In this document: one piece after another, positions 1 to 43,981 of the stretch | Layout of the letters: each line of letters starts with the position of its first letter | Numbering within the stretch: position 1 is the stretch's first letter | Source of the DNA: Defluviicoccus sp. | Lineage (GTDB): Bacteria; Pseudomonadota; Alphaproteobacteria; MPNO01 | NCBI GenBank assembly: GCA_028820505.1 | Contig: JAPPIT010000035.1 | Span: 1 to 43,981 of the forward strand | Length of the DNA stretch: 43,981 nt | Reading direction: 5' to 3' | Position numbers and translations under genes: made by a program | Notes under the pieces: model-generated | The model's database searches: none | The model's input: the letters and a program-made list of their open reading frames with translations, nothing else | What the model was told of the DNA's origin: nothing

Positions 1-20
1 ACCGCCCTGCCCGTTCCTCC

Positions 21-55
21 TCCGTCATGCCCGGACTCGTTCCGGGCATGACGGA
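21..55. repeat. REP-like perfect hairpin
   Basis: A perfect 15-bp inverted repeat (arms 21-35 and 41-55) encloses a 5-base loop, ctcgt. The core, CATGCCCGGA followed by TCCGGGCATG, is of the kind found as dispersed intergenic palindromes in many alphaproteobacteria (recalled, not searched). A shorter relative with nearly the same loop lies inside the relaxase gene at 43155-43173. The hairpin could also act as a transcription terminator for a gene to the left of the window, but no T-run follows it. Confidence 0.7.
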
Positions 56-149
56 AGTACGGAAGAAACGCCGCGGGTCTCGCGCCCGCCATGTGGAGGA
101 CAGGATCATGCATGCGACCGCCATCGTTACCGACCCGGCGCTCCTAGTG

Positions 150-350
150 ACCGAGGGGTTCCGCGACATGCCGACTCGCGGATCGGATGTGCCGACCCCC
201 CGGTGCCGCGCGCGCACGGTCGGCATTTGCCGACGGCAATGTCGACAGGCCGGTCGAGTCGGCAAATGTCGACATTCCCGCTCGGCATTTTTTGAAGAAC
301 GCGAATGTCGACCCGGCAGCGATTTGTCTACCCGATGCCTATGTCGACGG
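150..350. repeat. dispersed ATGTCGAC / GCCGAC repeats in a gene-poor stretch
   Basis: Bases 1-441 hold no gene that can be supported. Within them ATGTCGAC occurs four times (239-246, 266-273, 305-312, 341-348). One copy lies in the 12-bp palindrome AATGTCGACATT (265-276). A GTCGGC-ATTT-GCCGAC hairpin sits at 219-234, and related GCCGAC words lie near 170 and 190. Regular short repeats of this kind resemble the multiple terminal repeats of IS21-family elements, so this may be an IS end or relic, but no transposase is present in the window. The alternative is a regulatory cluster. Confidence 0.45.
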
Positions 351-441
351 CGGGAACGGGCGGCATGGCCTTGGCCGGGGCGACGGGCTTGGGGCCGGCC
401 GCGGTGCGGCTCCCTCTCCGGCTATCGGTGGAAAATGCGGG

Positions 442-798
442 CTAACCGTCTCTCGCCAGGTGGGCCGCAAGTCGCTCCTTGGGCGGCACGATGTCGGTTA
501 CGAGGTCCCGGATCAGCGCCTTGTTGTCGAGCGGCTCGATCAGCGCGCCCTCCGCGCCCAGCCGGGAGGTACAGGCATAGCCGATCTTGCCGTCGACCCG
601 GACCATGCACTCCTTGCAGGCATTGGCGTTGATGCAGGCGTAGCGTATGGCGAGCGTGGAATCGACATGCGCGTGGACCCACATCACCGCGTCGAGCACC
701 GACATGCCCTCGGTATAGGGAACGGTGAAGGTCTCGATCCGGGACGGTTCGTCGGGCGTCCCGCGTCGCACACGGATGGCGACGCTGTCCCTGCTCAC
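442..798 (-). CDS. stand-alone 2Fe-2S ferredoxin-like subunit (SdhB/FrdB N-terminal type)
   Basis: A 118-residue protein with the cluster cysteines of the succinate dehydrogenase/fumarate reductase iron-sulfur subunit N-terminal domain: C55, C61, C64 and C76. The first gap is five residues, where SdhB/FrdB normally has four. The C-terminal 4Fe-4S/3Fe-4S half of SdhB (usual length about 230-260) is absent, so electrons could pass through only one cluster. The GTG start at 798 overlaps the stop of the upstream flavoprotein gene (GTGA), which supports this start and translational coupling. It is probably the electron-transfer partner of that flavoprotein. No membrane-anchor subunit is nearby, so a soluble oxidoreductase is more likely than a respiratory complex. 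Confidence 0.8.
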   Translation of the reverse strand: MSRDSVAIRVRRGTPDEPSRIETFTVPYTEGMSVLDAVMWVHAHVDSTLAIRYACINANACKECMVRVDGKIGYACTSRLGAEGALIEPLDNKALIRDLVTDIVPPKERLAAHLARDG

Positions 799-2507
799 TC
801 CGCCGCCTCCAGCGGCGCCCGCGCATGGGGCGCCGCGACGATCCCGGCCCAGCCGCATTCCAGCCCGCCGCCGCCCGACAGCCGCACGATCTGGTTGCGC
901 GCGCAGGCGGGATCGGTCTCCACGAAATCCTCGCGCTGATGCGCGCCCCGGCTCTCCTTGCGGTTGAGCGCCGACAGCGCGACCGACTCCGCGGCGAGCA
1001 GCGACGCCCGGAGATCGAGCCAGTCGAGCAGGGCGTGATCGAAATGCGATTTCCGGGCCGGCGCCAGGGCGGGAAGGTCGTCGCTCCGCATCTCGCGGAT
1101 CCGGTGGAGGGCGCGGGAAAGCCCCTCTTCCGTCCTGAGCAGACCGACATCGTCCCACATCAGCGCCTGCAGCTCGCGCAGCAGCGCGCCGAGCCCGGCC
1201 GCGGTGCCGCCGCCGCCGTGCGCGCTGTCGACGAGCCGCACGGCCCGCGCGTCGTCTTCGCTTCGCCAGATCCCGGCTTCCCCTTTGCGCTCGGCGGCGA
1301 AGCGCCCCGCCCGCTCGCCGAACACGAAGGCCTCGGGGATCGCGTTGCCGGACAACCGGTTCGCGCCGTTCGCGCCGCCGACTGCCTCGCCCGCGGCGTA
1401 CAGCCCCTCGATGCGCGTCTCCATGCGCTCGTCCACCCGAATCCCGCCCATGTGGTAATGCGCGATCGGGGCGACCTCGATGGGCCGCCGGGTCAGGTCG
1501 ATCCCGTTCTTCGCCAGCCGGTCGATCACGGGGCCGAAAGCGAGCCGAAGCTCCGGTTCGGGGATGTGCTCGAAGCTCAGGAACGCCCCGCCATTGGGCG
1601 AGCCGCGCCCCGCCTCGCACTCCTTGGTGATGGCATAGGAGGTGATGTCGCGCGGCGCGGTGTAGACGCCCGAATCCTGCTCGCCGTAATTCTCGATGAA
1701 CTCTTCCATGTCGCCGTTGAGCAGGCGGCCGCCGAGCTTGTAGCGGAACGGATCCCACATGATCGGGTCCATCCCGACCAGACGCGGCGCGAGATGGCCG
1801 ATCGGGAAGAACTGGGGGAATTCCATGTCGATCAGCTCGACGCCGGCGTTGAGCGCGAGCGCGTAGGCGTCGCCGCCCATGTTGGCCGAGGCGCTGTTGC
1901 GCCGGAACAGCCGGGTCAGCCCGCCGGCGGCGAGGATCACCGCGGACGCCGCGATCCCGACCGGCGCGCCGTCCTCGAGGTTGATCCCGACCGCGCCGGC
2001 GATCCGTCCGTCATGGACGACCAGATCGGCGATTGAAAGCCCGCTTACCCGCGCGATTCCCGCCCCCTGCGCGACCTGGGTGCGGAGCGTCTTGGCGACC
2101 GCGGGGCCGGTATTGAGGAAATCGACATAGACGCAGCGCGGGATCTTGTGGCCCGGCGCCATGACCGCCCGCATGCGCCCGTTCTCGCGCGCCCAGCCGA
2201 CCCGCCAGGAGTCCATCTCCCGGATTCGTATGGGGGCCTCCTCGCACAGGATCGCCGCCAGACGCTCGTTGCACAGCCCGCGCCCGGCCTCGACGGTATC
2301 GGCGAGATGATGGGTCCAGTGATCGGGCTCCCACTCGCCGACCGCGGCGGCGACCGTCATCTGAGCCATGATCGTCGCCCCGCCGCGCCCGACCAGGCTC
2401 TTGTCGACCAGAACCACGCGCGCGCCGGCGCGGGCGGCGGCGACCGCGGCGTACATCCCGGCCCCGCCGGCGCCGATCACCAGCACGTCGGTTTCGAGTT
2501 GAGGCAT
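795..2507 (-). CDS. FAD-dependent fumarate reductase/succinate dehydrogenase-type flavoprotein
   Basis: About 570 residues. The N-terminus has the dinucleotide-binding motif VIGAGGAGMYAA, and a GRGGAT segment fits the FAD/active-site region of the SdhA/FrdA/AprA superfamily. Further on, HYHMGGIRVDE and LYAAGEAVGGANGANRLSGN are the usual C-terminal FAD-binding signatures. The gene is coupled to the short 2Fe-2S protein. The ATG at 2507 is chosen; a GTG two codons upstream (2513) is equally possible and neither has a clear Shine-Dalgarno sequence. The substrate is not predictable: the lack of a membrane anchor and of the full SdhB argues against a canonical TCA-cycle enzyme. Nearby acyl-CoA genes make a role in oxidising or reducing an organic acid or acyl-CoA intermediate plausible. 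Confidence 0.85.
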   Translation of the reverse strand: MPQLETDVLVIGAGGAGMYAAVAAARAGARVVLVDKSLVGRGGATIMAQMTVAAAVGEWEPDHWTHHLADTVEAGRGLCNERLAAILCEEAPIRIREMDSWRVGWARENGRMRAVMAPGHKIPRCVYVDFLNTGPAVAKTLRTQVAQGAGIARVSGLSIADLVVHDGRIAGAVGINLEDGAPVGIAASAVILAAGGLTRLFRRNSASANMGGDAYALALNAGVELIDMEFPQFFPIGHLAPRLVGMDPIMWDPFRYKLGGRLLNGDMEEFIENYGEQDSGVYTAPRDITSYAITKECEAGRGSPNGGAFLSFEHIPEPELRLAFGPVIDRLAKNGIDLTRRPIEVAPIAHYHMGGIRVDERMETRIEGLYAAGEAVGGANGANRLSGNAIPEAFVFGERAGRFAAERKGEAGIWRSEDDARAVRLVDSAHGGGGTAAGLGALLRELQALMWDDVGLLRTEEGLSRALHRIREMRSDDLPALAPARKSHFDHALLDWLDLRASLLAAESVALSALNRKESRGAHQREDFVETDPACARNQIVRLSGGGGLECGWAGIVAAPHARAPLEAAE

Positions 2508-2560
2508 CGGCACATTGTCTCAAAGCGCCGAAATGCCCGCAACGCTTGCCGCCGGCCGGC

Positions 2561-2581
2561 CCGCCGCTATCATCGCGGCGG
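2561..2581. promoter_or_regulatory. hairpin upstream of ferritin-like gene
   Basis: CCGCCGC (2561-2567), a 7-base loop and GCGGCGG (2575-2581) form a perfect 7-bp stem just before the GGAGAAGGAT ribosome-binding site of the gene starting at 2598. It may fold in the 5' leader of that mRNA. In such GC-rich DNA short stems arise by chance. Confidence 0.25.
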
Positions 2582-2597
2582 CATCGTGGAGAAGGAT

Positions 2598-3371
2598 ATG
2601 CAGGACACGGAGCACGCATTGCTCGCCGCCGCCTGGCCCTACTGGGAGGCCGAGGGCGAGATCGCGCGGCGGTTCTACGCCCGGGCGAGCGAGGACGACC
2701 ACGTCTTCTATCTGCGGGCCCAGCTCTGGAAGGAGCTCAACCCGGTCGACGGCTATTTCAACGGGCTCCACCGCGAACTCGCCGCGCTGGTCGAGTGCTT
2801 TCCCGAAGTCGACAAGACGATCCCGCGGCGCGAGTTCCATTTCCGCCTCACCCAGCTTGCCGACGAGTTCAACCATTACCTCCTGCTCGCCGACGTATTC
2901 GAACATCTCGCCGGCCGCCCGATCTCGCCCGACGACACGGTCCAGCTCCCCGAGGAGAAGAAGCTCGGCGATCTGCGCCGGTCCTACGTGCGCTCGGGCT
3001 CGGCGATCGAACGCGCCGCCGTCGGCTTCACCGAGGGAGGCGGCGCGCGGCTGTTTCGCGAGGGCGCGAAGCTCGCCGGCGGCGAGCTGAACGACATGAC
3101 CGCCAGAGCCATGCAGGTGATCTACGACGACGAACGCGACCACTACAAGGAAATGGCGCGCGAGGCGGTCTCGCTGATCGGGGGCGAGGACGACATCGCG
3201 CAGATGACCGACGCGATCCGGGCGATCAGCGCGCAGCGCGTGTCGATGCGCCGCGAGATGTTCCGGGGCGCCATGACCGGGGACGAGACCGAAGCGTTCC
3301 TCGCGGAGGCCGAACGGGCGTTTGCCTCGGGCAACGCCGACCTCGACGCCGGGATTGCCGGGCAGGTCTGA
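2598..3371 (+). CDS. ferritin-like (diiron-fold) protein, function unknown
   Basis: A 257-residue, mostly helical protein. The ATG at 2598 follows a strong GGAGAAGG site. Two segments look like the metal-binding helix pairs of ferritin-like proteins: EFHFRLTQLADEFNHY in the first half and YDDERDHYKEM in the second, giving E/D-x-x-H patterns. I do not recognise a named subfamily. The gene is divergent from the flavoprotein/2Fe-2S pair, with about 90 bases between them, and convergent with an enoyl-CoA hydratase. If diiron, it could be an oxygenase or oxidase served by the neighbouring flavoprotein and ferredoxin-like subunit; that link is inference from proximity only. Confidence 0.6.
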   Translation: MQDTEHALLAAAWPYWEAEGEIARRFYARASEDDHVFYLRAQLWKELNPVDGYFNGLHRELAALVECFPEVDKTIPRREFHFRLTQLADEFNHYLLLADVFEHLAGRPISPDDTVQLPEEKKLGDLRRSYVRSGSAIERAAVGFTEGGGARLFREGAKLAGGELNDMTARAMQVIYDDERDHYKEMAREAVSLIGGEDDIAQMTDAIRAISAQRVSMRREMFRGAMTGDETEAFLAEAERAFASGNADLDAGIAGQV

Positions 3372-3389
3372 CCCTTCGATCAGCGCCGA

Positions 3390-4292
3390 TCAGCCGTCGT
3401 GCCAGCGCGCGCGTTTGTCGACCGGCGCGCCGGGGTGGTAGACCGGCGCGCGCTTTTCCAGGAACGCCTCGATCCCTTCCGCGCAGTCGGCGGTCCGGGT
3501 GATCTCGAAGATGCGCTCCATCTCGACCTCGCCATGCTCTTTCTGACGGTTCTGGTTCTGGTAGAGGCGGATGGTCTCCTTGGCGTATTTGAGCCCGAGC
3601 GCGGGATAGGTGCACATCCTGCCGGCCCAGGCGCGCGCCTCGTCGAGCAGCGTATCGGCGGGCACCGCCTTGTTGATCAGGCCGATCCGCTCGGCCTCCT
3701 CGGCGAACACGAAGCGGCCGGTCAGAATCATCTCGTTGGCCCTGGTCTGGCCGATCAGCCCGGGCAGGCTGCGGGGCGCGCTCCACTCGCTCATGAACCC
3801 GGCGGGGACCGCGATTTCGGCGAAGCGGACGCGATCGGAGGCGATCCTGAGGTCGCAGGAAACCGCCATCTCCAGCCCGATGCCGACGGCGATCCCATCG
3901 ACCGCCGCGACGGTGACCTGCGGCAGATCCTCGAGCTTGCGGCACATGCGCTGGGCGACGATGTGGAAATAGTCGTTGGCGAACCAGACCAGCATCTCGC
4001 CGTACTCGCCCTTGACGCCGTAATCGGTCCACTCGTCCTTCTGGTCCTCCATCGGCATGGTCTCGATCTGGAGGTCGCCGCCGCCCGAGAAGTTGCCGCC
4101 GGCGCCGGTGACGATGACCACCCGGGCTGAAGAATGGCGGATCTCGTCGACCAGCTGGTGCAGTTCCATGGTCATGCGCGGGCCGATGGCGTTGGCGTGG
4201 TCGGGCCGGTTCAGGGTGAGGATGCCGATCGCGTTGTCGCCGGGATTCTGCGGCGAGGATTCGATCGTCCAGTCCAGGTAACGGTATTTCAT
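3390..4292 (-). CDS. enoyl-CoA hydratase/isomerase family protein
   Basis: A 300-residue crotonase-fold protein. Oxyanion-hole segments are visible as TGAGGNFSGGGDLQIE and DGIAVGIGLEMAVSCDLRIA. Acidic residues occur at both positions that carry the catalytic glutamates of hydratases (GLEMA and FAEIAVP). It should hydrate or isomerise, or perform another crotonase reaction on, an acyl-CoA. It is slightly longer than the usual 260 residues because of an insertion (ETMPMEDQKDEW region) and a C-terminal tail, features seen in crotonases with unusual cyclic substrates. ATG at 4292. The open frame continues far to the right of this start in codon-poor sequence, which is an artefact of high GC. Confidence 0.85.
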   Translation of the reverse strand: MKYRYLDWTIESSPQNPGDNAIGILTLNRPDHANAIGPRMTMELHQLVDEIRHSSARVVIVTGAGGNFSGGGDLQIETMPMEDQKDEWTDYGVKGEYGEMLVWFANDYFHIVAQRMCRKLEDLPQVTVAAVDGIAVGIGLEMAVSCDLRIASDRVRFAEIAVPAGFMSEWSAPRSLPGLIGQTRANEMILTGRFVFAEEAERIGLINKAVPADTLLDEARAWAGRMCTYPALGLKYAKETIRLYQNQNRQKEHGEVEMERIFEITRTADCAEGIEAFLEKRAPVYHPGAPVDKRARWHDG

Positions 4293-4436
4293 GCTCTCTG
4301 TCTTTCGCTTGTTCGGGGCGCCGGGCGGCGATCCTAGGGAGACGGCGAGCGGGCGACAACGCGGCTCCGCTGTTACCCTCTCGCGCGGCGTGCTAAGCGC
4401 TCCGGCGCCGGGGACCATTTGGCGGGATTGGAAGCG

Positions 4437-5909
4437 ATGGGTGTCAGGCGTTTCGAGACCGATGTGGCCATCGTGGGAGCCGGCGGGGCGGGAATGGCCG
4501 CCGGGATCGAGGCCCGCGAGGCGGGCGCGCGGACGATCACCTTCGAGATCGCGGCGGAGCCGGGCGGGGCCTCGATCATCTCCGGCGGCGGCTGCCTGAT
4601 CGTCGATTCGCCCCTGCAGCGCGAGAAGGGTATCGAGGACAGCCCCGACCTCGCCTTCGACGACTGGATGCGCTGGGGCGGCCCCTCGGCCGATCCGGTA
4701 TGGGCGCGGTACTACATCGAGCACTCGCTCAACGACCTCTATTTCTGGGCCGAGCGGCTCGGGGTGAAGTGGTCCTTCATGCTGCCCCAGGAGGGAAATT
4801 CCGTGATCCGCTGGACCCGCCCCGGCGGGAACGGCCAGGAGCTGACCAGCCGGCTGATCGAGGCCTATCGCACGCGTGGCGGCGAGATCGTGCCCAACAC
4901 CGAGATCACCGGAATCCGCGTCGACAACGGACGCGCGACCGGGCTCGAGGGCCGGGATGTCGAGAACGGCGACGCGGTCCGAGTCGCGTGCAAAACCGTT
5001 CTGGTGGCAACCGGCGGTTTCAACTCCAACCTGGAGATGATCCTGGAGGTCAGGCCCGATCTCGCCCCGCACCGCATCATGGAGGGTTCCGGTCCCCACG
5101 CGATCGGGTCGGGCCATGCGCTGGTCCGCGAGGCGGGCGGTTACCTGACCCATCTCGGGAACATCTGGCTCTATGTCTACGCGACGCCCGACTACCGCGA
5201 TCCAACCGGGCGGCGCGGGCTCGTCTTTCGCGGCACCCCGGGCTACATCTGGGTCAACCAGCAGGGCCGGCGTTTTCACAACGAGGCGCGCTCCGGCGCC
5301 AACTCGGCGACGCCCGCCTTGCTGGGGCAGGACCCGTGCCATGCCTGGGCGATCCTCGATGCCGGGATGGCCGGCACGATGGAGGTCGCCGACCCCCATT
5401 ACCGCGAAGCCGGCCAGGTCTCGCGCGGCAGAATCGCCGAACTGTTCCGGGAATCGCCTTTCATCGCCAATGCGGACACGCTGGAGGAGCTGGCCGGCGC
5501 GATCGGCGTCGATGAGGCGACCTTTCTCGACACCGTCGCGCGCTACAATCGCGCCTTCGACGACGGGCTGGACGCCGAGCCGGAGTTCGGCAAGCCGCTC
5601 GGCGCATCGAAGAAGTTCGACACCCCGCCGTTCTCCGCGATCCAGCTCTTCCCGCTGGCGCGCAAGAATTTCGGCGGCGTCAAGACCGACCTCAGATGCC
5701 GCGTGCTCGACAAGCATTTCGAGCCCGTCCCCGGGCTCTACGCGGCGGGCGAACTGGCGGGTATGGCCGGCGGGCACATCAATGGCGAAGCAGGTCTCGA
5801 AGGAACCATGCTGGGACCGGCCATCTTCAGCGGCCGCGTCGCCGGCGGCTGGGCAGCCGAGGAAGCGGGTTACGGCGCGGGTTTCAAGGGCTACCCCGAC
5901 CGGCGTTAG
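4437..5909 (+). CDS. FAD-dependent oxidoreductase (fumarate reductase/ketosteroid dehydrogenase-like)
   Basis: A 490-residue flavoprotein. The Rossmann motif [16 protein letters not shown] is at the N-terminus. [15 protein letters not shown] is the second FAD contact, and [21 protein letters not shown] near the C-terminus is the typical closing FAD motif. The family includes tricarballylate dehydrogenase, soluble fumarate reductases and 3-ketosteroid dehydrogenases; the substrate is not predictable. ATG at 4437 is preferred over an upstream TTG (4419) that lies in frame. Its last bases overlap the convergent pgk gene by 4 nt. Divergent from the enoyl-CoA hydratase, with about 145 bases between for both promoters. 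Confidence 0.82.
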
Positions 5910-7096
5910 CCATCCAGCGCCGCGACCCCCGGCAGGGTCTTCCCCTCGAGCCATTCGAGAAACGCCCCGCCGGCGGTCGAGAGGTAGCTGAAATCGTGAG
6001 AGACGCCGGCATGGGCGAGCGCGGCGACGGTATCGCCGCCGCCCGCCACCGTGCGGAGCGATCCCGCCTTGGTGAGTTCCGCGGCCGCCCCCGCAACTTT
6101 CACCGTCGCCGCGTCGAAGGGCGGTACCTCGAACGCGCCGAGCGGGCCGTTCCAGACCAGCGTCCGGCACGCCGCGAGCCGGGCGGCGAGAGCATTCGCC
6201 GATCCTGTTCCAATGTCGAGGATCATCGCATCGCGGGGCACCGCGGCGACGGGGACCGTTTCTGCCGGCGCGCCCGCTTCGAGCGCCTGCGCCACGACGA
6301 CATCGGACGGCAGCACGATCTCGCAACCCGCCGCATCGGCATCCGCCAGGATCGCGCGCGCCGTACCCGCCATCCCGGCCTCGCACAGCGAGGCGCCGAC
6401 ATCGGTTCCGAGCGCATGGAGGAAGGTGTTGGCCATCGCGCCGCCGATCGCGAGCATGTCGACCCTGCGGAGCAGGTTGCCGAGGAGATCGAGCTTGGTG
6501 GAGACCTTGGCCCCGCCGACGATCGCGGCTAGCGGGCGCTCGGGCGTCTTCAGGGCGCCTGCAAGCGCCTCAAGCTCGGCCTCCAGCGAGCGCCCGGCGG
6601 CGGCAGGCAGGAAATGCGCCAGTCCCTCGGTCGACGCGTGCGCGCGATGGGCCGCCGAGAAAGCGTCGTTGACGTAGATGTCGCCGAGCGCGGCGAGGGC
6701 CTTGGCGAAACCCGGGTCGTTGGCCTCCTCGCCGGCGTGGAAACGCAGGTTCTCAAGCAGCAGGACCTCGCCGGGACGCAGCGCGCCGGCCGCCTTCTCC
6801 GCGACCGGACCGATACAGTTCTCGGCGAACGCGACAGCGCGGCCGCCGAGCGCGCGGGACAGGGGCTCGACAAGGAGGCGCAAGGACAGAGCGGCCACGC
6901 GTTCGCCCCTCGGCCGGCCGAAATGGGAAAGAACCACCGCCGCCGCGCCCTTGTCGCAAATTTCCCGGACGGTGGGTGCGAGACGGTCCAGCCGCGTCGT
7001 GTCGGCGACGGCCCCGTCTTTCATCGGGACGTTGAGGTCGGCGCGCAGCAGTACCCGCTTTCCGGCGAGGACGAGGGCGTCGAGCGACCGCGGCAT
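5906..7096 (-). CDS. pgk: phosphoglycerate kinase
   Basis: 396 residues, the full family length. Recognised by [11 protein letters not shown] at the N-terminus, the [10 protein letters not shown] segment, [27 protein letters not shown] and the C-terminal GGGDTVAAL nucleotide-binding loop. It transfers the acyl phosphate of 1,3-bisphosphoglycerate to ADP in glycolysis, or the reverse in gluconeogenesis or the Calvin cycle. It lies 13 bases downstream of gap and in the same direction, the usual alphaproteobacterial tkt-gap-pgk arrangement. The ATG at 7096 begins MPRSLDAL. Confidence 0.96.
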
Positions 7097-7109
7097 TGCC
7101 CGCGCCGGT

Positions 7110-8120
7110 TCAGCCGAGCCGGCCGAGCGCCGCCGCGACGTCGATCATCCGGTTGGAGAAGCCCCACTCGTTGTCGTACCAGCTCAGCACGCGGACCAGC
7201 GTGCCGTCGATCACCTGGGTCTGGGTCAGGTCGAAGACCGAGCTTGCGGCGTCGTGGTTGAAGTCGGTCGAGACCAGCGGCGCGTCGTTGGTCGTGAGCA
7301 CGCCCTTGAGCCGTTTGGTCTTCGCCGCCTTCCCGATCGCGGCGTTGACCTCTTCGGCGGTCGTCTTGCGCGAGGCGACGAACGTGAAGTCGATCATCGA
7401 CACGTTCTGGGTCGGCACCCGGATGGCGGTGCCGTCGAGCTTGCCGTCGAGCTCGGGCAGGACGCGGCCGACCGCTTTCGCGGCGCCGGTTGAGGTCGGG
7501 ATCAGCGACTGCCCCGCCGCGCGGGCGCGGCGAAGATCGCTGTGCAGCGTGTCGAGAATGCGCTGATCGCCGGTATAGGCGTGGACCGTCGTCATGTACC
7601 CCTTCGAGACTCCGACCGCCTTGTCGAGCACCGCTGCCACAGGGGCGAGGCAGTTGGTGGTGCAGGACGCGTTGGAGACGATCTTGTGCGACTTGCGGAG
7701 CCTGTTTTCGTTCACCCCGTAGACGACGGTGATGTCCTCGTCCGTCGCGGGCGCCGAGATCAGGACGCGCTTCGCCCCGGCGGCGAGGTGCTTTTCGGCG
7801 TCCGCCCGTTTGGTGAACAGGCCGGTGCATTCCATCGCGACGTCGATGCCGAGCTTCGCCCAGGGGAGCTTCGCCGGGTCGCGCTCGGCGAAGACCTTGA
7901 TGCCGTCGCCGTTCACGTTGAAGCCGGTCTTGGTGATCCGAATCTTCCCCTCAAAATGGCCGTGGCTGGAATCGTATTCGAGCAGATGGGCGTTCACCTC
8001 GGGCGAGCCGAGATCGTTGATCGCGACCACCCTGACGTCGTCGCGTCCCGACTCGTAGAGAGCCCGCAGCACGAGACGCCCGATGCGGCCGAACCCGTTG
8101 ATTGCAACCTGAACCGCCAT
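7110..8120 (-). CDS. gap: glyceraldehyde-3-phosphate dehydrogenase
   Basis: 336 residues. The N-terminal [16 protein letters not shown] is the NAD-binding motif. [12 protein letters not shown] carries the active-site cysteine, and [13 protein letters not shown] is the conserved C-terminal signature. It catalyses phosphorylating oxidation of glyceraldehyde 3-phosphate. It sits between tkt (15 bases upstream) and pgk (13 bases downstream), so the three are probably co-transcribed. The start codon is preceded by GGAGGGGCGAA, a good ribosome-binding site. Confidence 0.96.
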
Positions 8121-8135
8121 TTCGCCCCTCCGGAA

Positions 8136-10163
8136 TTACGCTTTCGCACGGGCCCGCGCGGCGTCGGCCACCGCTTCGGCCGTCAGCCCGAAATGTTCGT
8201 AGAGATCGCCCTGCGGCGCCGAGGCCCCGAACCCCGTCATGCCGATGAAGGCGCCGTCGGCGCCGATGTAGCGGTCCCAACCGAGCCCGCACGCGGCCTC
8301 GATCCCGATGCGAACGGCGTCGCCTCCCAGCACCGACCGGCGCCACGATTCGGGCTGTTCCTCGAACAATTCCCAGCAGGGAAGCGAGCTTACCTGGGTC
8401 GGGATTCCCTCCTTTTCGAGGATTTCCCTAGCCGCGACCGCGATGGAAACCTCCGACCCGGTCGCCAGCAGCACCGCGCGAGGCGTGCCGCCGCCTGCCG
8501 CCGCGAGTACATAGCCGCCCTTCGCGCCGAGACCCTTTTCGTGATCCGGGCCGCGCAGCGCGGGCAGCGCCTGGCGGGTGAGCGCCAGCACGGAGGGCCC
8601 GGTCCCGTGCTCAAGCGCGGCGGTCCAGCACTCGGCCGTCTCCACGGCATCCGCCGGACGAAAGACGCGCACGTTCGGCATCGCGCGCAGGCTCGCAAGG
8701 TGCTCGACCGGCTGGTGGGTCGGTCCGTCCTCGCCCAGCCCTATGGAATCGTGGGTCAGCACGTAGATCGCCCGCTTTCGCATCAGTGCGGCGAGGCGAA
8801 GCGCCGGCCTCAGATAGTCGGAGAAAATCAGGAAGGTCCCGGCATAGGGGACGATGCCGCCGTGCAGCGCCATCCCGTTCATCGCCGCGGCCATCCCGTG
8901 CTCGCGGACGCCGTAATGGATGTAGCGCCCCGAGAAATCCTCCCGCGTGACGATGCCGGCGTCCCTGAACAGGGTGTTGTTCGATCCGGTCAGGTCGGCG
9001 GAGCCGCCGATCAGCTCCGGCACCAGCGGCGCGATGACGTTGAGCGCCTCGCCCGAGGACTGGCGCGTGGCGCGCCGGGGCGCGCTCTGGACGAGCTCGT
9101 CGATATGGGCGTCGAGCGCCGCTTGCCAACCGTCGGGCAGGCCCCCGGAAACCGCGCGGTCGAACGCGGCCCGGCGGTCCGCCGGCAGCGCATCCCGACG
9201 GGCGCGCCACGCCGCGTGCTCCGCTTTCGATCGTCTCCCCGCCTCCCGCCACGCGGCGGCGACGTCTTCCGGCAGCTCGAAGGGCGGGAGGTCCCAGCCG
9301 AGCGCCTTGCGCGCGCCGGCGATCTCTTCCTCGCCCCGCGGCGCGCCGTGCGCCCGGGGGGCCCCCGCGTTGTTGGGCGCGCCTTAGCCGATGAGGGTCC
9401 TGCAAGCTATGAGGGACGGGCGTTCGTCGGCCGGCGCCGCCTTGCCGCCGGCCCCGACCGCATCCGGGTCGTGGCCGTCGACCGCGCCGGTATGCCAACC
9501 GTAGCTCGCGAAACGCGCCGGCACGTCATCGGCGACCGAAAGCGCGGTCGGGCCGTCGATGGAGATGGCGTTGTCGTCGAACAGCACGATCAGCTTGCCG
9601 AGCCCGAGATGGCCGGCGAGGGAAGCCGCCTCGTGGCTCACCCCCTCCATGAGGTCGCCGTCCGAGGCGACCGCCCAGGTCCGGTGGTCGACGACCTCGT
9701 CGCCGAAACGGGCCGCGAGGATGCGCTCGGCGAGCGCCATCCCGACCGCCGTCGCGATGCCCTGCCCGAGCGGGCCGGTCGTGGTCTCGATCCCCGCCGC
9801 GTGGCCGTATTCCGGGTGACCGGCGGTCCGGCTGCCGAGCTGGCGGAACCGGCGGATCTCGTCCATCGTCATGTCGGGATAGCCGGTCAGGTGAAGCAGC
9901 GCGTAAAGCAGCATCGAGCCGTGGCCGGCGGACAGGACGAACCGGTCCCGGTCGGGCCAATCGGGCTCGGAAGGGTCGAATTTGAGATAGCGCGCGAACA
10001 GCACGGTCGCCGCGTCGGCCATGCCCATCGGCATTCCCGGATGGCCGGATTTCGCCGCCTCGACCGCGTCCATGGCGAGCGCGCGGATCGCGTTTGCCAT
10101 GCGCCGCGGCGCAACTCCGGGGGCGCTGCCCACGGTTGCCGCCTGCCGGGTGGTGGTCGTCAT
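8136..10163 (-). pseudogene. tkt: transketolase, interrupted by one in-frame TAA
   Basis: The frame encodes a complete transketolase (about 675 codons) with one TAA at 9386-9384. The N-terminal part has [47 protein letters not shown] and the ThDP motif SDGDLMEG...[10 protein letters not shown], ending at CRTLIG. After the stop the same frame continues GAPNNAGAPRAHG, through GWDLPPFELPEDV, to GGSADLTGSNNT, EDGPTHQPVEHLA and the family C-terminus. The stop falls where intact enzymes have IGYGAP or similar, so a TAC/TAT tyrosine codon to TAA change explains it; the frame itself is preserved. The truncated N-terminal product would lack the pyrimidine-binding domain and be inactive. A sequencing error, a genuine recent mutation with another tkt elsewhere, or readthrough are all possible. 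The ATG at 10163 is likely; one at 10178 is in frame. Confidence 0.88.
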
Positions 10164-10299
10164 GACGGTCTCACACAAATGAACGCGCGAGCGCGATGCC
10201 GCACGGTGAAGGGTAATCGAATCGGGGCCCTCGGGGGGCGCCGCAATGTGTCCCCGACGCGGCGGCGATGCAAGCCCGCCGGCTCGCTGTAGGACGTAT

Positions 10300-11826
10300 T
10301 CAGCGCGCCGCCGTAGCGAGCGGCACGCCGAGCTTCGCGCGCCGGGTCAGCCAGGGGCTCGGGCGGTAGCGCGGATCCCGGTAAAAGTCATGGAGGGCTT
10401 CGAGGATCGCGAGCACCCTGACGGGACCCAGATAGTCGCCCCAGGCGATCGGCCCGCGCGGGTAGGCAAGGCCAAGCTCGACAGCGGCGTCGATGTCGGC
10501 GGGCTTCGCGATCCCCTGTTGGGCGATGTCGCAGCCGATATTGACGATGGTGGCGATCACGCGCTGGGCGACGAAGCCGGGACTGTCCCCGATGACGGTG
10601 ACCGGCGTGCCGTCGGCGGCGAGCAGCGCGTGCGCAAGGTCGCGCCAGCGCGGCTCGGTCACCGGCGTGGTCATGACGGTGCGCCTGCCGTCGAGCCCGA
10701 ACGCGGTGTCGACGGCCACGGTGCGCTCGGGCGGAAGGCCCTGGTCGAGCGCGGTCGTCGTCGCATCAGCCCCCGTCGGCGTGACGATGCAGAGCGTGCC
10801 CGGGCCGGGGCTCGCGCCGCTTTCCATTTCCGCCGCGTCGGCGACGGCCGCCATCGCGGCGGCCTGGCCGTCGGGGTCCGCCGGGCTCACCCAGACCGGA
10901 GCGGGGGCCGCTTCGGGAATCTCCGGCGGCTCCACCGCCGCCTTCCTGCCGTCCTCGTAGGCATAGAACCCCCGGCCGGTCTTGCGCCCGTAGAGCCCGG
11001 CCGCCATGCGCTGGCGCGCGATCGGCACCGGGCGGAATCGCGGCTCGTCGTAGAACTGGCGGTAGATCGATTCCATCACCACGCCGGACACGTCGAGCCC
11101 GGTCGTATCCATCAGCTCGAACGGGCCCATGCGGAAACGGGTGCCGCCCTCGCGCAGGATGTCGTCGACATCCCGCGGCCCGGCGATGCCCTCCTGGACG
11201 ATCCTCAGCCCCTCGGTGCCGAGCCCGCGCCCGGCATGGTTGACCAGAAACCCCGGCGAATCCTTGGCGCGCACCGGACGATGGCCGCAGCGCCGCGCGA
11301 CGGCGTCGAGCGCGTCGCCCACCCAGGGCGCGGTCAACAGCCCGTCGACCACCTCGACCACCTTCAGGAGCGGCACCGGGTTGAAGAAATGCCAGCCCGC
11401 GACGCGCTCCGGCCGCTTGCAGTCGGCGGCGATCGCCGTCACGGAGAGCGACGAGGTGTTGGAGGCGAGAATGCAATCGTCGGAGACGACGGTTTCGAGG
11501 TCGGCGAACAGCCGCTGCTTGGCCTCCAGCTCCTCGACGATCGCTTCGACCACGATATCGGCGCCCGCCATGGCATCGAGCCCATCGACGATCGCGAGTC
11601 GCCCTGTCGCCGCCTCCGCCGCGCCCTCGGTCATGCCGCCCTTCTCCGCGGCCCGGCGCAGCATCCGCGCGACGAACGCGGACGCCTCCTCCGCCGCGCC
11701 GTCGCGCGTGTCGTACAGCCTGACCGCGATGCCGCCCGCCGCCGCGATCTGGGCGATGCCCCGACCCATCGTGCCGGTGCCGATGACGCCGAGCGCGAGA
11801 TCGGGCGATTGCGGATCGATCGACAT
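10300..11826 (-). CDS. 3-hydroxyacyl-CoA dehydrogenase (two-domain, PaaH-like)
   Basis: 508 residues. The N-terminal NAD-binding motif is [30 protein letters not shown] and [16 protein letters not shown] are the conserved catalytic and CoA-site segments, and [16 protein letters not shown] begins the C-terminal domain. A second C-terminal domain ([17 protein letters not shown]) duplicates the fold, as in PaaH/PaaC-type enzymes of about 500 residues rather than the 280-residue single-domain form. It oxidises 3-hydroxyacyl-CoA with NAD. It starts 10 bases downstream of the enoyl-CoA hydratase gene, behind an AGGGAG site, so the two form an operon for beta-oxidation-like steps such as the lower phenylacetyl-CoA pathway. 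Confidence 0.9.
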
Positions 11827-11836
11827 GCCGTGCTCC

Positions 11837-12622
11837 CTACGAACGCCGGAAATCCGGGGCGCGTTTCTCTCTGAACGCCGCCCTTCCTTCCGCGAAATCG
11901 GCCGTGGTGAAGTTCGAGGCCTGGCCGAGCGCTTCCATTTCGAGCGCCGCTTCGAGGCTCATCGGCGCGAGCCCGATCTGTTGCTTGGCGAGCGCGAAGG
12001 CGAGCGCCGGCATGGCGGCGAGCTCCTGCGCGCGCTCAAGCGCAACGGCCTCGGCCCCGCCTTCGGGCGCGAGCTCGTCGGCGAGACCCGCTTCCACCGC
12101 GTCCGCGCCGCGCATCATGCGGGCGTAAAGCAGGATCTGGCGCGCCCTGGCGGCCCCGACGCGGCGCGGCAGGGTGTGCAGGATCGCGTAGTCGGGGATC
12201 AGCCCGATCTTGAAGAAGGGAAAGCCGATCGCGCCGGTCTCGGCGAGCACGACGGTATCGGCGAGAAGCGCGATGCCCGCGCCGGCGCCGACCGCATAGC
12301 CCTCGACGGCGGCGACGACGGGTTTCTCGGCTTCGGCGATCAGCCGGACCATGCGGTGGTTCGACTTCATCCGCGCGCGCCCCGCCGCGGCGTCCAGCCC
12401 CTCCATCGACGCGATGTCGCCTCCGGCGCAGAAATGCCCGCCATTGCCAGCGAGGATGACGGCGCGGACCGACGAATCCTCCAGCACCGACTCGATCCCG
12501 GCGATCAGCGCCAGTCGAAGCTCGGGATCGAGCGCGTTGCGCTTTTCCGGCCGGTTGAGGCCGATGCGGGCAATCCCCTCCTCCGGCCGATCGATCATCA
12601 GCACGGGCTTTTCTGCACTCAT
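11837..12622 (-). CDS. enoyl-CoA hydratase/isomerase, PaaG-like
   Basis: 261 residues with the crotonase oxyanion loops AGNGGHFCAGGDI and EGYAVGAGAGIALLAD. At the positions of the two hydratase glutamates this protein has alanine/glycine (GAGAGIALL) and phenylalanine (FPFFKIGL), but it keeps an aspartate in GLIPD, the residue used by PaaG-type isomerases. An isomerase acting on a ring-derived acyl-CoA is therefore more likely than a standard hydratase. The pairing with a PaaH-like dehydrogenase immediately downstream supports this. Residue comparison was done by eye. ATG at 12622. Confidence 0.82.
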   Translation of the reverse strand: MSAEKPVLMIDRPEEGIARIGLNRPEKRNALDPELRLALIAGIESVLEDSSVRAVILAGNGGHFCAGGDIASMEGLDAAAGRARMKSNHRMVRLIAEAEKPVVAAVEGYAVGAGAGIALLADTVVLAETGAIGFPFFKIGLIPDYAILHTLPRRVGAARARQILLYARMMRGADAVEAGLADELAPEGGAEAVALERAQELAAMPALAFALAKQQIGLAPMSLEAALEMEALGQASNFTTADFAEGRAAFREKRAPDFRRS

Positions 12623-12701
12623 GTCCAGGGCCTCTATTGCCGGTCGGCGCGACTATCCCGATTCGCCTGTGCGGGAACAAGGTGAAGGATCGCTGGCGTC
12701 C

Positions 12702-13145
12702 CTAACGAAGGGCATGCGTCAGGAAGGGGTTTCGAACCGTCACCGTGCCGTACATGCGGCCATGTTGAAAGTCCTCGGTCAGCAGTTCCTCGATGCCATG
12801 GACTTCCGCATACGCCCAGAGGTGTGCGTCGAACCAGGACAGGCGGTACGCCGCCGCGCCCCGTAGCGCCATCCGCAGCACGGCTTCATCGGGATAGAGG
12901 ATCGGGAACTGCATCATAAGCTCTTCGGCCTCCCGTCGCGCGTCCGCGGCGTCGAGCAGCCGGTCTTCCGGAGAGCCCCGGGTCGTTGCCGCGACGAACT
13001 CGACGATCGCCTGGTGGGGGATGCGCGCGGTTCCCTCGGCAATTCCGTCGCGCAGGACATCGGATGCGATAGACCGCTTGTCCGGAAATCGGCTGTCGTA
13101 ACGATAGACCAGTATATTGGTGTCAATCAGCGTCCTGGGGGCCAC
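12702..13145 (-). CDS. PIN-domain ribonuclease toxin (VapC-like)
   Basis: 147 residues. The four acidic positions of a PIN nuclease are visible: D8 in LIDTNILVY, E49 in HQAIVEF, D106 in WFDAHLWAYAE and D125 in LLTEDFQHG. Such proteins usually cleave tRNA or rRNA when freed from their antitoxin. The GTG at 13145 is preceded by GGAGGAA with good spacing and overlaps the end of the AbrB-type antitoxin gene by 23 nt, which supports the start and co-translation. An open frame continues upstream in the wrong phase for the antitoxin and is ignored. Confidence 0.85.
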   Translation of the reverse strand: MAPRTLIDTNILVYRYDSRFPDKRSIASDVLRDGIAEGTARIPHQAIVEFVAATTRGSPEDRLLDAADARREAEELMMQFPILYPDEAVLRMALRGAAAYRLSWFDAHLWAYAEVHGIEELLTEDFQHGRMYGTVTVRNPFLTHALR

Positions 13146-13419
13146 GCTCGTAGAGTTCCTCCCGGGTCCAGCCGCGAGTCTCGGCGCGACGTGCGGGTCG
13201 ACCCGCATCGCGCGCCCGCTGGCGGTCGGTTGCGGCGTCGAACAGGCGCAGCCGCGCCTCGGTGCCGAGACCTCCGGCCGCCGCATCGACACCGGCGGGC
13301 ACCACGCGGATGACTTCGCCCGCCTCTTCGAAGCGGATATCGTCGCCGGGCTCGATTCCGTAACGTTCGGCGAGCGCCTTGGGCAGCGTAACCTGAAGCT
13401 TGCTGGTGACCTTGCTCAT
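13123..13419 (-). CDS. AbrB/MazE-type antitoxin
   Basis: 98 residues. The N-terminal 45 residues (SKVTSKLQVTLPKALAERYG, then IEPGDDIRFEEAGEVIRVVP) form a swapped-hairpin AbrB DNA-binding domain. The C-terminal half, rich in Arg, Ala and Glu, would wrap around the PIN toxin. It presumably represses its own promoter through the inverted repeats next to its start codon. The ATG at 13419 overlaps the stop of the DUF123 gene (ATGA). There is no spaced Shine-Dalgarno sequence (AAGGAT directly touches the ATG), so translation may be leaderless or coupled to DUF123. Confidence 0.85.
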   Translation of the reverse strand: MSKVTSKLQVTLPKALAERYGIEPGDDIRFEEAGEVIRVVPAGVDAAAGGLGTEARLRLFDAATDRQRARDAGRPARRAETRGWTREELYERGPQDAD

Positions 13420-13841
13420 ATCCTTGTTTTAGTAAGGATATTGTCCTTGTCAAGGGCAATCGACGTCAACGCGTCGACGATATCGGGTTCCACCGCCAGG
13501 AGATGCGCCTCGCAGCGCCGGCAATCGGAGGCGCCGAAGCGGGCTATCGGGACACTTGCGCCCGTTGCCGCGGCGACGATGGCGCACTCCCGCCCGCCGG
13601 GAAACGCGATGACTCGTTCGACCGCCGCCGCCTCTGTCAGGCGATCGATGTGCCAGACCCGGGCCTTGCCCCGGCGCAGATGCCGGGCGACGCGGGCGCG
13701 GATGCCGCCGGGACCCCAGGCACTGCCGGCGTAGAGGTAGAGCCCGGCGGGCAGCACCGGGCGACCGAGGGTTCGGATGTCGAGCCGGATGTCGCGGGCA
13801 AGCCGGAGGATCAGCGCGTAGGCGCCCGGCGCGTCGGGCAT
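13416..13841 (-). CDS. DUF123 (GIY-YIG-related) protein
   Basis: 141 residues from the ATG at 13841. PGAYALILRL, LPAGLYLYAGSAWGPGGIRARVARHLRR, WHIDRLTEAA and RECAIVAAA match the DUF123 family, which is found fused to or near endonuclease III in archaea and bacteria and is distantly related to GIY-YIG nucleases; its biochemical role is unknown. Its cysteine pair DCRRCEAH near the end also fits the family. The start lies 6 bases after the lipoate-ligase-like gene stop. The final codons double as the promoter/operator of the toxin-antitoxin pair, so the C-terminus may have been altered when that module arrived. Confidence 0.75.
   Translation of the reverse strand: MPDAPGAYALILRLARDIRLDIRTLGRPVLPAGLYLYAGSAWGPGGIRARVARHLRRGKARVWHIDRLTEAAAVERVIAFPGGRECAIVAAATGASVPIARFGASDCRRCEAHLLAVEPDIVDALTSIALDKDNILTKTRI
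13418..13453 (-). promoter_or_regulatory. candidate promoter and operator of the AbrB/PIN pair
   Basis: On the minus strand TTGACA (13453-13448) is followed after 16 bases by TAAAAC (13431-13426), a plausible -35/-10 pair. Overlapping the -10 is a perfect 8-8-8 inverted repeat, ATATCCTT / AAGGATAT (13418-13441). A second, nested repeat AAGGA-tattg-TCCTT lies at 13434-13448. This layout fits autoregulation by the antitoxin. A start site about 7 bases after the -10 would be at or next to the ATG (13419), implying a leaderless mRNA. The element lies within the 3' end of the DUF123 reading frame. Confidence 0.55.
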
Positions 13842-13846
13842 GGGGT

Positions 13847-14959
13847 TCAGCGCGCGCCGTCCCAAGGCCGGCAATCGGCGAGCGCCGCCTCGAATGCCGT
13901 CATCAGATCGTCCACCGCGATGCCGGCGAACTCCACGTCTTCGCGAGCGAGGAAGGTTTCGACGGACTGGCGAAGGGGGTCCGGCTCGGCCGGAACGCCG
14001 CCCAGCGCATGCTCGAGCCAGGCGATGCTCTCCAGCGGACGCGGGTGCCAGTCGCCGTTGACGATGGCATCCACCACGCGGCCGTCACGGATCGCGAGCG
14101 TCGCGCGGATCATCCCGCCCGGCGCCTTCTCGCGGCCCCGTCCCAGCATGTCGCCGGGTCGAAGCGTATCGGCGAAGCGGATTCGCTCGGACTTGCCGAA
14201 CAGCCAGGCCTCGGTATCGAGCTCGGCGCGAAAGGCATCCGCGTAGCGCCGTTCCGTCGCGCCGAGCGTCCCCCGCTCAAGCCCGGACTCGCCGAAAGCC
14301 CGCTCGGTGCAGGCTATCGCGAACGCCGTCAGCTCCGCTTCGTCGATCTCCCGTCCCGCTTCCCTCTCCAGCCATGTGAAACGCGATTCCAGCGTCTTCA
14401 GCGCCTTGTCGCGCACCTTCTCGGGCGGCATCGGCATCGCCTTCCCTGCCAGCCCCGTGTCGATGGGCTTCACGTTGACGACGATGCGGAGCGTCATCGC
14501 CCCGTCCTCGATCTTGAGCGAGGCGGGAACCAGCTTGCGCCCCTCGACCTGGATGTCGTTGAGCGGGCGGTACTCCGCCGGGAAGTCGTACCGGTCGCGG
14601 AACACGTCGGCGACCGCGCCCAGGATCTTGCGGAACGCCTCCTCCGTCGTGCCCGGGATCTCCGGATGGGAGATGGGTAGGAAATAGATCAGAAAGGCCG
14701 ATCCGGTGCCGGCATAGATCGGCCCGCCGCCATTGACGCGGCGGCGGAAATCGATCCCGTTGGCGCGGCAGAAATCGAGATCGAGCACCTGCTCCGGATC
14801 CTCGTTGACGCCGATGGTGATCGAGTCGGAATCGAAGACGTTAAGGAACACCGTCGGCGGCGCCTCTCCGCGCACCACCGCTTTCTCGACCGCGGGCGAC
14901 ACCGAGACCGAGAAATCGGCGTAGGAGCCGCGGTCGACGACCAGCCGCCAGGCGCTCAT
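13847..14959 (-). CDS. lipoate-protein ligase A family protein
   Basis: 370 residues. Segment FDSDSITIGVNEDPEQVLDLDFC, then RRVNGGGPIYAGTGSAFLIYFLP, correspond to the substrate-binding part of LplA/LipB/BirA-fold ligases (consensus RR-x-S/N-GGG). LNDIQVEGRKLVPASLKIEDG contains the invariant lysine region for lipoyl-AMP. It is predicted to attach lipoate or a related acyl group to a carrier lysine, or to be a divergent acyltransferase. The ATG at 14959 overlaps the stop of the CoA-ligase-like gene (ATGA), so the two are coupled. No lipoyl-domain protein is nearby, so the target is unclear. Confidence 0.8.
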   Translation of the reverse strand: MSAWRLVVDRGSYADFSVSVSPAVEKAVVRGEAPPTVFLNVFDSDSITIGVNEDPEQVLDLDFCRANGIDFRRRVNGGGPIYAGTGSAFLIYFLPISHPEIPGTTEEAFRKILGAVADVFRDRYDFPAEYRPLNDIQVEGRKLVPASLKIEDGAMTLRIVVNVKPIDTGLAGKAMPMPPEKVRDKALKTLESRFTWLEREAGREIDEAELTAFAIACTERAFGESGLERGTLGATERRYADAFRAELDTEAWLFGKSERIRFADTLRPGDMLGRGREKAPGGMIRATLAIRDGRVVDAIVNGDWHPRPLESIAWLEHALGGVPAEPDPLRQSVETFLAREDVEFAGIAVDDLMTAFEAALADCRPWDGAR

Positions 14960-16131
14960 GCGCCGCCCCTGCGGTCGACCGTCACCGGGCCGTCGTCGAG
15001 CGCCGCGGCGACCTCGATCCGGTCGGCGCCGATCAGGGTCTGGCGCCTGAACCGCTCGGCGACGGCTTCCAGCGCATCGTCGTCGGCCCTCCCCTCGAGG
15101 GTCAGCGCGAGCCGGTCGCGGCCCCGCTCGGACTCGACGGCGATACGGTACTTGCCGGTCAGCCCCTCGATGCCGAGAAGGACCGCGCCGACCTCGGACG
15201 GGTAGATCTTGACCCCCTTGACCTTCACCATCTCGTCGGTGCGGCCGAACACCACGCGCGGCAGGCTCACCGTCCGGCCGTGCACCGGCGCCGTCGTCCG
15301 ACGGACGGTGAGGTCGCCGGTGCGGTAGCGGACGAGCGGCTGCGCCTCCTTCGCCAGATGGGTCAGCACGAGCTCGCCGCGTTCTCCGTCCGGCACCGGT
15401 TCGAGCGTTTCGGAGTCGATCGCCTCGGCATGGACCAACTCGTCGAACACATGGACGCCCTCGCCGCCGGGGAAAGTCCGCGCGACCGGCAGGAACTCGG
15501 ACAGCGAGAAGGCGTCGACCAGCGTGGTTTCCGGCATCGCCGCCCGCACCCGGGCATAGAGCGCCTCGTTGCCGGTGAACGGCTCGCCGCCGGCGAAGAA
15601 CACCCTCGGCGGCTTGAGCCCCGCCTCGATCAGGCGCAGCGAGAAGCTCGGATTGCCGGCCAGCACGGTGACGCCGTGGCCGTTGCACAGCTCGGCGGCG
15701 CGCTCCGCTTCGCCGGGTCCGAGCGGAATGCAGGCGACGCCATGCGCCTCCATCTGCGACTGGTAGAACAGGCCGGCGACGAACAGGTGGTAGCCGAAGG
15801 TCACCGCGCAGACGTCGCCTTCGCCGATGTCGCAAGCGGCGAGATGGGTGCCCGCCGCAGCGATCATTCGGTCGAGGTCGCCCCGGGTCTGGAAGACCGG
15901 CACCAGGGACGGGCCCATCGGGGTCAGGTTGACGCGGACCGGCTTCGCCCCGCCGAACGCGCCGTAGCCGAGCTTTCGCATCTCGGTCGCAAAATCCGCC
16001 CGTGTCGTGAGCGGCACGGCGGCGGCGAATTCTTCCTCGTCCGCCACCGCTCCCGGCAGACGCCCGCGGTAGAACGGATGGTCGGCCAGTCGCGCGAGCG
16101 TCCGGTTTAAGGCCTCCGCCGGGAACGCCAT
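14956..16131 (-). CDS. phenylacetate-CoA ligase-like adenylate-forming enzyme
   Basis: 391 residues, somewhat shorter than PaaK (about 430-440). Visible features are PFYRGRLPG near the N-terminus, FFAGGEPFTGNEALY, LVRYRTGDLTVRRT (the R-T-G-D adenylate motif) and FGRTDEMVKVKGVKIYPSEVGAVL, as in PaaK. The usual glycine/serine/threonine-rich P-loop (SSGTTG) is not obvious; the corresponding region reads TPMGPSLVPVFQTRGD, so ATP binding may be altered. Its ATG (16131) overlaps the stop of the ThDP enzyme gene, and its stop overlaps the lipoate-ligase-like start. It may activate the acid made by the ThDP enzyme, or be a non-canonical acyl-AMP enzyme. Confidence 0.8.
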   Translation of the reverse strand: MAFPAEALNRTLARLADHPFYRGRLPGAVADEEEFAAAVPLTTRADFATEMRKLGYGAFGGAKPVRVNLTPMGPSLVPVFQTRGDLDRMIAAAGTHLAACDIGEGDVCAVTFGYHLFVAGLFYQSQMEAHGVACIPLGPGEAERAAELCNGHGVTVLAGNPSFSLRLIEAGLKPPRVFFAGGEPFTGNEALYARVRAAMPETTLVDAFSLSEFLPVARTFPGGEGVHVFDELVHAEAIDSETLEPVPDGERGELVLTHLAKEAQPLVRYRTGDLTVRRTTAPVHGRTVSLPRVVFGRTDEMVKVKGVKIYPSEVGAVLLGIEGLTGKYRIAVESERGRDRLALTLEGRADDDALEAVAERFRRQTLIGADRIEVAAALDDGPVTVDRRGGA

Positions 16132-17870
16132 CAGCGCCTGGAGTCGGCGATCGCCGCCGCGTCGTCGTAAGCCGTCCGGACGTTGAGCACCGCCTGGCGC
16201 TTCTCGACCTCGACGGCCCTGAGGCCCCGCTCCAGCGCGCCCGGCAGCGCGTCCGGCGTCTCGACCTCCTCGCCGTAGCCGCCCGAAGCCTCGACGACCT
16301 TGTGGTAGGCCGGCGCGGGCTCGAGATAGGTGAGCGGCGCCCGGTTGGCGCGCGAGGCGGCGCCGTCGGGATGCAGGCCGAGCGTCGCCTTGCGGACCGA
16401 TCCCCACATCCGGTTGTTGAGGATCACCGTCAGCACCGGCAGGTCGTTGGCGGCGGAAACGAAATGCGCGGGTGTCGGGTTGCCGAACATGTAGGACCCG
16501 TCGCCGACGACGCAGAACACCCGGCGGTCGCCGTATCCCAGCTTCGCCCCGAGCGAGGCGCCCATGCCCCAGCCGAGCCCGCCGGCCGGGCTGGTGGCGA
16601 AGAACGTGCCCGGCTTGCGGAAGTCGATATTGCCGAGAGCGAGCTGGGATTCGCTCACCATCACGTCGTCGTCGTCCTTGACCTCGTCGATGCAGTGCGC
16701 GATCCAGGCGGAGTCGGTGGCGCCGCGAGTCCTCGCCGCCTCGATCCGCGCCGCGCGCGCCTCTGCCGCCGCCGCCTTGCGCCCAGCGGCGCGCGTCCGG
16801 CGCTCATCGATACGCCCGTTGGCCCCGCCCTCCAGCGCCTCGGCAAGCGCCGTCAGCCCGAGACTCGATTCCGCGGTGATCGCGAGGTCGCAGGGATAGC
16901 CGCGCACCGGATAGGAGCTGAACAGCGGATCGACGCCCATGTGGATCACCCTGGCGTCGGGGTTGGGGCTGTGCAGGCTCGGGATCCACGGCACGTCGCA
17001 ATCGATCACCAGGATCAGGTCGGCCTCCTTGACCAGCCCGCCCGGTTCGAAACCCATGTGCATGTCGTGGTCGGTGGGCAGCGAGACGTAGCGCGGCCGG
17101 TAGGTGACCACCGGAAGGGCGTAGCGCTCGGCGAGGTCGGTCAGCGCCTTCGCGGAGGCGGGGTTCCGACCGGCGCTCGCGGTGACGATCAGGGGGTTGT
17201 CCGCCGCAGCGATCCAGTCCGCCGCCCGGTCGATCGCGTTGGGGTCGGGCGCGGGGCTGGTCGCGGCGAGCCGGCGGGAGGGGCTCTCATAGGCGAAGTC
17301 GCCCGGCGTCTCGGCCAGCACCTCGCGCGGCAGGGTGAGATAGACCGGCCCCCTGGGTTCGTTCATCGCCACGTTGACCGCGCGGTCGACGATGGTCTCC
17401 AGCTGACGCGCGTTGCGCAGCTCGTAGTCCCACTTGACCATCTCGCGGACCATCCCCGCCTGGTCGAACATCTCCTGGCCCCAGTGGATGTAGATCGACC
17501 GCGCGCCCGGCGCGCCGGTCTCGGTCAGAGGCGTCCGGCCGGAGGTGAAGATGATGGGCACGTTCTCGCGCGCGGCGTTGGTGATTCCGCAGATCGCGTT
17601 GGCGGTCCCGACATTGACGTGGACCATCACCGCCTGCGGCTTGCCGGTGGCGAGGAAATAGCCGTGCGCCATGGAAACCGCGAGGTTTTCGTGCGGCACC
17701 GTCATCGGCGTGGGCGCTCCGGTCCCTTCGGTGGCGGACTTGGACAGCGCCTCGATGACCGAGGCGAAATCGGTTCCCGCATTGCCGAACAGGTAGTCGA
17801 CTCCCCGGTCCTTGAGGAGCGCGAGATAGGCTTCCGCCAGGCTGTCGACCTGGATGGTTTCCTGCGGCAT
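16131..17870 (-). CDS. thiamine-diphosphate-dependent enzyme (acetolactate synthase superfamily)
   Basis: 579 residues, the usual length for the family. VPHENLAVSMAHGYFLATGK carries the glutamate that activates ThDP. The middle domain has the usual dinucleotide-fold segments, and the C-terminal ThDP motif is VVGDGSYMFGNPTPAHFVSA...VILNNRMWGSV. Reactions in this family include decarboxylation or ligation of 2-oxoacids (benzoylformate decarboxylase, acetolactate synthase, oxalyl-CoA decarboxylase). The substrate is not identifiable, but clustering with a CoA ligase suggests an aromatic 2-oxoacid or acyl-CoA. ATG at 17870 with GGGAG upstream; first gene of the overlapping run that extends to 13416. 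Confidence 0.88.
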   Translation of the reverse strand: MPQETIQVDSLAEAYLALLKDRGVDYLFGNAGTDFASVIEALSKSATEGTGAPTPMTVPHENLAVSMAHGYFLATGKPQAVMVHVNVGTANAICGITNAARENVPIIFTSGRTPLTETGAPGARSIYIHWGQEMFDQAGMVREMVKWDYELRNARQLETIVDRAVNVAMNEPRGPVYLTLPREVLAETPGDFAYESPSRRLAATSPAPDPNAIDRAADWIAAADNPLIVTASAGRNPASAKALTDLAERYALPVVTYRPRYVSLPTDHDMHMGFEPGGLVKEADLILVIDCDVPWIPSLHSPNPDARVIHMGVDPLFSSYPVRGYPCDLAITAESSLGLTALAEALEGGANGRIDERRTRAAGRKAAAAEARAARIEAARTRGATDSAWIAHCIDEVKDDDDVMVSESQLALGNIDFRKPGTFFATSPAGGLGWGMGASLGAKLGYGDRRVFCVVGDGSYMFGNPTPAHFVSAANDLPVLTVILNNRMWGSVRKATLGLHPDGAASRANRAPLTYLEPAPAYHKVVEASGGYGEEVETPDALPGALERGLRAVEVEKRQAVLNVRTAYDDAAAIADSRR

Positions 17871-17923
17871 GGGGGTCTCCCTTCGCGGCGGCTGCGGCTT
17901 GCCCCACTATAGGAGTTCGGCGG

Positions 17924-19108
17924 GTGCGGGTGAATTCGGGGACGACGGGATCGGCGATGGCGGTACGCCTTGCTCTGTTCTACGCGGCGGTCTTCCTGTT
18001 CGTCGGCGTGTCGCTGCCGTTCTGGCCGGTCTGGCTGACCGCGAAGGGGATGAGCGCGACCGAGATCGGGATTCTCTTCACCGCGGGAAGCTGGATCAGG
18101 ATCGCGGCGCCGGCGCTCGCCGCACATGTCGCGGACCGGCGCGGGCGCCGGCGCGGCGTGCTGATCCTGCTCACGGCCGCTTCGCTGGCGGTCCACCTGC
18201 TCTTTCTGGTCGCGGAAGGCTTCGCGGCGCTGCTCGCCGTCAGCATCCTCGCCGCGATCGCGTTCACGCCGATCATCCCGATGGGCGAGAACATGACGTT
18301 GCTCGCTTCCCGGGAACGCCGTTTCGATTACGGCCGCGTGCGCCTGTGGGGCTCGATCGCCTTCATCGTGGGCGCTACGGCCGGCGGTCGGATGGTGGGA
18401 GGCGCCGGCGCCGACGTGATCCTGTGGCTGGTCCTGGGCACGCTCGCGCTGACCGTGCTGGCGTCGCTCGCGATGCCGGAGACCGGATCGCCACCGGCGC
18501 GCCGCCGCGTGCCTGCCGCCGCGCTGCTCTCGAAACCGTCCATGGCTGTGTTCCTCGTCACCGCCTCGCTGATCCAGGCGAGCCACGGGGCGGCATACGG
18601 TTTCGCGACCCTCGCCTGGCGTGCTTCCGGCATCGACGACGACATCATCGGCCTGCTGTGGGCGGAGGGCGTGCTCGCCGAGATCGTCCTGTTCGCGCTG
18701 GGCGGCGGTCTCGCGGCGCGACTGGGACCGGCCCGGCTGCTCGCCATCGCCGCCGTCGCGGGAATCGTCCGGTGGATCGGGTTCGCCATCGAGCCCGGGC
18801 TCGTGCTGCTCGTCTTCCTCCAGGCGCTGCATGCGCTCACCTTCGGCGCGGCGCATCTGGGCGCCATGCTGTATATCGTCCGCTCGGTTCCCCCCGAGCA
18901 CTCGGCGAGCGCCCAGGCACTCTATTCAGGGGTGGCGATGGGGCTCGTCATGGGTGGCGCCGTTATTGTGGCGGGGGCGCTCTACGACGATGTCGGTGCC
19001 GGCGCGTTCTACGCCATGGCGGCGATGTCGGCGGGCGGCCTCGTGGGCGCCCTGGCGCTGGCGCGGATTACGCCGAGCGCTGCCCGGAGCGCAGGAACTC
19101 GCGCCTGA
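17924..19108 (+). CDS. MFS transporter (MFS_1-like / HcaT type)
   Basis: 394 residues with about 12 hydrophobic segments, beginning ALFYAAVFLFVGVSLPFWPVWL. HVADRRGRRRGV is the cytoplasmic loop 2-3 signature (D-R-x-G-R-R). The pattern LPFWPVWL, then GIRF-type segments and RLWGSIAFIVGA, resembles the phenylpropionate permease HcaT/nucleoside-H+ symporter-like group. It probably imports an aromatic acid or similar substrate of the adjacent pathway. The GTG at 17924 is preceded by AGGAG at 8-base spacing; an ATG at 17957 is the alternative. Divergent from the ThDP gene; its 3' end overlaps the convergent DOPA-dioxygenase-like gene by 41 nt. Confidence 0.82.
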   Translation: MRVNSGTTGSAMAVRLALFYAAVFLFVGVSLPFWPVWLTAKGMSATEIGILFTAGSWIRIAAPALAAHVADRRGRRRGVLILLTAASLAVHLLFLVAEGFAALLAVSILAAIAFTPIIPMGENMTLLASRERRFDYGRVRLWGSIAFIVGATAGGRMVGGAGADVILWLVLGTLALTVLASLAMPETGSPPARRRVPAAALLSKPSMAVFLVTASLIQASHGAAYGFATLAWRASGIDDDIIGLLWAEGVLAEIVLFALGGGLAARLGPARLLAIAAVAGIVRWIGFAIEPGLVLLVFLQALHALTFGAAHLGAMLYIVRSVPPEHSASAQALYSGVAMGLVMGGAVIVAGALYDDVGAGAFYAMAAMSAGGLVGALALARITPSAARSAGTRA

Positions 19109-19451
19109 CCTCGTAGAACCCGCCGAGCCAGAGCGGGTAATAGACGTGGTCGTCGTGGGCGTCCTCCCCCTCCGGATGCACCAGCACGACCAGCCCGTCC
19201 CGGTTGTACATCAGCCAGGGCACGAACTCGGCGAACAGCGCCTTGTCGAAGGCGACCTGGAACATCGGTTCCGGGTGCGGGCCGACCGGGCGGTCGCGGA
19301 AGCGGCCCATGACGATGTCGAAGCCCCATTTCTCCCAGATCCGGCCGCGCAGCCGGGCGGCGGTCTCCCGCGTCTCCTCGTCGTAATAGATGTGGGCGTG
19401 GTAGCCGGTGATCCCGGTGTGATCGCCCGGCGGGAAGTCGTTGTCCTTCAC
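19068..19451 (-). CDS. DOPA 4,5-dioxygenase family protein
   Basis: 127 residues. GYHAHIYYDEETRETAARLR, FDIVMGRFRDRPVGPHP, MFQVAF and LVVLVHPEGEDAHDDHVYYPLWLG are the family's conserved histidine-rich blocks (H-x-H near the N-terminus, P-H-P, V-H-P). Members cleave catecholic rings extradiol-fashion in fungi and are widespread but little studied in bacteria. The GTG at 19451 follows GAGGACAGGAAT. It lies 32 bases downstream of the CoA ligase gene and is the last gene of the Rieske-oxygenase operon, consistent with ring opening of a hydroxylated product. Confidence 0.85.
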   Translation of the reverse strand: MKDNDFPPGDHTGITGYHAHIYYDEETRETAARLRGRIWEKWGFDIVMGRFRDRPVGPHPEPMFQVAFDKALFAEFVPWLMYNRDGLVVLVHPEGEDAHDDHVYYPLWLGGFYEVRREFLRSGQRSA

Positions 19452-19483
19452 ATTCCTGTCCTCGGTTTCGATCGGAACCTGTC

Positions 19484-20881
19484 TTACCCTCGCTCGTCGC
19501 GCACGCGCTTCGCCTTGAACTCGGTCTTGGGCAGCGTGTCGGGCGGCAGCACCTCGACCCCGACCCGGACCTCGCAGCGGCTGCGCACCGCGGCGCCCAC
19601 CTCCTCTGCGACGTCATCCGATGCGTGCTCGACCCGGAGGTCCATCACGTCGAGCCCGTCGTCGTTGGTGCGGAGCACGATCTCGAACTCGTCGCCGATC
19701 CCCTCGATGGAGCGCACCGCCTGCTCGACCTGACTCGGGAAGAACTTGACCCCGCGCAGGTTGAGCAGGTCGTCGGCGCGGCCGGTGAACGACCCCATCG
19801 CGCGGACATGGGTCCGCCCGCAGGCGCAGGGGCCGGTGTCGTAGACCGTGTAGTCGCCGACCAGGAAGCGCAGCTGGGGCGAGCTCTCGGAGTTGAGCGA
19901 GGTGCAGACGGTGAGCCCGCGCTCGCCCTCCGGCACGCGCTTGCCGTCGTCGGGGTCGACCAGCTCCCAGATCTGCACGTCCTCCATCAGGTGCGTGAAG
20001 GTCGTCTCGCCGGGCCGGACCGAGGCTTCGCAGGAATAGCCGCCGACATGGGGCGAGGACTCGGTGCAGCCGTAGAACTCGACCGTCCGGCAGCCCCAGA
20101 GCTCTTCCAGCCGCTCGCGCGTCCGGTCGATCCCCATCGCTGGCTCGCCGCCGGTGAAGAGCGTCTTCACCGAGCTGCCGCGCGGGTCGAGGCCGAGCCG
20201 TTCCATGGTGCGGCCAAGATAGAGCGCGTAGGAAGGCGTGCCGGCGATCACCGTCGGCCTGAAGCGGTCGATCGCCCGCGCCCGCGCCTCGGCGTCCATC
20301 CCGCCGCCCGGAATGACCGCGATCCCCATCCGCGCAAAGGCGTACATCGCGCCCCAGATCCAGACATGGGGGCCGAACCCCACCATCGGGAAAACGCTGT
20401 CGCCGCGCCGGATGCCCATCGAATAAAGCGCGCGCGCGTTTGCCCACTCCCAGTAGCCGCGGTCGATATGGGTGTAGCGGAAGACCCGCGGGACGCCGGT
20501 GCTGCCGGACGAGGAGAACAGCATCCAGCCGCGGTCCGCCCATTCCGTCTCGCCGACGGTGGAATAGGTCCCGTAGGGCGGGTTGGCCGTCGCATCCTCC
20601 ATCATCTCCGATTTGTCGACCACGGGCCATTTCTCCAGATCGTCGACCGTCCGGATATCGGTCGGCGCCAGCCCCAGCCGGTCGAAGCGGCGACGGTAGA
20701 ACGCGCTGTTCTCGTAGAGGAACGGAGTCAGCGCCCGGAGCTTGTCGTTCTGGATGGCGATCAGCTCGTCGCGCGAGCAGGTTTCCAGCGCCTCGGACCA
20801 GTATTTCTCGCTCGCAGGGGCATCCGCGTCGCGGCGGTGGCGCTCGAGCGTCTCCAGCCAGACCTGGCGGGTCTTGTCCAT
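19484..20881 (-). CDS. phenylacetate-CoA ligase family protein
   Basis: 465 residues with full PaaK layout: KYWSEALETCSRDELIAIQNDKLRAL at the N-terminus, the P-loop FSSSGSTGVPRVFRYT, KTLFTGGEPAMG, EFYGCTESSPHVG (adenylate-binding), FLVGDYTVYD, and GRADDLLNLRGVKFFPSQVE with the C-terminal lysine KTEFKAKRV. CACGRTH is the family's metal-binding Cys segment. It should activate an aromatic carboxylate to its CoA ester using ATP. The ATG at 20881 overlaps the upstream stop (TAATG), so it is coupled to the ketopantoate-reductase-like gene. Unlike the PaaK-like protein at 14956-16131, its P-loop is intact. Confidence 0.9.
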   Translation of the reverse strand: MDKTRQVWLETLERHRRDADAPASEKYWSEALETCSRDELIAIQNDKLRALTPFLYENSAFYRRRFDRLGLAPTDIRTVDDLEKWPVVDKSEMMEDATANPPYGTYSTVGETEWADRGWMLFSSSGSTGVPRVFRYTHIDRGYWEWANARALYSMGIRRGDSVFPMVGFGPHVWIWGAMYAFARMGIAVIPGGGMDAEARARAIDRFRPTVIAGTPSYALYLGRTMERLGLDPRGSSVKTLFTGGEPAMGIDRTRERLEELWGCRTVEFYGCTESSPHVGGYSCEASVRPGETTFTHLMEDVQIWELVDPDDGKRVPEGERGLTVCTSLNSESSPQLRFLVGDYTVYDTGPCACGRTHVRAMGSFTGRADDLLNLRGVKFFPSQVEQAVRSIEGIGDEFEIVLRTNDDGLDVMDLRVEHASDDVAEEVGAAVRSRCEVRVGVEVLPPDTLPKTEFKAKRVRDERG

Positions 20882-21939
20882 TACGCCTTGCGCCGGTTGC
20901 CTTCGAGCCAGGCATCGACCCGCGCGACGGTCTCGTCGACGGTGTCGTTCCGCATTCCTTTCTGCGCGGCGAGCGCCTGCACCAGCCGGTCGGCGCGCTC
21001 GATATTGACGGCCCCGGCATCGAGCGCCCGCGCCGCCGAGGAAGGCCGGATCAGCCCGTCGGCGGCGGCCGCGTATTTCTCGAAGGGCACCAGATCGTCC
21101 TCGGCCGCGCCGAGCGCCTCGCAGACCTCGCACACCCAGTCGTAGACGCTTTCGGACAGCGCGAGGTCGCTGTGCACCGCCTCGCGGATGGGGCGCATCC
21201 CGTCCTTCCCGACGCAGCGGTAGTTGCCGGTCAGCAGCATCGCCCACTTGGCGAGCGGGACGAAGATCGAGTCGTGCACCTTGAGCTTCACCGGGAGCGC
21301 GATCTCGCCCTTGCCGTCGTCGAAGGTCGCCGCCTCGATGTCGGCCTGCAGTCCCCGCAGCAAATCCGTCGATTCCTCGGAATCGAACCGCGCCGCCTTG
21401 AAGTTCGTCGGCAGGCTGACCTGCAGCACATTGGTCTTCTCGTCCGGCGGGCGGAAGGCCTGCGGGTCGGGGCTGCACAGCGTGATGTGCGGCGGCTCGA
21501 ACCCGTCCCACACGGAGGCGTCGGTGTAGCAGCCCTCCAACGCACCGGTGTCGATCCCCGGGATCCGCCTGACATAGGCCAGCGGCGGCATGTTCATGAT
21601 CGACATCACCGGCTTCCTCGACGCGGCCACCCGGTCGAGCAGCTCGCGCACCCCCGGCGCGCGGTATTGCGGCTCCTGCATGGCGAGCACGATCAGGTCG
21701 TAATCGGCCGGATCGACGTCGGCGGGCGTCGCGGCGGAGAGCGTCCCGGGGAGCCTGCTCGAATGGACCTCGACGAGGCCGTCGCGCCCCTTCGCCGGCA
21801 TGCGGACGAGCTGGCCCTCGTCGTTGATCAGCGCCGCCTCGTCGGGCAGGCAGACCAGCTTCGCATCGTGCCCGGCGAGCAAGAGCTTGATCGCCAGCAG
21901 GGAGCCGTAGGACGCCCCCATGATCATCGTTGCGGTCAT
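20881..21939 (-). CDS. ketopantoate reductase (ApbA/PanE) family protein
   Basis: 352 residues. An unusual N-terminal dinucleotide motif, MIMGASYGSLLAIKLLLAGHDAKLVC, replaces the standard GxGxxG (here GASYGS). YDLIVLAMQEPQYRAPGV follows the ApbA pattern, and the conserved lysine region is DSIFVPLAKWAMLLTGNYRC. The protein is about 50 residues longer than PanE (about 300), so it is probably a divergent oxidoreductase of the pathway rather than the pantothenate enzyme. A strong GAGAGGAGAGG site precedes ATG 21939. It lies between a D-2-hydroxyacid dehydrogenase and a CoA ligase. Confidence 0.75.
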   Translation of the reverse strand: MTATMIMGASYGSLLAIKLLLAGHDAKLVCLPDEAALINDEGQLVRMPAKGRDGLVEVHSSRLPGTLSAATPADVDPADYDLIVLAMQEPQYRAPGVRELLDRVAASRKPVMSIMNMPPLAYVRRIPGIDTGALEGCYTDASVWDGFEPPHITLCSPDPQAFRPPDEKTNVLQVSLPTNFKAARFDSEESTDLLRGLQADIEAATFDDGKGEIALPVKLKVHDSIFVPLAKWAMLLTGNYRCVGKDGMRPIREAVHSDLALSESVYDWVCEVCEALGAAEDDLVPFEKYAAAADGLIRPSSAARALDAGAVNIERADRLVQALAAQKGMRNDTVDETVARVDAWLEGNRRKA

Positions 21940-21960
21940 CGGCCTCTCCTCTCTCCCGGT

Positions 21961-22950
21961 TCAGTATTCCAGCACCGGATCGACCCGGTTTTCCAGAGGC
22001 TCGCCGGCGAGGAACCGGCGCATGTTCTCGAAAAACAGGTCGAGCGTCCGTGGAATGTAGATCTCGGTGTCGTCGGACGAGCAGTGCGGCGTGACGATCA
22101 GGTTCGGGGTCCGCCAGAGCGGCGAGTCGGGCGGCAGCGGCTCGGGGTCGAACACGTCGAGGATCGCGCTGATCTCGCGCCGCTCCAGCCGCGCGCGCAA
22201 CGCCTCGTAGTCGACCACCCGGGCACGGCCGTAATTGACGATGCCGCCGCCGGGCCGGATCGCGTCGATCTCCGCCTTGCCGATCAGGTGGCGGGTCTGC
22301 GCGGTGGCGGGCGCCGTGGCGATGATGTAATCGGCGCGGGGGATCAGCTCCGGGATCGCCTCGGGGCCCCGCATCTCGTCGACCGCCGGGTGCGGCCTCC
22401 CCGTCCGCCGCACGCCGATCACCCGCATGCCGAAACGCTTGGCCCATTCGGCGACGCCGCCGCCGACGCTCCCGACGCCGACGACCAGCAGCGTCTTGCC
22501 CGCGATGCCGGTGTTGAAGGTCTGCACCCAGCGTCCGGCGCGCTGGTGGGTGACCATCTCGGGCACCCGGTTGTTCAGCATCAGCACCGACATGATCGCG
22601 TATTCGTGGGCGCGCGCGCCGTGGACGCCGCGGTTGTTGGTGAAGACCACGCCCTCGGGCAGCCAGTCGAACGGCGCGAAGTGCTCCACCCCCGCCCCCG
22701 TGGCGTGGATCCAGCGCAGTTCCGGCGCCCGCGTGGCGATGTTGCGGTGATCGATGTCCCAGCACACCAGCGCGTGGGCACCGGCGATCTGGCGGTCGAA
22801 ATCGGCGCAGTCGTAGCCGATGCTGCAGTCGACCCTCTCGGCGAGGTCGGGAAAGCGGGAGAGCGCCGCCGACAGGCGGTCCTCGGTCACCTCGAAGACG
22901 GCGCCGAGGCTCGAGTCGTTTTCGATGTGGAGACGGACCCTGTCGGGCAA
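21961..22950 (-). CDS. D-2-hydroxyacid dehydrogenase
   Basis: 329 residues. GKTLLVVGVGSVGGGVAEWAKRFGMRVIGVRR is the NAD(P)-binding fold. IRPGGGIVNYGRARVVDYEAL, LDVFDPEPLPPDSPLW and VTPHCSSD carry the Arg, Glu and His segments of the family, though the first shows N-Y-G-R-A rather than the usual N-x-G-R-G/A. It reduces a 2-oxoacid to a D-2-hydroxyacid or the reverse. The likely start is TTG at 22950, preceded by GAGGTTCGAAG. It is 15 bases downstream of the Rieske oxygenase gene in the same operon. Confidence 0.87.
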   Translation of the reverse strand: MPDRVRLHIENDSSLGAVFEVTEDRLSAALSRFPDLAERVDCSIGYDCADFDRQIAGAHALVCWDIDHRNIATRAPELRWIHATGAGVEHFAPFDWLPEGVVFTNNRGVHGARAHEYAIMSVLMLNNRVPEMVTHQRAGRWVQTFNTGIAGKTLLVVGVGSVGGGVAEWAKRFGMRVIGVRRTGRPHPAVDEMRGPEAIPELIPRADYIIATAPATAQTRHLIGKAEIDAIRPGGGIVNYGRARVVDYEALRARLERREISAILDVFDPEPLPPDSPLWRTPNLIVTPHCSSDDTEIYIPRTLDLFFENMRRFLAGEPLENRVDPVLEY

Positions 22951-22965
22951 CTTCGAACCTCGCGG

Positions 22966-24105
22966 CTAATCGAGGGTCCGCTCGACCCACCACTGGGCGA
23001 GCTGCGGGACCAGCGGTTCGAGGTGGGAGAACCGGCCGCGCGGCGCGAGCGGCGATTTGAGCCCGCGCTGCTGTAGCGCGGCGACCGCGTTGTCCTCCGC
23101 GAGCGTGGTGTCCCAGCGCTTGTAGTAGTAGGGCACCTTGGCCTCGAAATCGGGCCTCTCGACGGTCTTCCTCGGGAAGCAGGCGCCGTGGACGACCCGC
23201 GTGCGGTTGGGGCCCTGCGGCTGGAGTTCCAGATACCAGACGGAATCGAGCGTCATGCCGAGCATGGTGGACGGGTTGAGGCAGACATAGTTGGTGCCCA
23301 TCGCCGCCCTCCCCTCCAGCCCCTCGATGTGCGGGAACTCGTGCTCGAGGTCCTCGATCAGCAGCGAGCGGGTGTGCGCGTCGTGATGCTCGCGGATGTC
23401 GAGCCAGGCGCCCTCGGTGGGCGCGGCGGAGTGTTCCATCTCCTTCGGGTTGAGCGTCGCCCCGTGCACCATTGGCAGGTGGTATTCCTCCATCGCGTTC
23501 TCGATATGAACCTTCCAGTTGCAGTCCACCTCGTGGACCCGCTTGCGCACCAGCGCGAGATCGTCGAGGGCGTAGGACTCCATGAGCTCGGGGAAGTTGC
23601 CGAGGTAATCGGACAGCGGCGGGGCGTCGTCGTCGAAATTGACGAAGACGAAGCAGCCGCAGGTCTCCAGCCGGAGCTCCCGCAGCCCGTACCCGGCGGG
23701 ATCGAAGTCCTTCGCCCGCTCCATCCCCGGCGCGCTGTGGAGCCTGCCGTCGAGATCGTACACCCAGCCGTGATAGGGGCAGGTGAAGGCGCGGCAATTG
23801 CCCTCGCCGTCCGCCACCGGGGTGCCACGGTGCCGGCAGTTGTTCGCGAACGCCCGGAGCTCGCCGTCCCCGCCGCGGACGATCAGGATCGGCACGCCGA
23901 CATAGTCGACGGCGATGAAATCGCCCGGTTCCGCCACCTGGTCGACATGGCCGAAGAAATTCCAGGTCCGCGAGAACAGGTTGCGGACCTCCAGCCGGTA
24001 ATATTCCTCGGAGGTGTAGCACCAGGCGGGCAGGCTCTCCGCCTCCTCGACGGACCTGAACACACTGTCGAAGGCGGAGCGGTCGATCGTCGCGGTCTCG
24101 AACAT
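22966..24105 (-). CDS. aromatic ring-hydroxylating dioxygenase, large (Rieske) subunit
   Basis: 379 residues. The Rieske 2Fe-2S site is C90-x-H92 and C109-x2-H112 (NCRHRGTPV and FTCPYHGWVYDLDG). The mononuclear iron site is in NWKVHIENAMEEYHLPMVHG, where H209 and H214 are the expected histidine ligands. It adds oxygen to an aromatic or related substrate and needs an external reductase, not found in the operon; a distant reductase may serve. It is the first gene of a five-gene minus-strand run ending with the DOPA-dioxygenase-like protein. The ATG at 24105 follows GGAAAGAGGACG. Confidence 0.9.
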   Translation of the reverse strand: MFETATIDRSAFDSVFRSVEEAESLPAWCYTSEEYYRLEVRNLFSRTWNFFGHVDQVAEPGDFIAVDYVGVPILIVRGGDGELRAFANNCRHRGTPVADGEGNCRAFTCPYHGWVYDLDGRLHSAPGMERAKDFDPAGYGLRELRLETCGCFVFVNFDDDAPPLSDYLGNFPELMESYALDDLALVRKRVHEVDCNWKVHIENAMEEYHLPMVHGATLNPKEMEHSAAPTEGAWLDIREHHDAHTRSLLIEDLEHEFPHIEGLEGRAAMGTNYVCLNPSTMLGMTLDSVWYLELQPQGPNRTRVVHGACFPRKTVERPDFEAKVPYYYKRWDTTLAEDNAVAALQQRGLKSPLAPRGRFSHLEPLVPQLAQWWVERTLD

Positions 24106-24208
24106 CGTCCTCTTTCCCGGAAGCGCGGGGTTCGTCCCGAGAGGCTAGCCAAAACCCCCTCTCCGGTCCAATGATGCGGGCTGGCGGACCTCATCGCGGG
24201 AGGAAGAG

Positions 24209-24961
24209 ATGGCGACCTTCGTTCTGGTGCACGGCGCCTGGCATGGCGGATGGTGCTGGCGCGACGTGCGGGCGATCCTGCGGGCGGGCGGGCACGAGGT
24301 GTTCACCCCGACGCTGACCGGCCTCGGCGAGCGCTCGCACCTGCTCTCGCGCGACATCGACATGAACACCCATGTCGCCGACGTCGCCAACACGATCGTC
24401 TGGGAGGAGCTCGACGACGTCGTCCTGGTCGGCCACTCATACGGCGGCAACGTGATTACCGGCGTCGCCGACCGCATGAAGGACCGGCTGCGCCACGTGG
24501 TCTATCTCGACGCCTTCGTGCCGTCGGACGGGGACAGCTCCGCCTCGATGGCGGTGACCGTCGCCAACCCCGACGCGACGGAGGCGGACATCGGCGCCGA
24601 GATCAAGCGCCGCCTGGACCTCACCGGAGAGCGCGGCGGTTCGAGGACGCACTACACCAACATGTTCGACATCCCCGAGGACCCGCCGGGGCCCTATCGC
24701 TGGGTCGAACGGCGCATCACCCCGCACCCGGTCCGCACCCAGATCGAGCCGATCCGCCTCGAGAACGGCGGCTCCGACGGCCTGCCGCGGACCTATATCC
24801 TGTGCACGGGTTCGGAAGGGCCGGCGCCGTTCAGGATCCTCGCGAAGCGGATCCGGGACGACCCCACATGGCGTTTCCGGGAACTGCCGACCGGCCACGA
24901 CGCGATGGTGACCATGCCGCAGGAGACCGCCGAACTGCTGATCGAGGCGGCGGAGAGTTGA
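24209..24961 (+). CDS. alpha/beta-fold hydrolase
   Basis: 250 residues. FVLVHGAWHGGWCWRDV is the oxyanion region, GHSYGG holds the nucleophile Ser77 and TGHDAM the likely catalytic histidine near the C-terminus. The HGAWHGGW/GLGERSHL pattern is that of the EstC/salicylate-esterase/hydroxynitrile-lyase-like group of about 240 residues. It may cleave an ester or ring-fission product of the pathway. It is divergent from the Rieske gene, with about 100 bases for the two promoters, and its GGGAGGAAGAG site is strong. It is the last gene before the mobile island. Confidence 0.88.
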   Translation: MATFVLVHGAWHGGWCWRDVRAILRAGGHEVFTPTLTGLGERSHLLSRDIDMNTHVADVANTIVWEELDDVVLVGHSYGGNVITGVADRMKDRLRHVVYLDAFVPSDGDSSASMAVTVANPDATEADIGAEIKRRLDLTGERGGSRTHYTNMFDIPEDPPGPYRWVERRITPHPVRTQIEPIRLENGGSDGLPRTYILCTGSEGPAPFRILAKRIRDDPTWRFRELPTGHDAMVTMPQETAELLIEAAES

Positions 24962-25044
24962 CCGGATGCAGAACGACGACACCCCGCTGCGCACCATGCG
25001 GTGCTAACTATCTGAAAAAGGGTCGTTTTCTTCTCCCGCTCACA

Positions 25045-25090
25045 GTTGCATTCGGGGAAGGCCCGTATCGGTTTCTTCCCCGGCTGCAAC
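25045..25090. promoter_or_regulatory. long imperfect inverted repeat before the first recombinase
   Basis: GTTGCA (25045-25050) pairs with TGCAAC (25085-25090) and CGGGGAAG (25053-25060) with CTTCCCCG (25075-25082), giving a 16-position stem with one mismatch and one G-U, and a 14-base loop. It ends 19 bases before the GTG of the recombinase. It may be a leader hairpin, a terminator for the hydrolase gene, or recombinase/excisionase binding arms near the left attachment site. No tRNA gene is next to it, so the attachment site itself could not be identified. Confidence 0.5.
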
Positions 25091-25109
25091 CGCATCCGGG
25101 AGACCCAAC

Positions 25110-26234
25110 GTGTCGAGAGCCGGCCTTACCGACGCCCGAATCGGGGCGCTCGTCCCGCGCAAGACCTCATACGACCTCCGCGACGGAAAGCTCAGGGGCT
25201 TCGGTGTCCGGGTGACGCCCGCGGGCAGGAAGCGCTTCTTCGTCCACTGCCAGCACCGGGGAGAGCGCGTCTGGAAGATCGTCGGCGATTTCCCAGAGAT
25301 CGACGTGAAGGAAGCCCGCTCGCGCGCGACCGGGATGCTGGCCGCGATCAGGCGGGGCGAGCCCGCGCCGGCCCGGCCGGAGGAGGCGCTCTTCGAGGCC
25401 GTCGCCGAGGCCGTGTTCCGGAGGCACGAACGGGTCTGGAAGCCGGGCACGCTCCACGTGAACCGGGGCTATCTCGAAAGACAGATCCTGCCCCGCTTCG
25501 CTGGGCGGCCCGTCGCGGAGATCGACCGGCGCGATGTGCGCAGCTGGTTCGCCTCGCTGGCCGCGACCCCGGCCGCCGCCGACCGCTCCATGCCGATCCT
25601 TTCCGTCATCATGCGGGGCGCCGAGGCGATGGGTCTCCGACCTGAGGGCTCCAACCCTTGCCGGGGCGTAAGGCGTTACCGCCGCAAGGGGCGCGAGCGG
25701 TTCCTGTCGGACGCCGAAATCCGCGGGCTGTCCCGGGTACTGGCCGCGTGTGCCGATGAGAGTCCCCGACAGGTCGCGGCGATCCGTCTTCTTCTTCTCA
25801 CCGGATGCCGCAAGAGCGAGCTCCTGACACTCCGCTGGTCCGATTACCGCGAGGGACGCCTGTTCCTCCGCGACTCCAAGACGGGACCCCGAACCGTCTG
25901 GCTGTCGCAGCCGGCGCGGGACATTCTCGATCGTATCGAGCGGACCGGCGCATGGGTGTTTCCGTCGCCGCGGGCGGGACGGCCGCGCAGCACCGACTGG
26001 CTGGACAATTTCTGGTGGCGCATCCGGACCGAGGCGGGTCTCGACGACGTGCGCCTCCACGATCTCCGCCACACGCATGCGAGCGTCGCCCTGAGACTGG
26101 GCGAGACCGTGCTCGCCATCGGCCGGCTGCTCGGCCACGCCGACCCCGAGACCACCCTCAAATACACCCACGCCGCCGACGCGACGGTGATGCAGGCCGC
26201 AGAGACGGTCGGCGCCGTATTGGGGGCCCAATAA
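25110..26234 (+). CDS. tyrosine recombinase / phage-type integrase 1
   Basis: 374 residues. The N-terminal 85 residues (YDLRDGKLRGFGVRVTPAGR) are the arm-type DNA-binding domain (DUF4102-like), followed by a SAM-like core-binding domain at about 93-185. The catalytic residues are all present: R234 (TGCRKSELL), K257, H317-x-x-R320 (HDLRHTH), H343 (LLGHAD) and Y352 (LKYTH). The GTG at 25110 follows GGGAG. It carries out site-specific integration and excision. Its stop overlaps the start of a second recombinase (TAATG), so both are made from one mRNA. The two proteins are similar in layout but clearly diverged. Confidence 0.92.
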   Translation: MSRAGLTDARIGALVPRKTSYDLRDGKLRGFGVRVTPAGRKRFFVHCQHRGERVWKIVGDFPEIDVKEARSRATGMLAAIRRGEPAPARPEEALFEAVAEAVFRRHERVWKPGTLHVNRGYLERQILPRFAGRPVAEIDRRDVRSWFASLAATPAAADRSMPILSVIMRGAEAMGLRPEGSNPCRGVRRYRRKGRERFLSDAEIRGLSRVLAACADESPRQVAAIRLLLLTGCRKSELLTLRWSDYREGRLFLRDSKTGPRTVWLSQPARDILDRIERTGAWVFPSPRAGRPRSTDWLDNFWWRIRTEAGLDDVRLHDLRHTHASVALRLGETVLAIGRLLGHADPETTLKYTHAADATVMQAAETVGAVLGAQ

Positions 26235-27373
26235 TGCCGGCAAGGGAACGCAGGAAGCTGACGGATGCCACCGTCGCCCGTCTCCGACCCCGGGTGCGGG
26301 AATATACGGTGTGGGACAGCCGCGTACCCGCCTTGGGCGTCCGGGTGCGGCCGACAGGCGGGAAGGCCTGGGTCATGCTGGAGGAAACGGGCGGGCGATC
26401 GAGGCGCGTCTCGCTGGGGCCGATCTCGGTGATGAGCGTCGACGAGGCCCGCCGGGAATGTCTCGTCAGACCGACCGGCCTAGTGGCGGAACCCGCCGCG
26501 CCGGCGCGCCCGGTGCCGACGTTCCGCGAGTTCGTCGAAAGCGAGTGGAAGGAAGCGCACTTCGTCCGCTACAAGCCATCGACACGGAAAACCACGACCT
26601 GGCTCCTCGAAGCCAGGTTCCTGCCCGCCTTCGGCGAGAAGCCGCTCGACCGCATCGCCCCGGCCGAGATCAGGCGCTGGTTCGACGCCTTCAGCCGCAC
26701 CGCGCCGGGCAACGCCAACCGGGCCCTCGACGTCCTGCGCCAGATGATGAACTTCGCCGTCGCCAGGGGACACATCGAGACCAACCCGACGCGGGGCATC
26801 GAGCGGAACCGCCGGCCGCGGAAGACGCGGTTCCTGTCGCGCGAGGAGATTGCCCGGCTGCACGACGTGCTCGACGCCGAGGACAGGAAGGGCAACCGCC
26901 AGCATGCCGACATCATCCGCCTTCTGCTGCTGACCGGGTGCCGCAAGAACGAGATCCTCCGGCTGCGCTGGTCCGAGGTCGGGGACCACATGCTGGAGCT
27001 CGTCGACAGCAAAACGGGGCCGAGGAAAGTTCCCCTCAATGCCCGGGCGCGGCGTATCCTCGACAGGCAGCCGCGCGGCGAAGGCGCGTTCGTGTTTCCG
27101 TCGCCGCGCAATGCGAACCGCCCGCTGAGCGACAATCTCGACTTCTGGTTCCGGGTCCGAAGGGAGGCCGGCATCGAAGACGTGCGGCTTCACGACCTCC
27201 GTCATACGCACGCCAGCCACGCGGCCATGAGTGGCGTTCCCATCCCCGTCGTCTCCCGCCTGCTCGGCCATTCCAGCGTCCGCATGACGCTGCGATATGC
27301 CCATCTCGGTGACAGAGAGATCGAGGCCGCGGCGGAGAGGGTGGGGCAATCCATTGCCAGCATCATGGGGTAA
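26234..27373 (+). CDS. tyrosine recombinase / phage-type integrase 2
   Basis: 379 residues starting at the ATG overlapping the previous stop. Arm-binding domain at 1-75 (YTVWDSRVPALGVRVRPTGG), core-binding domain at about 95-190, catalytic domain 198-379 with R237 (TGCRKNEIL), K260, H320-x-x-R323, H346 (LLGHSS) and Y355 (LRYAH). All catalytic residues are intact. An open frame extends upstream of the ATG inside the first gene but has no recombinase-like sequence there. Tandem, coupled recombinases suggest that both are needed for transposition-like movement, or that they act on different sites. Confidence 0.92.
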   Translation: MPARERRKLTDATVARLRPRVREYTVWDSRVPALGVRVRPTGGKAWVMLEETGGRSRRVSLGPISVMSVDEARRECLVRPTGLVAEPAAPARPVPTFREFVESEWKEAHFVRYKPSTRKTTTWLLEARFLPAFGEKPLDRIAPAEIRRWFDAFSRTAPGNANRALDVLRQMMNFAVARGHIETNPTRGIERNRRPRKTRFLSREEIARLHDVLDAEDRKGNRQHADIIRLLLLTGCRKNEILRLRWSEVGDHMLELVDSKTGPRKVPLNARARRILDRQPRGEGAFVFPSPRNANRPLSDNLDFWFRVRREAGIEDVRLHDLRHTHASHAAMSGVPIPVVSRLLGHSSVRMTLRYAHLGDREIEAAAERVGQSIASIMG

Positions 27374-27672
27374 AGCACGCCATCGGCGCTATCAAGGTTT
27401 GCGCAGCCGAAAGAACCCGCCATTGGGTAGCCTTGGTTTCGTCATTCGACCGAACGCCAGGTTGTCCCCCCATGACAGAATGTGTTCCAATACCCCGCGT
27501 AGTCGCCCTACCCGCCGTCTCGTGAACATGAAACGCGAACGACTGAAAACATGGACGAGAAACCGAACGCACCAAGCGTTCGACCATTACTACTTCCGAG
27601 TGCTACGCACTCTCGCCTATCCATGCCGCGATCTGTCTGGTACCCACCGATTTCCGCAACTTGAGTTCTCGC
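27374..27672. other. non-coding stretch after the recombinases
   Basis: About 300 bases with no supportable gene. Base composition falls from clearly GC-rich to roughly balanced across it. It presumably carries the promoter of the DUF6932 gene, but no convincing -35/-10 pair was recognised. No tRNA, repeat array or clear terminator was seen. Confidence 0.6.
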
Positions 27673-28257
27673 ATGCCGATTCCCGACTTTACCCTTGACG
27701 GTGTCCTCCCGCCTTTCCTTGGGCCGCACGGGCCCGGCGGCCATCCAGCGGATATGTCCCCCTACGACGCCACCGCCCTGGAAGTAGTCACCCGCTTCGG
27801 AACTACCACGCCTCGCAACACCATCCTTCGCGGTTGGCTCGATCACCGTGCTGGCCTACGCGCCGCTGGCTTTCTGGATGGTTTCCAATGGCTAAACGGC
27901 AGCTTCGTAGAAGACAAGCAACCACGGGACCTTGATGTGGTTGCTTTCCTCTATCGTCCAACCGGAATCCTAGATGCGGTGTCGCTTCAGGCCCTCATGA
28001 ACTCCAACCCCCATTTGTTTCTCCGACAGAACGTTCGCGCTAAGTATCAACTTGATTTCATTTCCGTTGATTTGAATGGCACTGCCGAATTCCTTGTGCA
28101 AATGTCCCGGTATTATATGGGCTTATTCTCTCATCGTCGCAACGATCAACTATGGAAGGGGATGTTGCAGGTTCGTCTTGACGATCCCATTGGTGACCAA
28201 GCGGCAGTAGCAGCGCTGGCCGCGAGTTCGATGCCATCCGGAGGAGCCACGATATGA
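27673..28257 (+). CDS. DUF6932 family, nucleotidyltransferase-like protein
   Basis: 194 residues. The start MPIPDFTLDGVLPPFLG is characteristic of DUF6932. WLNGSFVEDKQPRDLDVVAF (residues 73-92) resembles a nucleotidyltransferase active site: G76-S77 followed by D86 and D88. A third acidic residue may be in YQLDFISVDL. The activity is unproven; related folds add nucleotides to RNA, proteins or small molecules and occur in toxins and anti-phage effectors. The ATG at 27673 is preferred over a TTG at 27661 because family members begin at this point. It overlaps the next gene by ATGA, indicating a two-gene unit. Codon use is more AT-rich than the recombinases. Confidence 0.75.
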   Translation: MPIPDFTLDGVLPPFLGPHGPGGHPADMSPYDATALEVVTRFGTTTPRNTILRGWLDHRAGLRAAGFLDGFQWLNGSFVEDKQPRDLDVVAFLYRPTGILDAVSLQALMNSNPHLFLRQNVRAKYQLDFISVDLNGTAEFLVQMSRYYMGLFSHRRNDQLWKGMLQVRLDDPIGDQAAVAALAASSMPSGGATI

Positions 28258-29204
28258 CGAGCCAAAGAAAGCTGGCGCTCGACCTTCTCCATGCCGATCT
28301 CACAGCTGTTGACGATCTAATTGCTCGGCTGACCGATGAAGACGTAATGGCACGCGTCGGTTTAGAAGATCGTCGTGAAGAAATAAAAGCTCTCATACTG
28401 AATGCGGAAAAAACGCTGATAGACGAAACCGCATCTGCAACTTTGTTTTTTGGTGGGAAGCCGGTGTCAGGGATACACGGCATAGAAAGTAAATTTGCTG
28501 CTTCCGCTGTAGGCACGTTTCAAGACCTTGTTGCCATGATACTGGCACATAAAGCCGGTACACTGTCTGAACGCGGTGCCGTAGCCCATAGAGAGTCATC
28601 AACGCTGTACATTACTGATGTGGCGCGAGGCTCCGTCGGATTTGTTCTCGAGGAAGTTCGGCCTCAGAAGAATTTGACTGACACTCCATTGAGCGATGCG
28701 GTTACTGAGGCAACGCAATTGCTTGCGGCATTCACTGCGACAAACGAGCATGAATTTCACGACCGCCTTGATTCCGTGGAACAGCGCGTCGTTGTTAGCG
28801 CTGGAAAGTTCTTCCAACTGATGCGCCGTAACGGCGCGACGCTCCGCCTCGTGACCAGCAAGTCGGATCACACCTACGGTGTAGAAGCTGTCGCTCGGGG
28901 CGCCGCCAGAGCAAGATCTACAACGACGGATTCGGAGGACCGAATTGTTATTGGCCGGCTTGGCGGCGTGCTCCCTGATACACGGCGGTTCGAGTTCAGA
29001 TGCGAAGAAGAAGAGCTGGGAACACTTTCTGGAAGGGTAGCACGAACACTCGGTACCAACGATCTAGACTACTATAACCGTGAACTACTTAACACCCGTG
29101 TACAGGCAAGAATGACCGTAACGTACATTTATCGCAATGAGGAGCTCCTGCGTGAGACCTATACTCTAATTGAATTGACGCCCGTAGCCGAGGATCACAC
29201 GTAA
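28254..29204 (+). CDS. unrecognised protein coupled to the DUF6932 gene
   Basis: 316 residues; no family recognised. The first third is strongly helical and acidic (DLLHADLTAVDDLIARLTDEDV, EEIKALILNAEKTLIDET). A central block SSTLYITDVARGSVGFVLEEV looks like a conserved beta-rich core and is followed by DATQLLAAF-type helices. The C-terminal part (GRLGGVLPDTRRFEFRCEE, LSGRVARTLGTNDLDYYNRELLNTRVQARMTVTYIYRNE) looks like a small beta-barrel or ligand-binding domain. No membrane segments or signal peptide. The start overlaps the DUF6932 stop, so the two proteins probably act together, as effector and regulator or as a complex. Convergent with the ubiquitin-like operon, 10 bases apart. Confidence 0.7.
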   Translation: MTSQRKLALDLLHADLTAVDDLIARLTDEDVMARVGLEDRREEIKALILNAEKTLIDETASATLFFGGKPVSGIHGIESKFAASAVGTFQDLVAMILAHKAGTLSERGAVAHRESSTLYITDVARGSVGFVLEEVRPQKNLTDTPLSDAVTEATQLLAAFTATNEHEFHDRLDSVEQRVVVSAGKFFQLMRRNGATLRLVTSKSDHTYGVEAVARGAARARSTTTDSEDRIVIGRLGGVLPDTRRFEFRCEEEELGTLSGRVARTLGTNDLDYYNRELLNTRVQARMTVTYIYRNEELLRETYTLIELTPVAEDHT

Positions 29205-29214
29205 GACCGTTTAG

Positions 29215-29550
29215 CTATCTTGCGCACCATATAACCCGGCCACTTTTTAGCCAGAAATGCGACCTGCAACCAGTCGTCCGCCATATGGAGGGCGTCAGAC
29301 TCGGATGCCCGCGGCGATCTACCGATAGTGTCCAGCGAGGACAAACATCACGCGCGAGGGGTAGTTCGATTATGTCGCCGCACCCGCAGGGACACAATAG
29401 ACCGATGCTCCAGTCAGAGCCACCATCACGTGTCACTATAATCCGTCGCCGGGCAATTGAGACCGGAAGCTCGTCATCTTCAATCCGCTTCAGGGCTCGT
29501 CGAGGTGAAAGAAATTCCTTGGCGTTTTTCCACCACCTAGTCCAGTTCAC
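29215..29550 (-). CDS. DUF6527 family protein of the ubiquitin-like operon
   Basis: 111 residues. After a basic N-terminal helix, the protein shows LLCPCGCGDIIELPL (C53, C55, C57), C70, then PSLTPSIW, GCRSHFWLKSGRVIWC (C95, S97, H98, C109). This is the DUF6527 pattern, a family that travels with bacterial multi-ubiquitin/E1/JAB genes. The cysteines could bind zinc; the conserved S-H-F near the end could be catalytic. A protease/deconjugase or an E3-like adaptor role is possible, and I cannot decide between them. The GTG at 29550 overlaps the stop of the E1 gene (GTGA), so it is the third gene of a coupled operon. Confidence 0.75.
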   Translation of the reverse strand: MNWTRWWKNAKEFLSPRRALKRIEDDELPVSIARRRIIVTRDGGSDWSIGLLCPCGCGDIIELPLARDVCPRWTLSVDRRGHPSLTPSIWRTTGCRSHFWLKSGRVIWCAR

Positions 29551-30947
29551 GCAACGGTCTCCGTTGTCGTTTCACCTAATGCGGGCATACCTAGAAGCGG
29601 CTCGCGACTCCCTCGACCCAGCAGGGGATTATTTCGTTTTTCGAAGCTATCTTCATCGTAGAAGTCCTCTTCCGCGGCAGCTAGGCTGAATGTGGTTCGG
29701 GCATACCGGCGATTGGGGTCCAGCCGGAACGGATAACGCCGCAGGATGAACTCGTTCATACACGCCGATGCGGCTCTCATGTTGAGCGAGATTACGGCGG
29801 GCGCTTCTTCGACGACACCCCTGATATATCCATCCTCCACTTCTTGCGCGTGCGCTTCGGGCGCTGCTCGTCGCAGATATTCGGCCCGAAGTGTTTCCGG
29901 AGTGTAGACGTTCCGGTCACGCAAGGTCGCTCCTCCAGGCTGCACGTAGTCTATTCTTCCCACAGCGTCCGCGATTGCCACCGTGCCATCCTTCCGCCGG
30001 ACCGGGATCGCCACGCCGACATCGAATAATGGCAGAAGAAATGCCGAGGCGATCAGATCTGCGAAATATCGACCCTCCAGACTGTCGACACAGCAAAACA
30101 GGACGTCGCCCTGGCTGGCAGCCAGCACGGCTTCCCGCGTGTTGATTGATGCCACGATCAGAACCGCACAGCCTTTTCCACGATATGTCGCGATGGCACG
30201 AGCGAGCACATTGGTCTTGTACCGGCGTGCCACCGCATCGGCTCTCGTTGCATTCAGAATTCGGTTAAGGTTCTTCTTCTTCACCTTGTCGAAATCAATC
30301 GGGATCACGCGCCCAAACCCGAGTCTGGCCGCCTGCTCCGCCTGAATGGAACCGGTGCCGGAAGCGCCGATCACCACGGCCGTCAACCGTCCCAACTCCG
30401 CAGTCATCGCACTTGTGAAGGCAATCGGCCGATCACCCGGCCCGTCCGGCGACGCCGCTTCCTCCCACCACAACGAGAGTTCGTCGCCCGCGCAAGCAAC
30501 CAGATCGATTGGCGTACATCTCATGTCGGAATCGTAGATGCGCGCCCGCACAGCGCCATCAGGCGTCATGATCGCGGAGCCATGCAAGTCTCCGTAGGCC
30601 TGGAACAGAGAACTCACCGCAATCAGATCGCTCGCGTCGTCGTCATCGGAAAAGAGGAAGGAGCCGCCAGGATGCGAATGCAGCAGAATGACGTTCAGCC
30701 CCTCAAGCTCGCCCTGCTCGACCGCTTCCTCAAGGTACCTGCCGGGCCATACGATCCGATCGGGCCGGCGACTTGCACAGGCGCCATGGGGAACAAGGAT
30801 TACGTCCCGTACCAGTAGCCGCAATCGAGGGCCAGGGGTACGGGTGCACAAGAGGATCGCTGCTGCTTCAAGCCCATCCCCCGGAAACAGATGCTCGCGA
30901 AGCTTGGCATGGGTCGTACCGGCCAAGGCGAGAGTAGTGTTCTTCAT
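29547..30947 (-). CDS. JAMM (JAB) peptidase - E1-like activating enzyme fusion
   Basis: 466 residues from the ATG at 30947, which has a near-ideal AAGGAGGTGGGAGA site and overlaps the upstream stop (ATGA). Residues 10-155 form a JAMM metalloprotease with all zinc/catalytic residues: E27, H90-S-H92-P, S100 and D103 (HSHPGGSFLFSDDD). Residues 180-410 are a ThiF/E1 adenylation domain: GASGTGS (194-200), IDFD (D218, D220), KKKNLNR (N226, R229), K244, and CVDSLEGR (D288, R293). So one chain should both process or remove the ubiquitin-like protein and adenylate it. In a canonical E1 a catalytic cysteine receives the modifier; candidates exist (C285, C286 among others) but none is clearly in position. 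The C-terminal 50 residues are low-complexity and acidic. Confidence 0.9.
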   Translation of the reverse strand: MKNTTLALAGTTHAKLREHLFPGDGLEAAAILLCTRTPGPRLRLLVRDVILVPHGACASRRPDRIVWPGRYLEEAVEQGELEGLNVILLHSHPGGSFLFSDDDDASDLIAVSSLFQAYGDLHGSAIMTPDGAVRARIYDSDMRCTPIDLVACAGDELSLWWEEAASPDGPGDRPIAFTSAMTAELGRLTAVVIGASGTGSIQAEQAARLGFGRVIPIDFDKVKKKNLNRILNATRADAVARRYKTNVLARAIATYRGKGCAVLIVASINTREAVLAASQGDVLFCCVDSLEGRYFADLIASAFLLPLFDVGVAIPVRRKDGTVAIADAVGRIDYVQPGGATLRDRNVYTPETLRAEYLRRAAPEAHAQEVEDGYIRGVVEEAPAVISLNMRAASACMNEFILRRYPFRLDPNRRYARTTFSLAAAEEDFYDEDSFEKRNNPLLGRGSREPLLGMPALGETTTETVA

Positions 30948-32056
30948 TCTCCCACCTCCTTTGTCAGAGCAGCGTCGACGAGACCAAGATGCGTTACCAC
31001 GTTGTCGGTCTCCGGATCCCACGGTGCCAACTGCCCGCGGTGGCGCGACCATCCGTGGAACTCATTACCGAGAATAGTGCCGCGCAACTGCGTCCTGGGG
31101 ATTGCTCTCCCTGACGCCAAGGCGAGCTCCGGATACGCGTAGAACCCGTACAGGGCTGCGCCCGGGTACATGTCCGGAATCTCGAGAGCCAGCGTGGTTT
31201 CTCGAGCCGTGTAACCGGGCGGCAGCGGAAACCGATAGATGACCAGCCAACGCCGCTTGCCGTCGATGATCGTCTCCCACCTGAGCTTGAGGCGATCGAG
31301 ATACTCGGTGTCGCCGTCAAGCAAAGCAAAGTCGCGGCGAGGCGCCTGAGGCGCCTCCCCGTTGTCGACGTTCTTGGGCATCAATCGAAGCTTCTCGATC
31401 CCCGGCGTCTTGAGGTCGACGATGTAGTCGAGATCCACCTCGTGCTTGGGCTGGTCCCTGACTTTCAGGAAGACATGCCAGTCCTTGCTGACATCGAAAC
31501 CGGCCTGTTCCATGGCAGCGCTCACGGCGACCGTGGGGGTCGAAACATCGATCACCACGCCATGCACATTCAGCTTCCAGGAAGCCTTCCCCGTCACGAA
31601 CGCTTCGATGCCTTCCATGTCCAGATCCACCAGATCATGGTCTCCGATCATCAGATCCGGCTCATCCCGCCGCTGCAGGTAGACGACCGAGCCTTCCGGC
31701 ACCTTCGCGAGCTTCCGGAGAACTCCGCCACTGACGATTCGGCAGGGCCATTCGAATCGCTGCCCATCCACCGTCAGCAGGTAAATGCGGTCAGACGCGA
31801 CGATCACGAACCGGCCATCACATTTGGTCAGATCGATCACCTCTTCGGGGCGAATGGACTCAAGTGCCCCGTCCGGGAGCACCTGCAAAACGATTGCCCC
31901 GTCCCCCGGCTTGAAACCGGCGCTGCGGGCAAGCTGCGCTCCCGTTGGCGTAGGGTCCTCGACCTTGACGTCCCGGAAGGAAAGCGTCTGGTCGGCGACA
32001 TGGATCAGGTTGTGGTCTTTTCCGCGGCTCCCCGCGGTCTCGGCAGTTCCAGGCAT
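30944..32056 (-). CDS. triple ubiquitin-like repeat fused to a cysteine-free E2-like domain
   Basis: 370 residues. Three ubiquitin-like (multi-ubiquitin type) repeats are visible at about 15-85, 90-157 and 160-228. They share a beta-hairpin start and a closing (D/E)-x-(I/L)-V/I-D-L pattern, with GIE after the second and third copies. A linker (KNVDNGEAPQAP) leads to residues 240-370, which match the Prok-E2_E type: RRDFALLDGDTEYLDRL, FPLPPGYTARET, IPDMYPGAALYGFYAYP, GWSRHR (336-340) and PWDPETDNVVTHLGLVD. The only cysteines in the whole protein are C79 and C105, in Ubl repeats; the E2 domain has none, so a classical thioester E2 step is impossible. S337 of WSRH is a candidate acceptor. No diglycine tail is seen. 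ATG at 32056 with AAGGAG; an in-frame ATG at 32074 lacks one. First gene of the three-gene operon. Confidence 0.88.
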   Translation of the reverse strand: MPGTAETAGSRGKDHNLIHVADQTLSFRDVKVEDPTPTGAQLARSAGFKPGDGAIVLQVLPDGALESIRPEEVIDLTKCDGRFVIVASDRIYLLTVDGQRFEWPCRIVSGGVLRKLAKVPEGSVVYLQRRDEPDLMIGDHDLVDLDMEGIEAFVTGKASWKLNVHGVVIDVSTPTVAVSAAMEQAGFDVSKDWHVFLKVRDQPKHEVDLDYIVDLKTPGIEKLRLMPKNVDNGEAPQAPRRDFALLDGDTEYLDRLKLRWETIIDGKRRWLVIYRFPLPPGYTARETTLALEIPDMYPGAALYGFYAYPELALASGRAIPRTQLRGTILGNEFHGWSRHRGQLAPWDPETDNVVTHLGLVDAALTKEVGE

Positions 32057-32106
32057 CGGATCTCTCCTTCTCATGCCTGCCGGCACCATTACCGGCGCTG
32101 CCTATG

Positions 32107-32178
32107 GTATCGAGCATACTAAGTTTCGCAAGCATTTTCTTCGCACCGCTTGATTTGCTTAGCGACATAGGCTATGTA
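32107..32178. promoter_or_regulatory. divergent promoter region between the ubiquitin-like operon and the XRE/ImmA pair
   Basis: The 163 bases between the two divergent genes are AT-rich. Rightward: TTGATT (32150-32155), 17 bases, TATGTA (32173-32178), then an inverted repeat GATGG-N6-CCATC (32181-32196) over the likely start site, a possible XRE operator. Leftward, a weaker pair TTGCGA...TACCAT lies around 32106-32132. A small repeat GTAT-cgagc-ATAC is at 32107-32119. All are by eye; the rightward promoter is the better supported. Confidence 0.45.
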
Positions 32179-32219
32179 TAGATGGGTGATTCCATCCATC
32201 GTCACAGGGAGGAGATGAC

Positions 32220-32603
32220 ATGGCTGAGACTGACGATGACGCCACCGGCACGGCCGACAGACTAGGCCCCTATCTCAACAGCACCCGCCGCGGTCTGGCC
32301 CTGTCCCTGCGAGACGTGGAGGAAGCTACTGGACGGGAAGTCAGCAATGCCTATCTGAGCCAGCTCGAATCTGGGAAGATTCGAAAACCCTCGCCACACA
32401 TCCTGTATGCACTTTCCACGGCGCTCTCGGTTCCGTACGAGGACCTTATGGAACGCGCCGGCTATATCGCCCCGTCCCGTGACCGCACCGCTGCAAGCAA
32501 GCACGGACGGATTGCCACGTTCTCAATCGAGAACTTGACCGCGGATGAAGAGAAAGCACTGCTCGAACATCTCGCATACATCAGATGGCAGCAGAAGAAA
32601 TGA
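32220..32603 (+). CDS. XRE-family HTH transcriptional regulator
   Basis: 127 residues. Residues 17-80 form a Cro/CI-type helix-turn-helix (LNSTRRGLALSLRDVEEATG, VSNAYLSQLESGKIRKPSPHILYALSTALSV). The tail TADEEKALLEHLAYIRWQQKK may contact its partner. ATG at 32220 follows AGGGAGGAG. Its stop overlaps the metallopeptidase start (ATGA). This XRE plus ImmA/IrrE pairing is known from ImmR-ImmA of ICEBs1 and from many defence loci, where the peptidase removes the repressor after a stress cue. Here it is divergent from the ubiquitin-like operon, so it may control that operon or itself. Confidence 0.9.
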   Translation: MAETDDDATGTADRLGPYLNSTRRGLALSLRDVEEATGREVSNAYLSQLESGKIRKPSPHILYALSTALSVPYEDLMERAGYIAPSRDRTAASKHGRIATFSIENLTADEEKALLEHLAYIRWQQKK

Positions 32604-33517
32604 GCCAACTTCCCGACGATTCTTCCCTGACCCCTGCCCAGCTCGCCAAGGTGAAAGCAGAGGCTGAGCGCGCCTTGCGCGAGGCGGGGGTCATCGGCGT
32701 CCTGCCAACACCACTGGATGAAATCCTTACTGCCGCCCGTGTACAGGAAATTCACGAAGATGTGCTTAACGACAGCTTCCTCACCAAACTGCGCAAGAAA
32801 GCTGACAAAAAGCTAAAGCAAGCTCTATCCAAAGTCCTCGGAGTGTTTGACGCGGTCTCAAGCCTGATCTTCGTTGACCAACTGCTTGCTCCGGTAAAGA
32901 AGCGCTTTATCAGCCTGCATGAAGCTGCCCACGGCTTTCTTCCCTGGCAGCGCAGCATGTATCGAATTGTGGAAGATTGCGACAAGTCTCTGGACCCCGA
33001 GGCCGCGGACCTTTTTGACCGCGAAGCCAACGTATTCGCTTCTGAAGTCCTGTTTCAGAACGATACCTTTCACGATCTTGCGGTGGATAAGCCGTTTGAG
33101 ATCTGGACTCCAATTAGGCTTGCGAAGAAATTCGATGCTTCCCTGTACTCATCTATTCGTCAGTATGTCTCGAAAAGCGATCGCTGTTGCGTCGTTCTCG
33201 TTCTGAATCCTCCCCAGTTGTTGGAGCATTTCGGGTTCAGGGCTACTCTTCGCCGTGTTGTGTCGTCCAGCAAATTTGCAACTGTGTTCGACAATAGCCG
33301 CTGGCCACAGACCTATACGCCCGATGATCGGATCGGCCGTATGGTCCCGCTTGGCAAACGGCGATCATCCGGAAAGCAGGAGTTGTCCTTAACAGACGCT
33401 AACGGTGACCGCCATGATTGTATCGCCGAATCCTTCACTCAAAAGCATCAAGTCTTTATCCTTATTCATGTAACCGAGACACTTGGCCGGCCCAAAATAA
33501 TCTTGCCCGCCAGTTAA
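32600..33517 (+). CDS. ImmA/IrrE-family metallopeptidase
   Basis: 305 residues from the ATG at 32600, which overlaps the XRE stop; an in-frame ATG lies 15 bases earlier. The zinc site is SLHEAAHGFLP (HExxH at 107-111), with the second family motif DREANVFASEVLF (141-152) supplying the third ligand. The N-terminal 100 residues contain a helical region rich in lysine (KLRKKADKKLKQALSKVLG). The C-terminal 120 residues are probably a sensor domain. It probably cleaves the XRE regulator. Base use is AT-richer than the flanking chromosome. Convergent with the HNH gene, 6 bases apart. Confidence 0.88.
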   Translation: MSQLPDDSSLTPAQLAKVKAEAERALREAGVIGVLPTPLDEILTAARVQEIHEDVLNDSFLTKLRKKADKKLKQALSKVLGVFDAVSSLIFVDQLLAPVKKRFISLHEAAHGFLPWQRSMYRIVEDCDKSLDPEAADLFDREANVFASEVLFQNDTFHDLAVDKPFEIWTPIRLAKKFDASLYSSIRQYVSKSDRCCVVLVLNPPQLLEHFGFRATLRRVVSSSKFATVFDNSRWPQTYTPDDRIGRMVPLGKRRSSGKQELSLTDANGDRHDCIAESFTQKHQVFILIHVTETLGRPKIILPAS

Positions 33518-33523
33518 GCCATA

Positions 33524-34375
33524 TCAGGCTTCGGCCATAAGGACGTGAAGCTCACTGACTGTCAGGGGAGGGTTTCTTCTATGCACCACTGCATGGCAAT
33601 TCGGGCAGAGCGGGACAAGATCCCGAGCAGGGTCGATTATATATCCCGCACCAAGTTCCGATACTGGTGTGACGTGGTGAACCTCAACATATCCGGAAGC
33701 TAATGATCCGTAACGCATACCCATTTCCAGGCCACAACCCTTGCAGGCCGTTCCATGAATTGCTATCGCGGCCGCTCGATTTCTTTTGTCCCTTTCGTAT
33801 CGATTTGCCTTGACCGAGACAACGGAACCTTCTGGATAGCCAACTACTTCTGATTCCGTATTTTCAACGACTTCTTCAGTTGGAAGAATAGCAACAACGC
33901 CAGCCGAGAACCGGACAGTCCACTGGCAGACAATTTGGGCATCGGGTTCGCCTTCGTCAGTACCCAGTTCCAGTTGGCCCTTGTTCATCGAAAACAGCAG
34001 GCGATTCCAGTTCTGCGACCACACGTTTTCGTCATCAAACTCAAATCGTACGCCATTTATTTCAAGATCGATCTGCGCCCCCAGGCGACGACTGTCGGCC
34101 AGCACTGCAAGAAATGCCGACCGGCCCTCTGCTTCTGCGTTACCCATGTCCTCCAGAAGGGAGCCGGCAAACTTGCCGGGTTCAAACTCGATCCGAAGAC
34201 GCCTCCACTGGAGTGTCGTCCGAATACCAAAGGTATGGTCCGAAAGCAGACCCCGAGGGCGAAGCATATACCAGCGCTGGCCGTCGGCATCCACGCCGGT
34301 TTCAGCTTCGAACTCGAGCCCGGTTTGCCCCGTGATCGCCTTTGCCAGATGCTCGGGCTCAAGCGACGTCCGCAT
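33524..34375 (-). CDS. HNH endonuclease of the paraMORC restriction operon
   Basis: 283 residues. The C-terminal domain is a zinc-stabilised HNH nuclease: CKGCG (C211, C214), VEVHHVTPVSEL (H233, H234), DLVPLCPNCHAVVHR (C257, C260, H261, H265), as in McrA-type enzymes. The N-terminal 150 residues (LRPRGLLSDHTFGIRTTLQWRRLRIEFEP) are an unrecognised, probably DNA- or protein-binding, beta-rich domain; a basic hinge (RYERDKRNRAAA) joins the two. ATG at 34375 behind GGAGG, overlapping the GHKL gene by 17 nt. It is the last gene and the clearest nuclease of the operon, so it is the likely cutting subunit. Confidence 0.88.
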   Translation of the reverse strand: MRTSLEPEHLAKAITGQTGLEFEAETGVDADGQRWYMLRPRGLLSDHTFGIRTTLQWRRLRIEFEPGKFAGSLLEDMGNAEAEGRSAFLAVLADSRRLGAQIDLEINGVRFEFDDENVWSQNWNRLLFSMNKGQLELGTDEGEPDAQIVCQWTVRFSAGVVAILPTEEVVENTESEVVGYPEGSVVSVKANRYERDKRNRAAAIAIHGTACKGCGLEMGMRYGSLASGYVEVHHVTPVSELGAGYIIDPARDLVPLCPNCHAVVHRRNPPLTVSELHVLMAEA

Positions 34376-35966
34376 CCTCGTCCGCCTCCGGTTCTGGCAG
34401 GCCTTCCACCAGCTTTCGCAGAATACGCGTCACCTCGTACCGCATGTCCTTGAACCCCTCAGCCGTCTTGTCGGTGGTCGCGCTGAGCTCCGCCACACAA
34501 AGCGCCCAAAGCAGCGAGTCCATTCCCTGCACAGTCACGCTGCTGTTCAGGTTGGGCACGTAGACCTTATGGTAGTAGGGATGCTGCGTATTGATGCGCA
34601 CCGCCTTGTGCCGTTCGATCACTGCCGGCTCAAATAGCAGTCCGTCCTCCACATCCTCGGCCGGCTGGACGAACACCTCACCTGGCCTCGCGGCCGAGCT
34701 GATCTTCAACTTCATCTTGAACAGGCCGTGTTCGTTCTTGACGGTCACCTCGCCTGTATTGGGATCACTTATGTTGACTTCGGCCCCTCCAACCTCCGCT
34801 TCCTTGTTCCGGATCGAGTTGTTCGAGGCCTCGTGGGCGTTCTTTGCCTTGTCGGCAATATCTTTCTTCCGTCCCTGGCGGTATCGACGATTGGCCTCGC
34901 GGCGCGGTGCTGTCAGAAACTGGTCCTTCAACCAGTTCCAGAGTTCATCGTTGAGGATGATCTGTGATTTCTTGATATCGAGATGGAACGCGTCGTCCAG
35001 TTTGTGATCGAAGGAGAATTCGATCCTCAACAGGGTGCTGTGCGGTTCCTTCTGGAACATGTTCAGCCAATCGGCTTCATGAATCAGCCGCTCTTCCCGG
35101 TAAATGTAAAGACCCTGCATGTTCGACGAGAGCCTCGCCGCTTTCGCCAGCTTGTCATCCGGGAATTCTTCGCGGCGCGGCAGGATGTATGCCCGAACAC
35201 GAAACTTGGCCCCCGTGCCTTCCACCTCGACCGAGTCTTCGGCTACCAGTTCTGACAGCGCTTTCTGAAACGGATCCCACGGGGCAACCCGTTCTCCGTT
35301 CACCCTGATTTCGACGTTCCGTGCACGGCTGTCCGACTTGTCCAGGAATCGCTGATAGGTCATCGCGATGTGCTCGCTGAGTTCCCGACAGCGCTTCTTC
35401 AGCGCCCTGCGTGCATAACTGCCTGCAGGATCCTGATAATCCCTCAGCAATCGGTCGACCTTGTTCCAGAGAACAACGGTACCCGCCGAATCCGGCGCCA
35501 ACTCGTTGAGATGTTCGAGCGCCTCTTCGTCCGGTTCATCCGACATTTGCAGGAGCCACTGCTCGCTCTCCACCACATGGTCAAGATCCCATGTCGCCAT
35601 CAGTGCCGGCGCATCGCCCGACGCGCGCGATATCAACGACAGGCGACGGCAGAAGGCCGTTGAGGCCGTCTTCAGGCCAAGCCCGTATTTGCCCAAGCTT
35701 GCCGGATCCGGCCGTTTGGGCGATCCGTACTGCATCGCTTGAACGAGTCCGCTCCTGTCCATGCCACAACCGTTGTCGGCGATAGACAGCTGAACATCCC
35801 CCCGAAAATCCTGTTCGACCCGCACACTTACCTTCTTCGCCCCTGCGGCAATCGAGTTGTCCACAAGGTCGGCAACGGCCGTTTCAAAGCTGTAGCCGGT
35901 GTCGCGCAGTCCTTCGATCGTCCGCCCGGGGTTGGGGATGGACTCGATACTTTCCATTCCGGACAT
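34359..35966 (-). CDS. GHKL ATPase of the prokaryotic MORC (paraMORC) type
   Basis: 535 residues. The N-terminal Bergerat fold is complete: N-box TAVADLVDNSIAA (D33, D36, N37), G1 IADNGCGMD (64-70) and G2 LGKYGLGLKTAS (91-102). A second, S5-like domain probably spans about 200-340 (IRVNGERVAPWDPF, SSNMQGLYIYREERLI). The rest contains a basic, coiled segment (EANRRYRQGRKKDIADKAKNAHEASN) and ends with an acidic tail. Such ATPases close around DNA on binding ATP; the bacterial relatives were described by Iyer and colleagues as MutL/MORC homologues in restriction systems with helicases and nucleases, which fits this operon. The ATG at 35966 follows AAGGAAGAGC. Confidence 0.88.
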   Translation of the reverse strand: MSGMESIESIPNPGRTIEGLRDTGYSFETAVADLVDNSIAAGAKKVSVRVEQDFRGDVQLSIADNGCGMDRSGLVQAMQYGSPKRPDPASLGKYGLGLKTASTAFCRRLSLISRASGDAPALMATWDLDHVVESEQWLLQMSDEPDEEALEHLNELAPDSAGTVVLWNKVDRLLRDYQDPAGSYARRALKKRCRELSEHIAMTYQRFLDKSDSRARNVEIRVNGERVAPWDPFQKALSELVAEDSVEVEGTGAKFRVRAYILPRREEFPDDKLAKAARLSSNMQGLYIYREERLIHEADWLNMFQKEPHSTLLRIEFSFDHKLDDAFHLDIKKSQIILNDELWNWLKDQFLTAPRREANRRYRQGRKKDIADKAKNAHEASNNSIRNKEAEVGGAEVNISDPNTGEVTVKNEHGLFKMKLKISSAARPGEVFVQPAEDVEDGLLFEPAVIERHKAVRINTQHPYYHKVYVPNLNSSVTVQGMDSLLWALCVAELSATTDKTAEGFKDMRYEVTRILRKLVEGLPEPEADEDADVA

Positions 35967-35976
35967 GCTCTTCCTT

Positions 35977-36405
35977 TCAGATATTGACCACTTTCCACCC
36001 GGCGCCCAATCGGATAACAGTTTCCCCTGCCTCGTTCATTGACACGGGCTGCTCATTCGAGCGTCGGTAAGAAATGGAGTAGTTGCCACCGCTATCCCGA
36101 TGCATCACGACTTCATCTCCGGTCGCCAGCCCCGACTCCCGGATATACCGCGTCATACGGGTAAGCCTGTATTCGTTGCGTGTGCCGCCAAAAAAGCCGT
36201 TGTTGTAGTAAATGAAAGCAAATTCCCAAAACCGCCCTGTAGCATCCTCGAAATGCAGATGAGCGCGAGGGTTGAGCTTAGATGCATCGAGCACGGGAAA
36301 AAACGAAAGAATACGTTTCTTCTTCGGTATCAGCAGCCCTGCCTGGTGACCACCGGTCTCTCCCGAGTCATTCGCACTCAGAACTTTGGAAATCGTCAGT
36401 TCCAT
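35977..36405 (-). CDS. free-standing EcoRII N-terminal-type DNA-recognition domain
   Basis: 142 residues, all one domain. SANDSGETGGHQAGLLIPKKK, FEDATGRFWEFAFIYYNNG, GGTRNEYRLTRMTRYIRESG and GDEVVMHRD reproduce the DNA-binding pseudobarrel (B3-like) N-terminal domain of EcoRII, which reads CCWGG. The catalytic C-terminal domain of EcoRII is entirely absent, so this is a recognition factor without its own nuclease. It probably supplies sequence specificity to the HNH nuclease, paraMORC and SNF2 proteins. ATG at 36405 overlaps the SNF2 stop (TGATG); a TTG directly in front is also possible. It ends 10 bases before the GHKL gene. Confidence 0.85.
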   Translation of the reverse strand: MELTISKVLSANDSGETGGHQAGLLIPKKKRILSFFPVLDASKLNPRAHLHFEDATGRFWEFAFIYYNNGFFGGTRNEYRLTRMTRYIRESGLATGDEVVMHRDSGGNYSISYRRSNEQPVSMNEAGETVIRLGAGWKVVNI

Positions 36406-38318
36406 CAAGTACCAACCGATCTTGTAGCCGATGGTGAGCGCTCCAGCGCTGCCATAATGTCCTGGTAGTCCTCTTCCTTGCCCTCCACCCCGATCACCGC
36501 TGATTCGGCAATGTCCCGTTTGCGCCGCAACCGCTCATCCATGACTTCTTCAACTGTTCCCGCGCAAATCAGTCGCCGCACAGTCACGGGACGTTCCTGT
36601 CCTCGTCTATGTGCCCGTGCCGATGCCTGGTCTTCAAGTGCGGGGTTCCATTCAGGATTGTAGTGAATGACATGGTTCGCAGCTGTTATGTTCAATCCCG
36701 AGCCCCCAGCCCGGGGATTCAGGACCAGCACCGCGGATCCGCCATATCCGGAAAACATGTCAATGAGGGGCTGCCGGTCCTCAGTGTCCAGACGCCCGTC
36801 AAGCGTTGCAGACATCGCGCCAAGTTGACTTGAAATCATGTTTGCAATCAGGTCTGCCATCTTGGTGTACGAAGTGAACACAAGCACCTTCTCGCCAAGG
36901 GCGAATATTTCCTCCAGCAATTCCTTAAGGCGCTCAAACTTAGAGAATGTTTCCGCTTGAAAACTCCACTCGTTACCCAAGACATGGGGATGGGCACAAA
37001 ACTGTCTGAGTTTTCCCAAGGAAACCAGTGTCGCCGCCGCCCCGTATCCCGCTAGAACCTTTTCGCGCACTTCATCGTATGCGCAAGCCTCAGCCTCGTT
37101 CAACTCCAGAATCTCCGGGATGTCGATACGCTCCGGAAGATCACGGGCGACCTCCGACACACGTCGGCGCAGCATCAAGGGCGTCACGAGCGGTTCCAGC
37201 CTGGCCGCTGCTTCGGCGTCCTCCGCATACCGTGCCTCAAAGCTCTTCAGGTCACCTAGGTATCCGGGCAACGCAAAATCCATGATGGACCAGAGATCCC
37301 GCAATCGATTCTCGACCGGAGTCCCGGTAACCGCCAATCCCGCCTTGCGCCCAATCTGCTTGACCGACTTCGTGCGAAGGGCATCCGGATTCCGGATGTT
37401 CTGTGCCTCGTCGAGCACAACCACATTCCAGTCGACCATCTTCAGCAATGACAGATCCCGAACCGCTGTGTCATAGGAGGAGACAACGACATCGAAGCCC
37501 TGCAGTTCAACCGGCCTCCCGGTTCGCTCGCTCCCGTGGTGCTTGAGCGACCGGAAGTCCGGACAGAACCTCGCGATTTCGCGCATCCAGTTTTCCAGCA
37601 GCGACCCTGGCGCCAGCACCAGCGCCCCGCCTGAACCAAGCTTCCCACCGGGATCGCGCAACGCGCAGATCACCTGCAAAGTCTTGCCCAGCCCCATTTC
37701 ATCGGCCAGCAACCCGCCCAGTTCCTCCCGCATGAGGAAACGGAGCCATTGCCAGCCATCGCGCTGGTAGGGGTAGAGACTCGCCGTTATCCCTTCCGGA
37801 CCCTGATCGGTTCGGGTCCCAAAGATCAACTTTGTCAGCGCATCGTCCGGAAGCCGATCGATAACCGGTGCACCTTCGACCGCCGCCCTCTTCAAAGCCA
37901 GAATTCCCGCGAGACTTCGCGACCGTGCCGCATCCGGGTCATATCCGCTCTGCTCCAGCAACTCCGCAAGGTCGCCGGCACTCCCGGGTACGCCGGGATA
38001 CCAAACTCGCTCATGCACAACGTGCCCGCGAGCCGCCGCTTCCCTCGACACCGGGAAAGTCCTGCCCTTCTGGGTGCGGGCCTCGAACGCAACAACGGGC
38101 CAGTCTGAATCCGCGCCGCCCACAATTACCGCGGCCAGTTCGACCGGATACCGGGAAAACCGAAGCATGTCCGCGTCGCCGCACTTGCCAGCCGGCAGAT
38201 CCGGCCAGGTTGGACCCTGTTCAATAACGGACGCGTAAACCTGGTTCGCGTCTGCAGCAATCCGCGCTTCGCCATCGGCTATCTCCAGCACGTCCCCGTT
38301 CAGCACCCAGCGTTTCAT
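36405..38318 (-). CDS. SNF2-family DNA translocase/helicase
   Basis: 637 residues. After an N-terminal domain of about 190 residues, the SF2 motor shows all motifs: YPYQRDGWQWL (Q), LADEMGLGKTLQ (I), VVVSSYDT, VVLDEAQNIRN (II), VTGTPVENRLRDLW (III), KVLVFTSYTKMADL (IV), LNPRAGGSGLNITAANHVIHY (V) and DQASARAHRRGQERPV (VI). It should translocate on double-stranded DNA, probably to carry or activate the nuclease or find target sites. The ATG at 38318 overlaps the Vsr stop (ATGA); an open frame upstream overlaps vsr and is ignored. Confidence 0.92.
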   Translation of the reverse strand: MKRWVLNGDVLEIADGEARIAADANQVYASVIEQGPTWPDLPAGKCGDADMLRFSRYPVELAAVIVGGADSDWPVVAFEARTQKGRTFPVSREAAARGHVVHERVWYPGVPGSAGDLAELLEQSGYDPDAARSRSLAGILALKRAAVEGAPVIDRLPDDALTKLIFGTRTDQGPEGITASLYPYQRDGWQWLRFLMREELGGLLADEMGLGKTLQVICALRDPGGKLGSGGALVLAPGSLLENWMREIARFCPDFRSLKHHGSERTGRPVELQGFDVVVSSYDTAVRDLSLLKMVDWNVVVLDEAQNIRNPDALRTKSVKQIGRKAGLAVTGTPVENRLRDLWSIMDFALPGYLGDLKSFEARYAEDAEAAARLEPLVTPLMLRRRVSEVARDLPERIDIPEILELNEAEACAYDEVREKVLAGYGAAATLVSLGKLRQFCAHPHVLGNEWSFQAETFSKFERLKELLEEIFALGEKVLVFTSYTKMADLIANMISSQLGAMSATLDGRLDTEDRQPLIDMFSGYGGSAVLVLNPRAGGSGLNITAANHVIHYNPEWNPALEDQASARAHRRGQERPVTVRRLICAGTVEEVMDERLRRKRDIAESAVIGVEGKEEDYQDIMAALERSPSATRSVGT

Positions 38319-38782
38319 GCCGGAGGCGCTCCCGTGATTTCCGCTTCGGCCTCGCTTCCCTTGATCCATTGCTCAGCCCGACCGAGGACGGATTCGAAGT
38401 CAATCCTCCATTTCCCCTTGAGAGCGCATTCCCATATGACAAGCCTTCTCCAACCCTGTTCTTCCAGAGCGGTCCGCACTTCCCGGTCTCGCTCTACGTT
38501 CCGCGTGATTTTCGTCCTCCAGAATTCGGGCCGCGTCGACGGAAACTTGAAAAGGTGGCACTCGTGACCGTGCCAGAAACAGCCATGGACGTAGATCGCT
38601 GCACGATACCTGGGCAAAACGAGATCCGGCCTGCCAGGCACCTCTGCTGAGTGCAGACGGAATCTGAATCCCATCCGGTGCAGGCCCCGCCTTACCATCA
38701 TCTCCGGCTTGGTGTTCTTGCTTCGGATGCCGGACATCATCCGGCTGCGCGTTTCCGGATCGACTACATCAGGCACGAACAA
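38315..38782 (-). CDS. vsr: very short patch repair endonuclease
   Basis: 155 residues, typical of Vsr. TRSRMMSGIRSKNTKPEMMVRRGLH is the N-terminal signature. RPDLVLPRYRAAIYVHGCFW-HGHEC contains the catalytic Asp (D53) and His residues (H71, H73) and a zinc-site Cys (C75); VIWECAL carries the second zinc cysteine. Vsr nicks 5' of the T in T:G mismatches left by deamination of 5-methylcytosine in CCWGG-type sites, so its presence supports a C5 methylase with that specificity. The start is TTG (38782) or GTG (38776), both inside the methyltransferase 3' end; the overlap and GAGAAGG favour the TTG. Confidence 0.93.
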   Translation of the reverse strand: MFVPDVVDPETRSRMMSGIRSKNTKPEMMVRRGLHRMGFRFRLHSAEVPGRPDLVLPRYRAAIYVHGCFWHGHECHLFKFPSTRPEFWRTKITRNVERDREVRTALEEQGWRRLVIWECALKGKWRIDFESVLGRAEQWIKGSEAEAEITGAPPA

Positions 38783-40010
38783 GAACCTTCTCGTCGTCCC
38801 GACTCTCGGCCACCGCTTCTGTGAGCCAGGGACGCATGTGCCGGGCGATCATCTCCACGACAGGAACGACAACGGCGTTTCCGAACTGCTTGTATGCCTG
38901 AGTATCCGACACGGGGATCTTGAACCGCTTGTCGTCCGTGACGTCGAATCCCATCAGTCGGGCGCATTCCCGCGGAGTGAGCCGCCGGGGATTTCTCCTG
39001 CCACCCTGTCTGACCAGAATTTCCGATCCATCCTTGAAATAGCGTGCAGACAATGTGCGCGCGACGTCGTCCTTCCCGACCAGGCCATATCCAAACCCAT
39101 TGCCCCTTGCACGGTGCTTCCGGGCATACCCTTGCAAGTAGCGCCATAGATGATCGGACAGCGTGTACTTGCTGGACACGTTTGCGGTCGGCCCCCGTGT
39201 GAAGGGCTCCTCGGGCGCTTCCGACCCGTCTTCCGGATGTAGGATTGAACCAAGTCTCGGCCCGGCAGCCGAATCCGGCACCGCGACATCGTCAAAGTCG
39301 AATCCGTTGGGCTCCCTGAAACCCGCAATGAAAATTCGTTCCCGATGCTGCGGAACGAACCCCTTCGCATCAATTACGCGACAGTCGACCTGGTAGCCGA
39401 GCTCATTTTCCAGCGCACTCCGGATCACCCGGAAGGTACGGCCCCGGTCATGGCTGACCAGATTCTTGACGTTCTCCAGCAAGAACGCCTTGGGCCGGTG
39501 ATGTTCAAGGATTCGAGCAACGTCAAAGAACAGGGTGCCTTGGGCATCACAGTGGAATCCATGCCGCTGCCCAAGCGCATTCTTCTTTGACACTCCTGCA
39601 AGCGAGAATGGCTGACAGGGAAACCCCGCCAGCATGACATCGTGGGTTGGTATCGCGTTTGCAGGGATCGCCCGGATATCCCCGGCAATTTCATGGTCGC
39701 AGACGTTGTTCGCCAGATAGGTCTTTACGCAGTACTTGTCCCACTCAGAGGTAAAGACGCATTTTCCTCCAATCGCCTCGAAGCCCCGCCGAAGACCCCC
39801 GATTCCTGCGAACAGATCAATGAAGCTGAACCTGCCTTCCGATCGTGGCCGGTCTGCCGCTGCTCGACGTAGGTACAGCACCGCGGCTCGCCGGGGCGTC
39901 CCTTCGCCGGTTTCCCACCGATAGATCGTTCGTTCACAGTAGCCGAGCGCCTGCGTTGCCTCCGCAATGGTCAGACCCGCAGCCTTCCTGAGCCTAGAGA
40001 ACTCGGTCAT
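38769..40010 (-). CDS. dcm: DNA (cytosine-5) methyltransferase, EcoRII/Dcm type
   Basis: 413 residues. Residues 4-45 are an XRE-like helix-turn-helix (LRKAAGLTIAEATQALGYCERTIYRWETG). The methylase motifs follow: I FIDLFAGIGGLRRGF, IV AGFPCQPFS (catalytic C132), VI LLENVKN, VIII QHRERIFIAGF, IX RRLTPRECARLMGF and X AYKQFGNAVVVPV. The target-recognition part SSKYTLSDHLWRYLQGYARK, HRARGNGFGYG and ARTLSARYFKDGSEIL is strikingly like M.EcoRII/Dcm, so the predicted site is CCWGG with the inner C methylated. M.EcoRII is known to repress its own gene through its N-terminal extension; the HTH here suggests the same. First gene of the operon. Confidence 0.93.
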   Translation of the reverse strand: MTEFSRLRKAAGLTIAEATQALGYCERTIYRWETGEGTPRRAAVLYLRRAAADRPRSEGRFSFIDLFAGIGGLRRGFEAIGGKCVFTSEWDKYCVKTYLANNVCDHEIAGDIRAIPANAIPTHDVMLAGFPCQPFSLAGVSKKNALGQRHGFHCDAQGTLFFDVARILEHHRPKAFLLENVKNLVSHDRGRTFRVIRSALENELGYQVDCRVIDAKGFVPQHRERIFIAGFREPNGFDFDDVAVPDSAAGPRLGSILHPEDGSEAPEEPFTRGPTANVSSKYTLSDHLWRYLQGYARKHRARGNGFGYGLVGKDDVARTLSARYFKDGSEILVRQGGRRNPRRLTPRECARLMGFDVTDDKRFKIPVSDTQAYKQFGNAVVVPVVEMIARHMRPWLTEAVAESRDDEKVLVRA

Positions 40011-40038
40011 AGTCCGCCCTCACTCATCTCTGGGATTC

Positions 40039-40103
40039 TTTATGACACATTTGCAGGAGAACATCAAGTGAACGATTTCTGTATGTTGTGGCTGTAGATC
40101 TAC
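40039..40103 (-). promoter_or_regulatory. candidate promoter and operator of the restriction operon
   Basis: On the minus strand TTGATG (40067-40062), a 17-base spacer and CATAAA (40044-40039) precede the methyltransferase by about 30 bases, giving a short leader with GAGGGCGG as ribosome-binding site. Upstream is a perfect 10-bp palindrome GTAGATCTAC (40094-40103), a possible operator for the HTH domain of the methyltransferase. The whole 225-base gap is AT-rich compared with the relaxase. Confidence 0.45.
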
Positions 40104-40160
40104 TTCCTACTGTATATGGTACGCGACATGATGTTTCGCTGTCTCGTGACACGCCTTCCG

Positions 40161-40176
40161 CTAGGACCCTTCCTAG
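40161..40176. terminator. small hairpin downstream of the relaxase gene
   Basis: CTAGGA-ccct-TCCTAG forms a perfect 6-bp stem with a 4-base loop, 60 bases after the relaxase stop. There is no T-run on the minus-strand side, so an intrinsic terminator is doubtful; it could instead be a protein-binding site. Confidence 0.25.
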
Positions 40177-40235
40177 ATGATCTTCTTGCTTCATATGCGA
40201 TGCACCGTCTGGGTTCCTCGCAGTCCATCCATCGA

Positions 40236-43200
40236 TCACCATGACATTCCCCGGCCTCTGGACAGGCTCTGCCGGTGCTCGGTTGCGATGCGCTGGCGCT
40301 CGATGTTCTCCCATTCGGCGCGCTCGGCGCGGAGCGGCCGGTCTAGCGTGTCGGAGAGGTTTCGCAGCGTGTCCCGAAGGCCGGGGCTGTGCTCGAATTG
40401 CACCCCATATGTCCTGTCCCGCAGCATCTCTCTGGCTTCGTGCACCGCATGCTCGGCGGGACCGCGCCAGGCCCCGTAGTCCGGCTGGCGGACGAAGGGA
40501 ACCTCGCTCTTCTCCGCCCCCGCGCGCTTGTCGATGCTCTCCCTGAGCGTCCCGGCCACGCGGTCGATGCGTTCGGCCTGCCGGGTCATTGTCTCGCGCA
40601 GGTCGAGCTCGCCCCGGATGAAGTGCGACGCGCCGGTGTCCTTCACGCACCAGTCGTAATCGGACATCGTACGGCAGAGCTTCTCGTGCTCGGGAAGGAA
40701 GAAGCGGTGCCGGCCGGTCTGGCGCACCCGGTCCTGGAGCGCCTCCCATCCCACCGCCATGCGCGCCGGCATGCCGTCGATCGTCGAGGCCTGTTCGAGG
40801 CGCCCGACGCCGGCCTCGATCCTCTCCCGTCCGCCGAGCGCGTCGAGATGCGGCGCGTTGCGCGGGTCCTTGAGGAGCTCCCGCCCCGCCTCGACCGCGC
40901 GCCTGGCATCGCGCCGCCAGCGTTTGTGGGACAGGCCGAGCGCGCTCACCGGTTCGGTGGAGAGGAGCCTCGCTTCCGCCCTCTCCAGCAGCGCGTCGCG
41001 CCGTGCCAGGCAGTCGTCGAGGCGTTGCGCCAGCCGGGCCGCTTGGCGCTCTTCGCGGGACGGCCGTTGCGCGACATCCCGCTCCCGGGCCGGGCCGCGC
41101 TCCCGGGCAGCCTCCGTTCCGGCCTCCCGCCCCGTGGCGCGCGCGCGCCGAGACCGCGCGGCCCTCGCTTCCACCTCCCGGCTCTCGCGGGCGGCCGGTT
41201 CGGCCTCGTCGCGCCGGGCGGCGATGCGGTCCTGTTCCGCCTCCCGCCGCGCGGTCTCGGCGCGCGCGCGTTCGTCGCGTTCGACCGCCTCGTGGATCCT
41301 CTCCTCCCGCGCGGCGATTTCGTCGGGAGCGGCGCCGAGGGCGGCGAGATGGGCGGTGAGCGCGGGTCGGGGGATGTTGCCGAGCTTCCCGGCGTCGTCG
41401 AGAACCCGCCCGGCCTCGGCGCGCCAGCCGTCCCATTCCGGCAGTTGTTCCGCCGCTTGCCTCGGCCTCCGAGCCGGGGGTGCCGCCACCGCCCGGCCCG
41501 CGAGCGCGGCGCGGGCGGTCTCGACCTTGCCGGCCGCATCGAGGAACGCGCCCACCCGTTCCCGCTCGTCCGCCCAGAGTTCGTCGGCGGCGAGGATCTT
41601 CCCCACGCTCTCCCGCCGGTCTTCCGGCAGGTCGGGTCTCGCATCGAGCGAGCGCGCCCGTTCCACCAGCGCGCCATGGGTGGGGGCGTAATACGGAATC
41701 CCGCCGTTCTCCCGCACGAAGTCGTTCGCCGACTTCACGTGCGCGGCGATCTCCATCCATTCGGCCTCGGCGATTGCCGCGTCGAGGCGCCGCGCCGCGT
41801 CCCCGATCGCCGCGCGCTCCTCCGTCATGGCGTCGAGATGGGGTCTGTGGGCGCTGTCCCCGGCCGTCATCGCGCCGGCCTCGGCGAGCAGGGGCCCGGC
41901 CCGCTCCCGCCAGTCCGCAAGCTCTTCCGGCGCCGCGCCGGAGGCCGGGTGCCCGTTCCGCAGCGCATCGGCCCGGCCAGGCCAGGCTTCGATCTCCCGG
42001 CACAGAAGCGCGCTCCTGTGGTCGTATTCCAGGCAGGTCCCGAGCACCCTCCTGTCAGAGTCCGCGAGCCCGGGAAGCCGGTCCAGCGCGCGCGCCTCCG
42101 AGACGGTCTCGCCGTAGCCGGGCAGGTGGCGGGGCTCGATACCGGTCTCCTCCTGCCGGCGCTTCACCTCGCGGGCGAGTCGATTGAAGACCGTGAGCCG
42201 ATCGTCGGCCAGCGCGTCGCGAACCGCGTCCGCCGCCTCCGTGAGGCTCGCGGACGCGCCCGGCGCGGCGTCGACATAAGGCGCGTGCGCATCGTCCGGG
42301 CGCAGCATGGCGCGCGCCTCGGCCCCAAGCCCCGCGCCGTCCCGCCGCCAGGCCGCGCGGTCGGCATCCGTCGCGGCGGCGGCGGGATCGTGGGTCCCGG
42401 GGTCCACGCGGCGCGCGCGCCATGCCGCCACCCTTTCCGGCAGGGTGCGCACCGTCTCCGCCAGCGCGGCCTGTTCGTCGTGGACCGCACGCCATTCCGC
42501 CACCGCGCTATCCCGGCCATGATCGAGACCCGCCTCGTCGAGCCGTTGGCCGAGCTCCGCGATCTCCGCGTAGCCGGGAAGGAGGCTCTCCGGCAGCCCC
42601 TCGGTCCGGGCGCGTTCGCGGAGCGCGTCCCAGACCTCGCCGAAACGCCTGGCGTCGTCGCGCAGCCGGGTCCGTTCGAGACCCGCGAGCGCCGCCGCCA
42701 GACCGCCGCGCCCGCCCGGCATGGCCGAGAGGTGAAGGGCGGTGTCGTCTCCGTCCGGTGCCCCGGCGAGCCGCCCGCGCGCCTCTCCGACCAGCGCCTC
42801 CGCCTGTTCCCGCCACTCGGCACGATGCGGGGCGCGATCCGCCCAGGCGAGCTCCGGCCAGCGCCGCCAGTGCGCCTGGATGCGCCCGACCAGCGCGGCG
42901 ATCTCGCGGTCGCGGGCGAGATGGTCCCGGTGCTCCTCCAGCACCGCGTCGACCAACCCGCGCATCCCGGCGGAAAGATCGCCGGTTCCGAGCGCCGCCG
43001 CCCGCGCCACCACTTCCCGGTAGCCGGGAAGGAAGAAGGGGACGGTCCCGGTCTCCTCGGCCCGCTCCTTCAGCGCCCGCCAGTCGGCGGCGAGCGCGGC
43101 GAATATCTCCGGCTCGACCGCGGGCGGCGGCGCGGCGGGGCCTGCCCCTGCCTGCCCCGGACTTGTTCCGGGGGACACCGATCCGGGGTCGATGCCGAGC

Positions 43201-43981
43201 GCCTCCAGCGCGCCGTCCCCGCCGCCATCACGTCCTTCCAGGAGCTCGATCAGCGCCTCGCGGTCGTCGGTCAGCAGCAGGAAGTCCTCGCGCACCCGGC
43301 TGATCTCGACATGGAACATCTCGCGGTCCGCCGCGCCGCCGGCGTCGAGCACCGCGATCGCCGCGGTCGCGGTCCGCCCCTGCGCCGCGTGCACGGTCGT
43401 GCAGTAGGCGTGGTCGAGATGGCGGAGCTGCGGATCGTCGAGCGCGAGGCCGAACTCGCGGTCTCCATCGCGGAACCGCACCCGCCGGGAGCCGATCTCC
43501 ACGATCTCCGCCTCGCTCCCGTTGACCAGGTGCGGGGACGGGGGATGGCCGAAGCGGGGCGGTCGCGCCTTGCGGTTGCGGGTCCAGCGGATCCGGTCGC
43601 CCGCCCGGAGCTCGATCGGCTCGGTGTCGTAGAGCCCGAAGTAATACGCCGCGTTGCCCGAGGGCCGGAAGCGGCGCTCCCCGCCGTCCGGGTGCGCGAG
43701 AACCACGGTGCCGTCCGCGACCGCGGTCACGGTGCAGACATCGTCCTTCGCGCAGCCGAACACGTCGCGGTGGAAGACCAGCGTGTCGCCCGGCTCGTAG
43801 CTCGCGATGTCGGCGGCCAGCGCCCGGGTGAGGCGGCGCGGCACCAGACGGTCGATGGGCAGCACGCGGCCGTGCAGGGTGCCGTCGTCCGCCAGCCCCT
43901 CGCGGATCGCCCGGTTGGCCTGGCGCCGGATCTCGTGCGTCGGCGCCATCACCGCGGTGTCGGCGCGCTCCTCCGGTGCCA
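40236..43981 (-). CDS. conjugative relaxase-helicase (TraA/MobF type), C-terminal part; 5' end outside window
   Basis: The frame is open to the right edge and begins in mid-protein (VMAPTHEIRRQANRAIRE), so the N-terminal relaxase and helicase motif I are outside. The visible part starts in the helicase: LDHAYCTTVHAAQGRTATAAIAVLD and FHVEISRVREDFLLLTDD are motifs V/VI of the RecD-like helicase of Ti-type TraA relaxases. The following 900 residues contain at least five copies of a unit of about 145-150 residues. The anchors are FLPGYREVVARA, LLPGYAEIAELG, HLPGYGETVSEA, YYAPTHGALVERA and FLPEHEKLCRTM. An Arg/Glu/Ala-rich coiled-coil lies near 41050-41330. It ends RGRGMSW. It nicks and unwinds DNA for conjugative transfer. 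Confidence 0.85.
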   Translation of the reverse strand, partial: APEERADTAVMAPTHEIRRQANRAIREGLADDGTLHGRVLPIDRLVPRRLTRALAADIASYEPGDTLVFHRDVFGCAKDDVCTVTAVADGTVVLAHPDGGERRFRPSGNAAYYFGLYDTEPIELRAGDRIRWTRNRKARPPRFGHPPSPHLVNGSEAEIVEIGSRRVRFRDGDREFGLALDDPQLRHLDHAYCTTVHAAQGRTATAAIAVLDAGGAADREMFHVEISRVREDFLLLTDDREALIELLEGRDGGGDGALEALGIDPGSVSPGTSPGQAGAGPAAPPPAVEPEIFAALAADWRALKERAEETGTVPFFLPGYREVVARAAALGTGDLSAGMRGLVDAVLEEHRDHLARDREIAALVGRIQAHWRRWPELAWADRAPHRAEWREQAEALVGEARGRLAGAPDGDDTALHLSAMPGGRGGLAAALAGLERTRLRDDARRFGEVWDALRERARTEGLPESLLPGYAEIAELGQRLDEAGLDHGRDSAVAEWRAVHDEQAALAETVRTLPERVAAWRARRVDPGTHDPAAAATDADRAAWRRDGAGLGAEARAMLRPDDAHAPYVDAAPGASASLTEAADAVRDALADDRLTVFNRLAREVKRRQEETGIEPRHLPGYGETVSEARALDRLPGLADSDRRVLGTCLEYDHRSALLCREIEAWPGRADALRNGHPASGAAPEELADWRERAGPLLAEAGAMTAGDSAHRPHLDAMTEERAAIGDAARRLDAAIAEAEWMEIAAHVKSANDFVRENGGIPYYAPTHGALVERARSLDARPDLPEDRRESVGKILAADELWADERERVGAFLDAAGKVETARAALAGRAVAAPPARRPRQAAEQLPEWDGWRAEAGRVLDDAGKLGNIPRPALTAHLAALGAAPDEIAAREERIHEAVERDERARAETARREAEQDRIAARRDEAEPAARESREVEARAARSRRARATGREAGTEAARERGPARERDVAQRPSREERQAARLAQRLDDCLARRDALLERAEARLLSTEPVSALGLSHKRWRRDARRAVEAGRELLKDPRNAPHLDALGGRERIEAGVGRLEQASTIDGMPARMAVGWEALQDRVRQTGRHRFFLPEHEKLCRTMSDYDWCVKDTGASHFIRGELDLRETMTRQAERIDRVAGTLRESIDKRAGAEKSEVPFVRQPDYGAWRGPAEHAVHEAREMLRDRTYGVQFEHSPGLRDTLRNLSDTLDRPLRAERAEWENIERQRIATEHRQSLSRGRGMSW
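43155..43173. repeat. REP-like core inside the relaxase gene
   Basis: CCCCGGA-cttgt-TCCGGGG is a 7-bp stem with a 5-base loop, closely similar to the hairpin core at 21-55 (CCCGGA-ctcgt-TCCGGG). It encodes part of a Ser/Pro/Gly/Ala-rich linker between the helicase and the first repeat, suggesting that a dispersed palindrome was captured in the coding sequence. Confidence 0.45.

Follow-up and report, generated by a model that had tools for sequence, protein, structure and literature searches.

A Bub-type ubiquitin-like conjugation operon beside CapH/CapP-type regulator genes in a Defluviicoccus contig

The Bub operon and its described relatives

Bub (bacterial ubiquitination-like) is an already described protein-tagging system resembling ubiquitin. 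Its gene organisation was set out early as operon type 6e of Iyer, Burroughs and Aravind (2006; Table 1, row 6e), in which a polyubiquitin-like (polyUbl) protein is in some species fused to an E2-like domain (note c), the E2-like domain is without a cysteine, a JAB domain is fused to an E1, and a metal-binding protein with the signature C-x3-C-x(35-38)- followed by H-x2-C is also encoded (PMC1779556). A close comparison for the present locus is provided by plasmids of Citrobacter, namely C. freundii pOZ181 (WP_032622076/075/073) and plasmids of C. braakii, which have both fusions and the same gene order as described here.

The stretch analysed (the window) comprises 43,981 nucleotides of a Defluviicoccus sp. 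contig (JAPPIT010000035.1). On its minus strand, from 32056 to 29215, lie three intact overlapping genes:

30944-32056, minus strand: BubAB precursor of 370 aa, three ubiquitin-like (Ubl) domains followed by a cysteine-less E2 (Pfam Multi_ubiq and Prok-E2_E; PDB 9d59, 9eav/9eae)
29547-30947, minus strand: BubCD of 466 aa, a JAMM/JAB protease at the N-terminus joined to an E1 with a ThiF-type adenylation domain (Pfam; PDB 9ea4/9ea5/9eav)
29215-29550, minus strand: BubE of 111 aa, a DUF6527 protein with a GTG start (Pfam PF20137; alignment of 64 sequences; AF2 model)

The first gene begins with ATG, with a GAAGGAG Shine-Dalgarno sequence just upstream of 32056, and the genes are joined by ATGA (first and second) and GTGA (second and third) overlaps. 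At the curated Pfam cut-offs the bubAB product matched Prok-E2_E (2.2e-27) and, over two of the repeats, Multi_ubiq (4.5e-27), that of bubCD matched Prok-JAB (6e-7) and ThiF (1.2e-15), and that of bubE matched DUF6527 (3.1e-22). Strong matches were obtained to Citrobacter Bub chains in the PDB for BubA (2.5e-71; 9d59, labelled 'Multi-ubiquitin domain-containing protein', the label 'Citrobacter BubA' being that of the fragment in 9ea8/9eav), BubB (1.7e-28; 9eav/9eae) and BubCD (2.8e-147; 9ea4/9ea5/9eav). An earlier sequence-only reading had proposed three overlapping genes with these two junctions, coding for a triple-Ubl/E2 fusion, a JAMM-E1 fusion and a DUF6527 protein, and had taken them for a Bub-type conjugation operon; the gene calls, the Pfam families and the matches to solved Bub proteins agree with it. 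The operon, present as a single copy in the genome, is thus a real one, but of a system that is not new in kind.

Identity to the Citrobacter plasmid proteins is 47, 53 and 43% for BubAB, BubCD and BubE, respectively, and the Citrobacter operon has in common with the window operon DUF6527, overlapping starts and an NG|E junction between modifier and E2. The sequence features of Bub and Iyer type 6e are all present, these being tandem Multi_ubiq domains, a cysteine-less E2-like domain, a JAB domain at the E1 N-terminus and a DUF6527 protein with C-x3-C-x(35-38)-, encoded in a single operon of conserved order. There are differences too. In pOZ181 the place of CapH and CapP is taken upstream by another pair, the last member of which is a winged-HTH regulator, and the E2 of this plasmid has D-M where that of the window has Y-G; in the metal-binding pattern the last pair is C-x2-H in BubE of the window instead of H-x2-C. 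On balance the three genes very probably form a complete Bub operon of the Citrobacter plasmid build that is under CapH+CapP-type control.

The same reading had wondered whether the fused arrangement might be a distinct subtype, a suggestion that did not hold. Besides the Citrobacter plasmids and row 6e, the Ubl-E2 fusion occurs in 57, and BubE on the same strand in 77, of the 80 closest genomic relatives, which were fetched as the closest matches by E1 alignment, so that both fractions are biased toward close relatives. The tree of BubCD places the window within a large group of fused operons which includes the Citrobacter type, beside a Hyphomonadaceae locus. Judged by these sequence comparisons, the fused arrangement is common and long known, and not a new subtype. 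A single-sequence search of genome contigs with BubAB gave no match, the relatives being found with the BubCD alignment as query, and the phage records searched also gave no match.

BubE has the signature C53-x3-C57-x37-C95-x2-H98, and C53, P54, C57, P87, S88, C95 and H98 are invariant in the 64 sequences aligned. This small Cys/His protein is probably metal-binding. Searching the PDB with a profile found no match. AF2 gave a confident model (pLDDT 94), for which Foldseek and VIA-align comparison returned Z of 2.4 or below and no clear counterpart among solved folds. Its role is most likely, we propose, that of a second processing or specificity factor.

Regulators, genomic setting and likely purpose

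Adjoining the Bub operon, and divergent from it, are genes for an HTH repressor and an HExxH peptidase, with a control region between the two transcription units:

32220-32603, plus strand: CapH-type HTH repressor of 127 aa (HTH_3 9.2e-9; PADLOC capH 9.8e-6)
32585-33517, plus strand: CapP-type ImmA/IrrE metallopeptidase of 310 aa with HEAAH at residue 112 (Peptidase_M78 2e-6; PADLOC capP 1.1e-10)
32057-32219, no strand: divergent control region of capH and bubAB, 163 bases, conserved in 9 loci
32148-32163, minus strand: left arm GCTAAGCAAATCAAGC of an inverted repeat, candidate repressor operator, conserved in 9 loci
32118-32133, minus strand: right arm GCTTGCGAAACTTAGT of this inverted repeat, where relatives have TTGACA (-35-like)

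CapW or CapH+CapP adjoins 219 of 544 Bub operons, and at the level of the family CapP is described as being activated by ssDNA and as cleaving CapH (PMC13373217). According to the CapH/CapP literature, DNA damage would activate CapP, the CapH repressor would be cleaved and the divergent promoter would be released. The inverted repeat at 32118-32163 is a candidate CapH operator, its CTAA and AAGC columns being invariant in the 9 loci. The relatives have the form GCTAAG...CAAGC / GCTTGACAAACTTAGC, of which the repeat in the window is a more degenerate version. A strict sigma-70 scan of the window control region found no promoter. The comparison thereby yields a conserved control element beside CapH and CapP.

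Two tyrosine integrase genes stand in tandem at the edge of the island (25110-27373, plus strand), which adjoins genes of core metabolism, namely those for phosphoglycerate kinase and GAPDH. Beyond capP, at 33524-40010 on the minus strand, genes for an HNH protein, an MzaB-like GHKL ATPase, an EcoRII-N-like protein, a SNF2 helicase and a C5 cytosine methyltransferase follow in a row, as a second defence cluster of restriction type that may be composite. Integrases and restriction-type genes beside core metabolic genes fit an inserted defence island; no tRNA gene was found in the window.

The likely benefit of the Bub operon would be defence against phage or other DNA-damaging stress, and an anti-phage role is plausible. 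It is quite possible that the purpose is instead a general DNA-damage or stress-response modification of proteins, a rival on the purpose and not on the identity of the operon, as, according to the published account, protection from phage is still to be demonstrated for Bub operons, which may serve broader responses to stress (PMC13373217, EMBO J 2026). Set against this are the position of the operon, among restriction-modification genes in a cluster flanked by integrases, and the frequent location of its relatives on conjugative plasmids.

Modifier, E2-like domain and E1

The BubAB precursor can be divided as follows:

31802-31984, minus strand: Ubl domain 1 (Multi_ubiq)
31586-31780, minus strand: Ubl domain 2 (Multi_ubiq)
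31358-31585, minus strand: Ubl domain 3, residues about 158-233, with the C-terminal end ...KNVDNG (Citrobacter BubA match)
31358-31363, minus strand: Asn232-Gly233, where the modifier is predicted to be separated from the E2 (NG|E)
30947-31357, minus strand: BubB E2 domain, residues 234-370, with W336-S337-R338 invariant, no cysteine, and Y303-G304 for the usual D-M

For the third Ubl domain, residues 157-233 match residues 155-229 of Citrobacter BubA (PDB 9ea8/9eav). In the PDB, the chain of Citrobacter BubA stops at the glycine that matches G233, and 61 of the 63 fused members have NG[ED] where modifier and E2 meet. This almost invariant Asn-Gly|Glu/Asp junction points to precursor processing and looks like a processing site; together with the chain end it suggests that BubAB, made as a precursor, would be cut after Asn232-Gly233, yielding the E2 BubB and a triple-Ubl BubA that has glycine at its C-terminus.

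BubCD retains the JAMM residues E27, H90, H92, S100 and D103, which are 99-100% conserved in 84 rows, as well as the E1 nucleotide loop G194-x-S-G-T-G-S with N226, R229, K244, D281 and D288 (96-100% conserved). At residue 223 (30279-30281, minus strand), just before the E1 K-N-L-N-R motif, BubCD has Lys, a position at which 98% of relatives have Glu. ThiF-type E1s keep a cysteine in the region matching BubCD loop 330-345; in this loop, none of the three aligned members has one. Cysteine is also absent from the E2 half of BubAB (residues 234-370), and in the BubB alignment of 84 rows there is no conserved cysteine. The earlier reading had held that the JAMM and E1 adenylation residues were all present and that the system looked functional; the first part was borne out, while the second stands for the JAMM and E1 residues and not for the classic E2 catalytic cysteine. 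As that cysteine is absent here and in the whole family, activity must use other chemistry, and with the E1 loop lacking cysteine as well, transfer must rely on another, non-canonical nucleophile. The paper on the Bub mechanism reportedly argues for non-cysteine (ester) chemistry.

By its conservation within W336-S337-R338, Ser337 is the best candidate for a nucleophile in BubB. A BubB profile gave no sequence-level match to eukaryotic E2s, hence Ser337 is not alignable to the E2 cysteine. In the proposed sequence of events, BubC would adenylate the C-terminal glycine of BubA, as its E1 residues suggest, and the modifier would then pass via cysteine-free BubB to target proteins, probably through an ester on Ser337, while the JAMM domain, BubD, whose active-site residues are present, would remove or process the modifier. 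Both the choice of protease that would cut the BubAB precursor and the part given to Ser337 are what we infer.

Residues 303-304 of BubB (31145-31150, minus strand) are Y-G, with D-M in over 90% of relatives. Y-G is common to the window and three other loci only (L012, L014 and L017), and in these three of the four Y-G members H339 is replaced by N or Y. The BubAB tree groups the window with L012 and L014 in a supported clade and sets L017 apart on a long branch. Given Y-G for D303-M304 in BubB and K223 in BubC, it is not certain that the present system is fully active.

The Y-G pair, the changes at H339 and the family-wide absence of the cysteine would suit a catalytically dead, RWD-like E2 domain, as first proposed by Iyer et al., with the E1 transferring the modifier directly or the system just binding Ubl. 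This is unlikely, since the invariance of W-S-R in the 84 rows argues for kept function and the co-deposition of BubB chains with BubCD in the same PDB entries (9eae, 9eav) indicates that BubB binds the E1. The locus adds a further complete and apparently intact case of ubiquitin-like conjugation without cysteine in bacteria.

Bil (bacterial ISG15-like, BilA-D) systems are cysteine-based E1/E2/DUB/Ubl cascades which tag phage structural proteins. Like Bub they combine a Ubl, an E1, an E2 and a JAMM protease, and BubA is related to solved BilA (8u38, 5.5e-25). The Bil E2 is cysteine-based, however, and no cysteine is present in the E2 of the window; in addition, the JAMM and E1 domains are fused here, and the matches of the three catalytic proteins to Citrobacter Bub chains are much the stronger. 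Assignment of the operon to Bil, refuted by the missing E2 cysteine, is highly improbable, but the two may share a kind of target (phage virions). Type II CBASS (Cap2/Cap3) was rejected, as the E1 is fused to JAB and not to an E2 and the scanned genes surrounding the operon gave no CD-NTase family match.

The neighbouring X316-DUF6932 pair

Convergent with bubE, and about 10 bp past it, lies a pair of genes at 27661-29204 on the plus strand:

28254-29204, plus strand: X316, matching no family
27661-28257, plus strand: DUF6932 protein with a GSF-DLD nucleotidyltransferase-like motif (PADLOC PDC-M63A 2.4e-8)

The AF2 model of X316 is weak (pLDDT 73, pTM 0.46), with Foldseek matches no better than E 0.02. 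Six relatives (L002, L012, L013, L015, L022 and L028) have the pair at the corresponding position. Among these L002, the conjugative plasmid pBs5S5b of Bradyrhizobium septentrionale, has all seven genes in the same order and orientation (CapP, CapH, BubAB, BubCD, BubE, X316, DUF6932), with proteins of 47-64% identity to those of the window and an E2 that retains D-M. The pair is also found without Bub nearby on three plasmids (L009-L011), which makes it a module of its own. The Y-G E2 group and this recurrent neighbour are two modest oddities of the present Bub operon. A joint reading, in which the pair acts together with Bub in a seven-gene composite, be it as guard, effector or target module, and in which transfer chemistry or specificity is changed in the Y-G group, seems doubtful. 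When mapped on the trees, the presence of X316 and DUF6932 requires two to three changes, that is, repeated gain or loss.

Follow-up and report, generated by a model that had tools for sequence, protein, structure and literature searches.

How could an E2-like domain without a single cysteine serve in a ubiquitin-type pathway? The question is raised by a protein encoded in the window, the whole stretch of 43,981 nucleotides analysed here (contig JAPPIT010000035.1 of a Defluviicoccus sp. assembly, GCA_028820505.1). By all the sequence features checked, the operon is assigned to the Bub (bacterial ubiquitination-like) type, with the arrangement BubAB-BubCD-DUF6527. Its BubAB-type gene (30944..32056, minus strand) fuses three ubiquitin-like (Ubl) repeats to the E2-like domain, as recognised by Pfam (PF14452 and PF14462), by matches in the PDB and by a Shine-Dalgarno sequence. 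The full ORF comprises 381 amino acids (30944-32089, minus strand; open up to 32089) and matches Multi_ubiq (PF14452, 5.1e-27) and, over ORF residues 256-377, Prok-E2_E (PF14462, 2.4e-27); in the PDB, the protein matches the multi-Ubl entry 9d59 (2.4e-71) and BubB (9eav_D/9eae_C, 1.8e-28). Translation most likely begins with the ATG codon 32054-32056, which is preceded by the Shine-Dalgarno sequence AAGGAGAG and gives a protein of 370 residues. Residues are numbered from this methionine (32056 = residue 1), so that Ser337 and His339 of the preliminary description correspond to S348 and H350 of the 381-residue ORF.

The start of the next gene overlaps the E2 stop codon (ATGA). This BubCD-type gene (29547..30947, minus strand) joins a Prok-JAB domain (PF14464) to a ThiF/E1 adenylation domain (PF00899), and its product matches Citrobacter BubCD (9ea4, 2.8e-147). 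The third gene (29215..29550, minus strand) has a GTG start that overlaps the E1 stop (GTGA) and encodes a DUF6527 protein (PF20137, 3.1e-22), a predicted metal-binding partner. A DUF6527 gene follows E1 in all 77 related loci with room for it, and the E1-E2-Ubl operon is intact in every related locus inspected.

Bub operons are expected to encode between one and three Ubl repeats in tandem, closed by a conserved glycine, and the N-terminal part of the BubAB-type protein has three such repeats. Repeat 1 lies approximately at 31787..32008 (minus strand), as placed by alignment with 9d59_A, and repeat 2 approximately at 31586..31780 (minus strand), the best stretch for PF14452 (ORF residues 104-168). 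Repeat 3 (31358..31585, minus strand) ends in VDNG; residues 168-244 of the query align here with 9ea8_B (Citrobacter BubA 155-229). The junction between the last glycine of this repeat and the first glutamate of the E2 (31355..31360, minus strand) is a probable processing site, as homologue junctions and construct boundaries indicate. In nearly all fused homologues the junction reads (N/D)G followed by E or D, in the window protein NG followed by E; the separate BubA of Nostoc terminates in TTTEG, its last residue being the junction glycine; and in the deposited constructs BubA 155-229 ends, and BubB from residue 230 begins, at this same bond. Cleavage of the precursor after the junction glycine is therefore likely. 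The separate BubA proteins of Abditibacteriota and of a planctomycete plasmid extend a few residues beyond TEG, and the stand-alone BubA proteins L019 and L125 carry short tails past the TEG glycine (CGLGQELC and SCG), which would have to be removed before BubA activation.

Behind the three repeats follows the Prok-E2_E/UBC-fold domain (30944..31357, minus strand; residues 241-370), identified by PF14462, by its model and by its match in the PDB. It contains no cysteine, and the only two cysteines of the protein (in DLTKCDG and WPCRI) both belong to the Ubl part. The preliminary description had read the protein in just this way and had concluded that thioester transfer cannot occur in the domain; the PF14462 match and the cysteine count bear it out on all these points. 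Of what defines a UBC-fold E2, the fold is present and the catalytic thioester cysteine is absent. Taken by itself, a Bub E2 with zero cysteines is unremarkable and not improbable: these domains hold 1.27 cysteines on average, and none occurs in 24 of 98, where about 28 would be expected by chance. A cysteine supplied from elsewhere in the E2 was rejected, since the family alignment has no conserved cysteine column (32/99 in the best one) and only six sequences have a cysteine within 10 residues of the motif serine. What does lie beyond chance, judging from the alignment, is that the canonical catalytic cysteine is missing family-wide while the serine of a WSR motif is invariant. The HPN motif that precedes the catalytic position is likewise absent from Bub E2s, which show the conserved pattern (F/Y)(Q/N/H)(R/G)WSR instead.

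In the window protein the motif is WSRH (31040-31051, minus strand), with the codon of Ser337, the proposed nucleophile, at 31046..31048 and that of His339 at 31040..31042. Related loci were fetched from genome contigs by their E1, so that relatives were not picked by the motif under test, and in 80 of 80 such loci the adjacent E2 carries the motif serine. After the addition of plasmid and genome matches, the final set comprised 98 good E2s, nearly all of them obtained via E1 or by a search with the whole domain, with a median pairwise identity of 46% and a minimum of 17%. Across this set the serine is found 98 times, Trp336 97 times, Arg338 96 times and His339 91 times. In one clade the serine codon is AGY rather than TCN; the residue has been retained through a change that is impossible in one base step. 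Even two very distant Bub E2s (L005/L107 and L006/L108) keep serine and histidine in the form WFSWH, with arginine replaced by tryptophan; L107 (G111) and L108 (G384) represent very distant Bub-like operons in which these E2s stand alone. A sequence reading WNRY (L007) was excluded as a broken fragment that has no E1 and falls under the Pfam cut-off; L008, L009 and L106 were likewise under this cut-off. A further short E2-like fragment with WNRY (L109, 7137-7295, minus strand) lies within a different long ORF with no E1 nearby and is likely to be either a relic or a fortuitous match. Free replacement of the serine, which the preliminary description had named as evidence against its proposal, was looked for in the family alignment and not found.

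The histidine behaves differently. The preliminary description had suggested that Ser337, next to His339, could form an oxyester, and in favour of a dyad of the two performing the chemistry, histidine follows two residues after the serine in 91 of 98 E2s. However, in seven otherwise good operons it is replaced by tyrosine (L021, L023, L031), asparagine (L022, L025, L093) or serine (L089), and these include the closest relatives of the window protein, with WSRY in L021 and L023 and WSRN in L022. On the E1 tree the histidine has changed at least five times and the serine not once. We therefore reject the Ser-His dyad as highly improbable; the serine half of the suggestion stands, and the part given to histidine does not.

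The structural position of the serine was assessed with an AlphaFold2 model of the E2 domain (pLDDT 93.9; 83 sequences). Its best structural match is the Citrobacter BubB 9eae_C (Z 21.6, rmsd 1.3), a Bub E2 with 42-44% identity to that of the window, which has both the WSRH motif and the Gly/Glu junction in common with it. Further matches, at Z 7-8.4, are nearly all UBC E2s or UEVs; Cap2 appears in the Foldseek and VIA lists. In the model a beta-hairpin precedes the WSRH motif. A profile alignment of Bub E2s with four human E2s (of which UBE2D2 was checked against the PDB) yielded nothing beyond a weak match confined to the YP turn; for this reason the domain was re-predicted as a model ending right after WSRH, from which the residue equivalent to the serine could be read. 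The last histidine of this model aligns to residue 89 in UBE2N, 88 in UBE2L3, 95 in UBE2R1, 92 in UBE2G1, 89 in UBE2H, 95 in UBC9, 97 in UBE2S and 94 in UBE2K. The serine, two residues earlier, would accordingly fall on C87, C86, C93, C90, C87, C93, C95 and C92 of these proteins, if the last three residues are assumed to be gap-free, and on residue 110 in TSG101; these eight cysteines are the known catalytic ones. The superpositions have low Z values (3.5-4.6), and since E2s are homologous they amount to few independent measurements, so that the placement of the serine on the catalytic-cysteine position is a consistent result rather than many independent ones. The spacing from the serine to the following tryptophan is 9 in 70 of 98 Bub E2s, and the cysteine-to-tryptophan spacing of canonical E2s is 8-10. 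A model placing Ser337 far from the E2 catalytic site, the other outcome that would have spoken against the preliminary description, was sought and did not emerge.

A UBC fold devoid of cysteine could also be catalytically dead, as RWD and UEV domains are, and might bind the Ubl, the E1 or the target while the E1 hands the Ubl straight to lysines or another carrier serves. This non-catalytic alternative, which the preliminary description had also offered, equals the reading published by Iyer, Burroughs and Aravind in 2006, where the operon type in row 6e is described with an E2-like domain that lacks the conserved cysteine, resembles RWD and is probably inactive (PMC1779556). A 2024 review repeats the term 'inactive E2-like' (PMC11354881). 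Among the structural matches of our model, UEV domains such as TSG101 are also on a par in Z with active E2s. On the other hand, the residue at the cysteine position is serine in all 98 diverse E2s, although the flanking histidine, the following loop and most of the surface vary, and an inert scaffold would have no reason for retaining a serine there. Given the invariant serine, we consider a dead domain improbable and a weaker rival of the serine oxyester.

The E1 side offers a second conserved residue. Among 97 E1s, cysteine is conserved at C34 and C57, both within the JAB part, and at C286 of the adenylation core, and the crossover loop of these E1s has no conserved cysteine. Tyr374 (codon 29826..29828, minus strand) lies inside this otherwise variable loop and is invariant in 97 of 97. 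In chain A of the deposited E1-E2-Ubl complex 9eav this tyrosine is phenylalanine, whereas 9ea4 and 9ea5 have tyrosine, which indicates that the depositors judged the residue important. An E1 without a crossover-loop cysteine would use or need Tyr374. One way in which it might do so is an oxyester relay of two steps, in which the Ubl is first attached to E1 Tyr374 and then passed to Ser337; such a relay would be a variant within the Ser-oxyester reading. The invariance of Tyr374, the lack of a conserved cysteine in the crossover loop and the change from tyrosine to phenylalanine in 9eav all speak for such a relay, but the tyrosine might just as well act as a general base, or gate an attack that the E2 serine makes directly on the adenylate, and the profile alignment with MoeB, of low confidence in this region, puts Tyr374 not exactly on the catalytic cysteine. 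We regard the relay as a tentative possibility. An exact equivalence of Tyr374 with the MoeB catalytic cysteine was discarded, hhalign giving it no support past the adenylation core.

Our preferred interpretation, which we hold to be probable, is that the domain is the E2 of the Bub pathway, that serine has taken the place of the cysteine by which UBC-fold enzymes catalyse transfer, and that the Ubl is carried as a serine oxyester. The pathway would begin with a cut of the BubAB precursor after Gly233 (G244 of the ORF), as construct boundaries and stand-alone homologues suggest, which would free the C-terminal glycine of the Ubl as well as the E2. The JAB-E1 protein, whose ThiF motifs are intact, would then adenylate this glycine, and the Ubl would pass to Ser337 as an oxyester, either directly from the adenylate or via the E1 crossover loop with Tyr374. 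A target amine may finally take the Ubl from Ser337, and the removal or processing of Ubls is probably the task of the JAB domain. The analysis shows the fold, the position of the serine, the invariance of the serine and of the E1 tyrosine, the dispensability of the histidine and the operon; the covalent intermediate, the order of the steps and the substrate are inferred. Against a role specific to the serine, Trp336, Trp346 and Asp351 vary no more than the serine itself does, and Arg338 hardly more, so that folding or the binding of E1 could be what the motif is kept for; moreover, with no HPN-like oxyanion motif and a dispensable histidine, no evident base would be available to the serine inside the E2, and the residue mutated in 9eav is the E1 tyrosine and not the E2 serine, which is wild type there. 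Ye et al. 2026, on the Bub mechanism, is said to report oxyester intermediates. A full ubiquitin-type relay free of any thioester, from adenylate over E1 Tyr and E2 Ser oxyesters to the target, is a more speculative proposal that we think rather doubtful, and part or all of it may already be reported by Ye et al. 2026.

Several known systems can be set beside the window operon. The Citrobacter Bub operon (PDB 9EA4/9EA5/9EA8/9EAE/9EAV; Ye et al.) likewise combines a fused three-Ubl and E2 protein, a JAB-E1 and DUF6527; its BubB has two non-conserved cysteines (GYCWET, DGCLQK), whereas the window E2 has none. The polyUbl operon type 6e has an identical gene set, including the cysteine-free E2-like domain and the metal-binding partner, but the account of type 6e calls the domain inactive and does not bring the serine into its discussion (PMC1779556). 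Canonical UBC E2s (UBE2N, UBE2L3, UBE2R1 and others) share the fold and a W-x-P after the catalytic position with the window E2, which differs from them in its serine at the cysteine position, the absence of any cysteine and of HPN, and the extra beta-hairpin before the motif. Bil (BilABCD) and CBASS Cap2 are likewise bacterial conjugation systems of the Ubl/E1/E2 type with a JAB partner, but they use a catalytic cysteine (Cys417 in BilD; PMC11354881), and in Bub neither the E1 crossover loop nor the E2 has a conserved one. The inactive UEV and RWD domains (TSG101, MMS2) share with the window E2 a UBC fold without the catalytic cysteine; unlike them, the window E2 has one invariant residue type at the cysteine position and sits in a full E1-E2-Ubl operon.

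The surroundings of the operon hold further genes. A divergent CapH+CapP-like regulator pair (32220..33517, plus strand) lies 5' of the operon and consists of an HTH gene (32220-32603, PF01381) and a gene for an M78/ImmA-like peptidase (32585-33517, PF06114). CapH+CapP or CapW adjoin 219 of 544 Bub operons (PMC13373217). A different, winged-HTH pair accompanies the relative on a Citrobacter braakii plasmid. Next to the Bub operon, a minus-strand cluster (33524-40010) encodes a Dcm C5-methylase, a Vsr endonuclease, an SNF2 helicase, an EcoRII-N domain protein, a GHKL ATPase and an HNH protein and resembles a restriction-modification-like or DISARM-like set. Convergent with the DUF6527 gene, 27661-29204 (plus strand) encodes a DUF6932 protein (PADLOC PDC-M63A, 2.4e-8) and a 316-residue protein without a family; on a Bradyrhizobium plasmid (L011), two similar hypothetical genes come after the Bub operon. 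Two tandem tyrosine integrases (25110-26234 and about 26246-27373, plus strand) suggest a mobile element bearing defence-like genes; the window contains no tRNA genes. PADLOC has no model covering the Bub E2 or Ubl, no Bub E2 was found in annotated phages, and one complete Bub locus is present on a viral contig (L101).

The Bub pathway and its structures are already published, its mechanism probably so, and the absence of the cysteine has been in print since 2006; new here are the tests of serine invariance, of histidine replacement, of the position of the serine and of the invariance of E1 Tyr374. They single out two exact residues, Ser337 of the E2 and Tyr374 of the E1, and the comparison shows that the neighbouring histidine is not needed. 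If the serine carries the Ubl, a domain that has been called inactive from 2006 to the 2024 review would be an enzyme with a changed nucleophile, and the E2 fold would not be tied to sulphur chemistry.
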